From Fibrobacter sp. (GTDB lineage: Bacteria > Fibrobacterota > Fibrobacteria > Fibrobacterales > Fibrobacteraceae): a stretch of 62,518 bases of DNA. Shown here one piece after another: positions 1-62,518 of the stretch. Numbering within the stretch: position 1 is the stretch's first letter; each line of letters opens with the position of its first letter. Both the position numbers and the translations under genes were made by a program. The notes beneath the pieces are model-generated. The model searched no databases and was not told the origin of the DNA. It saw only the letters and a program-made list of their open reading frames with translations. Where the stretch lies: NCBI GenBank assembly GCA_024399015.1, contig JAKSIC010000017.1, positions 1 to 62,518 of the forward strand, written 5' to 3'.

Positions 1-226
1 TGTACTTGTATTCTGCCACCATGTTGGCCGAAGGCTTTGGATAATATTCGCCATTAGGATCGGGCAAAAAGAATACGCCTGCTTCGAAGCGGAATAGCTG
101 ATGACTGTCGCACAGCTTTTTAAACTGCTGGCGAAGATTTACGGGGGACAAACCCAGACATTCCGCGTCGGATGTAAAAATCGGCTTTCCAGGACCGAAG
201 TTCTTTTTCAAAAATTCAAGCAGCAT
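1..226 (-). CDS. AbiEi/DUF6088-like protein, N-terminal part (cut by window edge)
   Basis: The first 75 residues of a gene that runs off the left edge. They look like the N-terminal winged-helix part of the AbiEi/DUF6088 family, with a short helical start, a region reading LSPVNLRQQFKKL, then a beta segment FRFEAGVFFLP and the start of a conserved VAEYKY helix. Family members include antitoxins of type IV toxin-antitoxin systems, but many are orphan and uncharacterised. The ATG at 226 is preceded by GAGG at good spacing, and a TATATT box lies further upstream. The C-terminal catalytic-like domain and any partner toxin lie outside the window, so function stays open. Confidence 0.55.
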   Translation of the reverse strand, partial: MLLEFLKKNFGPGKPIFTSDAECLGLSPVNLRQQFKKLCDSHQLFRFEAGVFFLPDPNGEYYPKPSANMVAEYKY

Positions 227-338
227 ATTTGCCTCATGATTAACAAGATTTAATATATAAAATCAAATTGCGTTAGTCAAGAAGGGGAAAATTTTTGCAG
301 TGTTAAATTTTGACATTTGAGGAATGTATATTAGGAGT

Positions 339-752
339 ATGAGAAAATGGAAATGGACATATAGCGAAATCAAGGTCGCCGATAAAAAGGGTATTGGGAT
401 TGCCAAGCCTTTGTTTTTGTTTTTCTTTGGTGCTATGGTACCGGCCATTACGGATGAACTTTTGCCAATAGTACTGTGCTTCGTTCCGTTTTATGGGTAT
501 ATGCTTTGGAATGAAAAGAAGTATGATGAAACGACTATATTCCTTTCTAGACTGATTTTTGCAATTTCTGTTTTGTTAGCTCCTCTATTTTCGTTTGTGG
601 GCTATCAAGGAATAATTCCTGCTTTGGAAATGTCTGGTATTGTGCTTGCCATAAATGTGGTTCCGTCTTTTATATTTATAGTGTATGTGATATTTAGTGT
701 TGAATCGAGAGATCCTTCGAAATGGTCTAGCTACTCTCCGCCTTCCGATTAA
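339..752 (+). CDS. small multi-pass membrane protein, unknown
   Basis: A 137-residue protein with about four hydrophobic stretches after a short basic, tryptophan-containing N-terminus (MRKWKWTYSEIK). I recognise no family. The ATG at 339 was preferred to the in-frame ATG at 324 because a TATATT box at 327-332 ends six bases before it, a pattern repeated at other genes here and suggesting a leaderless message; an AGGAG also sits directly against this start. It diverges from the AbiEi-like gene and precedes the leader RNA of the DUF1016 gene. The ending SSYSPPSD is polar and probably exposed. Confidence 0.5.
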   Translation: MRKWKWTYSEIKVADKKGIGIAKPLFLFFFGAMVPAITDELLPIVLCFVPFYGYMLWNEKKYDETTIFLSRLIFAISVLLAPLFSFVGYQGIIPALEMSGIVLAINVVPSFIFIVYVIFSVESRDPSKWSSYSPPSD

Positions 753-774
753 AAAGAGGCTTAAATTCCATATC

Positions 775-803
775 TTGACGGGCGTTTGTTTTTTGTATAG
801 ATT
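775..803 (+). promoter_or_regulatory. candidate promoter of the DUF1016 leader
   Basis: TTGACG (775-780) and TAGATT (798-803) are separated by 17 bases, which would start transcription near 810, just ahead of the first hairpin of the leader. The TAGATTTAT string is also present at the equivalent place in front of the second leader copy (26215). Confidence 0.45.
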
Positions 804-820
804 TATTTCGAATTTGCAAT

Positions 821-915
821 CCGGCTTGCGAGCCGGGAGTTAAACTATCAGCCTGACGGTCGCGGCGTCTCCCTTTTGGGCTTTGCCGCAGGGTACCTGG
901 GTAAGCGCTACCCGG
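821..915 (+). ncRNA. structured 5' leader RNA, copy A (upstream of DUF1016 nuclease)
   Basis: Three helices can be drawn. P1 is CCGGCT/AGCCGG (821-826/831-836) closed by a UGCG tetraloop. P2 is GCGGC/GCCGC (862-866/885-889) holding an inner CCC/GGG hairpin. P3 is a 7-bp stem (897-903/909-915) with loop AGCGC. Between P2 and P3 lies AGGGTACC. The same architecture and core recur at 26235-26333 with compensatory changes. It lies between a plausible promoter and the GTG start of the nuclease gene, so it is probably a cis-acting leader. I could not assign it to a known riboswitch class. Confidence 0.6.
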
Positions 916-948
916 CTAGGTGACACAAAGTGTCTTTGCAGCGTTGAG

Positions 949-974
949 CACCACTTAGGAGTAAAAAAGTGGTG
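949..974 (+). promoter_or_regulatory. hairpin holding the RBS and start codon of the DUF1016 gene
   Basis: CACCACTT (949-956) pairs perfectly with AAGTGGTG (967-974). The loop carries the ribosome-binding site AGGAG (957-961) and the stem covers the GTG start at 969. Folding would block initiation, so this is a candidate on/off translation switch at the end of the leader. Confidence 0.55.
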
Positions 975-2000
975 GACAATCTTCCTTCTTCTTTGTACGA
1001 GGGCATTCGCTCTGTTCTTTCTGATGCACGCAAGGTCGCTTATAGGGCGGTCAATTTCACTATGGTTCAGGCTTACTGGACTATTGGCAAGCTTATTGTT
1101 GAGCATGAACAAAATGGTGAAAAGCGCGCAGAGTATGGCAAGGCGGTTCTGTCAAGTCTTGCCGATCGGCTCACCCAGGAGTTTGGCAAGGGGTTTGATG
1201 TTCGTGAACTTCGTAGAATTCGTCAGTTTTTTATACAGTTTCCAAAACGGGACGCACTGCGTCCCGAATTGCAGTGGACCCATTACCGTCTTCTTATAAA
1301 GATAAAGGACGAGACGGCGAGGCTGTGGTATATGAACGAGGCTGCCAACGAAACCTGGTCCACGCGCCAGCTGGACCGGCAAATTTCTGTGCTTTATTAC
1401 GAACGTCTTTTGTCTAGTCGGGATAAGGAGTCTGTAAAGGAAGAGGCTGCTCGAAAAATGGGAACCGCCGATCCCAGGGAGTTCATCAGGGATCCGTATG
1501 TTCTTGATTTTTTGGATCTTGGCGACTATCCTAAGATTCATGAATCCGATGTGGAAAAGGGGCTAATTGATCATCTGCAAAGTTTTTTGCTGGAATTAGG
1601 TAAAGGCTTCTGTTTTGTGGGGCGTCAAAAGCTGATGCGCTACGACGAGGAAGACTTTTTCATAGACTTGGTGTTTTATCATTCTGTTTTGAAATGTTAC
1701 GTCTTGATTGACCTTAAGCTGGAAAAGCTGACTCACGGCGATGTGGGGCAGATGGACAGTTATATTAGAATGTTCGATGATCTTTACAAGCAGGCTGACG
1801 ATAATCCAACCATCGGGCTTATTTTGTGTTCACAAAAGAACGATGCCGTAGTTAAATATTCCGTGTTGAATGATGCAAAGCAGATGTTTGTTTCAAAGTA
1901 TCAGCTGAACTTGCCTAAAGTGGAAGACCTTGAAAAACTGATTACAGAAAACCGAATAGAAATTGAACGGAATTTGTCTTACAAGGATAAAGAAAAGTAG
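969..2000 (+). CDS. PDDEXK nuclease family protein (DUF1016/YhcG)
   Basis: A 343-residue member of the DUF1016/YhcG family, proteins with an N-terminal helical DUF1016_N domain (about residues 10-150) and a C-terminal PD-(D/E)XK nuclease-like domain. The likely active-site line is visible: D233 in FFIDLVFYH, then D248-L-K250, followed by GDVGQMDSYIRM (about 257-268), typical of the family. Such genes are often found near restriction-modification systems and on mobile segments; the biological role is not well settled. The start is GTG at 969, seven bases after AGGAG. The gene stands alone with a long structured leader and ends seven bases before the stop of the convergent MFS gene. Confidence 0.85.
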   Translation: MVDNLPSSLYEGIRSVLSDARKVAYRAVNFTMVQAYWTIGKLIVEHEQNGEKRAEYGKAVLSSLADRLTQEFGKGFDVRELRRIRQFFIQFPKRDALRPELQWTHYRLLIKIKDETARLWYMNEAANETWSTRQLDRQISVLYYERLLSSRDKESVKEEAARKMGTADPREFIRDPYVLDFLDLGDYPKIHESDVEKGLIDHLQSFLLELGKGFCFVGRQKLMRYDEEDFFIDLVFYHSVLKCYVLIDLKLEKLTHGDVGQMDSYIRMFDDLYKQADDNPTIGLILCSQKNDAVVKYSVLNDAKQMFVSKYQLNLPKVEDLEKLITENRIEIERNLSYKDKEK

Positions 2001-2006
2001 CTGAAT

Positions 2007-3185
2007 TTACTTCTTGCAATAACTGACGGCAGTTGTTATAAACGAGAGTGCGGTGAGGAGAAGGCCGGCGAGGACGGTGCCGTTCCAACCCCAGAGCGTC
2101 CAGAAGGAGCCGGAAAGGAATGTGCCCAGGGAGCCGCCGATAAAGTAGATGGTCATGAAGATGGTGTTCATGCGGCTGGTGGCTTCGGGGCAGAGTTTCA
2201 TGACGGAACTTTGATTGCCCAGCTGGATAAATTGCATGCCGATATCGATGAGGATGATGCCTACGATGATGGCGGCGTAGCTGTTGCTTCCGAAGTAGAA
2301 GGTGGCCCAGGCGGTGGCCATGAGGAAGTTGCCTGTGTTGCAGAATTTTTCTACGCCGAAGCGTTTGATGTACTTGCCGATGCGGGATGCTGTCAGGGCG
2401 CCGGCGACTCCACAGAGTCCGAGGAGTCCGACTGTTTTGCTGTCCTGGAAGAAGGGCGCTTGCTTCATACGGAAGGCGAGGCATGCCCACAGCGCTAAAA
2501 AGGAGCCGAAGGCGAATCCCGAGCGGATGCTGTAGATTCGCGCCTGGGAGAATCGCGCAAAAAGTTCGCCGATAGATTTCAGCATGCTGAAAAAAGTGCC
2601 GCGATAAGTGGTGGGCACATTGGGCAGAACTTTAAAGACGATGGCGGTGGAGGCAAGCATCATCATAGCTGCAATGAGGAACATGGAACGCCAGCCAAGC
2701 CATTCGCCCACAAGTCCGCTGCACACGCGGGAGGCGAGAATTCCTGTAAGGAGGCCGCTTAAGACCATACCGGTTTTCAGTTCCTTTTCGTCAGGCCTTG
2801 AAAACAGGGATACCATGGGCATAAAGATTTGCGGAGTCACGGAGCAGATGCCAGTAATGAAGGATCCTGCCAGAAGCATCACGGCGTTTGTAGAAAAGTA
2901 GATGGAGATAAGCCCGAAAATCAGCAGGGTGAAATTCACAAGCACGATGCGGCGGCGATCAATCATGTCGCCCAGCGGTACAATAAAAAGCAGGCCCAGG
3001 GCGTAACCCACCTGTGTGAGCACCGGCATAAGATTCACGTAGAATTCCGAAATCCCCATGTCCATGCGGATCATGTTCAGCAGGGGCTGGCAGTAATAAA
3101 TGTTCGCCACCGAAATGCCTGCCATAATGGCGAGTATCAGCGTGAGAGAGCGGGGAATTCCTGCGTGAGGCTTAAGGGTGAACAT
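2007..3185 (-). CDS. MFS family transporter
   Basis: A 392-residue major facilitator superfamily protein with about twelve membrane helices. The loop between helices 2 and 3 carries the family signature GDMIDRRR (about residues 72-79). The N-terminus and the general pattern resemble drug- or metabolite-efflux permeases. The substrate cannot be read from sequence. It lies 36 bases downstream of bioW in the same direction, so co-transcription is plausible, and a role in moving a biotin precursor such as pimelate is a speculative idea from position only. Confidence 0.8.
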   Translation of the reverse strand: MFTLKPHAGIPRSLTLILAIMAGISVANIYYCQPLLNMIRMDMGISEFYVNLMPVLTQVGYALGLLFIVPLGDMIDRRRIVLVNFTLLIFGLISIYFSTNAVMLLAGSFITGICSVTPQIFMPMVSLFSRPDEKELKTGMVLSGLLTGILASRVCSGLVGEWLGWRSMFLIAAMMMLASTAIVFKVLPNVPTTYRGTFFSMLKSIGELFARFSQARIYSIRSGFAFGSFLALWACLAFRMKQAPFFQDSKTVGLLGLCGVAGALTASRIGKYIKRFGVEKFCNTGNFLMATAWATFYFGSNSYAAIIVGIILIDIGMQFIQLGNQSSVMKLCPEATSRMNTIFMTIYFIGGSLGTFLSGSFWTLWGWNGTVLAGLLLTALSFITTAVSYCKK

Positions 3186-3221
3186 GATGAAGCGGCGACG
3201 TCGCGGTTTTGGAGAATCGGG

Positions 3222-4013
3222 TTAAGGACAGCGCACCAGCACTTTTTTCTTTTGCAAGAAGTCGATGCATTCTTCGGCGGTGGCCTTGTTTGAATCGAAG
3301 AGGAAAATGCGGCCGCCGTTGGGGTCGCCCATTTCCTTCAACTTCATGATGCGAACATAGCCCAGTTCCAGGCTGCCTACGTAGCCGGTGACGTAATCGG
3401 GATCGTCGCTGATGCAAAGTTCTGCAACGATGCCGGGAGCGTTCGCCACCTTGGTGGCAAGGACGATGGCTTCGTTAAAATGATTTTTATTTGCGCTGGG
3501 GGCGGCTCCGATTTCGCGGGCGTCAACAGCGTTGGACTTTAGAGCGTCCATGTAGGTGGCGCGCACACCGCGTTCCTGGTTGGGTTCCAGGCGGTTGCCG
3601 GTGCGGATGTCGTACAGCATGGCTCCGCGCATGGGGAAGGTGGCGCGGAGAAGTTCCGGAAGCTTTTCGCGGATACCGGCCGCAGCTTCTCCAACCAGCT
3701 CGAATGCTTTATCAAGGCCTTCCTGCCAGGTGTCAACATCGACGCGGGTCACGGGAAGCGCGTCCAGAATCTGGATTTCTTCTTCGGGGACTTTTTCGAT
3801 CTTGATGTTGATTTTGTCGGGATCGCCCTTGGGGTGATTCATGGCGCGACGGATCATGGCCTGGCAAACTTCTTCTACAGCGTCACGAGTGACGATGCGT
3901 TCTGCACCGGAAATATGCTGCTCGCGGGTGGGGCGACTTCCGTCTGCAAGAACTTCGGCGGTTTCGTCCTCAACTTCCTCCGAAGCTCGCATTTTTAAGC
4001 TGTAGTAGTCCAT
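3222..4013 (-). CDS. bioW: 6-carboxyhexanoate--CoA ligase (pimeloyl-CoA synthetase)
   Basis: A 263-residue BioW-type ligase, which activates pimelate with ATP and CoA to pimeloyl-CoA, the first dedicated substrate of biotin ring assembly. The N-terminus YYSLKMRAS and the HISGAERI string (33-40) are hallmarks of the family, and the C-terminal GYVGSLELGYVRI and GGRIFLFD segments fit as well. The length is usual. The nearby bioA and bioB are on the same strand but separated by a lipoprotein gene. Having BioW implies free pimelate is the source, in place of the BioC/BioH route. Confidence 0.9.
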   Translation of the reverse strand: MDYYSLKMRASEEVEDETAEVLADGSRPTREQHISGAERIVTRDAVEEVCQAMIRRAMNHPKGDPDKINIKIEKVPEEEIQILDALPVTRVDVDTWQEGLDKAFELVGEAAAGIREKLPELLRATFPMRGAMLYDIRTGNRLEPNQERGVRATYMDALKSNAVDAREIGAAPSANKNHFNEAIVLATKVANAPGIVAELCISDDPDYVTGYVGSLELGYVRIMKLKEMGDPNGGRIFLFDSNKATAEECIDFLQKKKVLVRCP

Positions 4014-4067
4014 AATTCTTCCGGACTTAAATCTAGAAAAATATGGACTATCGTATTTTTAACGGAA

Positions 4068-5009
4068 TTATTTTTTGAATGTAGAAGTAATTGCTAAGGT
4101 GTCTATGGAGTCGTCTTGAGAAATAATCAAGTTCCAGGTGATTGTGGTGTCGCTTTCTGGATTGAATCCGTTACTAAACGCGTAAATTTTAGGAGTTGGG
4201 ACGCTTATGGGATAGTGATTTATGGAAAATAAAGTTGTTTGACTTATGGTAAGTAGTGGATTTGCGAACGCAGATTTTGGTAGCCCTTCAAAGGTCAAGG
4301 TTCCGTAAACTTGAATATTGAATATGGTGTCTGCAGGAATTTCTTTGAACATTTCCCGAATGGCGCTGGTGTCTGCTTTCGGAGTTTCTGCTTTATAGGG
4401 AATTACGTTGGTTGCTAAAGCGTTTTCGCCGTAGTTGACGAAGGTGGTGTCTCGATGAATGATGTTTGTGTGGATTGTCTTTGTGGTATATGTGGTGTCG
4501 TCAAGAATTTTTTGGTCGTAGCAAATCTTTGGACAGGTGTCACATGTGTTAATGAAAACTAGAGGACCGTCAATGGGCATCCATTGAATGTCAATAGGTT
4601 TATAAATAATAGTCGAATCGCGATATAGCACGGGGGGTGTTAAAATAATTAAGTCTGATGAATAACAAGACATAACCATATCCCCATCAAAGTGACATTT
4701 GGTGGAAAAGGTATCCGCAGTCAATGTGTCTAATGTTCCAAGGGAATCTTTCTCGTACACGAAACTGATGTATTGTTGACTAGTTTCGGTGGTATCGTAC
4801 ATGGTGTCTGTATAGACTGTAATTTGATGCCGTATCGTGTCGATAACGGTTTTGTCGCAAGGCCTTGCCTCCCAACTTGTCTGGCTGTTTGATGATTGAC
4901 TATTCTGGGTGCTGTTTGGGCTTGCGGAATTGTCGTTGCCGCCACAGGCAATTAAACTTGCAAAGAACGCAAGCAAACCGATAAAGATGAAATTTTGTTT
5001 ATATGCCAT
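4068..5009 (-). CDS. lipoprotein, paralogous to the one at 58804-59637
   Basis: A 313-residue predicted lipoprotein: a signal peptide with lipobox LIAC ends near residue 18-20, followed by a Ser/Asn/Gln-rich spacer. It contains many DT-rich beta-like segments and ends DTTITWNLIISQ...DTLAITSTFK. The same ending and several internal patterns (ICYD, IPYA/IPYK, DTTxxW) occur in the lipoprotein at 58804-59637, so the two are paralogues. The ATG at 5009 has AGGAGGA at good spacing; a longer reading frame upstream runs into bioA and is not used. Function unknown; it interrupts the biotin cluster. Confidence 0.75.
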   Translation of the reverse strand: MAYKQNFIFIGLLAFFASLIACGGNDNSASPNSTQNSQSSNSQTSWEARPCDKTVIDTIRHQITVYTDTMYDTTETSQQYISFVYEKDSLGTLDTLTADTFSTKCHFDGDMVMSCYSSDLIILTPPVLYRDSTIIYKPIDIQWMPIDGPLVFINTCDTCPKICYDQKILDDTTYTTKTIHTNIIHRDTTFVNYGENALATNVIPYKAETPKADTSAIREMFKEIPADTIFNIQVYGTLTFEGLPKSAFANPLLTISQTTLFSINHYPISVPTPKIYAFSNGFNPESDTTITWNLIISQDDSIDTLAITSTFKK

Positions 5010-5110
5010 ATTCATTCCTCCTAAATCAAAAATAAATCCGTTTTTAGAAGAATGTGACGGGGACAATGTAAGTTGCAAAAGCCCGTGCAGTAAATCACGA
5101 ACTTTTGTGT

Positions 5111-6448
5111 TTACTCGTGGAATTCGTCGTCGCTGACGGGGCCTGGTTCGCACTGGCCTATCATCTTGATGGCTTCGCAAATCTGGTCGATTTCTGCGTC
5201 GCTTGTAATGAGGGGCGGCATGGTGTAGACGTAGTTGCAGAAGGGTCGGAGCCACACGCCGGTTTCGCGAATGACTCTTAAGATGTCTTCGCTGGTGGGG
5301 ATGGCCTTCAGTTCTAGGCAGCCGATGGCTCCGAGAACGCGGACGTCTGCGGCGTTTTCCAGATTGCGGAGAGGCTCCAGGTTGGTGCGAAGGCGGCTTT
5401 CGATTCGGGCGACGTTCTTTGCGTAGTCGCGGCTTTCAAACAGGTTCAGACTTGCGATGCCTGCGGCACAGGCCAGCGGGTTCGCCATATAGGTGGGCCC
5501 GTGCATAAAGGCGGAAATCTTGCTGTTGGTAATGGTGTCTGCTACCATTTCGGAAGCGACGCAGGCAGCCATGGTGATGTGCCCCCCTGTAAGAGCCTTG
5601 CCAACGGTCATGATGTCCGGCAGAATCCCGTCGCAGTTTCCATCGGCACTCTTGGTGTGGTCCATGCCCCACTTGGGGCCGGTGCGGAAAAAGCCCGCGG
5701 CGATTTCATCAAGAATCAGCAGGATGCCTTTTTCGTCGCAGAGCTTGCGCAAGCGCTTGAGATAACCGGCGTTATAAAGCCACATGCCGTTGCCGCCCTG
5801 GAAAACGGGCTCGCAGATGACGGCGGCGATTTCATTTTCGTGTTCAGCAACGACCCGTTCCATACTTTCGAAATCGCTGTCGTTCCACTGTTCATCGGCG
5901 CGGCAGTTGGGGCGTTCCGCAAAGTAGTGGTGAGGCATGATGCCGCGGAACAATGTGTGCATTCCGTCGGGATCGCTTAGGGCCATGGCTCCTGCGGTGT
6001 CGCCGTGGTAACCGCCTTTTAAAGCGACTAGCTTGCAGCGCTCGGGCTTGCCCAAAGCAAACTGGTACTGCACCGCCATCTTGGCGGCGCATTCCACGGC
6101 GATGCTTCCGGAATCGGCGTAAAAAATCTTGTTCAGTCCCTTGGGCAAGAAGTTCACCAGCTTTTCGCCAAGCTCAATGGCGGGCTCGTGAGTGAATCCG
6201 CCAAACATCACGTGACTCAACTTTTCGCTTTGCTTGCAAATGGCTTCGGTAATTTCGGGAGCGTTGTGGCCATGGGCCACGCACCACCAGCTGGAAACGG
6301 CATCGATCAGTTCCAAGCCGTCGGCGGTGTGGATCTTTGTGCCTTGTGCAGATGTTGCCAAGAAACGTGCCGGCGTATTGCGCAGCGCAGCATAAGGATG
6401 CCAAAGATGTTCGCTATCGAATTTTTGCAGAGCGTCTAAATTTTTCAT
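5111..6448 (-). CDS. bioA: adenosylmethionine--8-amino-7-oxononanoate aminotransferase
   Basis: A class III PLP aminotransferase of 445 residues that converts KAPA to DAPA with S-adenosylmethionine as amino donor in biotin synthesis. The start HLWHPYAAL, the motif YADSGSIAVE, LILDEIAAGFFRTG, and the PLP lysine in TVGKALTGG (about K284) are characteristic of BioA. The ATG at 6448 was chosen: a TATATT box ends eight bases upstream, so the message may be nearly leaderless. A TTG at 6481 would overlap the upstream gene. It follows the hypothetical gene at 6454-7095. Confidence 0.92.
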   Translation of the reverse strand: MKNLDALQKFDSEHLWHPYAALRNTPARFLATSAQGTKIHTADGLELIDAVSSWWCVAHGHNAPEITEAICKQSEKLSHVMFGGFTHEPAIELGEKLVNFLPKGLNKIFYADSGSIAVECAAKMAVQYQFALGKPERCKLVALKGGYHGDTAGAMALSDPDGMHTLFRGIMPHHYFAERPNCRADEQWNDSDFESMERVVAEHENEIAAVICEPVFQGGNGMWLYNAGYLKRLRKLCDEKGILLILDEIAAGFFRTGPKWGMDHTKSADGNCDGILPDIMTVGKALTGGHITMAACVASEMVADTITNSKISAFMHGPTYMANPLACAAGIASLNLFESRDYAKNVARIESRLRTNLEPLRNLENAADVRVLGAIGCLELKAIPTSEDILRVIRETGVWLRPFCNYVYTMPPLITSDAEIDQICEAIKMIGQCEPGPVSDDEFHE

Positions 6449-6453
6449 CGCCG

Positions 6454-7095
6454 TCAAATATAGTTTTTTGAATTCATCCAATGGATGAATTCACGGCATG
6501 ATTCATCGCCAAGGTGGTTCAACTTTTCCGCTATGTTTATGGAACTTCTAGAAGCGATATCGCAGCATCGACGGTAGGTTTTCACCTCCTCGTCCTTGGC
6601 GGCGTCGCGGTTGATTTGGGCGGCTCCGCTGTTGGTAAGGTAATACCCCTGGACCTTGGCCAGGTAGTCGATACGGTCCTTGATGGCCAACTTTTCCAAC
6701 TGGTCTGCGGGAATGCTTTCTACCAAAGCTAACGCATGTTCGATGGCGGCAGTCACCTTTGTTGACGTCGTTCCGGCGATGTAGTGGGAGAACGCTTTCG
6801 ATAGGGCCTGAACCGTTTCGCGGTCCTTATTAGAATTGAAATCAGCAAGGGACTTTACCGCCGCCTGGCAGATTTTGTAGGCGCGGGCTCGCTCTTCGTT
6901 CCACGACGAAATGTAACCCGGCACGGGGATTTTCACCATGGTCTCCAACTGTTTTAGAATCTTTCCGTAGGTTTCGACAGAACCTGATATGATCGGGTTC
7001 TTGATTTTTTGCATGTTTTCGTAAATCTTGTGATGGTTTTCGACGTACGAAACCAGACTTAAATTGTGAAAATACTTGCATTCCTTATAATTCAT
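6454..7095 (-). CDS. hypothetical helical protein between bioB and bioA
   Basis: A 213-residue, soluble, mostly alpha-helical protein without signal peptide. I do not recognise it with certainty; the pattern of repeated short helices vaguely recalls the DUF6261 group from Bacteroidetes. The ATG has a GGAGTTAGGA ribosome-binding site. Its stop lies five bases before the chosen bioA start, but bioA seems to have its own -10 box inside this gap. The leader carries a TTTGACC/GGTCAAA palindrome (7110-7127) right before the ribosome-binding site. Nothing in the sequence ties it to biotin. Confidence 0.6.
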   Translation of the reverse strand: MNYKECKYFHNLSLVSYVENHHKIYENMQKIKNPIISGSVETYGKILKQLETMVKIPVPGYISSWNEERARAYKICQAAVKSLADFNSNKDRETVQALSKAFSHYIAGTTSTKVTAAIEHALALVESIPADQLEKLAIKDRIDYLAKVQGYYLTNSGAAQINRDAAKDEEVKTYRRCCDIASRSSINIAEKLNHLGDESCREFIHWMNSKNYI

Positions 7096-7109
7096 ATCCT
7101 AACTCCTTC

Positions 7110-7127
7110 TTTGACCTTTGGGTCAAA
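7110..7127. promoter_or_regulatory. palindrome before the hypothetical gene at 6454-7095
   Basis: TTTGACC, a 4-base spacer and GGTCAAA form a perfect 7-bp inverted repeat directly upstream of the ribosome-binding site. It could be an operator or a translation-affecting hairpin. Confidence 0.35.
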
Positions 7128-7327
7128 CTCCTGTACCAAACTACAAAACATCTGGTGAAATAAACAACTTTTAGGAATGGTTGCAGAAATTTTTGCTGAA
7201 GAATGCAAAATGGATTGCGGTACAAGTGGAAAGAATTTTTTATGGAAGAGCAAGATATACGAGTGGTAGCAGAAAAAAGTCTGGTAAAATCCGCAACGCA
7301 CATCAGTAGGTGCAGAATAAAACATTT

Positions 7328-7354
7328 AAGGTTCCGCAATGAATACGGAACCTT
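7328..7354. terminator. hairpin terminator after bioB
   Basis: AAGGTTCCG and CGGAACCTT pair over nine bases around a 9-base loop. It lies just past the bioB stop. The T-run is short on both strands, so it may be weak. The rest of the 7096-7406 gap shows no convincing gene. Confidence 0.55.
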
Positions 7355-7406
7355 TTAGAAAATATTGTTTACGGATGGGCTTCTGCCATGGGCAGAAGTA
7401 GGAAAA

Positions 7407-8381
7407 CTATCCGATGAATCCGTGGGGAACGAAGCCCAGACCCTTCACCAGTTCGAAGTCGGTGGCGCTCTTTACGCCGGAAGTGGTAAGCATGTCGTCG
7501 GTGATGGCTGCGTTAGCGCCGCTCTTGAAAGCACGCACGCCATTGTCGCCTAGAACGCCGCGACCGCCTGCCAAACGGAGGTATGCCTTGGGGTTGATAA
7601 AGCGGTAGATGGCCACGATTCTGCAGAAGTCGTCGTTGGTGAGTTTCGGCAGATTTTCAAAAGGAGTGCCCGGAATGGCGTTCAACACGTTAATCGGGGT
7701 GGACTTGACGCCCAGACCGCGGAGGTCGAGGCACATGTCAATGCGGTCTTCCATTGTTTCGCCAAGGCCCATGATGCCACCGCTGCAAACTTCCAGACCT
7801 GCGGCCAGTGCATTCTGCAGAGCGCCAATCTTGTCGTCGTAAGTGTGGGTGGTGCAGACATTGGCAAAGTGGCGACGGTAGGTTTCCAGGTTGTTGTGGA
7901 AACGGGTGAGACCAGCTTCCTTCAGCTTGTCAAACTGTTCGCGGTTCAAGAGGCCGCTGCTGAGGCAGACGCTCAACTTGGTTTCCTTCTTCAGTCTGCG
8001 AATGGTTTCAGAAATCTGTTCCACATCGTGGTTGGTTAATGTACGACCAGAAGTGACGATGGAGTAGCGGGGGATGCCTGCGGCTTCCTTCTTCTTGGCG
8101 TCGGCCACGATTTCGTCGGCGCTGAGAAGCTTGTATTCCGGAGCGCCAGTGTGATAGTAGCTGGACTGTGCGCAGTACTTGCAGTTTTCGGAGCAGCGAC
8201 CGCTACGGGCGTTGATGATGGAGCAGAAGTCAAAATCGTTGCCGTGGAGTTTTTCACGAATTTCGTTGGCGGCAGCGGTCAGTTCGTCAAGGTCGGCATC
8301 CAGCAGCTGGATGGCTTCTTCACGATTGATTTCGTAACCGTCATTCAAAATCTTGTTCTTCAATTCCTGAACGAGAGACAT
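7407..8381 (-). CDS. bioB: biotin synthase
   Basis: A 324-residue radical SAM enzyme that inserts sulphur into dethiobiotin. The radical SAM cluster ligands are C63, C67 and C70 in ARSGRCSENCKYCAQS, the exact CX3CX2C form. YHTGAPEYKLL, GGIMGLGETMEDRID and the late segment AYLRLAGGRG support biotin synthase. A strong AAGGAG precedes the ATG. It has its own TATATT box (8431-8436), overlapping the terminator of the upstream thioesterase gene. No bioD or bioF is visible in this window. Confidence 0.95.
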   Translation of the reverse strand: MSLVQELKNKILNDGYEINREEAIQLLDADLDELTAAANEIREKLHGNDFDFCSIINARSGRCSENCKYCAQSSYYHTGAPEYKLLSADEIVADAKKKEAAGIPRYSIVTSGRTLTNHDVEQISETIRRLKKETKLSVCLSSGLLNREQFDKLKEAGLTRFHNNLETYRRHFANVCTTHTYDDKIGALQNALAAGLEVCSGGIMGLGETMEDRIDMCLDLRGLGVKSTPINVLNAIPGTPFENLPKLTNDDFCRIVAIYRFINPKAYLRLAGGRGVLGDNGVRAFKSGANAAITDDMLTTSGVKSATDFELVKGLGFVPHGFIG

Positions 8382-8430
8382 AAAAACTCCTTGGTTCGCG
8401 GCATTTCCCGCCTGCGATTTTTGCGCTGCA

Positions 8431-8436
8431 AATATA
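8431..8436 (-). promoter_or_regulatory. bioB: -10 box of bioB
   Basis: TATATT on the minus strand, about 50 bases before the bioB ATG, giving a short leader with a good ribosome-binding site. It abuts the terminator hairpin of the preceding operon. Confidence 0.4.
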
Positions 8437-8459
8437 GAAAAAGCAGGACAAGCCTGCTT
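8437..8459 (-). terminator. terminator of the amidotransferase/thioesterase operon
   Basis: On the minus strand AAGCAGG, a 5-base loop and CCTGCTT are followed by TTTTC, the usual intrinsic terminator shape, 35 bases after the thioesterase stop. Confidence 0.65.
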
Positions 8460-8493
8460 ATACTATTTGCTTATGATACGTGATAACCTTATC

Positions 8494-9015
8494 TTATTGT
8501 CCGATGCGGATTTCCTTAACGCCGTCTTCGATGAGGTAGGGCATTTCTTCGTGCATCACGGCGCCGCTGGCAATTACTTTAGGGTCCAGGTGCAGGTAGT
8601 TGATGTCGCCATCAGCCAACACATTGCCGTCCAGGTCAAGAATGCTGGCGTGGGTCACAAAGAATCGAGAACTGAACTTGGTGATAACGCCCTTGCCGAT
8701 AATAGGGGTGTTGTAGGGAACGGGCTTGCGGTACTTGGTTTCCAGGGACATGGTGACCCCCCAGATGTCCTCGTTGCCGCCTTCCTTGGCCCACACGGCG
8801 CGGAGTCCCATTTCGTCCAGCATGGCGGTGATGAGCCCGCCGTGAACGCGGCCGGGATAGCTCTGGTGCTGTTCGCGGTAGTTGAACAAAGTCATGACGC
8901 TGCCGTCTTCCATGTTGTAGAATGGAGCGCGGACGCCGTATTCGTTGTCTAGACCGCAGATCATGCACATCCTGCTGTTGTGCTGCTTGCTTACGACTTT
9001 GATGATTTCGCTCAT
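8494..9015 (-). CDS. PaaI/hotdog-fold thioesterase
   Basis: A 173-residue hotdog-fold protein of the PaaI/YbgC-like thioesterase superfamily. The helix-start signature GRVHGGLITAMLDEMG (residues 56-70) contains the HGG turn and the acidic residue expected for acyl-CoA hydrolysis. CMICGLDNEYG near the N-terminus is typical of a PaaI subgroup that often has Cys pairs. The substrate is unknown. It lies 21 bases downstream of the glutamine amidotransferase gene, so the two probably form an operon. Confidence 0.8.
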   Translation of the reverse strand: MSEIIKVVSKQHNSRMCMICGLDNEYGVRAPFYNMEDGSVMTLFNYREQHQSYPGRVHGGLITAMLDEMGLRAVWAKEGGNEDIWGVTMSLETKYRKPVPYNTPIIGKGVITKFSSRFFVTHASILDLDGNVLADGDINYLHLDPKVIASGAVMHEEMPYLIEDGVKEIRIGQ

Positions 9016-9036
9016 GAATCCTCCGTGGGGAACTCG

Positions 9037-9744
9037 CTACTTCTTTAACACAAAATCAAGAATCTTGATCAAGGCCTTGTTTGCCTTGTCCATATTTGCA
9101 GAGCTGGCTTTTTTGATTTCAGCGGCACTTTGTACAAACTTGCGGCCGGCACTTAAGCCTGCTTCAATTTCTTCGGCACCGTTCTTCAACATGCTTTCCA
9201 TGGAATCATCGGTGACTTCAACATGGAACTGCAAGGCGATGGCGCTGCCCAACTTGAATGCCTGATTCTTGCAGGCTTCACTGCTGGCGAAAGATGTTGC
9301 CGCTTCGGGGATGTCGAAGGTTTCACCGTGCCAATGGAAAGCCTGCAGTTTCTTGGGCAGGTCCAAAACCTTGTTGCCACCTTCGACGCTAGCGTCAAAA
9401 CTCACAGGGAACCATCCGATTTCCTTTTCGGGATTTTTCCTGATGGCTGCGCCAAATGCGTTTGCAATCATCTGGGCTCCCAGGCAAATGCCGAGAATAG
9501 GCTTGCCCAGCTGCACCATGTCGCGGCAAAGTTCCTTTTCGCGAACGAAGTAAGGATACTCCGTCTCTTCTAGAACACTCATAGGGCCGCCCATCAAAAT
9601 GGCGAAGTCCACTTCGTCTTCGTGGGGAATCTTGTCGCCAGCGTAAAGCCGAACTACGTGTACGTTGTGTCCCTTGGCTTCCAGGTAGGGGAGGATTGCG
9701 CCGGGGCCTTCGTATTCAACATGCTGAAAAATATACGTTTCCAT
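9037..9744 (-). CDS. class I glutamine amidotransferase (GMP-synthase-like domain)
   Basis: A stand-alone 235-residue GATase1 protein. The nucleophile is C87 in GICLGAQ, and the remaining triad is H174 and E176 in LQFHVEV. MGGPMSVLE and the AFHWHGETF stretch are typical of the GuaA-like amidotransferase subgroup that occurs without a synthetase domain. Such proteins often act on gamma-glutamyl compounds or partner an unknown acceptor enzyme. First gene of a likely two-gene operon with the thioesterase. Confidence 0.82.
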   Translation of the reverse strand: METYIFQHVEYEGPGAILPYLEAKGHNVHVVRLYAGDKIPHEDEVDFAILMGGPMSVLEETEYPYFVREKELCRDMVQLGKPILGICLGAQMIANAFGAAIRKNPEKEIGWFPVSFDASVEGGNKVLDLPKKLQAFHWHGETFDIPEAATSFASSEACKNQAFKLGSAIALQFHVEVTDDSMESMLKNGAEEIEAGLSAGRKFVQSAAEIKKASSANMDKANKALIKILDFVLKK

Positions 9745-9794
9745 CTTTGTATTGCCTTTTGACTACAAAGATAGTGAAAATCCGAAAAGAGTTT

Positions 9795-9800
9795 TATATT
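9795..9800 (+). promoter_or_regulatory. -10 box of the membrane protein at 9833
   Basis: TATATT, about 33 bases before the ATG at 9833, divergent from the amidotransferase operon. Confidence 0.35.
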
Positions 9801-9832
9801 TGTTCCGTTAAATGTTGGAGACGGAGTGCTTT

Positions 9833-10255
9833 ATGAAAAGCTTTAAAACAAAATCCATGTTGCCCAATGTGCTGGCCGCCGCTGTAGCCTTGTTCTGCCT
9901 GGCCTTTGACGGGGTTCTTGTGAAAATGCTGGTGGAGCAGAAGGAACAGATTTTGCAGGGCCAGATGACCGCCATGGCCATTGAAATTCTGGTGGTGATT
10001 CCCTTGATGCTGGTCTTGTTTTTCGTGCTGCTGAATGTGTTCCCGAAAAAGATTTCCATTGACGGCGACTCCCTGGAAATGACCTTCCTCTGCGGTAACA
10101 AAGTCTCCCTGAAAAAGGATCAGCTGAAGGTCCTTTGCGTGGATGAACAGGAAGATTCCTGGAAGGCTATTCTGTTTGTTTGTAAACGCCCTGTTTATCT
10201 CAACTCGGCTTCCTTCCCGGAACTGAAAGAACTTGTTTGCGGCGAAGCCCAGTAA
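9833..10255 (+). CDS. two-helix membrane protein, unknown
   Basis: A 140-residue protein with two membrane helices (about residues 12-30 and 48-70) and a C-terminal soluble part of beta character reminiscent of the small PH-like domains found in bacterial membrane proteins. I do not recognise a named family. ATG at 9833 is used because GGAG lies at good spacing; an upstream ATG at 9812 would add seven residues. A strong terminator follows at 10287. Confidence 0.6.
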   Translation: MKSFKTKSMLPNVLAAAVALFCLAFDGVLVKMLVEQKEQILQGQMTAMAIEILVVIPLMLVLFFVLLNVFPKKISIDGDSLEMTFLCGNKVSLKKDQLKVLCVDEQEDSWKAILFVCKRPVYLNSASFPELKELVCGEAQ

Positions 10256-10286
10256 ATTAAAATCAAATCTTTGATATAAAAAAAGA

Positions 10287-10315
10287 CCCGCGAAAAATCG
10301 CGGGCCAATTTTTTT
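10287..10315 (+). terminator. intrinsic terminator
   Basis: CCCGCGA/TCGCGGG hairpin (10287-10304) followed by a seven-T run at 10309-10315, after the membrane protein gene. Confidence 0.75.
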
Positions 10316-10351
10316 GCGTTGATTACTTGCCGAATTCGGACGGCAAACAGA

Positions 10352-10375
10352 AACGCCTCCTGTTGAGGAGGCGTT
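10352..10375 (-). terminator. argF: probable terminator of argF
   Basis: AACGCCTCC and GGAGGCGTT pair over nine bases, 55 bases past the argF stop. A clear T-run is missing on the minus strand. Confidence 0.5.
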
Positions 10376-10429
10376 GTCGTGCGCAGCAAAAAACGTCACA
10401 TGTTCTTTTTGCGATAGTTTTTTGCGGAG

Positions 10430-11371
10430 TTATTTAAAGGGCTTCATGACCTGCCACAGCACGGCCTTGTGGGCGTGGAGGCGGTTTTCGGCTTCTTCGT
10501 AGCTCATGTTCAGGTCAAGGTTGTCCATCACTTCGTCGGTGATTTCGTCGCCGCGGTGGGCGGGCAGACAGTGGGAAACCTTCACGTGAGACGGAGCGTA
10601 CTTCAAAAGGTCTGCGTCGATGCGGAACGGCAGGAAGTGGTTCTGCTTGGATTCCTTCTGACCTTCCTGACCCATGGATACCCAGACGTCGCTATACAGG
10701 ATGTCGGCGTCCTTGACGGCTTCCTTCGGGTCGTTGAATACGCGGTACTGGCAGCCGTGGCGCTTGAAGTCAGCCTGAGCTTCTTCAATAACGTGTGCGG
10801 GCTGTTCGAAACCCTTGGGGCAAGCCAGGGTGAAGTTCATGCCCACCTTGGAGCAAAGTGCGAGGAAAGAGTTTGCAACGTTGTTGCCGTCACCGATGAA
10901 GGCCACTGTCTTACCCTTCATGCCACCCAGGTTTTCTTCAATCATCTGAGCGAAGGCGATAGCCTGGCAGGGGTGATAGTCGTCGGTCAGGGCGTTCACA
11001 ACGGGAATGGAACCGTATTCAGCCAGCTGTTCCACCAGGTCCTGCTTGAAGCAGCGGACAACGAGGGCGTTCACCCAGCGGGAAAGGCAGCGGGCCACAT
11101 CCTTGATGGATTCGCGCTTGCCAAGACCGATGGAGTCCGGGGAGAGCAGCACGGCGTGGCCACCCAGCTGGTTCATGCCCACCTGGAAAGTAGTGATAGT
11201 TCGCAGAGACGGCTTTTCGAAGAACATACCGATGTTCTGGCCGTGAAGACGGTCGGAGACCTGGCCTGCATGGACTTCCTTTTTCAGGCGGGAAGCGATG
11301 GCTACGGTTTCGAGAATTCTTTCTTCGCTCCAGTCGGCGAGGCGGAGGAAGTGCTTGCTGCGATCAATCAT
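10430..11371 (-). CDS. argF: ornithine carbamoyltransferase
   Basis: A 313-residue carbamoyltransferase that makes citrulline from ornithine and carbamoyl phosphate in arginine synthesis. The carbamoyl-phosphate loop reads SLRT (55-58) in FEKPSLRTITTF, a known variation of the usual STRT. DDYHPCQAIAF and HCLPAHRGDE near the C-terminus are the other two hallmarks and favour ornithine over aspartate as acceptor. It stands alone with a terminator downstream. N-acetylornithine carbamoyltransferase is a less likely alternative. Confidence 0.88.
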   Translation of the reverse strand: MIDRSKHFLRLADWSEERILETVAIASRLKKEVHAGQVSDRLHGQNIGMFFEKPSLRTITTFQVGMNQLGGHAVLLSPDSIGLGKRESIKDVARCLSRWVNALVVRCFKQDLVEQLAEYGSIPVVNALTDDYHPCQAIAFAQMIEENLGGMKGKTVAFIGDGNNVANSFLALCSKVGMNFTLACPKGFEQPAHVIEEAQADFKRHGCQYRVFNDPKEAVKDADILYSDVWVSMGQEGQKESKQNHFLPFRIDADLLKYAPSHVKVSHCLPAHRGDEITDEVMDNLDLNMSYEEAENRLHAHKAVLWQVMKPFK

Positions 11372-11504
11372 TTTCTATTCCTTATTTTGGTGAGCTCAGG
11401 AACTGCTCGGTTAAAACGGGAAAGCCTTAATATACATCAAAAAATTACAGATTGTGTAAAATTTTGATGAGTTTTAAGAAAATCCTAAAAACAAAAAACG
11501 AAAA

Positions 11505-11523
11505 ACGGAGCTTGTCACTCCGT
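11505..11523 (-). terminator. terminator of the COX24-like gene
   Basis: On the minus strand ACGGAG, a 7-base loop and CTCCGT are followed by a T-rich run, 46 bases after the stop of the small basic protein. Confidence 0.7.
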
Positions 11524-11569
11524 CTTTCAATTCCTTAACAGGAAAATCACAAGAGAATGCTAACGGAAA

Positions 11570-11665
11570 TTAGCGAATTTTCTTCTTATGACGGTCACGA
11601 CGACGGCGCTTCTTACGCTTGTGAGTCGCAATCTTCCTGCGCTTTCTTTTCTTTCCGCAAGGCAT
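11570..11665 (-). CDS. AURKAIP1/COX24-domain small basic protein (probable ribosomal protein)
   Basis: A 31-residue, extremely Lys/Arg-rich protein that begins MPCGKKRKRRKIATHKRKKR. This matches the small AURKAIP1/COX24-domain proteins of Bacteroidetes and relatives, which correspond to the C-terminus of mitochondrial ribosomal protein mS38 and are taken to be small-subunit ribosomal components. A GGAG ribosome-binding site stands seven bases before the ATG, a good promoter lies at 11708-11736 and a terminator follows, so this is a free-standing gene despite its size. Confidence 0.85.
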   Translation of the reverse strand: MPCGKKRKRRKIATHKRKKRRRRDRHKKKIR

Positions 11666-11707
11666 ATTGTATCTCCGTTAAAGGTGAAACTTAAAATTGT
11701 GCCTCCA

Positions 11708-11736
11708 AATAGAGAAAAAAACAAGTCGTTTGTCAA
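11708..11736 (-). promoter_or_regulatory. promoter of the COX24-like gene
   Basis: Minus strand: TTGACA (11736-11731), a 17-base spacer, and TCTATT (11713-11708). The consensus -35 is the best in the window and fits a constitutive, highly expressed gene. Between here and 11962 I see no gene. Confidence 0.65.
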
Positions 11737-11962
11737 GGGATAGGGGGAAGTTTCCCCCTGGCTGCAGCCTTTTTTTACGCCGTGGCTTTGAAATAAACAG
11801 CCTAGAACATCCAAAAACGCAAAAAAAATAACATCAAGGCGCAGGTGGACTGCCGCAGGTTGTCCGCCCGAGGCTGTTTTGGAACCGCCCGACGGCTCCC
11901 CTTGGTCGCCGCCCCCGGCTAAAAGTCTTCCGCCACCCCCTCTCAGCCCGCAGCGGATTCCG

Positions 11963-12916
11963 TTAAGGATGTCCCACCATTTCCATCACCTGCTCCACGG
12001 TCGCAAAATCCATGATGCTGTAGCCGCATAGGCCGTTGCCCATATCCTTGAAGCTAGCTCCGAAATGGTAAACCTTTTCGTCAACGAGTAGAAATCTATC
12101 GTGAACTTGCCGCATGTTTCTTAGCTGCAATCCTGGGTATTGTTTGTTATGAATTTCCACCTGGTTTTGTAATGCCGTGGTGATGCGAGCTGTATAGACG
12201 ATTGCTGTAACTTTCGTCTTTCGAAATGCTGCGAAATTTAATGCGGTGACATCTGCAAATGGGTCGATGAACACTACGGATTTTTCGGCGGACTTCACAA
12301 GTTCTGTGATGAGGGCGAAACCGTCCCAGCGGGAATTGGCCGGAAGGAGTCGTCCGTTAGGAGGCTTGGGCCCCTTTACGAAGAAATCCACCTGGTTTTC
12401 AAGAGCCTTGATTCGTGCGGAATGATCCTCTTGCTCGGATTTCAGGTCAGTAATGCGATTCTCGTGATTTGCCAAATGGTGGTCGATGCGCTCTTCTGCT
12501 ATAAGAAGCCGCTGATTGATGCTGAAGCCTTTGAGGAGGTGATCTTTAAGGACTTTGTTGGCCCATTGGCGAAAACGGGTTCCTTGGATGGATTTGACAC
12601 GGTATCCTACGGATATGATGACGTCAAGATTGTAGTTTTTTGTGCGATGGTATTGAATTTTTCCTTTGACAGCGCCATGCTTAGTGGCTGTCAAGAAATC
12701 CTTGACAACCACTTTTGCGTCAAGTTCACCTTCCTTAAAAATATTGTTTATGTGAAGGCTTATGTTTTGCTTTGAAGATCCGAATAACTCAGCCATCTGC
12801 GCTTGCGTCAGCCATACGGTTTCGTTTTCGAGACGGACATCAAGATGCAACTCGCCATCGGCATGGTAGGCGATGATTTCGCCTTTTTCAGGCGTTTTTT
12901 CCGGTTGATTTTCCAT
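11963..12916 (-). CDS. RhuM-family protein with PLD-like C-terminal part
   Basis: A 317-residue protein. Residues about 10-130 match the RhuM (virulence protein RhuM) family: GEIIAYHADGELHLDVRLEN, then VWLTQAQMAELFGSSKQNI (a helix-turn-helix-like segment) and YNLDVIISVGYRVKS. A coiled-coil-like stretch follows (about 150-200). The C-terminus resembles half of a phospholipase-D domain, with HDRFLLVD where HxKxxxxD would be expected, so lysine is replaced by arginine. The ATG at 12916 has a GGAG six bases upstream; a longer frame to 13057 lacks one. RhuM proteins are frequent on islands; their role is unclear. Confidence 0.8.
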   Translation of the reverse strand: MENQPEKTPEKGEIIAYHADGELHLDVRLENETVWLTQAQMAELFGSSKQNISLHINNIFKEGELDAKVVVKDFLTATKHGAVKGKIQYHRTKNYNLDVIISVGYRVKSIQGTRFRQWANKVLKDHLLKGFSINQRLLIAEERIDHHLANHENRITDLKSEQEDHSARIKALENQVDFFVKGPKPPNGRLLPANSRWDGFALITELVKSAEKSVVFIDPFADVTALNFAAFRKTKVTAIVYTARITTALQNQVEIHNKQYPGLQLRNMRQVHDRFLLVDEKVYHFGASFKDMGNGLCGYSIMDFATVEQVMEMVGHP

Positions 12917-13030
12917 CGGAAACTCCGAGGAACGCATTTCCCATGATGCGAGATTGCTCGCGGGCACCTGTCGGGCGATATATGAAAAACCGGCGTTTCC
13001 GGCTGGGATAAATATACAAATTGCAAAAGT
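12917..13030 (-). promoter_or_regulatory. promoter and hairpin-containing leader of the RhuM gene
   Basis: Reading the minus strand there is a TATATT box near 13012, then a leader of about 90 bases with a CCGG/CCGG hairpin and a GCGAG-CAAT-CTCGC hairpin before the ribosome-binding site. It does not share the conserved core of the leaders at 821 and 26235. Confidence 0.35.
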
Positions 13031-13060
13031 CAGATTATGACAATCTGCAATTTTCAAAAA

Positions 13061-13087
13061 AAACTCCGGGACTGACCCCCGGAGTTT
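13061..13087 (-). terminator. dusA: terminator of dusA
   Basis: AAACTCCGGG pairs with CCCGGAGTTT around a 7-base loop, followed on the minus strand by a T-run. The plus strand also has T-rich flank, so it may work both ways. Confidence 0.75.
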
Positions 13088-13094
13088 TTTTTAC

Positions 13095-14114
13095 TTAAAC
13101 TTCTTCAACCAATTCCATGGCCTTGCGGATTAGTTCTGCGGGACCGCCGTATTCGCGGGCGCGGGGGGCGCCTTCGCTGAGCATCTGGCGGAACTTGCGG
13201 GCACCGGGGAGTCCGGCAAACAGACCGTAGATGTGCTTTACCAGGATGGTGGCGGGGCAACCTTCGGCGAATTGCTTTTCCACATAGGGGAGGTAGGCTT
13301 CAAGAACGGCCTTGCGGGACTTGGCGGCGGGAGCGGTATCTCCAAATACTTGTTCGTCGGCGTCGTGCAGGAACCAGGGATTTTCGTAAGGTTCGCGGCC
13401 TACCATCACACCGTCCAGCGCCACACCCGTACCAGCAGAAGTGGGGTCGCCGTTCAAGTGGCTGAGCACCTGATCCATGGAGCGGATGCCGCCATTGATG
13501 GCAATATTCAGCTGGGGCATTTCTGCCTTCAACTTATGAACAAATTCATAATGTAGGGGAGGAACCTCGCGGTTCTCCTTGGGCGAAAGTCCCTTCAGCC
13601 AGGCCTTGCGGGCGTGAATAATAAAGTACTTGCAGCCTGCGTCAGCGATGGTGCCGACGAAATCGCGGAAAAAGTCCCAGCTATCGAATTCATCTACACC
13701 GATACGGCACTTGATGGACACGGGAATGCTGACGGTGTCCTGCATGGCCTTGAAGCAGTCGGCCACCAGGTTCTTGTCCTTCATGAGGCAGGCGCCGAAA
13801 CTTCCGCTCTGCACACGGTCCGAAGGGCATCCGCAATTCAGGTTCACTTCCTGGAATCCAGCAGCTTCCACCATCTTGCTGCATTTTGCCAAATCGGTGG
13901 GATTGCTTCCGCCCAACTGCAGCACGGCAGGATATTCAAATTCCTCGTGACCCAAGAACATTTCGGGATTAGCGTGGAGCAACGCATGGGTTACCGCCAT
14001 TTCGCTGTACAGCAAGGTATGCTTGGAAATCAAACGCAGAAAATAGCGTTCGTGGCGGTCGGTGCAATCAAGCATCGGGGCAATGGACAATCTGCGGTTG
14101 AAATCGATATTCAT
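13095..14114 (-). CDS. dusA: tRNA-dihydrouridine(20/20a) synthase
   Basis: A 339-residue flavoenzyme that reduces uridine 20/20a in the tRNA D-loop. It begins RLSIAPMLDCTDRHERYFLRL, typical of DusA rather than DusB/C, and has VNLNCGCPSDRVQSG with the catalytic cysteine, followed by SIKCRIGVDEFDS, FIIHARKAWLKGLSPKENRE and INGGIRS. Divergent from the aspartoacylase gene, with about 39 bases between the starts, so the two promoters must overlap. Confidence 0.92.
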   Translation of the reverse strand: MNIDFNRRLSIAPMLDCTDRHERYFLRLISKHTLLYSEMAVTHALLHANPEMFLGHEEFEYPAVLQLGGSNPTDLAKCSKMVEAAGFQEVNLNCGCPSDRVQSGSFGACLMKDKNLVADCFKAMQDTVSIPVSIKCRIGVDEFDSWDFFRDFVGTIADAGCKYFIIHARKAWLKGLSPKENREVPPLHYEFVHKLKAEMPQLNIAINGGIRSMDQVLSHLNGDPTSAGTGVALDGVMVGREPYENPWFLHDADEQVFGDTAPAAKSRKAVLEAYLPYVEKQFAEGCPATILVKHIYGLFAGLPGARKFRQMLSEGAPRAREYGGPAELIRKAMELVEEV

Positions 14115-14141
14115 AGCGGAAAAATTAGAAAAAATAAATGT

Positions 14142-14147
14142 TATATT
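14142..14147 (+). promoter_or_regulatory. -10 box six bases before the aspartoacylase start
   Basis: TATATT ends six bases before the ATG at 14154, so transcription should start at or within a base or two of the start codon, a leaderless message. No ribosome-binding site is present. Confidence 0.5.
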
Positions 14148-14153
14148 GTGGGT

Positions 14154-15065
14154 ATGAGTTTAATCAATAACATTGTGGTAGCTGGCGGTACTCACGGTAA
14201 TGAACTTACCGGTGTTCGCATTGTCCAGAAATGGATGGAAAACCCGGAATGTTATAAGAGCCTCTGTACAAGCGCCAATGTGGAATTGGTTTTGTCCAAT
14301 CCCGAAGGTATGCGGTTGAATCGCCGCTACAGGGACCACGACTTGAATCGAGCTTTTTCTCAGACTTGTCTGGATGCAAATGTGGAATCTCATCTGTACG
14401 AATTCCGCCGTGCTAAGGAACTGAACAAGATTTATGGACCCAAGGGTCCGAATACAAAGACTGACCTTTTGCTGGACATCCATAATACTGGATCCAACAT
14501 GGGTTACTGTCTGATTCTTTCGGAACGTGATCCGTTTTGCATGCGAGCTTCCGCTGTGCTGACCCAGGAATTCAAGAACGCCTGGATTTACTACCAGCCG
14601 GAGGAACGATCTGCTTCCCCGTATTTTGGTACCGTGGCCAAGGCTGACATTTGCATTGAAATTGGTCCCCAGCATCACGGCACCATCAATCCGTACATCT
14701 TCGAAGAATCCGAACGCCTTGTAAAGCGCTACCTGGAACTTGCCGAAGAATGGAACCGTGGTGAACTGCAGAAGCGCCCGCCCATCCAGGTGGAAGTCTA
14801 TACCCAGCATCGTGACTTGGGTTACCCGAAGCCCCAGGGTGGTGGCCCCATCCTGGCAATGATCCACCAGGATATTTTCGGTAGGGATTATTGCGAACTG
14901 AAGGAAGGGGACAAGTTGTTCCGCACTTTCGATGGCAAGGATATCCTGTTCAAGCGTGAACCTGGCGATCCCGAAGTTGTTTATCCGATTTTTATAAATG
15001 AACCGGCTTATTACGAGAAGGATATCGCAATGAGCTTGACCGTGAAGACTGTTGAGGAATGGTAG
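14154..15065 (+). CDS. aspartoacylase-family protein
   Basis: A 303-residue zinc hydrolase of the aspartoacylase/AspA group, which cleaves N-acyl-aspartate. Zinc ligands are visible as H14 and E17 in GGTHGNE, with MRLNRRYRDHDLNRAF (about 53-68) and LLDIHNTGSNMGY giving the substrate-binding and third-ligand segments; IEIGPQHHG supplies the catalytic glutamate region. Length and motif order match aspartoacylase better than succinylglutamate desuccinylase. The ATG at 14154 is chosen because homologous sequence begins there; an open frame to 13614 is antisense to dusA. Confidence 0.85.
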   Translation: MSLINNIVVAGGTHGNELTGVRIVQKWMENPECYKSLCTSANVELVLSNPEGMRLNRRYRDHDLNRAFSQTCLDANVESHLYEFRRAKELNKIYGPKGPNTKTDLLLDIHNTGSNMGYCLILSERDPFCMRASAVLTQEFKNAWIYYQPEERSASPYFGTVAKADICIEIGPQHHGTINPYIFEESERLVKRYLELAEEWNRGELQKRPPIQVEVYTQHRDLGYPKPQGGGPILAMIHQDIFGRDYCELKEGDKLFRTFDGKDILFKREPGDPEVVYPIFINEPAYYEKDIAMSLTVKTVEEW

Positions 15066-15067
15066 GT

Positions 15068-15097
15068 GTCATTGCGAGGACCGCTGGGACGAAGCAA
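15068..15097 (+). repeat. degenerate REP-like palindrome
   Basis: Begins GTCATTGCGAG and ends near GAAGCAA, matching the outer parts of the REP-like elements at 37008, 37056, 44169 and 56754, but the inner stem is poor. Confidence 0.4.
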
Positions 15098-15142
15098 ACG
15101 AAGTGGTGTTAAATCGACGGATTGAAAAGAAGAATTTGAAGG

Positions 15143-15790
15143 ATGAGTATGATGGATAATGAAGAATTGAAAGAAGTTTCTGGCGAAGAACGTTTGAAGA
15201 ATTTTTTGGAACTGGTCCAGAAACAGAAAGGTGAACAGTGGGATTCTCGCTTGTTCGATATTCTTGACGCCTTCGAAGATTTCTTGACAGTCCGCCCGGA
15301 ACCTCCCAAGGAATGGCTGGACACCTATGCCGAAAAGGGCAAGGAATTCGACTACTACCAGATTGTTTTGCCTCAGGACTTCCAGGATCCTTATGAAGAC
15401 GACTTGGGTAACATCCGTCGTCTGCGCAATGAGTTTGAACGTACTCCCAGCACCATGGCTTTGGAACATGAACTGGTGAGCCGCAACTACTTTGTTTTTG
15501 AAAATGGCCACGCTGACGCTATTCCTGCGCCTCGCCCCATGCTCATGCTTGAAAGCAAGGACCGCGATGACGACGAAGAGGAACAGGAAGGCGATATCAC
15601 TTGGGATTGCTGCATTTCCATTTTCCCGGATGGCAGCTACATCGCCTACAACTTGAATCACGATGATGAAGAAGTTCTGGGCGAAGATTTCAAGGCTGAA
15701 TTTGACAAGCATATCGATGTGCTTTCAAAGCTGCAGTTGGTGATTCCTGTGGAAGGCCGAGATTACGGGTTCTTGAATAGCAACGCATAA
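15143..15790 (+). CDS. acidic hypothetical protein
   Basis: A soluble acidic protein of 215 residues without recognisable domain or signal peptide. It has a run of acidic residues (RDDDEEEQEGD, about 140-150) in the middle and a short C-terminal segment ending DYGFLNSNA. The start may be the ATG at 15143 or the one at 15149, which has GGATGAG ahead of it. It lies 23 bases before the exported protein gene at 15814 and may be co-transcribed with it. Confidence 0.65.
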   Translation: MSMMDNEELKEVSGEERLKNFLELVQKQKGEQWDSRLFDILDAFEDFLTVRPEPPKEWLDTYAEKGKEFDYYQIVLPQDFQDPYEDDLGNIRRLRNEFERTPSTMALEHELVSRNYFVFENGHADAIPAPRPMLMLESKDRDDDEEEQEGDITWDCCISIFPDGSYIAYNLNHDDEEVLGEDFKAEFDKHIDVLSKLQLVIPVEGRDYGFLNSNA

Positions 15791-15813
15791 AGCGTTTTGG
15801 GGAAGGTTAGGAT

Positions 15814-17082
15814 ATGAATAAACTTTGGAAATCGGCTTTGGCTTTGGCGCTGCTAGCAAGCAGTGCCAGTGCGTCCTTTATCCGAACACCGATTCCTCCG
15901 TCAACAAAGGACAACTATCTTTTGGATCGCGATGGGGACGGACGCTTGGATGGGATATCCATGAAACTTCTGGGTTCGGTAAATCAGGATTACTTGAACC
16001 AGTTGGTTGATTCACTGACTTTTGAGTGGATTGACTCTTCTGACACCTGGGCTCGAGTTGTCGTTCCGAAGTCTGCATTTAAAATGGATTCCACTTCGGA
16101 CCGCAGGGTCTTTGTGGATTTGTCCGGTATGCAGCTGGGCTTGCAGCAACTGACCGCTTTGTACTCCTCCTCTTATTCCAGAACTCAATTGGGCAACGTT
16201 AAGTGGTTCATGTCCGATGGAACGGTGTACAATGTTGTTGTCAAGGATAAGATGGCTCCGGTCATAAAGGATGCTGTGCTCAGCGACTATCGCGGAACCC
16301 AGTCCGATACCTTGACTTTGCGTTTTTCTGAAGGTTTGAAAAAATCTCAGGACTGTGCTGCATTTATTAGCTTCAAAAGCGCCGGCGAAACTGTTGAACA
16401 TCCTTTGCGCACGCCTCTTGTACAATGGTCCCGTAATGCTACGAGGGCGCAGATCGTATTGGACGATTTCCAGAATTTTGAGAATCGTCTTTTCGCCAAA
16501 GACTCCATTCGTTTGTTGCAAAACTGCGTTGGTGATTCGTTGAAAAATACGGTAACGGATAATTCCAATTTTATTGCTGTTGCAGGATACAACCCGATAG
16601 AAATCATTTCAACCTCGATGGTGTATGATAATCAGGATTTCGACGAAGATTCTCCGTTGTTCCAGATTCGTTTTGAAGACGAAGACGTGGAAGTCCCCAA
16701 CGAGTATGCCTGGGGATTTGCCATGGATGTGATGGACGATGAGTTCCTGAATACAGTGCGCAGTACCTTGGGCTTGGCCAGTAAGGCTGCTCTCGATTAT
16801 TCAAAGTTGAATATCCATTATAAGGTAAGCATCTTTACCAACTCGGGTTTGTTTGTTGCTGATACTTCTACCGATGTGAAGGGTGATGATTCCCGATTCG
16901 AAAATAGTGGCAAGAGATTGTTCCTGATGTGGAATGCCCTGGATGCTCACCATCGTCGTGTTGGTACTGGAGTTTACATCGCCGACATTATTGTACACGT
17001 TATGTATGGCGACAGGGCAATTTACAGAAACGATATTCATCACGGCCCCACAACACGCCTTTTCGGCGTGAAACGTCGTTAA
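15814..17082 (+). CDS. exported protein with C-terminal FlgD-like segment
   Basis: A 422-residue secreted or periplasmic protein. A clear signal peptide ends at SASA (about residue 20). Near the mature N-terminus DRDGDGRLDG looks like a calcium-binding or dockerin-like loop. The middle is beta-rich with recurring DSD/DTLTLRFSE patterns seen in Ig-like domains. The C-terminal part (NALDAHHRRVGTGVYIADI) resembles FlgD-like Ig domains common at the end of surface proteins in Fibrobacter and Bacteroidetes. It ends seven bases before the next gene frame. Function unknown. Confidence 0.7.
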   Translation: MNKLWKSALALALLASSASASFIRTPIPPSTKDNYLLDRDGDGRLDGISMKLLGSVNQDYLNQLVDSLTFEWIDSSDTWARVVVPKSAFKMDSTSDRRVFVDLSGMQLGLQQLTALYSSSYSRTQLGNVKWFMSDGTVYNVVVKDKMAPVIKDAVLSDYRGTQSDTLTLRFSEGLKKSQDCAAFISFKSAGETVEHPLRTPLVQWSRNATRAQIVLDDFQNFENRLFAKDSIRLLQNCVGDSLKNTVTDNSNFIAVAGYNPIEIISTSMVYDNQDFDEDSPLFQIRFEDEDVEVPNEYAWGFAMDVMDDEFLNTVRSTLGLASKAALDYSKLNIHYKVSIFTNSGLFVADTSTDVKGDDSRFENSGKRLFLMWNALDAHHRRVGTGVYIADIIVHVMYGDRAIYRNDIHHGPTTRLFGVKRR

Positions 17083-17097
17083 AACGATTTGTCATCA

Positions 17098-18084
17098 ATG
17101 GAAGTATTTGAACGGGAAATATACAAGCGCTATAAGGCTTTGATTGAAGCTGCTAGTTGTGGGCGAGGACCGAACTTTGTTGAAGTGCCTCGCTTTACGA
17201 AGAGCCCGCGCGCAGTTCGCCTTGATGAAATCATTGATGAATATGATGCTTTCTGCTTTGACGGCTATGGCACTTTGTATAACCGCGGGGACTTTGTCTA
17301 TCCGGGATCTCGTGAGATGTTTGATGCCCTCCGTAAGGCGGGCAAGCAGTTGCGCCTGGTGACCAACGCCGCTTCCGATGTTGTGGATGTGCTGGCAGCA
17401 GACGCTGCAAAACGGGGCTTCAATTTTTCCGCTTCTGAAACTATTTCCTCGGGAAGCTTGCTGGGCGACTTGGCGGCGAATCTGCGCGCGGGTATTTGTT
17501 TCGACAATCTGTCGCAGAAAGTTGCTCCCCGCACTTTGAAAGAAGTTTTCTACATCGGTCGCGAAACGGGAAAGAAGGTCCTGGCGGCTAGCGGGATTGC
17601 CGCCGTGGAAAATCCGGCGGAACCCATTGTGGCTATTTCTTCTGCAAAGGATACTCCGGAAACTTACGCACACGCAGTAGAAATTTTGCGCCGCCCTGGC
17701 GCTGTTTTGCTGGTGTTGAATTCTGACGCGTGGGCTCCTAAAACAGATGGAACCCGCGAACCTGTTTCTGGTGCGTTATGCGAACGCTTGCGTCGTGATT
17801 CCATTTGCGATGCTAATGATGGAAAGGGCTGCGAAACTTATTACTTGGGAAAGCCTTTCCCAGAAATTTGGACTGCGGTCCGCAAGACATTGCCTACATC
17901 ACTGTTTGGCGGCAAGGAGCCCCGAGTGCTGATGATTGGCGATACTTTGGGCACTGATATCTACGGCGGTAAAATTGCTGGCTTTGACAGTGCGCTGATT
18001 GTGGGACGTAATGAACCTGTGATGGAACTTGCAGAAGACGAAACTGAACTTGGTGTTCGCCCTGATTATTATCTGGTTCCATAA
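17098..18084 (+). CDS. HAD-superfamily hydrolase (subclass IIA-like)
   Basis: A 328-residue HAD hydrolase. The nucleophile motif reads FDGYGTLY: the second position aspartate of the usual DxD is tyrosine, as in haloacid-dehalogenase-type DxYGT motifs. TNAAS gives motif II, GKPFPEIW precedes motif III, and GDTLGTDIYGGKIAGFDSALI is the motif IV/IIA C-terminal block, as in NagD/phosphoglycolate phosphatase relatives. So the cap class is IIA but the first motif is unusual. ATG at 17098 is used; a TTG at 17089 is possible. Substrate unknown. Confidence 0.8.
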   Translation: MEVFEREIYKRYKALIEAASCGRGPNFVEVPRFTKSPRAVRLDEIIDEYDAFCFDGYGTLYNRGDFVYPGSREMFDALRKAGKQLRLVTNAASDVVDVLAADAAKRGFNFSASETISSGSLLGDLAANLRAGICFDNLSQKVAPRTLKEVFYIGRETGKKVLAASGIAAVENPAEPIVAISSAKDTPETYAHAVEILRRPGAVLLVLNSDAWAPKTDGTREPVSGALCERLRRDSICDANDGKGCETYYLGKPFPEIWTAVRKTLPTSLFGGKEPRVLMIGDTLGTDIYGGKIAGFDSALIVGRNEPVMELAEDETELGVRPDYYLVP

Positions 18085-18199
18085 AACATATATTCCAAGA
18101 AAAATTTGATATATTGCTTTATATAAAATACAAAGTAGTATTATTTTTCTTTTGTCCTTCTCATTCGCTTTTAGCGGAGAAAAGTTTTGAGGTGTTCAG

Positions 18200-19144
18200 A
18201 TGATTAGAATTTTTTTGTTGCTTGTTTCACTATTTCTTACTTTGTTGGCATGTAACGATTCTTCTGAGAACCGAATAGGACAAGCTGATTCTATTGACAT
18301 TAGGAATGATGATTCTCTTGATGTTATCGATAATTTCCCTGAATGTGAAAAAATAACTCAAAGTGCAATTCCTGCAAAAGAACTCTTTTCTTTGAAAAGT
18401 TCATCAGACACAGTTTGCATCTATAATGATTTTCCATTCAAAGACACTATTTGCTGCTATGGTGAACCAGGTATGTTTTTACAGCGAGATGAAAATGGTC
18501 AATACATGTCTGTAGGCACGGACTATGCCGTTGGTGAGGTTGTTGATACATTGTCTGCTACAGTATCTGCTTCCTCAATTGAAAAATGCAAGGCTAATGT
18601 GGGTGATGAGTATTACAAAGCTGTAAAAATCGGTTCGCAAATTTGGTTCTCTGAGAATGTAAAGGGCGGAATACGTTGCTTATTTGATGATAATGAAAAC
18701 TGCAGTATGTTTGGCTCATTAATGACATATGAAAAGGCAAAAGAATCTTGTTCTGGCGTTTTTCGTTTGCCAACAAATGATGACGTTGAAATATTACTGC
18801 AATCAGTTGGTGTAGAAGTCAAAAGAACGTATACAAAAGATGTGTGTGGGGAAATTCCGAAAAGGACTCTGTATTATAACGCTCCATTGTTTGTTAAGTC
18901 GAATGATTCTACTCAAAGCATGAATGCTTATGGTTTCTCATTCCATACGAGTGGGGGAGTGTTCGAAAAAGGTATTCAAGGTGAAGACTATGCTTTCAAT
19001 ACTGAAAAAACTTGCTTCTTTTTGCAGTCTGATGAAAATACCGAATTTAGAAACGCATTCTGCTATTATGTAGATAAAGAGTACTTCATTTTGGAAAGCG
19101 TTGATAAGAAAGCGGAGCTTTATGCACGCTGTATTATAAATTGA
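18200..19144 (+). CDS. FISUMP-domain lipoprotein
   Basis: A 314-residue lipoprotein with lipobox LLAC (C18). The C-terminal half contains the Fibrobacter succinogenes major paralogous domain: YYKAVKIGSQIWFSENVKGG, then CSMFGSLMTYEKAKESC and FRLPTNDD, the conserved order of the domain. The domain is predicted to be carbohydrate or surface related, but no activity is established. It is more AT-rich than its neighbours. A terminator follows at 19178. Confidence 0.8.
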   Translation: MIRIFLLLVSLFLTLLACNDSSENRIGQADSIDIRNDDSLDVIDNFPECEKITQSAIPAKELFSLKSSSDTVCIYNDFPFKDTICCYGEPGMFLQRDENGQYMSVGTDYAVGEVVDTLSATVSASSIEKCKANVGDEYYKAVKIGSQIWFSENVKGGIRCLFDDNENCSMFGSLMTYEKAKESCSGVFRLPTNDDVEILLQSVGVEVKRTYTKDVCGEIPKRTLYYNAPLFVKSNDSTQSMNAYGFSFHTSGGVFEKGIQGEDYAFNTEKTCFFLQSDENTEFRNAFCYYVDKEYFILESVDKKAELYARCIIN

Positions 19145-19177
19145 TTTTGTCTGTAAATTCAATCCATAAAGTAAAAA

Positions 19178-19199
19178 GACCAGGCTTTGCCTGGTCCTT
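19178..19199 (+). terminator. intrinsic terminator
   Basis: GACCAGGC-TTT-GCCTGGTC followed by a short T-run, after the FISUMP gene. A-rich on the left side, so it could also serve the convergent tRNA gene. Confidence 0.75.
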
Positions 19200-19208
19200 T
19201 TACTTTAG

Positions 19209-19281
19209 AGCGGGAAAAGGGTCTCGAACCCTCGACATCGACCTTGGGAAGGTCGCGCTCTACCAACTGAGCTACTCCCGC
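19209..19281 (-). tRNA. tRNA-Gly (anticodon CCC)
   Basis: A complete 73-nt cloverleaf on the minus strand: acceptor GCGGGAG/TTCCCGC, D-arm GCTC/GAGC, anticodon stem CGACC/GGTCG with loop TTCCCAA, T-arm with GGTTCGAGA. Anticodon CCC decodes GGG glycine. CCA is not encoded. Confidence 0.95.
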
Positions 19282-19328
19282 AAGCGGTTGTTTTACCGTC
19301 TGAACGTAATTTAGAAAAAAAGCGGTCT

Positions 19329-19357
19329 TTGTAAAGGGAACGGCTTTTTTCTATCAT
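19329..19357 (+). promoter_or_regulatory. promoter of the gene at 19364
   Basis: TTGTAA (19329-19334), exactly 17 bases, then TATCAT (19352-19357). The ATG at 19364 comes six bases later, so the predicted transcript begins at the start codon. Confidence 0.55.
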
Positions 19358-19363
19358 TGAATT

Positions 19364-19924
19364 ATGCTTAAGATGAATCGTGTTTTGTTTGGCCTCGTTG
19401 CCATTCTCCTGCTGTCTGTTTCCGCTCATTCCGATGATCGTTCCTTTTGGCAGAAGTTCGTTGATTTCTTTAGCCCCGCTCCGGCAGTAACTTGTGAGGG
19501 CTCTGTGTGCGATGAACTTCGCAACCTAGATTCCAAAATAGGCAAGGTGGAAGGCCGGTATTCTAGGGAACGTCGCCCTGTTCACAAGGAACGCTTGAAA
19601 AAGGAATTGGATAGCTTGCAGGTTGTTCGCGATTCCTTGTGGACGATTGTCGAGGCAAAACAAGGTACCGCCAATACGATAGTTCCGGTCGATACTGCAA
19701 AAACTGGGGACAAGGCTAGTTCAAAATCTGCTGAAATTGCTTCGGTAGAAACTGCTCCTGTAAAATCTGAAGTTTGCGCACACGACACAGTCTTTGTACA
19801 TGACACTGTTGTGGTTCATGATACCCTTTATGTGATGCTTGCAAACAAGCCGGAACCTGTTGCTCCCGTAGCTCCTGAATCCTCAGCCGCGTCTTCAGCA
19901 GAGTCCGCAGCTTCTGCCAAATAG
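19364..19924 (+). CDS. exported hypothetical protein
   Basis: A 186-residue protein with a signal peptide (cleavage probably after SAHS, near residue 23). A charged, probably coiled-coil region with LDSKIGKVEGRYSRER and KKELDSLQVVRDSLW (about 50-95) is followed by a low-complexity tail with HDTVFVHDTVVVHDTLYV and an Ala/Ser/Pro-rich end. The repeated HDTV units suggest a metal-binding or spacer element. Four bases separate its stop from sfsA, so they are likely co-transcribed. I do not recognise a family. Confidence 0.65.
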   Translation: MLKMNRVLFGLVAILLLSVSAHSDDRSFWQKFVDFFSPAPAVTCEGSVCDELRNLDSKIGKVEGRYSRERRPVHKERLKKELDSLQVVRDSLWTIVEAKQGTANTIVPVDTAKTGDKASSKSAEIASVETAPVKSEVCAHDTVFVHDTVVVHDTLYVMLANKPEPVAPVAPESSAASSAESAASAK

Positions 19925-19927
19925 ATT

Positions 19928-20680
19928 ATGCAGTACGCAAACGTTGTTCCTGGCAAATTCATCAGCCGCCCCAACCGCTTTATCGCCCATGTGGAAATCG
20001 ATGGAGTGGATACTGTTGTTCATGTGAAAAATACGGGGCGCTGCAAGGAACTGCTGGTCCCTGGCTGTAGAGTTTATCTGGAAAAGTCTTCCAATGAAGC
20101 TCGCAAGACTCCTTACGATTTAATCGCCGTAGAGAAAGTGGTGCTGGCGCAGACCATACTCATCAATATGGATAGCCAGGCTCCCAACAAGGTGGCTGGC
20201 GAATGGATCCGCGCCCACCAGGAACGCTTTCCGGAAATTACATTTCTAAAGCCCGAATACACCTTCGGTAATTCACGTTTTGATTTCTACGTGGAGTACA
20301 AGGGCGCGGGGCGTACCAAGGCGGAGAAGGCTAAACTTCACAAGATGTTTATCGAGGTGAAGGGCTGTACGCTGGAATTCGATGGCCATGCAAAGTTTCC
20401 GGATGCGCCTACGGAACGTGGCGTGAAGCACCTGACGGAACTTGCAGAAATCTTGCGGGAAGGCGTTGCTGCAGAAGATGGCACGCCCTACGAATGTGGC
20501 ATCCTGTTCTTGATTCAGATGAAAGGCTGCCACAAGTTCTCTCCTAACGTGGCGACTCATCCGGAGTTTGGCGCCGCTCTCCGTGCTGCTCACGCCGCTG
20601 GAGTCGAAGTCTTCGTTTACGACTGCAATGTAACTCCCGATACCCTCACCGCCGACGCTCCTGTTGCCTTAGAGCTTTAG
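19928..20680 (+). CDS. sfsA: SfsA-family protein (DNA/RNA nuclease-like)
   Basis: A 250-residue SfsA protein, known as sugar fermentation stimulation protein and classified as a nuclease-like nucleic-acid-binding protein. The N-terminal GKFISRPNRFIAHVEIDG, GRCKELLVPGCRVYLEKS and the PD-(D/E)XK-like centre with FDFYVE...FIEVKGCTLE, then FPDAPTERGVKHL, are diagnostic. Its stop overlaps the nudC stop by four bases in convergent arrangement. Confidence 0.92.
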   Translation: MQYANVVPGKFISRPNRFIAHVEIDGVDTVVHVKNTGRCKELLVPGCRVYLEKSSNEARKTPYDLIAVEKVVLAQTILINMDSQAPNKVAGEWIRAHQERFPEITFLKPEYTFGNSRFDFYVEYKGAGRTKAEKAKLHKMFIEVKGCTLEFDGHAKFPDAPTERGVKHLTELAEILREGVAAEDGTPYECGILFLIQMKGCHKFSPNVATHPEFGAALRAAHAAGVEVFVYDCNVTPDTLTADAPVALEL

Positions 20681-21549
20681 TCCTGTTGCAGGTTAAAACC
20701 GCGGCGAAAATTCTCGATTAGGCAGCAACTGATACTTACGTCAGTCTCATAAGGCGGAATATCTTTGCGTTCCACCCACAGCGCCTCGGAAAGTTCTTCT
20801 TCCTGCATGTGGATTGTATCGTCGCCGTCTAGTTCAGCGGTAAAGCCTGCGATAAGAGAATCGCTAAAGGGCCAAGGCTGGCTTCCGAAATATTTCACGT
20901 TCTTGATCTTTACGCCGGCTTCTTCGAGAACTTCGCGATGTGCAGCCTGCTCCAGAGATTCACCGATTTCCACAAAGCCGGAAATCAAAAAACGGCGAGG
21001 ATTCGGATTGTCCTTGTTGTGGGCCATCAAAAGCTTGTCGCCATTGCGTACAGCAACAATGACCACGGGAGAAATTCTCGGATACATCACGTTGTTGCAC
21101 TTGGGACAAATGATGCTGCGTTCTTTATCGCCGCGAATGGTTACGTTTCCGCATCGGCCGCAGAACTTGTGCAGAGATTCCCAATGTGCCAGGTGTGCCG
21201 CTGTTGCGCCGCCCAAACGTTGGGTAATGTCTTCCATGTTGCGGAAAGTTCTGTTGCCCATGTATTCAAAGCCGGCCGCATTTCCTATGTGTTCGTCAAT
21301 GCTATCGTCCAGGAAATATGCTGTGCCGTCGATATTGAAAAGATAATGGCCTTCGAATTCAGTCAGACTTTTCTTGCCGTTTTCTCCGCTGTCAGTGAAA
21401 AAATCCCGGACTCTTGGAACTTCGTAGTTGTCGCCAACTTTTTTCAGCAGAGTCTTGCTGCCGTTATAGCGGATAAAAAAATCACCCAGCTTGGGATCTT
21501 GAATACCAAACTGGTTGTTCATTTGATGGGGTTTAATTTCGTGAATCAT
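20677..21549 (-). CDS. nudC: NAD(+) diphosphatase / NADH pyrophosphatase
   Basis: A 290-residue Nudix hydrolase acting on NAD(H) and NAD-capped RNA. The zinc ribbon CGRC...CPKC, the Nudix box GFVEIGESLEQAAHREVLEE and the downstream SQPWPFSDS motif that defines the NudC subgroup are all present. The ATG at 21549 overlaps the stop of the diguanylate cyclase gene by four bases (ATGA), implying translational coupling; an internal ATG at 21522 is an alternative start. Confidence 0.93.
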   Translation of the reverse strand: MIHEIKPHQMNNQFGIQDPKLGDFFIRYNGSKTLLKKVGDNYEVPRVRDFFTDSGENGKKSLTEFEGHYLFNIDGTAYFLDDSIDEHIGNAAGFEYMGNRTFRNMEDITQRLGGATAAHLAHWESLHKFCGRCGNVTIRGDKERSIICPKCNNVMYPRISPVVIVAVRNGDKLLMAHNKDNPNPRRFLISGFVEIGESLEQAAHREVLEEAGVKIKNVKYFGSQPWPFSDSLIAGFTAELDGDDTIHMQEEELSEALWVERKDIPPYETDVSISCCLIENFRRGFNLQQD

Positions 21550-22631
21550 TCGATGCCGCTTACGATTTGGTTTTTGCCTCGGGCCTTGGCCAAATATAGT
21601 AATACGTCTACACGTTCAAGCATTTTACCGTGAGTGTCAAAGTTGGGGTCGGCGCAGTCTACAAGGCCCCCGCTAATGGTGACTCTCAAATCGGGATGCT
21701 CATCGAAAACGATTTCGGAAATGGAAGTCCTAATATAGTTAGCCATGGCGATTGCAGATTCCATGCTTTCAGCCTTGATCACCTGAATGAACTCTTCGCC
21801 ACCATATCTGACGGTAAGTTCATTTCTGTCTTGCCTACGGAGACTTTTAGCTGTTTCGGCGATTTTCTCAAGAACGGTGTCGCCAAAGACGTGGCTCAAG
21901 TTGTCGTTGATTTTCTTGAAGTTGTCGATGTCGAACATGAGCAGATAATAACCCTTTCGGGCAGGCCAAATATCGTTGTTCAGGAAGTCAATGAAACGCC
22001 TACGATTTACCAATTTGGTCAGTGGATCGTGGCTGGACATATAGTTGAGTTCCTGGATGAGCTTGTCCTTTGCCTTATGCTCGCGGTTGTAGGCGAAAAG
22101 CAAATAGGAGATGATGGTCATGATGGTAAAGCTCATGAACAAGTAAGAAACAAGCCTGTCGTAAAAAGATGAAGTGGCTGTCATGGATGCCACAAGTTCC
22201 GGGTGGCTGTTGGCGTAGCTGAAGCAAACCGCGTACGTGACAATTCCATGGAAAAACAGGATGGCCCTAAGCTTAAATCGTTTTGTAAGAGAGACCACGA
22301 GCATGGCGGTTAGGCAGTAGAAGGGCATGCCGCTTTCAAATCCACCGCAGAGAAAGAACATGGGTGGAACCAATATGGTGTTGACGCTGATGACCATGGC
22401 GAAGTAGCATGCCTCCAGCTTGCCGGTCTTTTTTGCGATTATGCCAAGAGCTACTAAAAAGAATGTGATAAAGATGCTGGCAATCTCAACAACATTGCCA
22501 AGGTTTTCAAAAACAGTGAATATCGCCGATGCGATGGCTGCGAGAATGGTGAAGTAAAGAACTCCCCAAAAAAGTGCTGCATCGAACGTCGGTCCGTGAT
22601 CCGCAATTTTTTTTAGTTTCTGAGCAATCAT
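21546..22631 (-). CDS. membrane diguanylate cyclase (GGDEF domain)
   Basis: A 361-residue protein with about six membrane helices in the first 200 residues and a C-terminal GGDEF domain, SSHDPLTKLVNRRRF to the end, which makes cyclic di-GMP. The active-site loop reads GGEEF. The inhibitory RxxD site, nine residues before the loop, is DRNE here, so product inhibition is probably lost. The start chosen is ATG 22631, seven bases after a TATCTT box; an upstream frame to 22718 overlaps the speA terminator. Coupled to nudC by a 4-base overlap. Confidence 0.85.
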   Translation of the reverse strand: MIAQKLKKIADHGPTFDAALFWGVLYFTILAAIASAIFTVFENLGNVVEIASIFITFFLVALGIIAKKTGKLEACYFAMVISVNTILVPPMFFLCGGFESGMPFYCLTAMLVVSLTKRFKLRAILFFHGIVTYAVCFSYANSHPELVASMTATSSFYDRLVSYLFMSFTIMTIISYLLFAYNREHKAKDKLIQELNYMSSHDPLTKLVNRRRFIDFLNNDIWPARKGYYLLMFDIDNFKKINDNLSHVFGDTVLEKIAETAKSLRRQDRNELTVRYGGEEFIQVIKAESMESAIAMANYIRTSISEIVFDEHPDLRVTISGGLVDCADPNFDTHGKMLERVDVLLYLAKARGKNQIVSGIE

Positions 22632-22680
22632 CGAAAAAAAGATACATCTAGTTTGACGATTATGGGGAAAAACGAGAAAT

Positions 22681-22716
22681 AAAAAAAGAGACGCGGCCAA
22701 TTGTGTTAGCCGCGTC
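22681..22716 (-). terminator. speA: terminator of speA
   Basis: GACGCGGC/GCCGCGTC stem (22690-22697/22709-22716) followed on the minus strand by a seven-T run. A strong intrinsic terminator. Confidence 0.85.
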
Positions 22717-22739
22717 ACGTTTTGATTATCCAGAAAGGA

Positions 22740-24638
22740 CTATTCCAGGTAAGTGTAGCCGTAAAGACCGGAGCGATAGATGTTCAGGAATTCCTTGCCT
22801 TCCTTCACTGTAATCTTTCCGTCCTTCACGGAACGGGTCACCCAGTTTTCCATGTTGCGGACAAGAGCCTTGTCGCTGAAGTTCACGTAGTCGAGAACGT
22901 CTTCCACGGATTCGCCGTCAATCACCTTGTCGATTTCGTAGCCGCCCTTGTCGTTGCAAACCACATGGACTGCGTTGGTGTCGCCGAAGAGGTTGTGAAG
23001 GTCGCCGAGGATTTCCTGGTAGGCTCCTACGAGGTAGACGGCGATGTAGTACGGTTCATCCTTCTTCAACTTATGAAGCGGAAGGGTGTGGCTTACGTCG
23101 CCACCGCGGATGAACAATGCAATCTTACCGTCGGAGTCGCAAGTGACGTCCTGGATGGTAGTTTCTACAGTGGGTTCTTCGTCCAAGCGCTGGATGGGCA
23201 TTACCGGGAAAATCTGGTCGATAGCCCAGCTGTCCGGCAGGCTCTGGAACAAACTGAAGTTGCCGAAGTACTTCTGTGCAAGAAGACGGGGCAGTTCTTC
23301 CAGTTCATAAGGCGGATGACGGAGGGTGCTTGCGATCTGGTTCACTTCGCGGGCGATGCTCCAGAACAGGCGTTCGCTCATGGCGCGGGTGGGCAGGTCA
23401 TAGTCGCCCACCTTGAATCCGCTAAGAACGTCGTCGTTCAGCTGCATGGCGTCGTGCCAGCTTTCCAGCAAGTTTTTCGGGGAAAGTCCCTTGTAGATGC
23501 TGTAGAGATCCTTCAGTGCTGCAGGAGCGTCGTCGCCGATTTCGTGTTCTTCTTCATCGAAGAATGCCTGGCCTGCAGTTTCAAGAATGTTGAACACCAG
23601 GACGGAGTGGTGTGCAGAAAGGGCGCGGCCGGATTCTGCGATGATGTTCGGGTGCGGAACCTTGGCTTCTTCGCAAGCTTCGTAGATGCCGTATACCACG
23701 TCGTTTGCGTATTCCTGGATGGAGTAGTTCACGGAACTTGCGTTGGTGCTGCGAGTGCCGTCGTAGTCCACTCCGAGACCGCCGCCTACGTCCACGAATT
23801 CCAGGGCCATGCCCATCTTACGAATCTGGATGTAGAACTGGGAAATTTCGCGAAGGCCGTTCTTGATGTTACGAATGTGGGTGATCTGGCTGCCCAGATG
23901 GAAGTGGATCAGCTTGAGGCAGTCTTCCATCTTTTCTTCCTTGATGTAGTCAAGGGCTTCCAGAAGTTCGGAGCTGTTGAGACCGAACTTGCTGTGGTAA
24001 CCACCGGATTCTTCCCACTTGCCGCTACCGGAGCTTGCAAGCTTAATGCGGATACCGATGTTGGGGCGAACGCCAATGCGGTTAGCAAGTTCCACGACCA
24101 AGTGGAGCTCGTTCATCTTTTCGACGACCACGAAAATCTTCTTGCCCATCTTCTGGGAGAGAAGTGCGAGTTCGATAAAGTCTTCGTCCTTATAGCCGTT
24201 ACAGATAATCAGTGCGTCCGGATTATCCATGTTGGCAAGCACTGCATGAAGTTCCGGCTTGGAACCTGCTTCCAGACCGATGTTGAACTTCTTTCCGTGA
24301 CCCACCACTTCTTCGAGGACGGCGCGCTGCTGGTTCACCTTGATGGGGAAGATGCTGTAGTAGCTTCCCTTGAAACCATATTCTTCGCGAGCCTTGTTGA
24401 AGCATTCGTTAATCTTTTCGATGCGGCTGTCCAGAATATCCGGGAAGCGCAGAAGCATCGGGGTGGAAACGTCGCGGAGGGACATTTCCTGCACAAGATC
24501 GTAAAGGTCGATTTCGCAACCGCCATCCTTCAGCGGAGAAACGGTGGCGTGGCCTTTTTCGTTGATGTCAAAATAGTTGACGCCCCAACCCTTAACGTTG
24601 TAAAGGTCGCGGGAGTCGTCGATACGCCATTTCTTCAT
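22740..24638 (-). CDS. speA: biosynthetic arginine decarboxylase
   Basis: A 632-residue fold-III PLP enzyme converting arginine to agmatine, the first step of polyamine synthesis by this route. The PLP lysine is K100 in YSIFPIKVNQQ. VDVGGGLGVDYDG, HFHLGSQITHIRN and NIIAESGRALSAHHSVL are hallmark strings of SpeA. Full family length. It lies downstream of the carboxynorspermidine dehydrogenase-like gene, separated by 107 bases that hold a repeat-built inverted repeat, and ends at a strong terminator. Confidence 0.95.
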   Translation of the reverse strand: MKKWRIDDSRDLYNVKGWGVNYFDINEKGHATVSPLKDGGCEIDLYDLVQEMSLRDVSTPMLLRFPDILDSRIEKINECFNKAREEYGFKGSYYSIFPIKVNQQRAVLEEVVGHGKKFNIGLEAGSKPELHAVLANMDNPDALIICNGYKDEDFIELALLSQKMGKKIFVVVEKMNELHLVVELANRIGVRPNIGIRIKLASSGSGKWEESGGYHSKFGLNSSELLEALDYIKEEKMEDCLKLIHFHLGSQITHIRNIKNGLREISQFYIQIRKMGMALEFVDVGGGLGVDYDGTRSTNASSVNYSIQEYANDVVYGIYEACEEAKVPHPNIIAESGRALSAHHSVLVFNILETAGQAFFDEEEHEIGDDAPAALKDLYSIYKGLSPKNLLESWHDAMQLNDDVLSGFKVGDYDLPTRAMSERLFWSIAREVNQIASTLRHPPYELEELPRLLAQKYFGNFSLFQSLPDSWAIDQIFPVMPIQRLDEEPTVETTIQDVTCDSDGKIALFIRGGDVSHTLPLHKLKKDEPYYIAVYLVGAYQEILGDLHNLFGDTNAVHVVCNDKGGYEIDKVIDGESVEDVLDYVNFSDKALVRNMENWVTRSVKDGKITVKEGKEFLNIYRSGLYGYTYLE

Positions 24639-24654
24639 GAGAGATCCTTCGGAT

Positions 24655-24744
24655 CAGTGGTCAGTAAACAGTGGTTAGTAAACAGGATTGCAGGAAAAAT
24701 GTATTCTACAGTCCTAAACACTAACCACTAACCACTAATCACTT
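24655..24744. repeat. imperfect inverted repeat of TAGTGGT-like heptads
   Basis: The left arm (24655-24686) consists of degenerate CAGTGGT/TAGTAAACAG units; the right arm (24713-24744) is an approximate reverse complement (about two thirds of 32 positions match). The spacer is 26 bases. It lies between the carboxynorspermidine dehydrogenase-like gene and speA. Confidence 0.55.
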
Positions 24745-24745
24745 C

Positions 24746-26020
24746 CTAATCAACGAGAACCGGGTTGAAGTCTTCCTGCCAGGGGAGGCCGTACTTGTTC
24801 AGTGCGTCCATGTACGGATCCGGATCAAATTCTTCCACGGTATGAACACCCGGGGTGGTCCACTTGCCGGTAAGCATCATCAGAGCGCCGCACATAGCGG
24901 GAACGCCGGTGGTGTAGGCAATAGCCTGGCTGCCCAGTTCCTTGTAGCATTCCTGGTGGTCGCAAACGTTGAACAGGTAGTAAGTCTTGGGCTTGCCGTC
25001 CTTGGTGCCCTTGAAGATACAGCCGATGTTGGTCTTGCCCACAGTGCGGGGGCCGAGGCTTGCCGGATCCGGAAGGAGAGCCTTCAGGAACTGGATAGGA
25101 ACGATTTCCTGACCGTTGAACATCACGGGATCGGTACGGAGCATGCCCACGTCTTCGAGACAGCGCATGTGGTCCAGGTAGCTCTGGCCGAAGGTCATGA
25201 AGAAGCGGATGCGCTTCACGCCCGGAATGTTCTTGGCGAGAGATTCAATTTCTTCGTGGTGCAGGAGGTACATGTCCTTCTGGCCCACTTCCTTGAAGTT
25301 GTATTCGCGCTTGATGCTCATGGCCGGGATTTCTACCCAGTGGCCCTTGCCGTTTGCGTCGGTGTCCCAGTAGCTGCCCGGAGCGGAAACTTCGCGGAGG
25401 TTGATTTCCGGGTTGAAGTTGGTGGCGAACTTGTAGCCGTGATCACCGCCGTTGCAGTCCAGAATGTCAATTTCTTCGATGGTGTCGAACTGATGCTTGA
25501 GAGCGTAGGCGCAGTATGCCTGGGTAACACCCGGGTCGAAGCCGGAACCCAAGAGAGCGGTGAGGCCCTTTTCTTCAAACTTCTTGGCGTATGCCCACTG
25601 CCAGCTGTAATCGAAGTAGGCGCTAAAGCCTGCTTCCTTGCAACGCTTGTCGTAAACCTTGCGCCATTCCGGATCGTCGATGTTTTCCGGTTCGTAGTTG
25701 GCGGTATCCATGTAGTTCACGCCGCATTCAAGACATGCGTCCATGATGGCAAGATCCTGGTAGGGGAGTGCGATGTTCATCACCAGATCAGGCTTGTATT
25801 CCTTGATCAGCTTCACCACGTTTTCGGCCTTGTCGGCGTCAACGGCAGCGGTGGTAATCACCGTCTTGGAGTTCGGACGAATCTGTTCGGCCAGCTTTTC
25901 GCAGTTTTCGCGATGGCGGCTTGCAATGCAGATTTCAGAGAAAACTTCGCTGACGGTGCAGCACTTCTTGATAGCGACGGTGGCAACGGCGCCACAACCG
26001 ATAATCAGAGCTCTTGCCAT
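24746..26020 (-). CDS. saccharopine dehydrogenase-family protein, probable carboxynorspermidine dehydrogenase
   Basis: A 424-residue NADP-binding oxidoreductase. The Rossmann start MARALIIGCGAVATVAIKKC, then EICIASRHRENCEKLAEQI, and MDTANYEP, LLGSGFDPGVTQAYCAY and DILDCNGGDHGY match the saccharopine-dehydrogenase family, subgroup carboxynorspermidine/carboxyspermidine dehydrogenase, which joins aspartate semialdehyde to a diamine. The speA gene next to it makes this polyamine assignment likely. A decarboxylase partner is not seen here. Start has AAGGAA and a TATATTTT box upstream (around 26095). Confidence 0.85.
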   Translation of the reverse strand: MARALIIGCGAVATVAIKKCCTVSEVFSEICIASRHRENCEKLAEQIRPNSKTVITTAAVDADKAENVVKLIKEYKPDLVMNIALPYQDLAIMDACLECGVNYMDTANYEPENIDDPEWRKVYDKRCKEAGFSAYFDYSWQWAYAKKFEEKGLTALLGSGFDPGVTQAYCAYALKHQFDTIEEIDILDCNGGDHGYKFATNFNPEINLREVSAPGSYWDTDANGKGHWVEIPAMSIKREYNFKEVGQKDMYLLHHEEIESLAKNIPGVKRIRFFMTFGQSYLDHMRCLEDVGMLRTDPVMFNGQEIVPIQFLKALLPDPASLGPRTVGKTNIGCIFKGTKDGKPKTYYLFNVCDHQECYKELGSQAIAYTTGVPAMCGALMMLTGKWTTPGVHTVEEFDPDPYMDALNKYGLPWQEDFNPVLVD

Positions 26021-26214
26021 TTTTTTGTCTTTCCTTTTTGAAAAAATGAACGTGCAGGGGCGGCGACCCCTGAAGAAAAAGTAAGTGGGGTAAAATATAG
26101 AAAGCGGGGGAGGAGTCTTTAGAAATGAGAGTAAAGATGAGGTAAAAAATGCCTGAATTTAGGAAATGAAATTACTTGTTTTAAAATTGGCCTGTTTTTT
26201 GAACCAATTTTGTT

Positions 26215-26220
26215 TAGATT
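26215..26220 (+). promoter_or_regulatory. -10 box of leader copy B
   Basis: TAGATT inside AGATTTATGTC, the same string that precedes leader copy A. No good -35 is visible (CTGTTT is the best at 17 bases). Confidence 0.3.
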
Positions 26221-26234
26221 TATGTCATTCTCAT

Positions 26235-26333
26235 CCGGCTTACGAGCCGGTCGTATAATTCTCTGCTTGCTGTTCGCGGCACAGTTTCTTAAACTGCACA
26301 AAGCCGCAGGGTACCTGGATAAGCGCTATCTGG
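26235..26333 (+). ncRNA. structured 5' leader RNA, copy B (upstream of Rpn nuclease)
   Basis: Same architecture as 821-915. P1 is CCGGCT/AGCCGG (26235-26240/26245-26250) with a UACG tetraloop. P2 is GCGGC/GCCGC (26276-26280/26303-26307), holding a CAGTTT/AAACTG hairpin in place of CCC/GGG. P3 is a 7-bp stem (26315-26321/26327-26333), loop AGCGC. Relative to copy A, P3 has a G-C to A-U change and a G-C to G-U change. GCCGCAGGGTACCTGG is identical in both copies. The remaining 124 bases before the ATG carry further short hairpins. Confidence 0.6.
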
Positions 26334-26457
26334 ACACGTAACGTAGGGCTCCAAAAGGAATCCTTAAAACTTTACATGTTTCTGGCCTTGCCTCATTGGG
26401 CAAAGCCTCCTTTTACTACACAAAATTTAACGCGCCCTTTAGGACGCAGAGGAAATA

Positions 26458-27378
26458 ATGAACATTTCATTGTTGCATGATCCCTTTTGTAGGGATGTTT
26501 TATCTGATGTCTCCACATTTCTTGAATTTGTGGAATACTTGACTACTCGTGATGAAGAACTGAAGTCTGTTGTTGATTTGCTGGACCGGGAATCGTTTGA
26601 ACGAATCCCTGGCGACTATAGTGATACGAAAAGTCACGGCTATGCGGACTTAGCGTTTCTGGCCAAGGTAAAGAAGGAATGTCTGTCTAAAAAGAAGATT
26701 CCTGTCCAGGTTTGTGTGGGATTCTTGCTGGAACACAAGTCGTGGCCTGATGATGGTGTCGTAGATCAGTTGATCAGGTATCACTATCACTTGATGGTAG
26801 AAAAGCTGAAAAAGAATGCGGACAAAGGCATTCCCTCGGTGGCAATTATTTTGTACAACGGAACAGAATCTTGGAATCCTCTTGACGAAACATATTCTGA
26901 CTATCCCAAGGCGTTGCGGAGTATTCTGCTTCCCTTCAAGTGTGTCTTTCTGGATGTTTCGACTGTTCCCGATGACAGGTGCCTGAATGAATTTACCCCT
27001 CGGCTGGGCGCGTTTATTGGTGCTTTGAAATACGCACGTAATCCAGAGAACCATAGCGATTTCCTGGCGCAGTTGGTAAAAAAGGTTAAAACGTCATTGA
27101 CTGGAAACGAGGCCCTTGACTTACTTACGTCTATGGATGTATATTTTCGCTACTGGATTTCGGAAAACTTCAAGGAGGCATTCAACATGGATTTCGTAAG
27201 ACCGCCATACAAGACGATTCATGACGCAGAAGTCGAAGAAGCCGTTGAAAAAGCGGAAGACCGTTTTGCTGTCCAGACCGCTCTCAAGATGCTTTCGAAG
27301 AACAAACCTATGGATGAAATCATTGAATTCTCGGGCTTGTCCGAGGAGCGAATCCGCTCGTTGCAGCAACCGAAATAA
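26458..27378 (+). CDS. Rpn-family recombination-promoting nuclease / putative transposase
   Basis: A 306-residue member of the Rpn (YhgA-like, PD-(D/E)XK transposase_31) family. It opens HDPFCRDVLSDVSTFLEFVEYL, a diverged version of the usual DxxFK start, then has YADLAF and a beta-strand FLLEHKSWPDDG, carrying the E-x-K of the active site (about residues 95-105). The C-terminus forms a helical tail. Rpn proteins are RecA-independent DNA nucleases in E. coli and in other work act in phage defence. A ribosome-binding site GAGGAA sits before the ATG. Long structured leader upstream and a strong terminator downstream. Confidence 0.85.
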   Translation: MNISLLHDPFCRDVLSDVSTFLEFVEYLTTRDEELKSVVDLLDRESFERIPGDYSDTKSHGYADLAFLAKVKKECLSKKKIPVQVCVGFLLEHKSWPDDGVVDQLIRYHYHLMVEKLKKNADKGIPSVAIILYNGTESWNPLDETYSDYPKALRSILLPFKCVFLDVSTVPDDRCLNEFTPRLGAFIGALKYARNPENHSDFLAQLVKKVKTSLTGNEALDLLTSMDVYFRYWISENFKEAFNMDFVRPPYKTIHDAEVEEAVEKAEDRFAVQTALKMLSKNKPMDEIIEFSGLSEERIRSLQQPK

Positions 27379-27414
27379 TCAGTTTTAAGAACTGCAAACG
27401 GTTTCATTAAAATT

Positions 27415-27450
27415 CCCGAAGGTTCTGCACGAATCTTCGGGATGTTTTTT
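27415..27450 (+). terminator. terminator of the Rpn gene
   Basis: CCCGAAG/CTTCGGG stem (27415-27421/27435-27441) followed by TTTTTT at 27445-27450. The same hairpin lies just after the stop of the convergent restriction gene. Confidence 0.8.
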
Positions 27451-30124
27451 ACCATTCTTTTATCGTATCCAAGAACTCATCCTTAGTGTAGGCATGTTCT
27501 ACACGGCGGTCCTTATACACGAGGCAGTAACGGAAATTGTTGCCGGCCTTGCTAGCCCACAAGTTACCGAGTTTGATTTTCTTTTCGGCATCAAGATGGT
27601 CGCCCTTGGTTTCTAGCAAAATGACTTTGCCGTTTTTTGTTTTGATGATGAAGTCTGGATAATGGTTGATGAAACCGTTGATGCAGAAATCCTTCTTTTC
27701 GCGATTGCGGGTCCAAAATTCCACGTTCTCCATATTGGCGACGGCGTTGATTACTTCTTCTTCAAAGCCATTTACATTTTCTTCGGCTTCGTGAAGTGTT
27801 TTCGGAAGTGGCTTCCCGACTGCGGAAAGATTTAATTTTCCCGGAATTTCAAAAGTTGGTTTCAGTTCTATTTTATCTTGGTCCAACGCCTTGTCAAATT
27901 CGTTTTCGATGTACTTTGCCGAAAGTTCGTTAATTTTCTGCTTAATCTTATCGGCATAAAGCGACTGTGAATTCAGCATATTATTTAAATCAGCTTCGGA
28001 GAAATTTTGTAATACGCGATTGATGTATTCAATAATGTCGGGGTCAGGAATAGGATACATATTGCCAATCCATCCTCGAAGACTTTTTGCGCATAGTTCC
28101 CGCTTCTTGTTCAAGTCATTTACATTTGTCAGCCATTGGACGATTTCGTTCTGCCTTTGTCTATCCACATTAAAAATTGTGGGTGTAAAGTCTTTCTGAG
28201 TTTCATCCAGGTCAATACGCCGGATGTCCAATTCAACATTTTGAAAATCAATGTTCGTGTCCGCATTTTTTAGCGGAAACTTTTTTAGGAGCATGTCTTT
28301 TTCAAAAGGCTCTGAATTCAAATTGAACAAGTCGTTTTGCAGAGCGTGCTTGTAATAGAACTGCGGCAGTTTTAGTGAGGCTACTGTTTCTTTGAAAATT
28401 TCCTTGATATCGTATGTTTTCACTTGCTTGCTGACCTCACTAGGAGCGAGTGGAGATTTTGCATTTGCCTCAACCTGTTTTTCCAATTTCTGATTTTCGG
28501 CAATAGCTTGCTTTGCAATTTCTGCGATTACAGAATTTTCTTCTGCGGATGCTGTTGGATTTGTTGAATCGACTTTAGAAACATCTACTTCTGTAGAACC
28601 TGGATTGTATATCGCTTTCGCGGAGTCTGACGAATGATCTGGAACTGGCTTCCAAAAAATTTTTGAAACATCAAAATCTTCAGAGCCGTTTGTTTCGGCG
28701 GATTGCAGTTGCAAAGCGCCTTCGCCATTATTTGCGGAGGCTTTTTTGTCCGTAGGTTCAGGTTCTTCAATTTCAACTTGGCGATAATCCTTGCTGCTGA
28801 ATCCTGCTCGATTTAAACCTTTGACAATGCTGTCGAGAGTTTCGCTGAATTTTGCAGAGGCGGTAAACACATAGCTCATGTTAAGCATTGCGTTTTCGTT
28901 CTTGCGGACATTGGGCAAACGCAAAACTCGACCAAGAATTTGTTCCACATCTACGCTGGAGCTACGATCGGCGAGGCTTGCGAGGATATAGGCAAAGGGA
29001 CAATCCCAGCCTTCTTTCAGCGCGTTGACTGTAATGATATAGCGAACCGGGCAATCTGCGGACATCAAATCTACATTCTGCAATTCATTCCTGTCGGCGG
29101 TCTTTATCTTGATCTGTTCCTCTGGAATTTTCAATTCCAAAAGCATTGATTTTATTTTTTCGAAAGTGGCGTTGTCATTCTTTGTTTTTGGCTCCGCCTG
29201 GAAAAGAACTATGGGACGGATGTATGGCGCTCCGTTTTTACTAGCCTCACTTGCCGCCATTTCCAAGCGAGCACGGAGTTCCAATGCTGAACTTATTACA
29301 TCTTCTTTTTTGCGATGGTTGTAAACAATCACCGGCAACTTTACCATGTTTTCTTTCTTGAGTTCAAGTGCAGATGTAAAGCTGATGATGTTACTGTTCT
29401 TGCGAGGTGTAGCGGTCAAATCCAGAATAAAACTGGGATTTAGATTTTTCAACATTTCTACGCTGAGTTCGCTTTCTGCATTGTGGCTTTCGTCAACAAT
29501 TACAACAGGATTTAGCGAACGCAGAACGGACATTACCGAGATTTCTTCTTCATCTACGCGGTTGGCAAATGACTGTAGATTGCCATTTTCTTCGTTGACT
29601 TTTCTGTCTTCTGCTTTTCTTGCGCGGAGACTATCGAAACTTAGAATGCAAAGCGAAAGATTTTCATGAACGGAGGTGCAGTTGAATCTCGCGCCCTGCA
29701 ATAACATTTTCTTGTCGAAGACTTCAACCCTGTTCGCAAAATCTGTGTTCAGCTGTTCTCGGTATGGGTGCTTTGGATTGCCGAAATTGCGAAGGGTTTG
29801 TTCCAGAATCGAATTGGACGGTACAAGCCACACCACTATTTTGGGGCGTGTGCTGTCGAACGCCTTGAAAATAGTGTTTAGGGCGTTGGCTGCGATAAAG
29901 GTTTTTCCACCAGCGGTAGGAACCTTTATGCAGATATGAGGTACGCCTGGTACATTGTTCTTATATGGTTCTACAGCTTCGCCAAGCATTGGCGTAATTG
30001 CAGTGCGAGGATGCGTCTGCCAAAATTCGCTGAAGGCAACGGCTGTATTCCCTTTTTCTTTTAGAATTTCAAGATAGAATGCAAGGTCATCTATGATCTG
30101 TTTTTGATAGGGCTTTAAAAGCAT
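27449..30124 (-). CDS. type III restriction enzyme, Res subunit (helicase-nuclease)
   Basis: An 891-residue protein with the SF2 helicase core: Walker A PTAGGKT (69-75), Walker B VDESHN (about 211-216), DLTATPR, and the later helicase motif EQILGRVLRLP. The C-terminus has the type III nuclease motif HYPDFII...ILLETKGDH (PD-(D/E)XK, about 850-875). Residues about 460-580 are low-complexity linker. The start overlaps the Mod stop by one base, so the two are translated together. A clear type III R-M pair; recognition site unknown. Confidence 0.9.
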   Translation of the reverse strand: MLLKPYQKQIIDDLAFYLEILKEKGNTAVAFSEFWQTHPRTAITPMLGEAVEPYKNNVPGVPHICIKVPTAGGKTFIAANALNTIFKAFDSTRPKIVVWLVPSNSILEQTLRNFGNPKHPYREQLNTDFANRVEVFDKKMLLQGARFNCTSVHENLSLCILSFDSLRARKAEDRKVNEENGNLQSFANRVDEEEISVMSVLRSLNPVVIVDESHNAESELSVEMLKNLNPSFILDLTATPRKNSNIISFTSALELKKENMVKLPVIVYNHRKKEDVISSALELRARLEMAASEASKNGAPYIRPIVLFQAEPKTKNDNATFEKIKSMLLELKIPEEQIKIKTADRNELQNVDLMSADCPVRYIITVNALKEGWDCPFAYILASLADRSSSVDVEQILGRVLRLPNVRKNENAMLNMSYVFTASAKFSETLDSIVKGLNRAGFSSKDYRQVEIEEPEPTDKKASANNGEGALQLQSAETNGSEDFDVSKIFWKPVPDHSSDSAKAIYNPGSTEVDVSKVDSTNPTASAEENSVIAEIAKQAIAENQKLEKQVEANAKSPLAPSEVSKQVKTYDIKEIFKETVASLKLPQFYYKHALQNDLFNLNSEPFEKDMLLKKFPLKNADTNIDFQNVELDIRRIDLDETQKDFTPTIFNVDRQRQNEIVQWLTNVNDLNKKRELCAKSLRGWIGNMYPIPDPDIIEYINRVLQNFSEADLNNMLNSQSLYADKIKQKINELSAKYIENEFDKALDQDKIELKPTFEIPGKLNLSAVGKPLPKTLHEAEENVNGFEEEVINAVANMENVEFWTRNREKKDFCINGFINHYPDFIIKTKNGKVILLETKGDHLDAEKKIKLGNLWASKAGNNFRYCLVYKDRRVEHAYTKDEFLDTIKEW

Positions 30125-32037
30125 TAGAATCTCCTTACATCACGGGGAATCTTTTTAAACACAATGTTATTCTTGAAAAGAAAATCCTTGGGCAGTACGC
30201 AGTTGTCTGCGTAAATGACATAGCGTTCAGCTTTTTGACTGATAGTCCCCAGGAATTCGAAATCAAGAGTTGTAATTTCTGACTTTTTGTAGAAAAGGTA
30301 GTAGGCGGCGTTGTCGTGATTGCCCAAGAAGAATTCGTTTCCGTTCTTTGAAACTTCAGAGGAGTCGATGACGGAATTGGTTTCTGTATAGTAGATGTAA
30401 TTGCGAATGTTTTCTAAAGGCTGTTCTTCGTTCAACGAACCGTCTAGCAACATTTCGGGACCGAGTTCGTAATAGTTGAAATCACCTCCAGTTCCTTCGA
30501 CAGCATTCTTGCTTTCTCCGTAACCATTGATGACGCGACGGACTCTTTCTGCAGTGATGTTGTTCGCATAGTCTTCCATTTCTACAAGGATGAATTTGCG
30601 ATTTCCGCCATCCTGCTTGTTGAGGTTGAGGACTGCGTGGGCAGTGGTGCCGGAACCTGCGAAAGAGTCAAGGATGATGGAGTTGGGGCCGGAAAACATG
30701 GAAACTAAATATTGAACCAAAGAATATGGTTTAGGATAATCAAATTCCAATCCCATGTTTTCTAACATATACTTGTTTATTTCTGTTGTTCCAATGTTTT
30801 CAATAACCGATTGAATGAAGTGTTTTTGTCGTTCATCTCTTCGATAATAAATAACGCCATTTTTAGATAAGTAAAATCTTAATTTCGAACCATTATCATC
30901 TAATGGAGAAAAATTATTCTCCATAAACTTAACCAATTTTGCGTTATTCATCCACCCCGAAAAAACTCTACATTCTTCTTTCAATTTACCATTTTCAACT
31001 ATCATATCATCAAGTCTTCCGGGGTAAGACATGTTAAATTTTTTTGTCATGTCTCTTGTGATATAACCAGTTTCCTTTGTTTTATTAATCAATTCCTTGA
31101 TATTATTATGTCGTTCTTTATACAGCGATTCTATCTCGCAAGGAAATCCTTTTTTTAGGGTTACTAAAGAGGGAGGATTTTTTGCTCCATTTTTGGTAAT
31201 GGAGTTCTCTGCATAATCATTCAAGATTTTTGATCCGATTTCTACAGAGGGGTCTACAACATTATTTGTTTTTAGCACATCTCTACGCTTTGAATAACAT
31301 AGTATATATTCATGAAGTGTTGTGATTTCATCCTGGTTATCAGTGTGACCATCATTGACATACCAAATGAATTGTTCGACAAAGTTTGTTGTACCAAAGA
31401 TTTCGTCACACAATAATTTTAAACAAGCTTGTTCATTGTCATCAATGCTGATGAAAATAACCCCTTCATCACAAAGTAATTTGTGCAACAATTTTAATCG
31501 CGGGTACATCATGCACAGCCACTTGTCGTGTCGGGTTAAATCTTCTAATTCTTTTCCTACAACCTGGCCCAGCCACTTTCGTATTTTGGGGCTATCTACA
31601 TTATCGTTATATATCCACCCTCCTTTGTCAGGAGTATTGCCCGTGTTGTAGGGCGGATCAATATAGATGCATTTCACCTTGCCTTCGTATTCCGGCATCA
31701 AGGCTTTGAGGGCCTCAAGGTTGTCGCCATGAATGATCTTGTTTTCAGAAGCGCCTTTTTCGCAGTTGAAGGAATCCTTCAGTTCCAGGGTCTTGTATGG
31801 AACATCCAGGTGATGATTCAGAACAGCATCTTTTCCGAGCCAGTGTAAAGAGGGCAAGGGAACCTCGGGGCAAAAGTTAAACCTGGGCTTTGCTCCGAAA
31901 CCGAAGACTTTGAAACCGTTTTTCTGTTGATAAAAAAAGGTGTGGAATCGCAAGTCTTCCGTAATCAAGGTTCTGGTAAACCCGTGCGCGAAAAGACAAA
32001 ACGACCCACACCCGATTGGGTGTGAGCGTCCGTCCAT
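30124..32037 (-). CDS. type III DNA methyltransferase (Mod), beta-class N6-adenine
   Basis: A 637-residue methyltransferase. Motif IV DPPYNTG comes first (127-133) and the AdoMet motif FAGSGTT follows late (about 462), the beta-class order used by type III Mod subunits. The central part between them, about residues 200-440, is AT-rich and lysine-rich, as expected for an exchanged target-recognition domain. The N-terminal stretch GFGAKPRFNFCPEVPLPSLHWLGKD is typical of this Mod/MTase group. No strong ribosome-binding site at the ATG used, so a nearby start is possible. The 32038-32333 gap shows no credible gene. Confidence 0.9.
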   Translation of the reverse strand: MDGRSHPIGCGSFCLFAHGFTRTLITEDLRFHTFFYQQKNGFKVFGFGAKPRFNFCPEVPLPSLHWLGKDAVLNHHLDVPYKTLELKDSFNCEKGASENKIIHGDNLEALKALMPEYEGKVKCIYIDPPYNTGNTPDKGGWIYNDNVDSPKIRKWLGQVVGKELEDLTRHDKWLCMMYPRLKLLHKLLCDEGVIFISIDDNEQACLKLLCDEIFGTTNFVEQFIWYVNDGHTDNQDEITTLHEYILCYSKRRDVLKTNNVVDPSVEIGSKILNDYAENSITKNGAKNPPSLVTLKKGFPCEIESLYKERHNNIKELINKTKETGYITRDMTKKFNMSYPGRLDDMIVENGKLKEECRVFSGWMNNAKLVKFMENNFSPLDDNGSKLRFYLSKNGVIYYRRDERQKHFIQSVIENIGTTEINKYMLENMGLEFDYPKPYSLVQYLVSMFSGPNSIILDSFAGSGTTAHAVLNLNKQDGGNRKFILVEMEDYANNITAERVRRVINGYGESKNAVEGTGGDFNYYELGPEMLLDGSLNEEQPLENIRNYIYYTETNSVIDSSEVSKNGNEFFLGNHDNAAYYLFYKKSEITTLDFEFLGTISQKAERYVIYADNCVLPKDFLFKNNIVFKKIPRDVRRF

Positions 32038-32333
32038 AATTCCCGCGCAATAAAAATTTACCAGATTTTGATTACGAGATTAAGGACAAATACCCTAAAA
32101 TCAAACGCCCGGCATTTCTGCCAAGCTATGTCAAGGAGAATATAGCATATAAAATGCGCTTTTATGAGAAATCTTTTGAAATTTTGCGAAAAACGCCGAT
32201 TTTTGAACTTTATTGAAAAAATAAGACGCCTCGTTTTATTCATTAGGGAAATCCGAATGAGATTTCCCTGCTGAGTGTTTTTGGGCAAACCATTGGCAGG
32301 AACAAAGTGCCCTTATTATTACAAGGAGGCTCT

Positions 32334-32867
32334 ATGCCTAAAGAAAACTTGTTGGATAAAGTTATTCGTTCTCAATGTAGCTCAATCTGGACTCCTAACG
32401 TATTAGATAAAATTGCCAAGCGCAGGAATCTGATTAAACGGTCGAGTGAACGCTGGGGGATTGATCCCATGGCTGCGGCAAGCGTCATGTTCCAAGAAAA
32501 ATACTATGGCTTCTTCGCCGATGCTAAAAATGCATTAGGCGCTTATAAACTGATGATTGGAGATGATAGTTACAGCTTTGGGCCGATGGAAATGCAGGTC
32601 AAGACAGCAATGCGTTTGCTTAAAGTTCGTGGTGAACGAGGAACTAGAAGTCAGGCAATTAGTTGGCTTAGTCATGAACCATTGGCAATTGATTTGGCGG
32701 TTCAGTATCTTAGGGAACTTCAGAATAATCTCCCGTCTGCGGGTCCAACGGATCTGGCGAAAGCCTATAATTTAGGTTTGGAAAATGCCCTTGCTGGAAA
32801 AAGAAGTTATATTGGACAAAGGTCTGAATCTTGTCAGGAGGAAATAGAGCATGCTTTGTACCGGTAA
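32334..32867 (+). CDS. lysozyme-like (transglycosylase-fold) hypothetical protein without signal peptide
   Basis: A 177-residue protein with a lysozyme-like signature: E in VMFQEKYYG (about residue 60), SFGPMEMQVKTAM in place of SxGxxQ, and AKAYNLG where lytic transglycosylases have AYNAG. No signal peptide or membrane segment is evident, so it would act inside the cell or need a helper. ATG 32334 has AGGAGG at good spacing; a longer frame begins at 32307. Its 3' end overlaps the next gene by 17 bases. It is between the type III R-M genes and a tRNA, and may be a lysis or defence factor; that is inference. Confidence 0.55.
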   Translation: MPKENLLDKVIRSQCSSIWTPNVLDKIAKRRNLIKRSSERWGIDPMAAASVMFQEKYYGFFADAKNALGAYKLMIGDDSYSFGPMEMQVKTAMRLLKVRGERGTRSQAISWLSHEPLAIDLAVQYLRELQNNLPSAGPTDLAKAYNLGLENALAGKRSYIGQRSESCQEEIEHALYR

Positions 32868-33264
32868 AAATGCATCAAGATTGCTGCTTTTGGAATCGCT
32901 GTTGCTTTGCCTTCTGCTTTCTGCGTTTCACTTGACGGGCGGTTTAGTGGCTGCAGGTTCTGAGTGGCCTGATGTTCTTTATTCAGGTCAGTTGGAGAGC
33001 TCTGGAGGTGATGACGACTTCTTTATTGTGGTGATGATTGCATTGAGGCTTGTATTCACTGCGATTGCATTCTTTGTAAAGAGAGGCTGCTTCCTTTTGC
33101 TGATTATTGCTTCTGTAATAGATGTCCTTTGTCTCATGTTGGTTGCTGAAACCTCTGACTTGACAATGACTGCAAGGGATAATATGTTCTTTGCGATTTG
33201 GTGCATCGGGTTTATTGTGTTGATAGCAAACTCGCTAGTATTATTAGCAAGAAAACTTCAATAA
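32851..33264 (+). CDS. four-helix membrane protein overlapping the lysozyme-like gene
   Basis: A 137-residue protein with about four membrane helices (near 10-32, 58-76, 80-98, 112-132) and a short acidic loop SSGGDDD. The ATG at 32851 lies inside the preceding gene, with AGGA upstream, so translation is probably coupled. No family recognised. Paired with the lysozyme-like protein it resembles, in plan only, a holin/endolysin pair; its size and helix number are compatible but not proof. Confidence 0.6.
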   Translation: MLCTGKNASRLLLLESLLLCLLLSAFHLTGGLVAAGSEWPDVLYSGQLESSGGDDDFFIVVMIALRLVFTAIAFFVKRGCFLLLIIASVIDVLCLMLVAETSDLTMTARDNMFFAIWCIGFIVLIANSLVLLARKLQ

Positions 33265-33284
33265 ATATTTTTTTAATGTCTATT

Positions 33285-33312
33285 AAGCCATAGAGTTTTG
33301 TCTCTATGGCTT
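33285..33312 (+). terminator. hairpin terminator
   Basis: AAGCCATAGAG and CTCTATGGCTT pair over eleven bases around TTTTGT, after the membrane protein gene. The T-run is short. The stretch 33313-33446 has no gene; TATATT at 33417 may be the tRNA -10 box. Confidence 0.65.
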
Positions 33313-33446
33313 TCTATGCGTTTATTGCTGTCTTTGATGCTTTTGTTCGCTACCTTTAAAATTTCGTAAAATACCGAGATTTGACTTGCGATTTATCTCA
33401 AAGAACATTTTTTTACTATATTAATCCCCACGTTGAAAAACGTGTC

Positions 33447-33755
33447 GGGGCTTTAGCTCAATCGGTTAGAGCGTCGGACTCATAATGATTGTGACTCCGT
33501 TCCGAAAGGTTCGGATGAAAACGGGAAGAATTCGGTGAAACCTAAAGGGCCCTGGCCCAAAGGCAACGCCGAGCCGAGCCGGAGGTACACTTCCGGAAGG
33601 TGTAGAGACTAGCGGAGCAGTTTAGTCTGCTTAATGACCGCACAAGTATCCCGCGCCTAAACCTGCAAAGGCATGGCGAAGACATAGTCCACGGAGGCGT
33701 GAAAACGCCGCAAACGTAAACCCGTTGGTTCCGGGTTCAAGTCCCGGAGGCCCCA
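33447..33755 (+). tRNA. tRNA with CAU anticodon (Met or Ile2) interrupted by a group I intron
   Basis: The 5' exon is 33447-33483: acceptor GGGGCTT, D-arm GCTC/GAGC, and TCGGACTCAT up to the anticodon. The 3' exon is about 33719-33755: CCCGT, variable loop TGGTT, T-arm CCGGG-TTCAAGT-CCCGG, acceptor AGGCCCC and A73. Joined, the two give a 74-nt tRNA with loop CTCATAA. G1-C72 rules out an initiator tRNA, so it is elongator Met or lysidine-modified Ile2. CCA is not encoded. The anticodon stem would contain A-C and U-U mismatches. Confidence 0.85.
33484..33718 (+). ncRNA. group I intron (tRNA anticodon-loop type, about 235 nt)
   Basis: After the anticodon CAT come AATGATT and the internal guide GTG (33491-33493), which pairs with CAU through the required U-G. 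Conserved core pieces in order: TTCGGTGAAACCTAAAG (P), AACGCCGAGCC (Q, 33565-33575), TGTAGAGACTAGCGG (R, from 33601) and AAGACATAGTCC (S, 33679-33690). A P9 hairpin GGCGT-GAAA-ACGCC follows. Order, spacing and the CAU/GUG pairing resemble the Azoarcus tRNA-Ile(CAU) intron. No endonuclease gene is inside. The 3' boundary is uncertain: the last G is 33716. Confidence 0.88.
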
Positions 33756-33760
33756 CTGAA

Positions 33761-33793
33761 AAATCCCGTGTTCTTCGGAACGCGGGATTTTTT
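33761..33793 (+). terminator. terminator of the intron-containing tRNA
   Basis: AAATCCCGTGTTC pairs with GAACGCGGGATTT around a TTCG tetraloop (33774-33777), followed by a T-run. Confidence 0.85.
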
Positions 33794-33827
33794 CTTTGCA
33801 GAAATATGTGGCGGAAGGTTTGTCCTG

Positions 33828-34181
33828 CTAGCCCTGTTTTTGCTGATCCTTTTTCATTTGGTGTTTCTGCTGGATGGTGCAGGCCATGTGCCAAAGGGCC
33901 GTCAGGGGATGGTAGATTATCATGCGGGGGCCTGAAAACCTCATGACGGTGCGGATCTTCTCCCGCATTTCGGGCTTGTAGCAATGGACCTTGCAGTGGG
34001 CGCAGAATGTCTTGGTTTCCATGAACCTGCATTTGGCACTACGTTCCCGGGCGTAGTCGCAAAGAACTTGGCAATCGTTGCACAGGGAGCCTTTGGTGCC
34101 GTGAATTTTACGGCAGTAAAGAGCAATCATCTGCGCCACGACTTGCTGCTCGCGAAGCCGCTTCTTTTCAATTTTGTCCAT
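33828..34181 (-). CDS. nitrous oxide-stimulated promoter family protein
   Basis: A 117-residue Cys-rich protein of the family named for a nitrous-oxide-stimulated promoter; the molecular function is unknown. It carries CNDCQVLCDYARER, KCRF, CAHCKVHCYKPEMREKIRTVMRFSGPRM and HPLTALWHM, all in the usual order. The several CxxC pairs suggest a metal site. The ATG at 34181 is used; a TTG at 34199 would overlap the upstream gene. Likely co-transcribed with the glycogen-synthase-like gene (7-base gap). Confidence 0.82.
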   Translation of the reverse strand: MDKIEKKRLREQQVVAQMIALYCRKIHGTKGSLCNDCQVLCDYARERSAKCRFMETKTFCAHCKVHCYKPEMREKIRTVMRFSGPRMIIYHPLTALWHMACTIQQKHQMKKDQQKQG

Positions 34182-34188
34182 ATGAAAA

Positions 34189-35622
34189 TTACAGTCCAAG
34201 TTCGCCGAAGAGCAACAGGTACTTGGAAATGGTGCGGCACCATTCGTAATGGAATCCGCTGTAGGCGTTGACCACGCACTTGTCCCAGTCGGCCTGTTCG
34301 GTCTGGAAAACGTTCACTGCATCGCGGACGCAGTTGAGCATGAGGTGGGGTGCGTTGGCGTCTTCTACCAGGAAGGCGTTTGCTTCGCCTGCAGTTTCGA
34401 AACTGTAGCTCACCAGCATTGCGGCAACACCAACAGAACGTCCGGTCAGCGGGAGGGTGCCTGCTGCCATGGCCTTGAGGATAATGGAAGAGGACGGTTC
34501 GCGGAGACTTGCTGCAAAGAGAACGTCGGCGCCGGCGAGAGTTTCGCGGAGTTGTTCAGGACCCTTCTTTTCACCTTCTTCGAGATCCTGCAAGCACATG
34601 ACGTCGGGATACTGCTGAGAAAAGTCGCGGTAGTAGCCCCATTCGTTGTTCTTGGAGGAGACGCCGACGATGATGTAGACGTCCAGGTGGGCAACGTCGG
34701 AAAGGACCGTGGCCAAGGTTTCGGAAGTGTTTCCGGATTCGGAGTCCAGGTGAACGTAAAGAACCATCTTGTTCTTGAAGTCTACGCCCAGCTTTTCCTG
34801 GAGGGCCTGACGGGCACGGCGCTTTGCTTCCTTGATGGGGAGCATGTCGTTTCCGTTGAAATCCCAGAACTGGTAGCTGACGCCGAACTGGATGCCGATT
34901 AATTTGTCTGCATTACGATTCAGGAAGCCGCTAAGACCACCGGGGAGGTTTGTGTTCAACATGGCGTCGCGGTAGCCCGGAGACGGGAACAGAACCTTGG
35001 TGGCGTAGAGGATGCCGGCCTTCAGCAGGCTGACCTTGCCCCAGAACTCGTAGCCGTCCATATTGTAGTTTTCACGGGGAAGACCGATCTTTTCGATTTC
35101 GCTGCTTGCAACATGGAAATCGTAAGTGATGTTATGGACGTTAAAGAAGAAGGGAATGTCCTTGGCGTAGTCGGCATAGACTGTCTTGGAAAGAGCGCCT
35201 ACGAGAGCGCCGCCCCATTCGTGGCCCAGGATGGCCTGACAAGAATAGCCGGTTGCCTCGGCGTAGGCCAAGGCTGCGGAGGACAAAAATGCGAAGCGGA
35301 GGTGGTTGTCGGTGTAGGGGACTTCGTCAGGAGGTCCGTACACTTCGGGTCGACCAAAATATTCTTTGTTGTAGATATAGGTATGGAGAGGATCCTTGTC
35401 CGAAACCATGATTTCGAAGGTCTTGCCCTGGAGCTTTTCGGTTCCCTGGAACACAGAGCGGTAGTCGTCTGCGTTGACCATTTTTTCCTTGATGAAGGGG
35501 GAACAAGTCAATACCTTGGCGCCAGCGCATGCAAATGCGTCGGTCATACGGTTCACCGCTGTGGCTAGTGGGCTGGTATGAGACCAATTTCCCGCTTCAG
35601 GGCTCACGACAAGGATATTCAT
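34189..35622 (-). CDS. glycogen/starch synthase homologue with degenerate active site
   Basis: A 477-residue GT5-like protein whose length and fold pattern match ADP-glucose glycogen synthases (FFFNVHNITYDF, FNGNDMLPIKEAKRRAR near the centre). Key residues are changed: the N-terminal KxGG loop reads SHTS (14-17), the RLTxQKG stretch reads HLDSESG, and EPCGL reads EPSSS. The glutamate of REPS remains. It is therefore likely to be a non-canonical or inactive synthase, perhaps regulatory. Start is the ATG at 35622. Confidence 0.78.
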   Translation of the reverse strand: MNILVVSPEAGNWSHTSPLATAVNRMTDAFACAGAKVLTCSPFIKEKMVNADDYRSVFQGTEKLQGKTFEIMVSDKDPLHTYIYNKEYFGRPEVYGPPDEVPYTDNHLRFAFLSSAALAYAEATGYSCQAILGHEWGGALVGALSKTVYADYAKDIPFFFNVHNITYDFHVASSEIEKIGLPRENYNMDGYEFWGKVSLLKAGILYATKVLFPSPGYRDAMLNTNLPGGLSGFLNRNADKLIGIQFGVSYQFWDFNGNDMLPIKEAKRRARQALQEKLGVDFKNKMVLYVHLDSESGNTSETLATVLSDVAHLDVYIIVGVSSKNNEWGYYRDFSQQYPDVMCLQDLEEGEKKGPEQLRETLAGADVLFAASLREPSSSIILKAMAAGTLPLTGRSVGVAAMLVSYSFETAGEANAFLVEDANAPHLMLNCVRDAVNVFQTEQADWDKCVVNAYSGFHYEWCRTISKYLLLFGELGL

Positions 35623-35788
35623 GACTAAAAAACGTCTCCAAATAAAAATTTACCTATCCCCAACAGGATAGTCCAAATTTATTTATTTATCTTTTATTTG
35701 AAAAGGCGAAGAGGTCTTTTTTACGATAAAATGGGCCTTTTTACTGACGAACCGCCTAAAGGTATTTTTTTACTGAAGGAATAACACA

Positions 35789-36850
35789 ATGAAGAAAATC
35801 TTTCTTGCAACCCTGGCTGCTGCTGTAGCATTCTCTATGGCCGGCTGCAAGGGTACCAACGAAAAGCGTGGTGACGAACATCTTAAGGATGGCCGTTATC
35901 GCAATGCCATCAACTCTTACCTCGAAGCAAAGAAGAAGGGTAACGTTTCTGATGAATTCTACGATAACTTCACCCTCGCTCTCGTTCGTGCAGCTGAAAT
36001 CGAAGCTAAGAAGGACCTTAGCAGCGATTTGATCAATGGCTACTTTGACAAGGCTGGCGTTAACATGCCGGAAGTCAAGAGCAACGAAGTCATTGAAGAA
36101 ACTGTTACCAAGATGGCTACCGTCGGTAAGCAGCAGGCTACCCAGGAAGGTGTGGACTTCAATACTGTTATCAATGCTTTCGCCCGTATCGATACCGCTT
36201 TGGTCTATGCTAAGGCCAAGGGTGTTGGTGAAGGTGCTGTAAAGACCCTCCGTCTCGAAGCTGAAAACGCTGTGGTCGCAAAGACCCTCCCGGAAATCAA
36301 GGATGAATCTGATCCGGTGGTTGCTGAATTCGGTTTGCTCCGTCTCGAATACGTTGCTCCGGAAAATGCAGAAGTCAAGGCTGCTCTTAACAAGAACCGC
36401 AAGACCACTCGCGGCTACTTCCTGATCTTCGGCGAAAACATCGCCGACGCTGCAGGCAAGCGCTTCGTTGACAAGTGGGGCTACGTCATGGCTCTCCCGA
36501 CCGTCAAGATGTCCGCAACTTCTCTCTCCGGCGAACTCCAGTTCTGGGCTTCCACCGGTAACAACACCGAACTTGACCCGGCTAAGATCAAGCTCGTTTC
36601 CACCGACGGCAAGGAAGTTATCGCTAAGGCTGGCAGCGGCTGGTGCGAAGCTGAAGTCCTGGTCGGCAAGAAGGGCGACGAAAAGATTGAAAAGAAGAAG
36701 CAGAACATCAAGGCTGGCACCAAGGGTAAGTTGATGAACGAATTCCAGTGCTCCTTGAACGTGTCCTTCTCCTTTGCTAAGGGCTTCGTTCCTGACTACA
36801 TCGAATACAAGGACGAATACGGTATCGGCCGTAAGTACCTCGGTCAGTAA
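35789..36850 (+). CDS. abundant lipoprotein, unknown
   Basis: A 353-residue lipoprotein: signal peptide with lipobox MAGC (C20). Residues about 27-50 (GDEHLKDGRYRNAINSYLEAKKKG) look like one TPR-type helix pair as in BamD-like proteins. The rest is unrecognised, with a C-terminal beta region. Codon use is strongly biased to a few codons (CTC, AAG, GGT), which suggests high expression. AGGA ribosome-binding site upstream. The 3' region contains an alternatively pairing structure (36853-36901) and a terminator. Confidence 0.75.
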   Translation: MKKIFLATLAAAVAFSMAGCKGTNEKRGDEHLKDGRYRNAINSYLEAKKKGNVSDEFYDNFTLALVRAAEIEAKKDLSSDLINGYFDKAGVNMPEVKSNEVIEETVTKMATVGKQQATQEGVDFNTVINAFARIDTALVYAKAKGVGEGAVKTLRLEAENAVVAKTLPEIKDESDPVVAEFGLLRLEYVAPENAEVKAALNKNRKTTRGYFLIFGENIADAAGKRFVDKWGYVMALPTVKMSATSLSGELQFWASTGNNTELDPAKIKLVSTDGKEVIAKAGSGWCEAEVLVGKKGDEKIEKKKQNIKAGTKGKLMNEFQCSLNVSFSFAKGFVPDYIEYKDEYGIGRKYLGQ

Positions 36851-36852
36851 TG

Positions 36853-36901
36853 ATGACCGCTCGGATCGTTCGTTGGGCTAAGACCCTCCGGTCATCCGAG
36901 C
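36853..36901 (+). ncRNA. alternative-pairing element after the lipoprotein gene
   Basis: ATGACCG (36853-36859) can pair with CGGTCAT (36889-36895), and GCTCGGAT (36859-36866) with ATCCGAGC (36894-36901). The pairs cross and share bases, so they exclude each other or form a pseudoknot. Position is right after the stop codon. Confidence 0.4.
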
Positions 36902-36976
36902 TGCTGTTCAAGAACACAGTGCGTACTTGATGGAAAAATCAGGAACCAAGTGTTGCTTGGAACTAAATGCATTTGA

Positions 36977-37004
36977 AAAGCCTCGGTGAAAACCGGGGCT
37001 TTTT
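36977..37004 (+). terminator. terminator of the lipoprotein gene
   Basis: AAAGCCTCGGT and ACCGGGGCTTT pair around GAAA, then TTT. GAAA tetraloop and a T-run, so a sound terminator. Confidence 0.8.
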
Positions 37005-37007
37005 GTT

Positions 37008-37038
37008 GTCATTGCGAGACCGTAAAGTCGCGGCAATC
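37008..37038. repeat. REP-like palindrome
   Basis: GTCATTGC-GAGAC-CGTAAA-GTC-GCGGCAATC: outer ATTGC/GCAAT with an inner GAC/GTC stem. Same family as 37056, 44169 and 56754. Confidence 0.6.
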
Positions 37039-37055
37039 TATTTGCGGGCTTCCTT

Positions 37056-37085
37056 GTCATTGCGAGCCCGTAGGGCGTGGCAATC
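37056..37085. repeat. REP-like palindrome
   Basis: GTCATTGC-GAGCCC-GTA-GGGC-GTGGCAATC: outer ATTGC/GCAAT with an inner GCCC/GGGC stem. It lies 17 bases from the previous copy in the same orientation. Confidence 0.65.
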
Positions 37086-37117
37086 GAAGCTGTCTTTGGC
37101 TGATGTTCCGGAGCTGT

Positions 37118-38203
37118 CTATTTACGAGGTTCTCTGATTCTTGACAAAGTCCACAGGAATACGCAGGCTGCGATAGGAACAAGAACGTTCCAGGGGGCGT
37201 GGTAACGGATGCTGCCCGGTGTTGCAAACCAGAAGTAGATGAGCACAATGTGGGCGGTGTAGACGTCCAGGCTGTGGCGGCCGATGAGGTTCGTTACCTT
37301 GAAGTCCAGGGCTGCCGGCCAAGTGCGGATGATCCATCCGATGGCCATGACGAAGCAGAAGAAGTTGGCGAAACGGAGAGGGCCTACGTGAACCTTGTTG
37401 GTCCAGAAGTCCGTGGGAAGTTGCAACGGAATGAACTGATGGGACCACAGGAAACAGAAGATGAGGAGCACGAGAACCGCGGGGGTCAGTTTCTGTATGA
37501 CGCGTACTGCGTTGCTGGATTTGACTGCGGGCTCCGTTGCGGAACTTGAGTGCGCGTTCTCCTCGGACTTTGCACGTTTCCACCAGGCGGCGACTGCTGC
37601 CCCGGTAAAGTAGATGAACTGCCATGCGAAGGGGTCGAAGTCCCCGTGATGAATCCAGCTGGGGAATAGACTGTTAACGGCGTCGCGCAGTCCGAGGAGG
37701 GCGCCGATCCATACCGCAAGGGACGGCAACCACAGGAGGAAAACCTGGGTCTTGCACCTTGCTTTGACGAATAGCGGGAACAGTACGGAACCGAGGATGA
37801 GGAATACCACGTAGAGCGGCAAAACATCTAGCCATTCCGGCGTGTTGATCAGAAGTGCCGACCAGAGGAGGCTTTCCAGCGGGTGCTGGAAAATGCACTT
37901 GAAGTTGGCAGCCAGGCTAGGCAGGAACCAAGCTGCGATAATGCAGAGGCTGATCAGTGTTGCGCAGTGGTATTTCCAGATTCGTGCCGCACGACTTCGC
38001 ATCCAGGCTTGACTGGGATCCTTGGCCTGCTTGCTTGTGGCTGCCAGCATCCCTACGAAACCGGACAAGAAAAAAAAGCCTTCGGCTGCACTGAAGTAGC
38101 CGAAGCACTGATATAAATAATGTGAAATGGGCTTTCCGAAATGATCCAGGGTCATCTGCAGAAGCAAGAGACCTCGGATAGAATCTAAAGCTCGGATTCG
38201 CAC
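37118..38203 (-). CDS. OpgC-domain membrane protein
   Basis: A 361-residue membrane protein with ten or so helices that starts MRIRALDSIRGLLLLQMTLDHF, the typical opening of OpgC/acyltransferase_3-like proteins, which modify periplasmic glucans with succinyl groups in proteobacteria. GFFFLSGFVGMLAA follows. The substrate here is unknown. It lies twelve bases after the outer-membrane protein gene, so the two are an operon. Confidence 0.75.
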   Translation of the reverse strand: MRIRALDSIRGLLLLQMTLDHFGKPISHYLYQCFGYFSAAEGFFFLSGFVGMLAATSKQAKDPSQAWMRSRAARIWKYHCATLISLCIIAAWFLPSLAANFKCIFQHPLESLLWSALLINTPEWLDVLPLYVVFLILGSVLFPLFVKARCKTQVFLLWLPSLAVWIGALLGLRDAVNSLFPSWIHHGDFDPFAWQFIYFTGAAVAAWWKRAKSEENAHSSSATEPAVKSSNAVRVIQKLTPAVLVLLIFCFLWSHQFIPLQLPTDFWTNKVHVGPLRFANFFCFVMAIGWIIRTWPAALDFKVTNLIGRHSLDVYTAHIVLIYFWFATPGSIRYHAPWNVLVPIAACVFLWTLSRIREPRK

Positions 38204-38215
38204 GTCGCTAGACGA

Positions 38216-39352
38216 TTAGAAGCTTGCCTTGGCGCTCATACCCATAGCGAGCTTCTTGTCGCCGAAGGGTCTGTCTTCGTCTTTGCTGAAGTTGTAGCCG
38301 CCCCAGAACACGACTTCGGTCTTGAGGGTGGGGTACAGGTAGAAGTTGGCACCGAGGAAGTGGTAGCTGTCGTCCTTCACGTCAACATCGTGGTTGTGGT
38401 ATTCATAACCCACGCCCAGGGTGAACTTCTTGTGAAGGTTGAAGCTAGGTTCGATGGCTACCATCAACTGGTCGTCGGTGAACAACTGTTCGTCTACGGC
38501 GTAGTTGCTATTGGTGACGCAGTAGAAGAAGGTGCCGGTCAAGTTGAAGAAGTCGTAGTTGAAGCTGGGTTCAACCAAGAAGGAGTGGGTGCCCTTTTCC
38601 TTGTACGGATGGGTGCCGTAAACGGCATAGACACCCCAGTTCAAAAGTTCATAGCTCTTGGAGTAGTCAATTTCTGCACCGAAAACATAAGCGTTGTGAC
38701 GGCCGATGTTTTGACCGAATACCCAGTCCACATCAACAGTTGCGATCAAGTGTTCGTTGGGGCGGTTGATGACAGGATAGGAGTAGTTTGCAAATGCAGC
38801 AACAGTGTGGTTGTTGTTTTCGGAAGCGCCCAAGTATGCGCTACCGCGACCCCACTTGTCGTTACCGAATTCAGCACCGAAACCGCGGACAGTCTGTTCA
38901 CGGACGATGACTGCGTACTTGGAGGCGTCGCGCCAGAAATAGTGGTTAAATGCGCCTGCACTGTAGGTCATGTCGCCGAAGATGAGGCTTACATCGTGGC
39001 TTACGTCCCAACGGAGCTGAACACCATCGAAGTCAAAACCGGTAAAGCGCTGTTCGCCGTCGCCCATGGCAGCGGAGTGGGCGAAGCCGTGACGGACTTC
39101 GGAGTCTTCAAGCTTGCCATCACCGGAACGGTAATTGCTGTGGCTGTTGGCGTTAACGACAACGGAAACGTTTTCGTCCAGGTTGGCCTTAACGGAAAGG
39201 TCGATGTCCTGGTTAGCTGCGTTCTTGGGATCAAAGTCCTTGTCGAAATAGCTGCCGTAGTCAAAGTTGACGTCACCGTGAATTTCGATATCAGCAGCGG
39301 AAGCGAGGCCCGCAGCACTCAGGATTGCCAAAGGCAAAATCATTTTGCGCAT
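38216..39352 (-). CDS. outer-membrane beta-barrel protein
   Basis: A 378-residue protein with a signal peptide ending ASA (about residue 19), followed by alternating hydrophobic/polar strands: EIHGDVNFDYGSYFD, VSVVVNANSHSNY, then many aromatic strands, ending with a C-terminal phenylalanine (SAKASF), the usual BAM signal. The strand pattern recalls porins or TIGR03016-like barrels. No known substrate. Starts an operon with the OpgC-like gene. Codon use is strongly biased, indicating high expression. Confidence 0.75.
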   Translation of the reverse strand: MRKMILPLAILSAAGLASAADIEIHGDVNFDYGSYFDKDFDPKNAANQDIDLSVKANLDENVSVVVNANSHSNYRSGDGKLEDSEVRHGFAHSAAMGDGEQRFTGFDFDGVQLRWDVSHDVSLIFGDMTYSAGAFNHYFWRDASKYAVIVREQTVRGFGAEFGNDKWGRGSAYLGASENNNHTVAAFANYSYPVINRPNEHLIATVDVDWVFGQNIGRHNAYVFGAEIDYSKSYELLNWGVYAVYGTHPYKEKGTHSFLVEPSFNYDFFNLTGTFFYCVTNSNYAVDEQLFTDDQLMVAIEPSFNLHKKFTLGVGYEYHNHDVDVKDDSYHFLGANFYLYPTLKTEVVFWGGYNFSKDEDRPFGDKKLAMGMSAKASF

Positions 39353-39496
39353 ACAATTATTCCAATAGATTTAAAATTTCCAACAAAAAGATAGAAATAT
39401 CACAAATGAAAACCCAATGAACGAGAGAGTTTCGACCAAAAATAAACCCTGGACTCTTTAGTTTTGTAAATTTGCCTCATATATATAAGGTGGACT

Positions 39497-40126
39497 ATGC
39501 GTTTTTTTAAGATAGCCTGTTTGATGTTGGCCCTTGGGGTTTCCTTGTCCTTTTCCATGACTGCAGACGAAGCCATGGAGAAATCCAAGGCCTGGTTTAA
39601 ATCCAGTAAGGCCTGGAGCTTGAACTTTAAGGTTCAGGTTTTCTATGCGGATTCCCCGGACATTACTTCCCAGCAGGGGAGCCTCACGGTAGCCGAAGGC
39701 GACAAGTTTACTTTGGACCTGGCAGGCATCCAGTTCTATAGCGATGGCGAAAGTTTGTGGCAGTACAATGTGGAACAGAAGCAGGTTCTTATCAAGGCTG
39801 TGGAAGACTTGTCCAGTTCCCTTCATCCGTCCGAACTTCTTTTCAAGTATCTCAACTGCAAGGCCAAGCAGATTGGTGACGGCACTTTCAATGGACAGAA
39901 ACTGTGGGTCTTGAAACTGGACCCTTCCAAGTATGCAGGCCAGTTTGACCAGATGGATGTTTGGCTTAGCAAGAAGGATTTCTCTCCGGTACGCCTTTAT
40001 ACGGTGGATCCGGCTGGCAACAGCTCCTGGTACAATATCATCGACCTGAAGGTCGTCAAGAAAATCTCTGATAGCGATTTCAAGTTCAAGAGTATTCCTG
40101 GCGTCGATGAAATCGACATGCGATAG
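39497..40126 (+). CDS. LolA-like outer-membrane lipoprotein carrier
   Basis: A 209-residue periplasmic protein: signal peptide to about SFS (residue 21), then MTADEAMEKSKAWFKSSKAW, a half-barrel of beta-strands with GKxW-type turns (DGESLWQYNVEQKQV), and VDPAGNSSWYNIIDLKV near the end, which follow LolA. LolA ferries lipoproteins from inner to outer membrane. It lies 14 bases before the next gene and heads a run that ends with recF. Ribosome-binding site AAGGTGG. Confidence 0.72.
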   Translation: MRFFKIACLMLALGVSLSFSMTADEAMEKSKAWFKSSKAWSLNFKVQVFYADSPDITSQQGSLTVAEGDKFTLDLAGIQFYSDGESLWQYNVEQKQVLIKAVEDLSSSLHPSELLFKYLNCKAKQIGDGTFNGQKLWVLKLDPSKYAGQFDQMDVWLSKKDFSPVRLYTVDPAGNSSWYNIIDLKVVKKISDSDFKFKSIPGVDEIDMR

Positions 40127-40140
40127 TTTAGTGGTGCGCG

Positions 40141-41766
40141 ATGTTTTTTAAGAAGACTTTGAAGAAAACTTGTGTCAAGGCTTTGATGGGGGCGGCTTTG
40201 CTGTCTGCATCGTCCATGGCTGCAGAAACCTTGTTCAGCAACGATGTTCTGAATGTGAATGAAACGGGTTCCGTTGGATCTTTGTGGGCGTTTTCCCGCG
40301 GTCAGGTGTATAGCGGCGTGACCCTATTGAAGCTGGATGTTGGTAACTCCGGCAATGTGGTTGTTTCTGAAACGAGCAATGGTCCTGTGGCCGACTCCGT
40401 GACCGCCGTTCAGGATGGAATCTTCAGTGACGTTCTTGCAGAACATCGTAGAACGCCCTCTGTTTATGCGGGCAAGCTGGGCTACGTGCTGCCCATGTTT
40501 GAAATGAATGACGATGGCGCCTATCTTGTTCCTCGAGGTTTCTTCTCTGTTCGCGATGTGAACGATCCCATTGAAATGCCGTTGAAGGTTCCCGAAGTGT
40601 ACGAGGAACTTGATTCTGCAATGGTTTATTCTGTGAGCGGATTTGCCTATGATTCCTCTGCAAAGAATCTTTGGATTGCTCGCGGTGCAGCAGGCCTTGG
40701 CGTGTACGACATGTCGGGAAGTTCTTCCAAGAGTGGAAACTTTGCTTTGGATTTGAACGCTGCTTCTCTCGATTCGGCAAAGGTGAACTACAAGTGGGAC
40801 GAAAAGAAAAATCCCTCCATTTTCGGTGTGGCCGTGCATCCTGAAACGGGCGATCTCTGGATGGCTACATCCAAGGGTCTGTGGATTCGAACCAAGGCCG
40901 GTGACTTGAAAAAGGCTTCTTCTGTTCTTGATACTTCTGCCCGCGTGACGGGCGTTTGGATTGGTGGCGAACCTTTGCAGATTGTTGCCGAAACTTCCAG
41001 CATGGATAAGGAAACAACCAAGGGTGCCTTGTGGCGCCTCGCTAAGGGTGCTTCTGACTTTGCCAAGGTGGATTTCCTTGATTCTGCAGGAAAGAAACAG
41101 AAGAAAGATGTTTATGATGATGGCGACTACACCGTGACCAATGTGGCTTTCCTGGGCAAGACTGCATTTGTTGGCGTCATGGCTGTGGGCGGCAAGGTAA
41201 GTGGTTATTTCAAACTGGATTCCAATGGTGTTCGTGCCTGGGATATGGATGACGATGGCAAGGGTATATGGCTTTATGGCTACGAAACTGGCGCAACGGA
41301 TCGCGACGTTGTTATTTCCTCCATTTGCACATTCCCGCTGACAAAGAATATTCGTGGTCTTGCAATTTCCACTTACGGCAACGGTGTTTCTGTTTCTGCG
41401 GACTCTGGAAAATCCTGGACTCCGATTTTGAATCGAGCAAAGCTTGAAAACAACTTGAGTACGGTTCGTATTGTTCCGTCTGTGATTACCTCTGGAGACC
41501 AGGCTCTTGTTTCTTACAAGGTGGGCAAGGAATCCAAGATTACAATTGATGTGTATAGCTACGACATGAAGCATGTGAAGACCATCGTGAAGAATGCTCC
41601 TCGCGAAGCTGATGCTTCTCGTAGCACGAATCCTAGAGAAGATTACTGGGATGGTTATGACAAGCATGGCCGCGCCTGCACTATGGGTGTCTACTACATT
41701 CGTGTGAAGGATAACCATGACCATGTGGGTTGGGGCAAGGTGATGACTTTGGGAGGGCATAAGTAA
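40141..41766 (+). CDS. secreted protein with beta-propeller-like repeats and FlgD-like C-terminus
   Basis: A 541-residue exported protein: signal peptide ending SMAAE (about residue 30). The middle shows repeated short blade-like units (LWIARGAAGLGVYD, LWMATSKGLWIRT, LWRLAKG), as in two-component-regulator or BNR-type propellers. The C-terminus DGYDKHGRACTMGVYYIRVK is a FlgD-type Ig domain, often used as a sorting or anchoring domain. It sits in the LolA-recF operon, overlapping the next start by one base. Confidence 0.72.
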   Translation: MFFKKTLKKTCVKALMGAALLSASSMAAETLFSNDVLNVNETGSVGSLWAFSRGQVYSGVTLLKLDVGNSGNVVVSETSNGPVADSVTAVQDGIFSDVLAEHRRTPSVYAGKLGYVLPMFEMNDDGAYLVPRGFFSVRDVNDPIEMPLKVPEVYEELDSAMVYSVSGFAYDSSAKNLWIARGAAGLGVYDMSGSSSKSGNFALDLNAASLDSAKVNYKWDEKKNPSIFGVAVHPETGDLWMATSKGLWIRTKAGDLKKASSVLDTSARVTGVWIGGEPLQIVAETSSMDKETTKGALWRLAKGASDFAKVDFLDSAGKKQKKDVYDDGDYTVTNVAFLGKTAFVGVMAVGGKVSGYFKLDSNGVRAWDMDDDGKGIWLYGYETGATDRDVVISSICTFPLTKNIRGLAISTYGNGVSVSADSGKSWTPILNRAKLENNLSTVRIVPSVITSGDQALVSYKVGKESKITIDVYSYDMKHVKTIVKNAPREADASRSTNPREDYWDGYDKHGRACTMGVYYIRVKDNHDHVGWGKVMTLGGHK

Positions 41767-42812
41767 TGAAGAATTATATGAAAGCCCTTAGTGTTGTTGC
41801 TTTTGCTCTTTGCTGTGCTGTACCTAGCTTTGCTTGGGATCAGAAGAAAGCTACTCTCGGAAGTTTTGACGGCTTTGTAGAACGTATGGGCGCTGGCGCC
41901 CGTGAACTGGGCCGAGGCAATACAGGAACTGCGGATACGGCTACGATGCCTGCTGCATACTGGAACCCTGCAATTCTCGGCTTCCGCGAAAATCTGAACT
42001 TGTTTATTAGCGGTGAAGGTCGCCAGCTGGATCGTGCCGGTGGATCCCTGGGTATTGAAACCAAGGTGGGCAAGCGCATGGGTGTTGGCTTTGCCATGCT
42101 CTATCGCGGCGACTTGTCCTTTGATGTGATTGACGATGATGACCAGACTTTGGGTACGGCGACTCCCTACTTTACCATGATGTACCTGGGCTTTGCCTAT
42201 CGTGCAACTCGTCGTGACGCATTCGGTTTGTCTCTTTCCATGAGCTACGACAATCTGGATATCTCGGAATACTTCGAAGGCGTTGATCTGGTTGATGATT
42301 ACCGCAGCCCCATGACCATTAATCTTAGCTGGCTTCGTCAGTGGAATGAGAAGTGGTCTACTTCTGTGGTGATTCGCAACTTGAGCTTTAGCAAGAATCT
42401 TTCTGCTCGCTGGACAAAGAATACTAGTACCGACAATACTGTTGCAAGTACCGAAGGCGTTCGCCCGAAGATTTTGCAGGTGGGCTTGGGATACCGTTCC
42501 AAGATTAAGGACAAGCCTGTTTATGCCTGGATGGAAGCGATAGACTACCAGGTAGCTGATACGCTGCTGGCTTTTGATCCGGATAGACACCTTTGGACAG
42601 GCCGCGTGGGCTTTGAAGTGGAAGCTATCCCCAATGGAACCATTCGCATTGGTATGGATGACTTGAACTTTACCCTCGGTGCAGGCTACAAGTTTGATAT
42701 TCGCGTGGGCAAGAAGAAGTATCCTCTTGACGTGAACTACGCCTTGATTCTTGAAAGCGACGCTGGCCTGTGGGGCCCTGCCAGCATTAGCGTTCGCGGT
42801 AATCTTCCGTGA
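41766..42812 (+). CDS. PorV/PorQ-like outer-membrane barrel protein
   Basis: A 348-residue outer-membrane protein: signal peptide to SFAW (about residue 24), then GAGARELGRGNTGTADTA...AAYWNPAILG, the opening of the PorV/PorQ/FadL-like barrel group. Strands alternate through the length, and the C-terminal strand reads GPASISVRGNLP. In Bacteroidetes, PorV relatives accompany the type IX secretion machinery; here no other such gene is seen, so the role is unclear. Stop overlaps the recF GTG start by four bases. Confidence 0.72.
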   Translation: MKNYMKALSVVAFALCCAVPSFAWDQKKATLGSFDGFVERMGAGARELGRGNTGTADTATMPAAYWNPAILGFRENLNLFISGEGRQLDRAGGSLGIETKVGKRMGVGFAMLYRGDLSFDVIDDDDQTLGTATPYFTMMYLGFAYRATRRDAFGLSLSMSYDNLDISEYFEGVDLVDDYRSPMTINLSWLRQWNEKWSTSVVIRNLSFSKNLSARWTKNTSTDNTVASTEGVRPKILQVGLGYRSKIKDKPVYAWMEAIDYQVADTLLAFDPDRHLWTGRVGFEVEAIPNGTIRIGMDDLNFTLGAGYKFDIRVGKKKYPLDVNYALILESDAGLWGPASISVRGNLP

Positions 42813-44047
42813 TTCGTGACATTTCCATAAACGGCGTTCGCAGTTTAAGCGGGTTCGAGCAGACGTTCGGGCCCGGCATCACTGTGGTGTACGGTCCTAA
42901 TGGCTGTGGCAAGACGACGCTTCTGGAATGTATCCACCTGCTGGGACAGGGGTTTTCCTTTAGGGCGAAGGACCTGAAGGAATTGATTGCCTGGAAGGCG
43001 GACGAGTTTATTATCCGCGGGAACTTTGAAGATGTGGCTGCGGATTCTGAACCTGCAAACTCTGCATCAGGCCGGGCCCGAAAACGCGCTATGCGTGTTC
43101 ACCGCCGCGGGTGCGAAGTGAAAGAAAACGGCGAAAGCCTGAAGTCGGCTGCGGGACTGTTCGGCGGTTGCCCTGCCGTGATCATGCAGCCTTCTGACAT
43201 TGAATTGTTGCGTGGTTCTCCTGAGGTTCGCAGACATTGGCTTGACGAAATCCTCTGTTATCGTTCTGCTACAAACACGACGGTTTTGCGCCGCTACAAG
43301 CGTGTGCTGCAACAGCGTAACCAGTGGCTGAAACAGTATAAGAAAAGCGGTGGCATGGCCGATGCCGCCGTGGGTGGCGAGGCTCTCTTTAAGGTGCTTA
43401 CGGAACAGCTTGTGGACCTAGGCGCAAAGATGTGGGCGGCGCGACTGGCTTTGTCCGCGGAAATATCCCCGATTATAACCGGCTATTACCGAAAGCTTTC
43501 TGGCGGGGTGGATGAAATTACCTGTGCCTACAAGAGTTCTATCCTGAAGGAATTGGATGCTTTAGACGGTGCTGATTTCCTTGGCTATGATGAGCTTGAC
43601 GAAATGAGTGCAGGAGAGTCCGCGGTGGCTGATGGTGCTGCGGCTGATGATGAGTCCGATGTGATAGATGAAGCTGCTTTGCGGGATGCGTTCGCTCGTA
43701 AGCTTGCAGGCTTGGAACATGTGGAGCGTATCCAAGGTATGACCATGGCAGGCCCTCATCGTGACGATTTGGCTCTTTGCATTGGCGGTTACGAGATGCG
43801 TTCTGTAGGCTCCCAGGGGCAGTGCCGTTCTGCTGCTCTCGCCATGCGCTTTGCTGCTGTGGATGTGGCCGCACGTTACTTGAGCAAACCAATTCTTTTG
43901 CTGGATGATATTTTTGCAGAATTGGACGTGAACCGCCGCAATGCGGTGGCGAAATTAATTCGCGAAAAGCAGTGCCAGGTGGTGATTGCTACACCTCAAA
44001 AGGAAGACCTGCCTTTTACGGCGGATGCTGAAATAAAATTAATATGA
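42809..44047 (+). CDS. recF: DNA replication/repair protein RecF
   Basis: A 412-residue SMC-like ATPase loading RecA at gaps. Walker A GPNGCGKTT (29-37), ABC signature in MRSVGSQGQCRSAALAMRF, Walker B PILLLDDIFAELD and the terminal VVIATPQ region match RecF. Residues about 250-290 (ELDEMSAGESAVADGAAADD) are an acidic, low-complexity insertion. The start is GTG, overlapping the stop of the barrel gene (GTGA). Coupling recF to outer-membrane genes is unusual; it is normally next to dnaA/dnaN. Confidence 0.92.
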   Translation: MIRDISINGVRSLSGFEQTFGPGITVVYGPNGCGKTTLLECIHLLGQGFSFRAKDLKELIAWKADEFIIRGNFEDVAADSEPANSASGRARKRAMRVHRRGCEVKENGESLKSAAGLFGGCPAVIMQPSDIELLRGSPEVRRHWLDEILCYRSATNTTVLRRYKRVLQQRNQWLKQYKKSGGMADAAVGGEALFKVLTEQLVDLGAKMWAARLALSAEISPIITGYYRKLSGGVDEITCAYKSSILKELDALDGADFLGYDELDEMSAGESAVADGAAADDESDVIDEAALRDAFARKLAGLEHVERIQGMTMAGPHRDDLALCIGGYEMRSVGSQGQCRSAALAMRFAAVDVAARYLSKPILLLDDIFAELDVNRRNAVAKLIREKQCQVVIATPQKEDLPFTADAEIKLI

Positions 44048-44168
44048 CGCAAAGGGGTTGCCACCCCTTTGGAATCCCCACTCACAAAAGTCCGTCCTGT
44101 CGGCCGAACTTTTTCTCGTGTCTGAGTGGGAGTCAACTCCCTACTCAGGGGGCCCCTGCCCCTTTGTT

Positions 44169-44198
44169 GTCATTGTGAGCCCGCAGGGCGAAGCAATC
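44169..44198. repeat. REP-like palindrome
   Basis: GTCATTGT-GAGCCC-GCA-GGGC-GAAGCAATC: inner GCCC/GGGC stem, outer ATTGT/GCAAT. It lies between recF and the mscL terminator. Confidence 0.65.
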
Positions 44199-44203
44199 GA
44201 AGC

Positions 44204-44238
44204 AAAAAAATCCGCGGCTTTGTAGGCCACGGACTTTT
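44204..44238 (-). terminator. mscL: terminator of mscL
   Basis: TCCGCGGC (44211-44218) and GCCACGGA (44226-44233) pair, with T-runs on both sides, so the hairpin can serve both directions. Confidence 0.75.
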
Positions 44239-44274
44239 TCTAAAGCTTTTGCTCGGTATTAACCGACTGCTACC

Positions 44275-44724
44275 TTACTTTTTAAGAAGGTCGCGGATTT
44301 CGGTGAGGAGCTTTTCTTCTGCGGACGGTTCAGGAGGAGCCGGCGGTGCAGGAGGTTCAGCAGGAGCTTCTTCAGCCTTGCGCATGTTCTGCATAAAGCC
44401 AAGGAACTTCTTCATGACGAGGAAGACGACGATTGCAACGATGAGGAAGTCAACGATGCCGCCGATGAAGTTGCCGTAAGGAATAGCAACGCCAGCATCG
44501 GTGGTGTAAACCAGTTCCTTGAGGCCGGCACCTGCGTCCTTGCCACCGCCCATAGCGATGATGGCGGTAACGCCCGGCATCACGATGTCGTTAACGAAGG
44601 AGGTTACGATCTTACCGAATGCACCACCGATGATAACACCGATAGCCATGTCGACGATATTGCCCTTGAATGCGAAGGCCTTGAATTCTTCGAGAAGGGA
44701 TGTTGCTTTACCTTTGATACCCAT
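44275..44724 (-). CDS. mscL: large-conductance mechanosensitive channel
   Basis: A 149-residue MscL with an N-terminal amphipathic helix, helix 1 FAFKGNIVDMAIGVIIGGAFG, a periplasmic loop with MGGGKDAGAG, helix 2 IPYGNFIGGIVDFLIVAIVV, and a cytoplasmic bundle ending LLTEIRDLLKK. A Pro/Ala-rich linker (EEAPAEPPAPPAPPEPS) before the final helix is longer than in E. coli. The ATG at 44724 has AAAGGAG upstream; a longer frame to 44781 is not needed. It releases solutes on hypo-osmotic shock. Confidence 0.95.
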   Translation of the reverse strand: MGIKGKATSLLEEFKAFAFKGNIVDMAIGVIIGGAFGKIVTSFVNDIVMPGVTAIIAMGGGKDAGAGLKELVYTTDAGVAIPYGNFIGGIVDFLIVAIVVFLVMKKFLGFMQNMRKAEEAPAEPPAPPAPPEPSAEEKLLTEIRDLLKK

Positions 44725-44806
44725 GTTGGGCTCCTTTTGTTGAGTTTGGCTAAAAAATACATTAAACCTTGGGCTTTGCAAGTGGTATTTCTAAATTGTG
44801 TGCGCT

Positions 44807-45679
44807 ATGTCATGGTTGATTCTTGCTCTTGCCTCTGCCTTTTTTCTGGGCTGCTACGATCTGGCGAAAAAGAAGTCCGTTCAGGACAACGCTGTACGCC
44901 CGGTTTTGTTCCTTTGCAGCGCATTTTACGCACTTTTGATGTCCCCGATTCTGTTGTCGGGACATTGTGAAAATTTACCTTTACAAAGCCACTTGCTTCT
45001 GGCGGGCAAGGCTGTCATCGTTGGCGGAAGCTGGATTCTTACATACAACGCGTTGGCCCATTTGCCCTTGTCCATCGCGACGACGATTCGTGCGTTGGCG
45101 CCTGTGTTCACCATTTTCATTGCGGTGACTTTCATGGGGGAACGTCCCTTTGCCATGCAGTGGGCTGGCGTTGCCATTTGCGTTTGTTCCTATGTGGCCC
45201 TTTCCATGGCGGGCCGAAAGGAGATGGGACATTTCTTCAGTAACGGCTGGGTGATTTCCATGTTGTTGGGAACGGTGCTGGCAGCTTGCAGTGGCGTTTA
45301 TGACAAGTTTATTTTGCAACGCATGGATTTTGAACCGTTGACGGTTCAGGTGTGGTTCAGCATCTACATGGCCCTTTTGCAGTTCATTATTGCGGCTGTC
45401 ACGTGGTTCCCGAAGCGTAAAACTTCTACTCCTTTCCAGTTCCGATGGACTTTCTTGCTGGTAGCGGTGCTGCTTATTGTGGCCGACCGCTGCTACTTCC
45501 TCGCAGTAAGCGATCCGGATGCCTTGATTTCCTTGATTACGGTGTTCCGACGTTCCAGTGTGCTTATCGGCTTTGTGGCGGGCCTCTTGATCTTCAAGGA
45601 AAAGAAGAGCGCCCTCAAGTGGATTGCTCTGTTCGGAATTATTACGGGTCTTTGCCTGATCGCTTTGGGCAAGGGCTAA
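44807..45679 (+). CDS. EamA/DMT-family transporter
   Basis: A 290-residue protein with ten membrane helices in the EamA pattern (two five-helix repeats). It opens MSWLILALASAFFLGCYDLAKK; TIRALAPVFTIFIAVTFMGE is the conserved fourth-helix and glutamate region of the first repeat. The second repeat contains TVFRRSSVLIGFVAGLLIFKE. Exporter of a small metabolite; substrate unknown. ATG 44807 preferred over a GTG at 44798. It stands 26 bases before coaE. Confidence 0.8.
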   Translation: MSWLILALASAFFLGCYDLAKKKSVQDNAVRPVLFLCSAFYALLMSPILLSGHCENLPLQSHLLLAGKAVIVGGSWILTYNALAHLPLSIATTIRALAPVFTIFIAVTFMGERPFAMQWAGVAICVCSYVALSMAGRKEMGHFFSNGWVISMLLGTVLAACSGVYDKFILQRMDFEPLTVQVWFSIYMALLQFIIAAVTWFPKRKTSTPFQFRWTFLLVAVLLIVADRCYFLAVSDPDALISLITVFRRSSVLIGFVAGLLIFKEKKSALKWIALFGIITGLCLIALGKG

Positions 45680-45705
45680 TGGTGGCTGACTTTTAGGTGA
45701 CGCAA

Positions 45706-46251
45706 ATGATCGGTATTACAGGTCAAATCGGTGCAGGAAAGTCCTTCGTGGGCCAGATGCTGCGTGAACGCGGCTTCAAGGTTCTTGATGCGGACTTGGC
45801 TGTCCATGAACTATACCGCGACAGCGCTGATTTACGTGCAACCATTGCAAAGGAATTCGGTGCCGAGGCGCAGACTGCCGATGGCGTGAACCGCAAGTTT
45901 ATTGCCGACTTGATTTTTAAGGACGAGTCGGCCCGTAAACGTCTGGAAGCCCTTGTTTACCCAGCACTGACTGAGTATGTGGTGTTGCAGAATCCGGATT
46001 ACGTGGAAGCGGCTCTTTTTGAAAATGTCCCCCAGATGGTTCAACAGATGGAGTCTTTCTGGGTGGTTGTGGCTTCCGAAGAAACCCGATTTAATCGCCT
46101 TGTAAACCAGCGTGGCCTTTCTGTAGAAGACGCCCGCCGCCGTATGGATTTGCAACGAGCAAAAAATGATTCCGAAACTTGGAAAAAACTTTTCCCGGGT
46201 AAGGAAATCAAATTCATTGAAAATAACGACGGCTCTTTGCCGAAAATCTAA
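45706..46251 (+). CDS. coaE: dephospho-CoA kinase
   Basis: A 181-residue P-loop kinase that phosphorylates dephospho-CoA, the last step of CoA synthesis. The P-loop is GQIGAGKS at the N-terminus, VLDADLAVHELYR follows (the nucleotide/CoA-binding Asp), and the end VASEETRFNRLVNQRGLSVEDARRRM is typical. Slightly shorter than the usual 200 residues. ATG 45706 has AGGTGA upstream; a GTG at 45697 is an alternative. A bidirectional terminator follows. Confidence 0.9.
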   Translation: MIGITGQIGAGKSFVGQMLRERGFKVLDADLAVHELYRDSADLRATIAKEFGAEAQTADGVNRKFIADLIFKDESARKRLEALVYPALTEYVVLQNPDYVEAALFENVPQMVQQMESFWVVVASEETRFNRLVNQRGLSVEDARRRMDLQRAKNDSETWKKLFPGKEIKFIENNDGSLPKI

Positions 46252-46293
46252 TTCCACAAAATTCAGCTTTTGATGCGCTTTGTTCGCTAATAA

Positions 46294-46324
46294 AAAATGC
46301 AGTACCGAGGTGGTACTGCATTTT
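46294..46324. terminator. bidirectional terminator between coaE and the GH9 gene
   Basis: AAAATGCAGTACC and GGTACTGCATTTT pair over thirteen bases around a 5-base loop. T-runs on both strands serve both convergent genes. Confidence 0.85.
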
Positions 46325-46358
46325 GGTGTGTAGGGGATTATATGAAAAACTCGTTTCT

Positions 46359-48263
46359 TTAGCGGACCTGCTCGCCGCGCAAGTTGAAGTACTTCTTGAT
46401 GCCGTTGACATCGGTGTATTCAACCTGAACCTTGTGGTCGCGCATAATCAAACGCTTGCCAGATTCCTGAACATGGGATTTTCTGATGTTGTTCTTTGCG
46501 AAAGGAATACCCATGATTTCGATTGTGTACTCTGCGTTAGGCTTGGTGGTTACATCATAGGACTTGCCGGTGGAGGCGATTGCCTGGATACTACCGACTA
46601 CGTAGGCGAAAGGAGCATTCCAGTTGATGGCCACTTCGTTGGTTGCGTAGCTACAAGTGTTATCGTTGTATGCCTTGGCGGGCGGGTTGTTCTTAGCGAT
46701 AGTCTTTGCGCAGTCTGTTGCTCCAGTGTTTGGACCACCAGCCAGCATGCCGGGAACCGGAGCTTCGATGCCGTCAGCCTGGCTCGGGCGGTGATGCGGG
46801 TTCATGGTGGACTTTACGCCGAAACCAGTGAGGTAGGAGTTGTTCATCGGGTTACGACCGAGGATGTAGTCGACGATGCCGAGGGCTGCGTTGAGGTATT
46901 TTTCTTCCTTGGTCAAGATGTATGCGTGAATGAGAACCATGCCCTTGTTTGCTGCGGTACCATTGGAACCCCAGTTGAAATCCTTGTTGACGAGGGCGAC
47001 TCCGTAGCCGTTGTTGTCAAGACTTTTCACGTATTCATCTGCGGTGCTTACGATAATTGCGGTAGCGGTGTCAACCATGGATTTTTCGAAAATGTCTGGG
47101 TTGGTTGCCAAGGAGAACATGCCCAGCATGTAGTTGTTCTGCCAGCTTTGCAGGCTAGCCTTTTTCTTGGAGAGAGGCCACTTCTTGATTTCAGCGAGAA
47201 CGTCGTCCTGCTTGGTAAGGCGGTACATTTCGATGAGAGTCCACAACTGGGTTGCCCATTCTACTGCACCAGTGTAGGAACCGGTGGAAACGTCAGACGG
47301 CTGGGTGTAGGATTCGTACTTGTTCTGTGCGGCCCAGTGCTGAGCCTGTTCTGCAGCTGCAAAGCACTTCTTGGCGAATTCTTCATCGAAGGGCTTATAA
47401 ATTTCGGAGGCGAGAGTCATGACGGCTGCAAAGTTCCAGGTTGCTTCAACAGCCTTGCCGATAGCGTAGCGCTGAGCGGTAGCCTTTGCCGGCATCACGG
47501 TGCCTGCGAATGCCTTAGTGGTGAGCTTGTGGAAAACACCACCATCGGTATCCTGCATGGTGAGCATCCAGTCCAAGTTCCACTTGATTTCGTCAAGAAT
47601 GTCCGGAATATCGTTCTTGCTTTCAGGAATGTTCAAGTTCAGCTTGTTGAAGTATTCCTTGTTGTGCTGGTAGAGCTGCAAGAGGGTGTAGGTGGAAATG
47701 CCGGAGTTCACGATGTACTTGCCGTAGTCACCAGCGTCGTACCAACCCTTAGAACCATTGAAGGTTGCGGTAAGATCGGTGTGACCGGTGGATTCATGGT
47801 ATTTGACTGCGGTGTCGGGGTGGCCAGCTGCGCGAGCGTAGATGCCTGCATATTCTTCTTCGAGTTCGATGGATGCACGCTGGAAGTAGAAGAACTTGAG
47901 GGAACCCTTGGTAACGCTTTCAAGGGCGTCATCAGCGACAACAATGGGGTGGCCGACTTTTTCGTCGCCAACGTATGCCTGGTAGGTGCCTGCGGTCTTC
48001 AGTTCGGAAAAATCAATGAGGGATGCTGCAGTGTCGCCTGCCGGTTCCCAAGCTTGAGCTTCGGGTGCCTTGACTGTTAAAACAGACTTGCCGTCTTTGT
48101 CCTTGAAAACCACGTCCTTGCCGGCGGCATCAATGACTGCCATCTGCTTTTGACCGTTGGTCAAGAAACCAACCTGGTTCTGGAATGCGGTTGCTGCAAA
48201 CAAGGAACTTGTTGCGATGGTGGTGGTAGCCAGAGCGGTTACGAATGTTTTAGAAAATTTCAT
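46359..48263 (-). CDS. glycoside hydrolase family 9 endoglucanase
   Basis: A 634-residue secreted cellulase: signal peptide to about LFAA (residue 24), an N-terminal Ig-like domain (CelD_N type, about 25-110), and a GH9 catalytic domain. The catalytic nucleophile-side motif is WYDAGDYGKYIVNSG (D176 and D179). HHRPS and NEVAINWNAP (catalytic Glu, about 541) are the second and third GH9 signatures. The tail, about 575-634, contains basic HKVQ...KKYFNLRGEQVR and may be a C-terminal attachment module. Strong ribosome-binding site, single-gene unit. Confidence 0.93.
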   Translation of the reverse strand: MKFSKTFVTALATTTIATSSLFAATAFQNQVGFLTNGQKQMAVIDAAGKDVVFKDKDGKSVLTVKAPEAQAWEPAGDTAASLIDFSELKTAGTYQAYVGDEKVGHPIVVADDALESVTKGSLKFFYFQRASIELEEEYAGIYARAAGHPDTAVKYHESTGHTDLTATFNGSKGWYDAGDYGKYIVNSGISTYTLLQLYQHNKEYFNKLNLNIPESKNDIPDILDEIKWNLDWMLTMQDTDGGVFHKLTTKAFAGTVMPAKATAQRYAIGKAVEATWNFAAVMTLASEIYKPFDEEFAKKCFAAAEQAQHWAAQNKYESYTQPSDVSTGSYTGAVEWATQLWTLIEMYRLTKQDDVLAEIKKWPLSKKKASLQSWQNNYMLGMFSLATNPDIFEKSMVDTATAIIVSTADEYVKSLDNNGYGVALVNKDFNWGSNGTAANKGMVLIHAYILTKEEKYLNAALGIVDYILGRNPMNNSYLTGFGVKSTMNPHHRPSQADGIEAPVPGMLAGGPNTGATDCAKTIAKNNPPAKAYNDNTCSYATNEVAINWNAPFAYVVGSIQAIASTGKSYDVTTKPNAEYTIEIMGIPFAKNNIRKSHVQESGKRLIMRDHKVQVEYTDVNGIKKYFNLRGEQVR

Positions 48264-48336
48264 TATATCACCCTTTTTTTTGTTTGTTCTAAATCTAGAC
48301 CAAAAGGATGTTGCTCGGTATGGTGGCTGAATTAGA

Positions 48337-48350
48337 AAGTGTTTTCACTT
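48337..48350. promoter_or_regulatory. small palindrome in the GH9 upstream region
   Basis: AAGTG-TTTT-CACTT, 73 bases upstream of the GH9 ATG; possible operator. No regulator site class recognised. Confidence 0.3.
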
Positions 48351-48429
48351 GAAAACAAAGGCGTATTTTGTTTACAAGTGTGTCCTTTATTTTGAAATGT
48401 TTTGAATACTTGTTTTTATATTTCTTGTT

Positions 48430-48753
48430 ATGGAACAGTTAATCCATGAATTTGCACAATTTTTGCGACAGCACTTGACCTCCATTTCTGTGGGCATCGT
48501 TGCTACGGTTTTAATGATTTACGGTTCGTACATTAATGGCTTTTTCAAGAAGATCACGAGGAAAATGCCTTTTGTCGCCCGTTTTGCCTTGTTTATCGTC
48601 CTGTGTTCTGCTGGGTATGCTTTTATTAGTGCCTTGATGGTTCGCCTGTTTAAAATGTTCCTATTAACTCAGGCAGATATGCCTTTGATTGGCATTTTGG
48701 CAGGTACATTTATTTTGTTGGCAATTCTCGCATATCGCGGAAAAGAAGTTTAA
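48430..48753 (+). CDS. DUF3392-family membrane protein
   Basis: A 107-residue protein with three membrane helices that resembles the DUF3392 family: HLTSISVGIVATVLMIYGSYIN, then ITRKMPFVARFALFIVLCSAGYAF, then LIGILAGTFILLAILAYRGKE. Function unknown. TATATT (48417-48422) ends seven bases before the ATG, which indicates a near-leaderless message. The NhaC-family gene begins 15 bases after its stop. Confidence 0.75.
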   Translation: MEQLIHEFAQFLRQHLTSISVGIVATVLMIYGSYINGFFKKITRKMPFVARFALFIVLCSAGYAFISALMVRLFKMFLLTQADMPLIGILAGTFILLAILAYRGKEV

Positions 48754-48768
48754 TCGAAAGAGGTTCAT

Positions 48769-50310
48769 ATGGAACAGACTGTTGTTGATTCTTGGATCTT
48801 TGCTCAGGGTACCTTCTGGGCTCTAGTTCCTCCCATTGTCGCTATTGTCCTTGCCTTGATTACCAAGGAAGTTTATTCTTCCTTGTTCCTTGGCGTGGTC
48901 ATGGGCGGCTTGTTCATTAGCCAGGGAAGTTTCCCTGCGTTCCTGGATGCTGTTTTCAAGGATGGCATGATCAAGCAGGTTACCGATGCGGGTAACGTTG
49001 GCATTTTGTTCTTCCTGGTGATTCTCGGAACTATGGTGGCCCTGATGAACAAGGCTGGCGGATCGGCCGCTTTCGGTAACTGGGCCAAGAAACATATCAA
49101 GACAAAGGTGGGGGCGCAGATCGCTACCGTTTGCCTGGGCATCTTGATTTTCGTGGATGATTATTTCAACTGCCTTACTGTGGGTAGCGTGATGCGTCCG
49201 GTAACAGACAAGTTCAAGGTTAGCCATGAAAAACTGGCTTACTTGATTGACTCTACGGCGGCACCCATTTGCATTATTGCGCCTATCAGTTCCTGGGCTG
49301 CTGCGGTGACGGGCTTTGTGGATGGTGAAGATGGTCTCGGACTTTTCGTGAAGGCTATTCCCTTCAACTTCTATGCCCTCTTTACTTTGGTGGCCATGTT
49401 CGCGTTGATTTTGCTGAATGTGGAATTTGGCCCTATGCGCCGTTATGAAGATGCTGAAAAGGTTCTTGATGCACAGATGAAAGAAGTCCGCAAGCCCGAA
49501 GGAAAGGGCGGCGTTATTGATCTTGTTTTCCCCATTGTGTGCCTGATTGTTTTCTGCGTTATTGGAATGATTTACACCGGCGGATTCTTCTCCAGCGGTG
49601 ATGCCCACAAGGGCTTTGTTCAGGCTTTCGCCGACTGCAATGCCTCTGTTGGCTTAGTGCTGGGTAGCTTTGCCGCCTTCCTGCTGACTGTCCTTTGGTA
49701 CTTGTGCCGTAAGGTCCTGAGCTTCAATAAGTGCCTGGAATGCCTGCCCGATGGTTTCAAGGCCATGGTGCCCGCCATCTTGATCTTGACTTTGGCTTGG
49801 AGCTTGAAGGGTACTACTGATGCTCTGGGTGCCAAGGAATTTGTGGCTGGTATCGTTTCTAGCAGTGCTGCTGGATTCATGAACTTTATGCCGGCTCTGA
49901 TTTTCGTGATTGCCATCTTCCTGGCTTTTGCCACAGGTACTTCCTGGGGTACATTCGGAATCTTGATTCCTATTGTGGTGGCGGCCTTTGGCGGTGTTGA
50001 TTACCAGCTGATGGTGATTTCCATTTCTGCCTGCATGGCTGGCGCTGTTTGCGGCGACCATATTTCACCCATTTCCGATACCACCATTATGGCTAGCGCT
50101 GGAGCCCAATGTAATCACGTGAACCATGTGAACACCCAGCTGCCCTATGCGCTGAGCGTGGCAGGGATCAGCTTTATTTCCTTTATTGTGGCTGGTGTTA
50201 CCCGTAGCGCAGTACTTTCCCTTGCCTTGGGCGTAGTGCTGATTGTGGGTGGCCTCTTCATTATGAAGAAGAAAAAGGTGTACTTTAATCCTTTGAAGAA
50301 GAAGGATTGA
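48769..50310 (+). CDS. NhaC-family Na+/H+ antiporter-like protein
   Basis: A 513-residue membrane protein with about twelve helices of the NhaC superfamily. The early WALVPPIVAIVLALITKEVYSSLFLGVVMGG, the FVDDYFNCLTVGSVMRPVTDK motif, APICIIAPISSWAA and the later FATGTSWGTFGILIPI...GDHISPISDTTIMAS blocks are typical. It exchanges sodium for protons or transports a malate/lactate pair in some relatives. GAAAGAGG ribosome-binding site. Its 3' end overlaps the convergent DMT gene by 26 bases. Confidence 0.88.
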   Translation: MEQTVVDSWIFAQGTFWALVPPIVAIVLALITKEVYSSLFLGVVMGGLFISQGSFPAFLDAVFKDGMIKQVTDAGNVGILFFLVILGTMVALMNKAGGSAAFGNWAKKHIKTKVGAQIATVCLGILIFVDDYFNCLTVGSVMRPVTDKFKVSHEKLAYLIDSTAAPICIIAPISSWAAAVTGFVDGEDGLGLFVKAIPFNFYALFTLVAMFALILLNVEFGPMRRYEDAEKVLDAQMKEVRKPEGKGGVIDLVFPIVCLIVFCVIGMIYTGGFFSSGDAHKGFVQAFADCNASVGLVLGSFAAFLLTVLWYLCRKVLSFNKCLECLPDGFKAMVPAILILTLAWSLKGTTDALGAKEFVAGIVSSSAAGFMNFMPALIFVIAIFLAFATGTSWGTFGILIPIVVAAFGGVDYQLMVISISACMAGAVCGDHISPISDTTIMASAGAQCNHVNHVNTQLPYALSVAGISFISFIVAGVTRSAVLSLALGVVLIVGGLFIMKKKKVYFNPLKKKD

Positions 50311-51205
50311 TCTGGGCTAGCACAATAGCCACGGCCATAATAATACAGCCTAGGGCTTCTTGAGTGCTTAAACGTTCTCCAAGAACGACCCAGCCGGCAA
50401 GAACAGCGAATACAGATTCCAAGCTCATCAGTAGCGATGCTACGGTGGGCTTTATTTTATTCTGGGCCACAATCTGCAAGGTGAATGCAACACCGCTTGA
50501 AAGAACTGCGGCGTACAGCAGGGGAATCCATGCGTTAACATGGGTGTATATTTCTACGGCGCTGGCTAGGCCCGCGGCGGAACATTTCATGTCTACAAAG
50601 AACATGGGGAAGGCGCTCAAAACGCAGGCCACCAAACATTGAATTGCAGAAAGTCGAACGTTGTCTACATCTGAACCGTACTTGTCAACAATCAGAATCT
50701 GGACGGAGAATGACAAGGCGCAAAGTAGTAGAACTCCATCGGAAGCCTGGACAGAAAAACCTTCCTTGATGCAAAGAAGATAAAGACCGACCACGGTCAA
50801 TCCAACGCAAATCCAATTTTTTGCAGAAATCTTTTTTCCCAGAAGGGCGCTTAATACGGGAACCAACACAATGTAGCAGGTTGTGAGAAATCCGGACTTT
50901 CCTGCGGAGGTGCCTAGGTAAAGTCCCAACTGTTGGAAGTTGGTGCCGAAGGCCAGGGCGATACCGCAGAGGATGCCTGCCTTCCAAAGTTTTTTATTGT
51001 CGGCCGGTGTGACGGGACGTCGAGAACTTTTGCCGGCAAAGTCAAGAATCTTGGCCAAACCGAACAGCAAGAATGTGGCGATGAAGTTGCGGACGCAGGT
51101 GAAAACAAAAGGACCTGCACTGTTGCCTTCTGCTTGGGCAACAAAGGTGGTGCCCCAGATAAAAGCTGCAAGAACCAATAAGAAGCTGTAACCTAAATTC
51201 GCCAT
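50285..51205 (-). CDS. EamA/DMT-family transporter
   Basis: A 306-residue ten-helix DMT exporter. It begins SFLLVLAAFIWGTTFVAQAE and has CGIALAFGTNFQQLGLYLGT (about 80-100), then TSAGKSGFLTTCYIVLVPVL and MSLESVFAVLAGWVVLGERL, the usual conserved ends of both repeats. Substrate unknown. Its last 26 bases overlap the NhaC gene on the other strand. No close relation to the other DMT gene at 44807 beyond family. Confidence 0.85.
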   Translation of the reverse strand: MANLGYSFLLVLAAFIWGTTFVAQAEGNSAGPFVFTCVRNFIATFLLFGLAKILDFAGKSSRRPVTPADNKKLWKAGILCGIALAFGTNFQQLGLYLGTSAGKSGFLTTCYIVLVPVLSALLGKKISAKNWICVGLTVVGLYLLCIKEGFSVQASDGVLLLCALSFSVQILIVDKYGSDVDNVRLSAIQCLVACVLSAFPMFFVDMKCSAAGLASAVEIYTHVNAWIPLLYAAVLSSGVAFTLQIVAQNKIKPTVASLLMSLESVFAVLAGWVVLGERLSTQEALGCIIMAVAIVLAQINPSSSKD

Positions 51206-51346
51206 GGCCCATATATAGCAAATACCTTGTTTGTAAACATTTTTTATTTGTAAATAAAGGTGGGGTTATGTAAAAAGAAAGTGGAAACCCTTTGCTTGAA
51301 AAGCGGGGTTTTATACTTTTGTTTTCGGTGTGTGGAGGAGGATAGT

Positions 51347-54300
51347 ATGCCCGGTAAATCGGCACTGTTTTTTTCCCTTTGCGCAGGCTTGGCTCTGAGT
51401 GTTTCAGCTACCGCTGCGTCAGTTACTCCCGCAACTCCAGTCTTGGACGAGGCGGATAATTGCTACCAAATTTCCAATGCAGCTGAATTGTACGGCTTTG
51501 CTGCCATTGTTAACGGCCAAGGCGTTACAAAGAACGTTTCTGCTTGCGGTAAGCTCACTAAGGACATTGTTGTTAATGAGGGCGTGCTTAACCCAGACGG
51601 CTCTGTGAATGCTGCAGATTCTGCAAGTTTTGCAACCTGGACCCCCATTGCATCTTTCTCTGGTGTGTTCGATGGCCAGGGTCATAAGATTTCTGGACTT
51701 TATTTCAATAATAGTTCGACATCAAATGTTGGCTTTGTAAATGTGTTGACGGGCGGTTCCGTAGAAAAGCCGGTGACCATTAAGAACTTAGAAATTGCCG
51801 ATTCCTATATCCGTGGAAGTTCCAATGTTGCTGGGTTTGCTGTCTATGCCCAGAGCGGTGTGGTGCAAATCAGCAATAGCGTTTTCTCCAGCGTTATTGA
51901 TGCAAAGTATGTGTCTGGTGGCTTTGTATCTAGAGCTGCCGCAGGTTCTACGCTGTATATAGATAACTGCCTTTTCAATGGTAAAATTTCCGCCCAGACA
52001 AATACGGGTGGATTTGTGGGCCAGACTTTACAAGGAAAGCTTTTCCTGAATAATAGCGTGTCTGTGGGTTCCGTCGTTTATACAGGGACTGGATCTGCCC
52101 TACAGTACGGTGTAAAGGTTTTGTTCGGTAATAAGTACAGTGGTTCCGCAACGATTGAAAACAGCTTCTACTTGGAATCTGAAGGAATTGGAGAACTGGG
52201 TGGTTTTGCCGCTACAGCGGAACAGCTTGCCGACGGCTCTGTAACCAAGGCTCTTAGAATTTACCAGGATTTGTATCGTGGCGTTGATGGCTCTATCTGG
52301 GGCCAAAAAGTGGGCACTGATGCATACCCCATACTGAGCGGAAAATTGGAAGGTTACACCGGAACTACTGCAAGCATTGTTTTCCATACTTACTCCGGTG
52401 ACGAAACCGTTTACGCTTCCGAGTATGTTCCTGGTTACAAGGTTGTTCTTCCCAACGCTTACCGCGAAGGCTATCAGTTTATGGGTTGGTACGCCAATCG
52501 CGATTTTACAGGTTCCGTCATGACGGAAATTCCATCTAACGCCTCGGGAACTCAGGAATTCTGGGCAAAGTTTGCCAAAATCTACAAGGTGACTTTGGAT
52601 GTAGAAGACGGAACAATTGATTCTGCCAATGTTTCCGCATACACCGAAGGCATTGGCGCAGCCCTTCCCAAGAAGGTTCGCCGTTCTGGCTACATGTTCA
52701 GGGGCTGGGTTCTTGATGGTGATGCCAGCGAAACCTTTGTGGATTCCATTACGACAAAGATGTCCGGTGACTTGAAGTTCAACGCTTCTTGGTTTGAGGT
52801 GAAGGCTCCTTCCAAGAATTCTGATGGTTGCTACGAGATTTCCTCCTCCGCAGAGCTTTATGGCTTTGCAGGTCTTATTAATGGCATTTATGGCATGACC
52901 AAGTCTACCGTGAATTGCGCTAAGCTTACTGCAGATATCGAAGTGAACAAGAATGTCCTTAAGGCTGATGGAACCCTGGATTCATCTAAGATTACATCCT
53001 TTGTTTCTTGGAATCCTATTGATGGCTTCTCTGGCAAGTTCGATGGTCAGGGCCATAAGATTTCTGGCCTTTATAGCGTGAGTAACGGCGCTAATGGAGG
53101 CTTGTTCGGATTAGTCAAGGGTGGCATTACCGTAAATCCAGTGATCGTTAAAAACGTGGGCCTGGTGGATTCCTATATCTATGGATCCTATTACACTGGT
53201 GGCTTGATTGGTGCAACGGATCAGAGTACCGTACTCCTCGTTGAAAACTGTTATAACGAGGCAAATGTTGTTGCTAACGGTACTGCTGCAGGAATTATTG
53301 GTTTCGTTCACTACTTGAGTGATGCGACCATTGTAAACTGCTATAACCTTGGAACAATTCATAGTGCCGCTAGTTACAGCGCAGGTATCAACGCTCATCA
53401 GGGTAGTACTGTTACCCTGAAAATGGCGAACTGCTATAACCTGGGAACTATTACTTCTGGTTATTCTAGCTACCGTAGGATGCTGATTTATTCAAAACCC
53501 ACCTACCTTACCATGGAAAACTGCTTCTATGACAAGGCTAAGGGCAATAAGGAAAATGGGGGCTTTGGCGCTACTCCGGAACAGTTTGAAAATGGTACTG
53601 TGGCAACAATGCTTCGTGAAGGAACTTTCGGAATCCATGATGGCTCCATCTGGGGGCAGGATGTAGGTTCCGATTCTTATCCCTTGTTCCGTAGTGCAAT
53701 TTCTAATTCCAAGGCGGTGAAGCACGCGGTTACATTCCACACCTACGAAGGCGACAAGGTTTCGTATTTCGATTCTTACGTTGAGGGCTTTTCCAAGGCT
53801 CTTCCGGTTACGAATCGTGAGGCGTACTCTTTCAGAGGCTGGTTTGATAACGCTGAATTTACCGGCGTCAAGGTGGATTCCATTTTGGCTTCTGCCACCG
53901 CAGATCAGGAATTTTGGGCAAAGTACGAAAGACTGTTTACTGTAACCTTGAATACAAACGGCGGTACCGTTGTTTCTGATAACGTGACCGAATATGTAGA
54001 AGGGATTGGAGCAAAGCTTCCTAAGAACGTGACCCAGAATAACAAGGTGTTCATGGGCTGGTATACCGACGAAGAATTTTCTGGATCTCCAGTATCCAAC
54101 ATTTCAACGACAGACGAGGGTAACAAGACTTTCTATGCAAAGTGGATGACATTGAAGGTCCCTCAACTGGAAGATGGCTGCTATGTCATTTCCGATGTGA
54201 CGGAACTTTACGCCTACGCCGCCATGATTAACGGTACTAGTGGCTACAGCAAGACCCCGTACATTTGCGGTGCCTTGAGTAGGGATATTGTGGTGAACGA

Positions 54301-56293
54301 AAATGTGTTGAAGGAAGATGGATCCCTTGATTCTGCCCGTGCTGACCAGCATGTTCCTTGGAATCCCTTGGATAACATCACCAATTCCTTTGATGGCCGT
54401 GGCCATACTATTTCTGGCTTGTATATCAATGATCGTTCAAGGAACTATCTGGGTTTCATTGGCCGCGTAAATGGTGGTACAACCCTGAATCCTCTGGTTA
54501 TCAAGAACGTGAATATCAAGGATTCCTATGTTGATGGCGCGAACTATATAGGCGGTGTTGCTGCCTTGGTGCTTACTTCGAAAGTTGTAAAAATGGATAG
54601 TGTGAGCTTTGACGGTGTTATTGAAAATAGATACATTGCGGGTGGCTTGGTAGCTCAGAATAGTGGTACACTGGAAATCCGCAATAGCCAAACCTCTGGT
54701 TACTACGCCTATAACGATCCTACCGCTTACATCACGGACATTGGTGGCCTTGTTGGAACGAATAATTCAACCTTGTCTGTTGAAAATTGCAAGAACTTCG
54801 CAACTGTTGTAGGTAAAATCTATAATGGCGGCTTGGTTGGTGAAACAGGCACGTCCTTGACTATATCGGAAAGTTTCAACGAAGGTTCTGTTTTGGGCAA
54901 CGGCTACAACGGTGGCCTTGTTGGTTACGTTTCTGGTGCAGTCAACATCATCAACTCCTACAATGCGGGAAAGATTGAATCTATTGATAATTATAACGGT
55001 GGAATAGTGGCTTACAATTCTGGTACCCTCAACCTGATGCAGAGCTACAATGTTGCTCCGGTTTCCGGAAAAAGCTTTATCGGTGGCTTGGTCGGTTATA
55101 ACAATGTGACGATCAATGTGGCCAACAGCTATAATCTGGGCGCCGTTTCTGCAACTAACAGCTATGCTGCTGGCTTGTTGGGCTACGCCAATCAGGCTTC
55201 GGGCTATTTTGCCAGTTCTTATGTATTGAACAGTTATAGCATGGGTGAGGTCTCTGCAAAGAGCTATATGGATCCTGTCGCCAATGTGGCATTGAAAACG
55301 GGTGTAGATTTCCCGAAGAACTTTGTCAATAATTTCTACTTGGAAGTAGAAGGTGGCAAGGAAAGTTCTTTTGGTACAGCCAAGGAAAGGGTTGCCTTTA
55401 CGGATACTTCCTTGACCAAGGAATTGCACGCCTATGTTCAAAAGGATGCTGATGGAGTTGCTGTAGAGGGTGGGATCAACGGTCTTGTGTGGGGCCAGGA
55501 TTCCATTCCGATGCTTAATACCAAGGAATATTATGCTGTAGGCTTCGTGCTGAACGGCGGAACCTTGGAAGACGCTCCTAGGACTTACAAGACTGGTGAT
55601 GAATTGTTGTTGCCCAATCCCACTCGCGAAGGTTACGAGTTTATGGGCTGGTTCAAGAATCCTGAATTCGGTAGCTCTGCCCAGGCTGTGACTAAGATTT
55701 ATGAAACTGACTTTGGCAACAAGATGTTCTACGCCATGTGGAAAGTTCTTGAATATACCGTATTGGTTTCCGTTAATAATGAAAACGCAGGTTATGTCAC
55801 TGGTTTGAAGAATGACGGCAAGTACAACTACGGTGAAATGGTGACGCTGAACGCCGTTGCCGCCAATGGCTACTACTTTACCGATTGGACGTCGGATGCG
55901 GAATCTTTCAAGTCCGAACAGATTACTTTCCACGTGAAGGGTAACGTGACCTTGGTTGCGAACTTCGAAAAAATTCCGGAGAGCTCTTCTAGTAGTTCCT
56001 CCAGTGTCGCTCCGAACTCAAGTAGTTCCAGTGAAACACCTGCTTCCAGCAGCAGTGAAAAGGATGCTATCGATGTTGTGGGACCGATTCCGCAGTTCGC
56101 TTTGACCGCAGCTGGTCGCGACATTCAGGTGGCCGGCGCCCGCGTTGGCAGCGCCTACGCTGTCCTTGATATGCAGGGCCGCGTGCTTGCTTCCGGTAGG
56201 GTTTCCGCCTCCAGCTTCAACATTTCCTTGGGGCGCGTCGGGTCTTACCTTGTACGCATCGGGACCCAGGTGCAAACCGTCAGGTTGAGGTAG
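51347..56293 (+). CDS. giant repeat-rich secreted protein (GLUG-like and InlB-B repeats, C-terminal sorting-like domain)
   Basis: A 1648-residue exported protein: signal peptide to about SATAA (residue 23). Three large modules follow, each starting CYxISxxxELYxxAxxING and passing WNPIDGFSGxFDGQGHKISGLY and GLUG-like turns, then an InlB-B/FLG_new repeat (GYQFMGWYANRDFTG). The third module is expanded with several extra GGLVG units. A poly-Ser linker (SSSSSS) leads to a C-terminal domain DMQGRVLASGRVSASSFNI...QTVRLR, like the type IX sorting/FlgD-type C-terminus. Start ATG 51347 has AGGAGG upstream. Likely surface adhesin or polysaccharide-binding; not proven. Confidence 0.85.
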   Translation: MPGKSALFFSLCAGLALSVSATAASVTPATPVLDEADNCYQISNAAELYGFAAIVNGQGVTKNVSACGKLTKDIVVNEGVLNPDGSVNAADSASFATWTPIASFSGVFDGQGHKISGLYFNNSSTSNVGFVNVLTGGSVEKPVTIKNLEIADSYIRGSSNVAGFAVYAQSGVVQISNSVFSSVIDAKYVSGGFVSRAAAGSTLYIDNCLFNGKISAQTNTGGFVGQTLQGKLFLNNSVSVGSVVYTGTGSALQYGVKVLFGNKYSGSATIENSFYLESEGIGELGGFAATAEQLADGSVTKALRIYQDLYRGVDGSIWGQKVGTDAYPILSGKLEGYTGTTASIVFHTYSGDETVYASEYVPGYKVVLPNAYREGYQFMGWYANRDFTGSVMTEIPSNASGTQEFWAKFAKIYKVTLDVEDGTIDSANVSAYTEGIGAALPKKVRRSGYMFRGWVLDGDASETFVDSITTKMSGDLKFNASWFEVKAPSKNSDGCYEISSSAELYGFAGLINGIYGMTKSTVNCAKLTADIEVNKNVLKADGTLDSSKITSFVSWNPIDGFSGKFDGQGHKISGLYSVSNGANGGLFGLVKGGITVNPVIVKNVGLVDSYIYGSYYTGGLIGATDQSTVLLVENCYNEANVVANGTAAGIIGFVHYLSDATIVNCYNLGTIHSAASYSAGINAHQGSTVTLKMANCYNLGTITSGYSSYRRMLIYSKPTYLTMENCFYDKAKGNKENGGFGATPEQFENGTVATMLREGTFGIHDGSIWGQDVGSDSYPLFRSAISNSKAVKHAVTFHTYEGDKVSYFDSYVEGFSKALPVTNREAYSFRGWFDNAEFTGVKVDSILASATADQEFWAKYERLFTVTLNTNGGTVVSDNVTEYVEGIGAKLPKNVTQNNKVFMGWYTDEEFSGSPVSNISTTDEGNKTFYAKWMTLKVPQLEDGCYVISDVTELYAYAAMINGTSGYSKTPYICGALSRDIVVNENVLKEDGSLDSARADQHVPWNPLDNITNSFDGRGHTISGLYINDRSRNYLGFIGRVNGGTTLNPLVIKNVNIKDSYVDGANYIGGVAALVLTSKVVKMDSVSFDGVIENRYIAGGLVAQNSGTLEIRNSQTSGYYAYNDPTAYITDIGGLVGTNNSTLSVENCKNFATVVGKIYNGGLVGETGTSLTISESFNEGSVLGNGYNGGLVGYVSGAVNIINSYNAGKIESIDNYNGGIVAYNSGTLNLMQSYNVAPVSGKSFIGGLVGYNNVTINVANSYNLGAVSATNSYAAGLLGYANQASGYFASSYVLNSYSMGEVSAKSYMDPVANVALKTGVDFPKNFVNNFYLEVEGGKESSFGTAKERVAFTDTSLTKELHAYVQKDADGVAVEGGINGLVWGQDSIPMLNTKEYYAVGFVLNGGTLEDAPRTYKTGDELLLPNPTREGYEFMGWFKNPEFGSSAQAVTKIYETDFGNKMFYAMWKVLEYTVLVSVNNENAGYVTGLKNDGKYNYGEMVTLNAVAANGYYFTDWTSDAESFKSEQITFHVKGNVTLVANFEKIPESSSSSSSSVAPNSSSSSETPASSSSEKDAIDVVGPIPQFALTAAGRDIQVAGARVGSAYAVLDMQGRVLASGRVSASSFNISLGRVGSYLVRIGTQVQTVRLR

Positions 56294-56315
56294 TTCCTTC
56301 GCAAAAAAATCATCG

Positions 56316-56349
56316 AAAAAGGCCGTTTTTTGAATAAAACGGCCTTTTT
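56316..56349 (+). terminator. terminator of the giant protein gene
   Basis: AAAAAGGCCGTTTT and AAAACGGCCTTTTT form a strong stem with a short loop. Confidence 0.85.
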
Positions 56350-56501
56350 CTGTTGAGAAAACTCAAGAAATTACAACGCGAAAATTGACAAAACTCACAT
56401 TCTGAAGGCACTTTGCGTTTATCTTCTTACAAAATGAACTTATTCAAAACATTGTTTGTATTTTCAGTTGCGAAAAAAAACAAGACAAAAGGAAGGTCTA
56501 T

Positions 56502-56585
56502 ATGAAATCACATGACGGATTTATCTTGAAACAGACTCTTGTCTTCATGGCTATCGCAATTGCTCTTGGCCTAATCTACGGATAA
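56502..56585 (+). CDS. 27-residue single-helix membrane peptide
   Basis: A tiny gene with ATG 56502 and TAA 56583-56585, preceded by a strong AGGAAGG at the right spacing. The peptide starts MKSHDGFILKQT and has one hydrophobic segment VFMAIAIALGLIYG to the end. It is followed within 30 bases by a terminator, so it is a stand-alone unit. No family recognised; small membrane peptides of this form are found as complex subunits, regulators or type I toxins. Confidence 0.55.
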   Translation: MKSHDGFILKQTLVFMAIAIALGLIYG

Positions 56586-56616
56586 ATTTTCAGTTTAAAA
56601 CTGAGAGAGAAAAAAG

Positions 56617-56650
56617 TCGGCGCTGTCATTTTGACGGCGTCGATTTTTTT
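56617..56650 (+). terminator. terminator after the small peptide gene
   Basis: TCGGCGCTGTCA pairs with TGACGGCGTCGA (two mismatches) around a 3-base loop, followed by an eight-T run. Confidence 0.75.
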
Positions 56651-56716
56651 TGATGGGGAACCGAGCAGGGGCTTCGTTGGGACTGCGCGGACTTTGCTGC
56701 AGAATTATGTTGTACG

Positions 56717-56750
56717 CAAAAAGGCAGGCTCTTTCGAGTCTGCCTTTTAA
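56717..56750 (-). terminator. thrS: terminator after the thrS remnant 1
   Basis: AAAAAGGCAGGCTC and GAGTCTGCCTTTT pair (one mismatch) with a TTTC loop; minus strand reads into T-rich sequence. It matches what a complete thrS would end with. Confidence 0.6.
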
Positions 56751-56753
56751 GCT

Positions 56754-56786
56754 GTCATTGCGAGGGGCGAATGCCCCGCGGCAATC
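56754..56786. repeat. REP-like palindrome
   Basis: GTCATTGC-GAGGGGC-GAAT-GCCCC-GCGGCAATC: inner GGGGC/GCCCC stem, outer ATTGC/GCAAT. Confidence 0.65.
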
Positions 56787-56794
56787 AAAGCGTT

Positions 56795-56993
56795 TTAGCG
56801 AACAACCTTGCGGTCTTCTGCAGTCATTTCCAGGAACTGAGCGACGGTCATAGAACCCTTGGGCACACCTTCGGTGTGCTTCCCGCGACGGCTCGGTTAT
56901 GGACAAATAAATTTGTCCGCAACACTCGCCTTAGGCGGTAATCGCCTTCCTTTCTCTTATTGACGGAGACAACGCCTTCGTTCATTTCCTTTT
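56795..56993 (-). pseudogene. thrS: thrS remnant 1 (C-terminal end of threonyl-tRNA synthetase)
   Basis: Reading the minus strand, EMNEGVVSVNKRKEGD (to about 56941) and GSMTVAQFLEMTAEDRKVVR-stop (56795-56860) are the anticodon-binding-domain end of ThrRS. The two are split by an inserted 80-bp element with three palindromes (56861-56940), and everything upstream is missing. The frame is broken, so it cannot make an enzyme. Part of it is near-identical to 57204-57250 of remnant 2. Confidence 0.75.
56861..56940. repeat. two-hairpin palindromic element, copy A
   Basis: Hairpin 1 GCACACC-TTC-GGTGTGC (56863-56879), conserved CCGCGACGGCTCGGTTAT, hairpin 2 GGACAAAT-AA-ATTTGTCC (56901-56918), conserved CGCAACACTCGCC, and CGCC-TTA-GGCG. 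It sits inside the coding sequence of a thrS remnant. Confidence 0.6.
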
Positions 56994-57077
56994 GGAGTGC
57001 TACGCACTCCCAACCGTGGCGGCTCGGCAATGCCCACGCAAGCGTGGTCGCTGCTCTCGCCTTGGACGGTTGTCACC
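56994..57077. repeat. two-hairpin palindromic element, copy C
   Basis: Hairpin 1 GGAGTGC-TAC-GCACTCC (56994-57010), then CCGTGGCGGCTCGGCAAT, hairpin 2 CCACGC-AA-GCGTGG (57034-57047), then CGCTGCTCTCGCCTTGGACGG. Adjacent to the upstream end of thrS remnant 1. Confidence 0.6.
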
Positions 57078-57080
57078 AAC

Positions 57081-57113
57081 GAAAAACGCAGGCTTTTCCA
57101 GCCTGCGTTTTGT
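57081..57113 (-). terminator. thrS: terminator after thrS remnant 2
   Basis: AAAACGCAGGCT and AGCCTGCGTTTT pair around a 4-base loop, with T-runs on the minus strand. It lies 17 bases past the remnant 2 stop. Confidence 0.65.
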
Positions 57114-57131
57114 AATTGGGTCACGTCATGA

Positions 57132-57708
57132 TTAGCGAACGACTTGTCTGTCTGCTTCTGTCATCTTGAGGAAGTCGGCGACAGACATTTGTCCCTTGTC
57201 ACCTTCCTTTCTCTTATTGACGGAGACAACGCCTTCGTTCATTTCCTTTTCACCTACAATAATCTTATAGGGGATTTTCTGGAGTTCGCACTGACGGAAC
57301 TTGTAGCCAAGCTTTTGACGCCTTCGGCGTCCGCGGCTGCGCCTCGGTCATCCCCGTCAAGCGAGGACAGGTGCCGAAAAGCAAGCTTTTCGTCGCGACA
57401 CTCGGCTTGCACGCTTTTCCTTACCGATGCGGCGGTGGTCGCGCTTTTCGGCTTCTTCAAGGAACTTCAAATAGGTTTCCAGGCCTTCCTTGTCGGCAAA
57501 GCAGGTGCCGTACACGCGGGTCAGCTGGTCGCTGTTCTGATCGCCGTGCCAGTATGCACCTGCGAGGGAGAGCAGCTTGAAGGACTTCAGCTTGCCAGTG
57601 CTGGGAACGTGGGGGCCTGCACAGAGGTCTTCCCAGTTCTTGCCCGGTTCGCCGTTTGCATAGAAACTCAGGGTGCCGTCTGCGCCTTCGCGAGCCAGAG
57701 CGCGCTGA
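57132..57708 (-). pseudogene. thrS: thrS remnant 2 (editing domain joined to C-terminus; catalytic core lost)
   Basis: On the minus strand 57416-57708 encodes [19 protein letters not shown]...[13 protein letters not shown]...[33 protein letters not shown]...[14 protein letters not shown], the editing-domain and hinge region of ThrRS. 57132-57312 encodes FRQCELQKIPYKIIVGEKE...KGQMSVADFLKMTEADRQVVR-stop, the anticodon-binding end. The class II catalytic core between them is missing and replaced by palindromic element B. The N-terminal domain is also missing, replaced by the 135-nt element D. A functional thrS must exist elsewhere. Confidence 0.8.
57313..57415. repeat. two-hairpin palindromic element, copy B
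   Basis: Hairpin 1 GACGCC-TTC-GGCGTC (57317-57331), then CGCGGCTGCGCCTCGGTCAT, a 24-base extra part, hairpin 2 GAAAAGC-AA-GCTTTTC (57376-57391), then GTCGCGACACTCGGCTT. It replaces the catalytic core of thrS remnant 2. Confidence 0.6.
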
Positions 57709-57843
57709 GCGTTCCCCACACTATCGTGTGGGTCGGGCTATATTGCAAGGCCACCCGTGCGCACCTGCGGCACGCCCGCGCGGCTCTTGCAACCAAGCCT
57801 CGCTCCGCGAGTCTTGTCCCCAAGGGGTTACTATCCCTAACGC
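57709..57843. repeat. 135-nt multi-hairpin element (D)
   Basis: Ends GCGTT and AACGC pair. Inside: CCCACAC-TATC-GTGTGGG (57715-57732), CTCGC-TCC-GCGAG, CCCC-AA-GGGG (57818-57827), and a GCAAG/CTTGC long-range stem. Multi-helix folding suggests a structured or mobile palindromic element, inserted at the 5' side of thrS remnant 2. Confidence 0.55.
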
Positions 57844-57882
57844 AAAACATCTTCATGCTTAAATTGATTCTTTTGAAAAAAT

Positions 57883-57888
57883 TATATT
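57883..57888 (+). promoter_or_regulatory. -10 box of the barrel gene at 57899
   Basis: TATATT with the ATG ten bases later, giving a leader of about four bases. Confidence 0.35.
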
Positions 57889-57898
57889 TTCAGCGGAA

Positions 57899-58573
57899 AT
57901 GAAAAGTTGTATATCGATAAAATTAGCGTTGATCATAACAGTCTTGGCCGCTTTTTGTCATGCCAGCGACGTATCTAATCGTTTTTTCAGGCTCGGTACT
58001 AGCATTGGCCTTTCCTACGATTTTTTGATCGGTAAAGAGGGAAATCTGATGGATTCCAAGGATTTCAATGGACCAGGTTTTCTGCTCGCAGTCAACACCA
58101 TCTTTAATTTTCAGGATTTGCCGGCACTTCGCACAGGGCTAACATACAATGTTCGCTTACTCAAGAACGATGTTGGGTTCACAGACGAACGCCTTGACCG
58201 CGATACCTATGTAAAATACGAAACGGTCAGTTTAGGAATCCCCGTTCTTGCTCATTTCCAAACTCAAAGTCCATTTTACTTTGATGCAGGATTAACCTTC
58301 GCGTTCATCATAGACGCAAAGGAGGCTCATTATTGGACCAAAGGCAGCGCCTATGGCTTCGGAACAAAGTGGGATGGCGCGGGTCTTTCCTTTTGCGACA
58401 TACAACTCACTGCAGGAACAGGAATCATACTCGGCAACCGCTTCGAATTGGGTTTGCAAACGTTATTCGGTTTAACAACTGTCTTGGATGCAAGCGAAAT
58501 AAACGAGCGATATGATGACATCAGCGTGCATCTATTGTCATTTAGCGTAGCACTCGGCTACTATTTCATCTAG
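57899..58573 (+). CDS. outer-membrane beta-barrel protein (PorT/OmpW-like)
   Basis: A 224-residue exported protein: signal peptide to about CHAS (residue 23), then a compact barrel of eight or so strands: FRLGTSIGLSYDFLIG, ALRTGLTYNVRLL, VKYETVSLGIPVLAHFQ, FYFDAGLTFAFII, DIQLTAGTGIILGNRFELGLQTLFG, and a C-terminal strand ending LGYYFI. It resembles the outer-membrane beta-barrel families (OMP_b-brl_2). Function unknown. No ribosome-binding site; near-leaderless. Confidence 0.7.
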   Translation: MKSCISIKLALIITVLAAFCHASDVSNRFFRLGTSIGLSYDFLIGKEGNLMDSKDFNGPGFLLAVNTIFNFQDLPALRTGLTYNVRLLKNDVGFTDERLDRDTYVKYETVSLGIPVLAHFQTQSPFYFDAGLTFAFIIDAKEAHYWTKGSAYGFGTKWDGAGLSFCDIQLTAGTGIILGNRFELGLQTLFGLTTVLDASEINERYDDISVHLLSFSVALGYYFI

Positions 58574-58784
58574 CGAAACCAGGAAAAAATTGTTTTGGTT
58601 TGACAAAACTGTCTTCTCGCTTTTGGGATTGAGCCATCTTTTTCTGAGTTTCTTCATCGGTGTCATAGGACCAGACTGAAGACAATCCGCAAATACTGCG
58701 GTTGCCCCGGTGGTTGCTTTCATGGGCAAAAGCTAGACCTGCAAGCAAAAGGATTACGGAAACAGGAAGCGACAGACATTTCAT
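58566..58784 (-). CDS. small exported protein
   Basis: A 72-residue protein with a signal peptide ending AFA (MKCLSLPVSVILLLAGLAFA) and a mature part of about 50 residues with SICGLSSVWSYDTDEETQKKM. No family recognised. ATG 58784 is used; a TTG at 58802 is possible. It is downstream of the lipoprotein at 58804 and may be in the same transcript. Its end overlaps the barrel gene by eight bases on the opposite strand. Confidence 0.5.
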   Translation of the reverse strand: MKCLSLPVSVILLLAGLAFAHESNHRGNRSICGLSSVWSYDTDEETQKKMAQSQKREDSFVKPKQFFPGFAR

Positions 58785-58803
58785 AAACGACTTTTTTATC
58801 AAA

Positions 58804-59637
58804 TCATTTAAATTTCGTTGTCATGTCAAGTGTATCGCCACGGCCATATTCATCGCGATACACCAACTTCCAAGAAATAGTCGTATCGCGAAAAGACTTT
58901 GACGTATTGTTGTATAGAACATATTGTATTTGTTTGGGTTCATTAGGCAAACTATAATAGAAGCAGGCTCCCCGATCATAAGCAATACGCGTTTCAGCTT
59001 TTGAAATCCCGCATTTCTCGGTTCCCGTGGAGTCCCGGTATGCAAGCAAGCCAATAATTTGGCTGTAATCCGAGCGGTATGTTCCAAGCCTGTACTCATC
59101 TGTTTTCAACAAGGTTAAACTGTCGGGAAGCCCTACCGCTTCAAGAAAATAATTCGACGAATAACTAACCAGCAACTTGCAAGTTTCCCCTGACAATTCC
59201 GAGAAAAGACTCTTTACGGAATCGCGATTGAATTCTGAAATTTTGGCATAGGGTATGTAGTCCATTCGCGCATTCGGCCCAAAATTCAAATCCGCAACAG
59301 TCGTATCATATAAAGTATCTTTTTGCAAACAAGGAATTTCAACTTTATTAGAATCATAACAAATCTCTATATAGGACGTATGAAAAATGTAGCAATCCAC
59401 ATTTGTCACTTGGGTACACGAGAAAGTCGAATCACCGACATGGCAATTAGACGCGTTCCACACAGAAGTATCCCCCTGTGGCCCAAGGATGCGATACATT
59501 TGAACATGCTTTAACACATAATCGTCACCTTCTTCGACACTCGTTGCATCTGCACTACTAGATCCCGCCGAACATGCCGCCAGAACAGCAACCATACATA
59601 GCAGAAATAGGGTTTTATCAAAAGGACTTTTCATCAA
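58804..59637 (-). CDS. lipoprotein, paralogue of 4068-5009
   Basis: A 277-residue lipoprotein: signal peptide with lipobox LAAC (about C22). Mature part has ICYDSNKVEIPC, DYIPYAKISEFNRDSVKSLF and C-terminal DTTISWKLVYRDEYGRGDTLDMTTKFK. The last 30 residues and several inner motifs match the lipoprotein at 4068-5009 (ICYD, DTTxxW, DTLxxTxTFK). The lipoprotein family has no recognised function. A long region without gene (59638-59832) lies before the divergent regulator. Confidence 0.7.
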   Translation of the reverse strand: MMKSPFDKTLFLLCMVAVLAACSAGSSSADATSVEEGDDYVLKHVQMYRILGPQGDTSVWNASNCHVGDSTFSCTQVTNVDCYIFHTSYIEICYDSNKVEIPCLQKDTLYDTTVADLNFGPNARMDYIPYAKISEFNRDSVKSLFSELSGETCKLLVSYSSNYFLEAVGLPDSLTLLKTDEYRLGTYRSDYSQIIGLLAYRDSTGTEKCGISKAETRIAYDRGACFYYSLPNEPKQIQYVLYNNTSKSFRDTTISWKLVYRDEYGRGDTLDMTTKFK

Positions 59638-59832
59638 AATAGCCTCCGAAGATCCACTCTCAGAAATATACCTAATTTGGCGGCGGCATGAAGGAACCTC
59701 ACAAAATCACGTTTATTGCTGTCGGACTTTTTATGAAACACATTTGTATCATATTTTAAATTCAGATGAAAAATTTGTAAAAAAACGCCGTTTTTATTAC
59801 GTATTCGATATTTTTGTTTTATTTTTAAGAAT

Positions 59833-60675
59833 ATGAGGCCTATTACCGAATATCAGGATTACCGTGAGTATATGCGAGATTTCTATGCCGAGCGCAAGAG
59901 AAGTTCGTATTTCACTTGGCGAAAATTTGCAAGTCTCGCCGGATTCGCGTCGCCCGCATACTTGAAACTGGTAAGCGACGGGAAGACAACGCTCAGCAAA
60001 CCGGGAATCGCAAAGGCCGCACGAGCCATGGGGCTTGAAGGATTTGACTACACCTATTTCGCTTTGCTTGTCAAATTCGGGAATGCGAAAAACGAAAGCG
60101 AGAAAGAAGCTGCACTCCAGGAAATTGAGCACGAAGCGCAGATGAACAAGATTCGCGTCGTCGATGCAGACGCCTTCCGCTATTACGAAAATCCTGCCTA
60201 CCCGATTATTCGTGAACTCGCCCCCCTTATGCCAAACGCTTCGTTTGGAGAAATTGCGTCTAAAGTAAAACATGAAATTACGGTTGCACAAGTCCGCGAC
60301 ATACTCCAGTTTCTTGTCAAGGCAGATTTGCTCAAAAAGAATGACGACGGAACTTACGAGCAAACACAAAAAGCCGTCAAGGGTTCCAAGGAAACGATTC
60401 CCCTAGTCATCCGCACGATGAACCGAAAAATGTCCGAATTGGCGGTTCAGTCCATTACCAAGGATTCCGTGGAAGATCGCAATTTTTCAGGAATCACCAT
60501 GGGGATAAACAAATCTGTTTATGACCGCATTACCAAGGAGATAGACATCTTCCGTAAAAAGATTATTGACATCGCAAACGAATGCCGAGATATTGATCAG
60601 GTCTATCAAATGAATTTGCAGGTGTTCCCCCTTACAGACAAGGCGACCACCTCGGATAAAAGGAGACGCAAATGA
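59833..60675 (+). CDS. TIGR02147/DUF4423-type regulator
   Basis: A 280-residue soluble protein: MRPITEYQDYREYMRDFYAERK and YFTWRKFASLAGFASPAYLKLVSDGKTTLSK is the N-terminal HTH-like opening of the TIGR02147 family, and the C-terminus (VIRTMNRKMSELAVQSI...NFSGITMGINKSVYDRI) is the DUF4423 domain. Such proteins are abundant in Fibrobacter and are thought to be transcription regulators. TATTTT ends seven bases before the ATG. The stop overlaps the FISUMP lipoprotein start by four bases. Confidence 0.85.
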   Translation: MRPITEYQDYREYMRDFYAERKRSSYFTWRKFASLAGFASPAYLKLVSDGKTTLSKPGIAKAARAMGLEGFDYTYFALLVKFGNAKNESEKEAALQEIEHEAQMNKIRVVDADAFRYYENPAYPIIRELAPLMPNASFGEIASKVKHEITVAQVRDILQFLVKADLLKKNDDGTYEQTQKAVKGSKETIPLVIRTMNRKMSELAVQSITKDSVEDRNFSGITMGINKSVYDRITKEIDIFRKKIIDIANECRDIDQVYQMNLQVFPLTDKATTSDKRRRK

Positions 60676-61796
60676 ACACGACAAAACTCCTAATCGCATT
60701 ATTGACAACTTTGTTCTGGGCGTGCTCCGAGACGCCGAACGAAGCGGGAACCACTGAAATCGAAAACACGATGGCGGGAAATCCCGGCGAGATTTCGGCA
60801 CCGGATGACGGCGGCCTGGCATCAGAATCGTTCGCCTCGGATACGAAAAATGGACTGAAGTTAGGTTCATGCCTCGCCGGCTTGGCAGATTCACCCGTTT
60901 TGGCAAAGCGAGCCGCCAAAGCAGCAACCTTCGCAGAAGACTCTTCCAATGTTTTTCCCATGGTGTATATCCTTAATGATTTGCCCAAAGCGTATATCCT
61001 TAACGACGGCAACGGAAATTACCAGGTATTCGTCTTGAAAGTGATGGACCTCTGCTATGTCGAGGCGGATCTCCTGACAAAACGTTCAGGCGACACCTTG
61101 GAAATCGAATATGGCCCCGACCGTGTGGAATCGACATGCACGTGCTATAGCGACCACTGGTTCGATATTGCCCCCGAAAACAAGGACATCAGGTATTTCA
61201 AGTTCAGCGGAAAAATCTACGAAATTGACCCCGGCCCCGCTCCAGGACCTTCGAAAAAAGTAAAAAAAGCAGACGAAGGCCCTGAACTGACAGATGCCCG
61301 AGACGGACAAGTTTACAAGACGATTCAACTCGGCGAACAGACCTGGATGGCCGAAAATCTCAACTTTGAAATTGAAGATGGTGTCCAAAGTTGGTGCAAC
61401 GGAAACAAAGGCGAAAACTGCGATAAGTACGGTCGTCTATACACACTCGCCGCCGCAAAGACAGCCTGCCCACCCGATTGGCACTTGCCTTCAGTTGATG
61501 AGTGGCCCACAAAGGGGAATGGTGGCTACTCGGCGTTTTACGCTTATGGCGTTGAGGGTTGGGGAAATGCAAAAGACGAATACGGGTTCGCAATTTTGCC
61601 CGCCGGAGAATACTTAGCGGATAGCAAGGACTTTTTCGAGCCGGGTTCATTCGCCCACTTCTGGACTTCGACTATTGACGCTTTAAATCACAATTGCCCA
61701 AAAAGCGTCGAAGTCGCCAACGGCTCATCGGGAATGGTCGCCGTCTGCGCCGACAACGAAAACGACGGTTACTCCGTCCGCTGCGTAAAGGACTAG
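60672..61796 (+). CDS. FISUMP-domain lipoprotein, coupled to the TIGR02147 gene
   Basis: A 374-residue lipoprotein: lipobox FWAC (C18). A Pro-rich spacer and a KKVKKAD stretch precede the FISUMP domain, starting DARDGQVYKTIQLGEQTWMA and continuing ENLNF...CDKYGRLYTLAAAKTACPPDWHLPSVDEW and GYSVRCVKD-stop, the complete domain. Proximal region DSSNVFPMVYILNDLPKAYILND has a direct repeat YILNDxPKA. The start overlaps the regulator stop, so the pair is translationally coupled. Likely surface protein controlled by its partner. Confidence 0.85.
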   Translation: MNTTKLLIALLTTLFWACSETPNEAGTTEIENTMAGNPGEISAPDDGGLASESFASDTKNGLKLGSCLAGLADSPVLAKRAAKAATFAEDSSNVFPMVYILNDLPKAYILNDGNGNYQVFVLKVMDLCYVEADLLTKRSGDTLEIEYGPDRVESTCTCYSDHWFDIAPENKDIRYFKFSGKIYEIDPGPAPGPSKKVKKADEGPELTDARDGQVYKTIQLGEQTWMAENLNFEIEDGVQSWCNGNKGENCDKYGRLYTLAAAKTACPPDWHLPSVDEWPTKGNGGYSAFYAYGVEGWGNAKDEYGFAILPAGEYLADSKDFFEPGSFAHFWTSTIDALNHNCPKSVEVANGSSGMVAVCADNENDGYSVRCVKD

Positions 61797-61820
61797 ATTT
61801 ACAATATTATATTTATAGCC

Positions 61821-62483
61821 ATGAACATAAGGCTGCGTAAAATTCTGGGAAAAATATTCCTTTCTTCTACCGCGTTTCTATGGTTCGGATGCGATAACGA
61901 TACGGCAAGCGACCCGAAAGACTCGCCGACGGAACCAACGCCGTTTATCGACATAGAACAGGAATTGTCTAAAATATCGCAACCCGATACGACCGGATTA
62001 AGGGGAAAGTGCATTTCGGCATACAGTTTCTGCGAAACTATCGAAGATTTCAACGCATATTACTACAACCGACAATGGGCCTCGAGTATTGCTCAAGAAA
62101 AAATTGATTCCCTTCTTAACGCACCGCAAAGTTCCCTATTTTCAAGCATAAAGAAATCCTGCTATAAAGACTTAATCGAGCTTGAATTCATGCCGGATTA
62201 CGGGGTTCCGCCATGCTATGATGTCTTGGAAATAGAGGCTTTCGAACCATCTACCCACGAGGACTCGGTTTTCATTGAGGAACATAAAGCCCGTTACGAA
62301 GCCTACTTAAAAAAATACAATCTTACCGAATGCGAATCTGGTAGCGTCGTTGTCGGCGACAAATACATTGAGGCCATCTTGGAAAACGACCAATACGAGA
62401 GGAGCATCATTCAAAGTAGGCTTGAGGAAATCAATGAAAAGGCTGCCGCATGTGACAACCTTGAAGAGGATGACGTTTTATGA
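61821..62483 (+). CDS. lipoprotein, unknown
   Basis: A 220-residue lipoprotein: signal peptide, lipobox WFGC (C24). The mature part has an Asp/Pro-rich spacer (DPKDSPTEPTP), a helical middle (FNAYYYNRQWASSIAQEKIDSL) with several Cys, and an acidic end. No family recognised. TATATT (61808-61813) ends seven bases before the ATG, so a near-leaderless message is likely. The stop overlaps the next start by three bases. Confidence 0.65.
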   Translation: MNIRLRKILGKIFLSSTAFLWFGCDNDTASDPKDSPTEPTPFIDIEQELSKISQPDTTGLRGKCISAYSFCETIEDFNAYYYNRQWASSIAQEKIDSLLNAPQSSLFSSIKKSCYKDLIELEFMPDYGVPPCYDVLEIEAFEPSTHEDSVFIEEHKARYEAYLKKYNLTECESGSVVVGDKYIEAILENDQYERSIIQSRLEEINEKAAACDNLEEDDVL

Positions 62484-62518
62484 AAAAGAGCCTAATTTAC
62501 CTGATAGCCGTTTCTCTG
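62480..62518 (+). CDS. start of an exported protein (cut by window edge)
   Basis: ATG 62480 overlaps the stop of the previous gene (ATGA). The thirteen visible residues, MKKSLIYLIAVSL, are a signal-peptide beginning. Nothing more can be said; the rest lies outside. Confidence 0.45.
   Translation, partial: MKKSLIYLIAVSL

What the first reader, a model, noticed from the sequence alone, without database searches (positions are those of the whole stretch)
821..915. New candidate leader RNA in front of a DUF1016 nuclease gene
Three helices with a UNCG tetraloop on P1, an inner-hairpin P2 and a 7-bp P3, sharing a 16-base identical core (GCCGCAGGGTACCTGG) and the loop AGCGC with a second copy 25 kb away. 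Both copies are just upstream of PD-(D/E)XK-type nuclease genes (DUF1016 here, Rpn at 26458). The core is conserved while stems change in a base-pair-preserving way, the mark of a structured RNA. I could not match it to a known riboswitch or leader family.
Basis: partly seen in the sequence, partly recalled or inferred. Interest (0 to 1): 0.8.

Follow-up and report, generated by a model that had tools for sequence, protein, structure and literature searches.

The report
Shared RNA leader before swappable toxins
The spot is one copy of a previously uncatalogued folded RNA, found about a hundred times in Fibrobacter and close relatives, that sits directly in front of many unrelated toxin-like or phage-defence-like genes and stays in place while the gene behind it is exchanged, so one RNA may control a whole interchangeable toxin repertoire.

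Summary
Window 818-952 is a structured RNA built on a four-way junction: a UNCG hairpin, then a long stem (P2) closing three contiguous arms. The window's second copy lies at 26232-26352, and the genome holds seven copies. A covariance model finds about 100 copies in 50 of 111 Fibrobacteraceae genomes. Two independently aligned subfamilies give the same junction with strong covariation (0 of 500 shuffles reach it), and an invariant G-U pair fixes the sense strand. Nothing in Rfam 15 matches, and there are no hits in 50 diverse or 198 Bacteroidia-type genomes, phages, plasmids or viral contigs. Most copies have a promoter-like -10 just upstream, and nearly all have a same-strand gene close downstream. 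That gene varies: Rpn-type nucleases (62%), DUF1016, Gp49/HigB-HigA, Ntox50, ORF6N, Panacea, Schlafen-AlbA_2. At orthologous sites the RNA is kept while the gene is replaced right behind it. Best explanation: a modular cis-acting 5' leader controlling toxin/defence genes. The signal and readout are unknown. A conserved competing helix hints at switching in one subfamily, but Shine-Dalgarno sequestration is not general (p = 0.09). New RNA family; mechanism inferred.

The parts
775..803 (+). promoter-like site of copy 1 (TTGACG, 17 nt, TAGATT), ending 14 nt before the conserved RNA 5' boundary at 818
   Evidence: -10-like hexamers 5-19 nt before the boundary in 62 of 78 dereplicated copies versus 4.7% of random positions
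818..952 (+). structured RNA, copy 1 (whole element)
821..836 (+). P1 hairpin with UNCG loop (821-826 / 831-836, loop UGCG 827-830)
848..861 (+). P2, 5' strand (UCAGC 848-852, CUGA 853-856, GGUC 858-861)
862..889 (+). P3 arm (GCGGC 862-866 / GCCGC 885-889) with a variable apical hairpin
890..898 (+). P4 arm (AGG / CCU, 3-nt loop); pairs invariant in this subfamily
899..913 (+). P5 arm (GGGUA / UACCC) with loop AGCGC 904-908
914..948 (+). P2, 3' strand (GGCU 914-917; GCAG 938-941; bulged C 942; GUUGA 943-947) with an inserted hairpin (922-934) found only in some copies
949..974 (+). hairpin CACCACUU/AAGUGGUG with the Shine-Dalgarno AGGAG (957-961) in its loop and the GTG start in its stem; possible translation block in this copy
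   Evidence: read; fold
969..2000 (+). cargo gene: DUF1016_N + YhcG_C PD-(D/E)XK nuclease; PADLOC candidate defence family PDC-S02
26232..26352 (+). structured RNA, copy 2 (130 bits)
26458..27378 (+). cargo gene of copy 2: Transposase_31 (Rpn / YhgA-like PD-(D/E)XK protein)

Best explanation
The element is the 5' part of an mRNA leader: a conserved, independently folding RNA module of about 110-150 nt, transcribed from its own promoter together with the toxin or defence-like gene that follows. It most likely acts in cis, sensing a cellular or infection-related signal (ligand unknown) and setting expression of whatever toxin lies behind it. Shown: the fold, the sense strand, the promoter-proximal position, the constant orientation toward a toxin-like cargo gene, and retention of the RNA while the cargo is exchanged. 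Inferred: co-transcription, cis action, and control of expression. The likely switching step is competition for the 3' strand of P2 (CGUAGAGCACC). That strand either closes the junction with the upstream CUCUGC or, in one large subfamily, pairs with a downstream GGUGYUCURCG. How that choice is read out is not known.
For: Fold: 95.6% of cells paired, 13 pairs with changes on both sides, 0/500 shuffles. An independent subfamily gives the same four-way junction, 92.1% paired with 15 such pairs, 0/500; slid controls pair at 30-49%. An invariant G-U pair in P2 (12/12 and 21/21) would be C-A on the other strand, so the RNA is the sense strand. A -10-like site lies 5-19 nt before the 5' boundary in 62/78 copies versus 4.7% of random positions. 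Of 100 loci, 99 had a same-strand ORF call behind the RNA and 92 fall in multi-member protein clusters, 62 of them Rpn. Cargo families by Pfam: Transposase_31, PDDEXK_2, DUF1016, Gp49, Ntox50, ORF6N, SLFN_AlbA_2, SocA_Panacea. Rpn proteins are toxic anti-phage proteins (PMC10327210). RNA retained with cargo replaced: L236/L253 are 97.7% identical over 1996 nt ending 72-74 nt past the RNA, then DUF1016 versus Gp49. A perfect or near-perfect competing strand occurs in many copies of the large PDDEXK_2-type subfamily. CACC is kept in 12/13 dereplicated copies with it and 22/39 without, p = 0.02. The competing helices lie on average 6 kcal/mol apart in predicted energy.
Against: No expression data. 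Shine-Dalgarno accessibility is the same whether P2 or the competing helix is enforced (0.24 versus 0.23), and leader genes are not clearly more occluded than other window genes (p = 0.09). So no general readout is shown. The competing helix is absent from many copies, including the window's. Most Rpn and DUF1016 genes in the same genomes lack the element, so it is not required for such genes. The conserved unpaired positions do not form an obvious ligand pocket.
Confidence: 0.55

Rival explanations
1. DNA-level docking or recombination site: the conserved inverted-repeat sequence works as single- or double-stranded DNA at which new cargo genes are inserted, like an integron attI/attC site; the RNA fold is a by-product.
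For: Cargo is exchanged directly behind the element at orthologous sites, with remnants of the previous cargo left at the right end. Units move as RNA plus gene between unrelated flanks. Some tandem units exist (L316, L322, L314).
Against: No integrase seen next to the copies inspected. The attC boxes RYYYAAC/GTTRRRY are not conserved. The right breakpoints examined sit at short microhomologies, not at a second copy. The invariant G-U pair and a promoter at fixed distance fit an RNA better. Homology of the shared leader alone would explain the left breakpoints.
Confidence: 0.15
2. Trans-acting or guide/antitoxin RNA: the 5' domain is processed off and acts on the cargo protein or on phage nucleic acid, as in type III toxin-antitoxin or RNA-dependent defence systems.
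For: A compact, strongly conserved fold with its own promoter; cargo is toxin-like; RNA and cargo decay together in a few loci (L235, L317).
Against: One RNA fold would have to act on at least eight unrelated protein families. No tandem repeats as in type III antitoxins. No terminator is evident between RNA and gene in the window copy.
Confidence: 0.15
3. Self-cleaving or otherwise catalytic RNA that trims the mRNA 5' end.
For: A contiguous four-way junction with conserved helix-flanking bases is a common ribozyme layout (general knowledge).
Against: No Rfam ribozyme family matches even at a permissive threshold; the loop and junction bases vary between subfamilies.
Confidence: 0.05

Closest known systems
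Riboswitch / structured 5' leader RNAs (general class)
   Same: Promoter-proximal conserved fold upstream of a same-strand gene; the 3' strand of the closing stem is shared with a competing downstream helix in one subfamily
   Different: Downstream genes are unrelated toxins and defence-like genes, not one pathway; no ligand, and no general expression platform found
Aminoglycoside-sensing leader RNA of class 1 integron cassettes (PMC7588185)
   Same: A constant leader RNA in front of exchangeable accessory genes
   Different: No attC architecture here and no integrase seen next to the copies; cargo is toxin/defence-like rather than resistance genes; the two RNAs were not aligned to each other here
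Rpn (COG5464) toxin/anti-phage genes (PMC10327210)
   Same: Main cargo; known to move horizontally, with variable ends and no terminal repeats, as seen here
   Different: The paper reports intragenic antitoxins; the abstract and section read here mention no leader RNA
PADLOC PDC-S02 (DUF1016 / YhcG nucleases)
   Same: The window's cargo protein matches it at E = 1.6e-140
   Different: A protein family only; most DUF1016 genes in the genus lack the RNA

Membership tests
Any Rfam 15 family | covariance-model score at or above the gathering threshold | tested here: not met
   Only a tRNA in the whole window; no credible hit on copy 1 or on six diverse members at E <= 1
TPP riboswitch (short ..CGUAGGG.. 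resemblance) | Rfam TPP model match | tested here: not met
Integron attC site | conserved RYYYAAC and GTTRRRY boxes at the two ends | tested here: not met
   Left end GTTTAAC is variable (GTTCCAC, GTTTCAC, GTAAAAC); right end is AACGTAGAGC, not GTTRRRY
Integron attC site | integron integrase in the genome | not tested
   No genome-wide integrase search was made; none was seen next to the loci inspected
Riboswitch | conserved aptamer-like fold upstream of the coding region, sense strand | tested here: met
Riboswitch | mutually exclusive expression-platform helix | tested here: inconclusive
   Present in many copies of one large subfamily but without predicted effect on the Shine-Dalgarno and absent in others
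Riboswitch | direct ligand binding | not testable with these tools
   needs in-line probing or binding assays
Type III toxin-antitoxin RNA | tandem RNA repeats upstream of a ToxN-like gene | tested here: not met
   Single non-repeated domain; cargo proteins of many other families
Retron or REP/RAYT element | adjacent reverse transcriptase or Y1 transposase | tested here: not met
   The cargo representatives scanned contain neither

The most novel reading that the evidence does not exclude
A single RNA sensor class, confined to Fibrobacteraceae, puts a whole interchangeable repertoire of unrelated toxin and anti-phage genes under one common signal. New toxins join this 'defence regulon' simply by recombining in behind the RNA.
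Probability: 0.3. Interest if true: 0.9.

Novelty: new variant of a known kind. Interest (0 to 1): 0.72.

Why it matters
Structured leader RNAs normally track one pathway. Here one fold is reused in front of at least eight unrelated toxin or defence-like families and stays in place while the gene changes. If it controls expression, it would show how a bacterium brings incoming, potentially lethal defence genes under safe common control, and the signal it senses would be a new handle on phage-defence regulation. It also gives a sequence signature for finding toxin and defence genes in rumen and gut Fibrobacter.

Tried and rejected
The exact 16-mer in genome contigs gave mainly chance matches across bacteria. 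GCCGCAGGGTAACTGG hits in relatives lie in a conserved coding gene, not in the RNA (from memory it looks like a gyrase/topoisomerase gene). Single-sequence folding gave z near 0. Searches of phages, plasmids and viral contigs were empty. An empty-site comparison of the two window loci showed flanks diverging at the unit borders (around 26216 and 2006) but no clean empty site or target-site duplication. General Shine-Dalgarno sequestration was not supported. The P6 hairpin was misaligned by one column in A6, so its covariation (CCCAC/GUGGG, GUCCAC/GUGGAC, GUCUGC/GCAGAC) is read by eye only. Literature searches found no description of the element.

Full report
OBSERVATION. The 16-base core occurs exactly at 885-900 and 26303-26318 on the + strand and once more in the genome. 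Both window copies lie on the sense strand just upstream of PD-(D/E)XK genes: DUF1016_N/YhcG_C at 969-2000 and Transposase_31 at 26458-27378. Folding energies of single copies are no better than shuffles, so the case rests on comparison.

FAMILY. A pattern search of 111 Fibrobacteraceae genomes gave true copies and some coding false positives. Twelve copies were aligned (A3). Insert hairpins were cut by hand from four of them (the window copy, L032, L056, L058) before alignment. The structure is a UNCG hairpin (P1) followed by a long stem (P2) that closes a four-way junction with arms P3, P4 and P5. Counts: 95.6% of cells paired, 13 of 34 pairs with changes on both sides, 0/500 shuffles; slid versions pair at 30-42%. 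Model R1 found copies in 50 of 111 genomes, up to 5 per genome. 100 loci were fetched.

INDEPENDENT SUBFAMILY. Twenty-one copies with a different junction interior were aligned without the first set (A5). RNAalifold returned the same topology on its own: 92.1% paired, 15 of 27 pairs with double changes, 0/500. The middle of P2 covaries across the wider alignment (UUGA/UCAA, UUGC/GUAA, UGCA/UGCA, CAUG/CAUG, CAGA/UCUG), while CUCUGC/GUAGAG and a bulged C are conserved. One P2 pair is G-U in all sequences of both alignments, which fixes the sense strand. Model R2 hits 50 of 168 Fibrobacterota genomes, all in 3 genera of one family. It hits 0 of 50 diverse genomes and 0 of 198 genomes of the class of a Bacteroidales genome. 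The window's genome has seven copies (together). Rfam has no match.

CONTEXT. A -10-like hexamer lies 5-19 nt before the conserved 5' boundary in 62 of 78 dereplicated copies versus 4.7% of random positions. The first same-strand ORFs of the 100 loci cluster as 62 Rpn-type, 10 DUF1016, 6 acetyltransferase-like (by eye; no Pfam hit), 5 Gp49/HigB, 3 Ntox50, 2 PIN-like (by eye; no Pfam hit), 2 phosphoesterase, 2 ORF6N and singletons (Pfam). A Panacea gene lies behind one further copy in the window's genome. DUF1016 of the window is PADLOC PDC-S02. Rpn proteins are toxic anti-phage proteins that move horizontally without terminal repeats (PMC10327210). Only a minority of Rpn and DUF1016 genes in the genus carry the element.

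EXCHANGE. RNA plus gene is shared between unrelated flanks: L206/L207 are alike from -23 to just past the gene. At orthologous sites the RNA stays and the gene changes. L236/L253 are 97.7% identical over 1996 nt ending 72-74 nt past the RNA, then DUF1016 versus Gp49. L226/L229 are 95.6% identical to the RNA's last base but one, then a PIN-like versus a HigB/HigA-type cargo, with the 3' end of the old cargo left behind at a microhomology. L275/L278 show Rpn replaced by AlbA_2 in the same way. The RNA is therefore a constant module in front of variable cargo.

MECHANISM. In the large PDDEXK_2-type subfamily the 3' strand of P2 (CGUAGAGCACC) is complementary to GGUGYUCURCG, usually 43-84 nt downstream, in many copies. 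CACC is kept in 12/13 dereplicated copies with this partner and 22/39 without (p = 0.02). The two helices cannot coexist and differ on average by 6 kcal/mol in predicted energy. That is the layout of a switch. But enforcing either helix does not change predicted Shine-Dalgarno accessibility, and leader genes are not significantly more occluded than other genes (p = 0.09). Some copies do occlude the start: the window copy has CACCACUU/AAGUGGUG around AGGAG and the GTG start. I therefore commit to a cis-acting leader with unknown signal and readout (0.55).

LIMITS. No expression data; structures were derived from the same sequences they were counted on, although two disjoint sets agree; cargo labels without Pfam support are by eye; unpublished or non-open-access RNA catalogues could not be searched.

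Noticed in passing
L380, L381, L385 (upstream of DUF1016 genes without the element): A different conserved leader-like block (GUAACGCCGGGGAAAGCCCCCGCCAAC and flanks) precedes several DUF1016 genes that lack this RNA, possibly a second leader class.
   Followed up: no
L370, L371 (upstream of PDDEXK_2 genes): Another shared upstream hairpin block (UCUGUCUAUGAACCCGACAUUAUCGGGUGUUUUAACAC) before PDDEXK_2 genes without the element.
   Followed up: no
L316, L322, L314: Two RNA-plus-gene units close together with different or paralogous cargo (Transposase_31 then PDDEXK_2; ORF6N then ORF6N; a small DUF2281-like ORF and a Panacea gene in the window's own genome).
   Followed up: partly
L235, L317: Truncated RNA copies next to truncated cargo (HigA-like remnant; Gp49 ORF cut short beside a transposase-like gene), suggesting joint decay.
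   Followed up: partly
L270, L279-L283, L297-L305: In many copies of this subfamily P1 is replaced by a much longer arm upstream of the conserved core; not modelled here.
   Followed up: no
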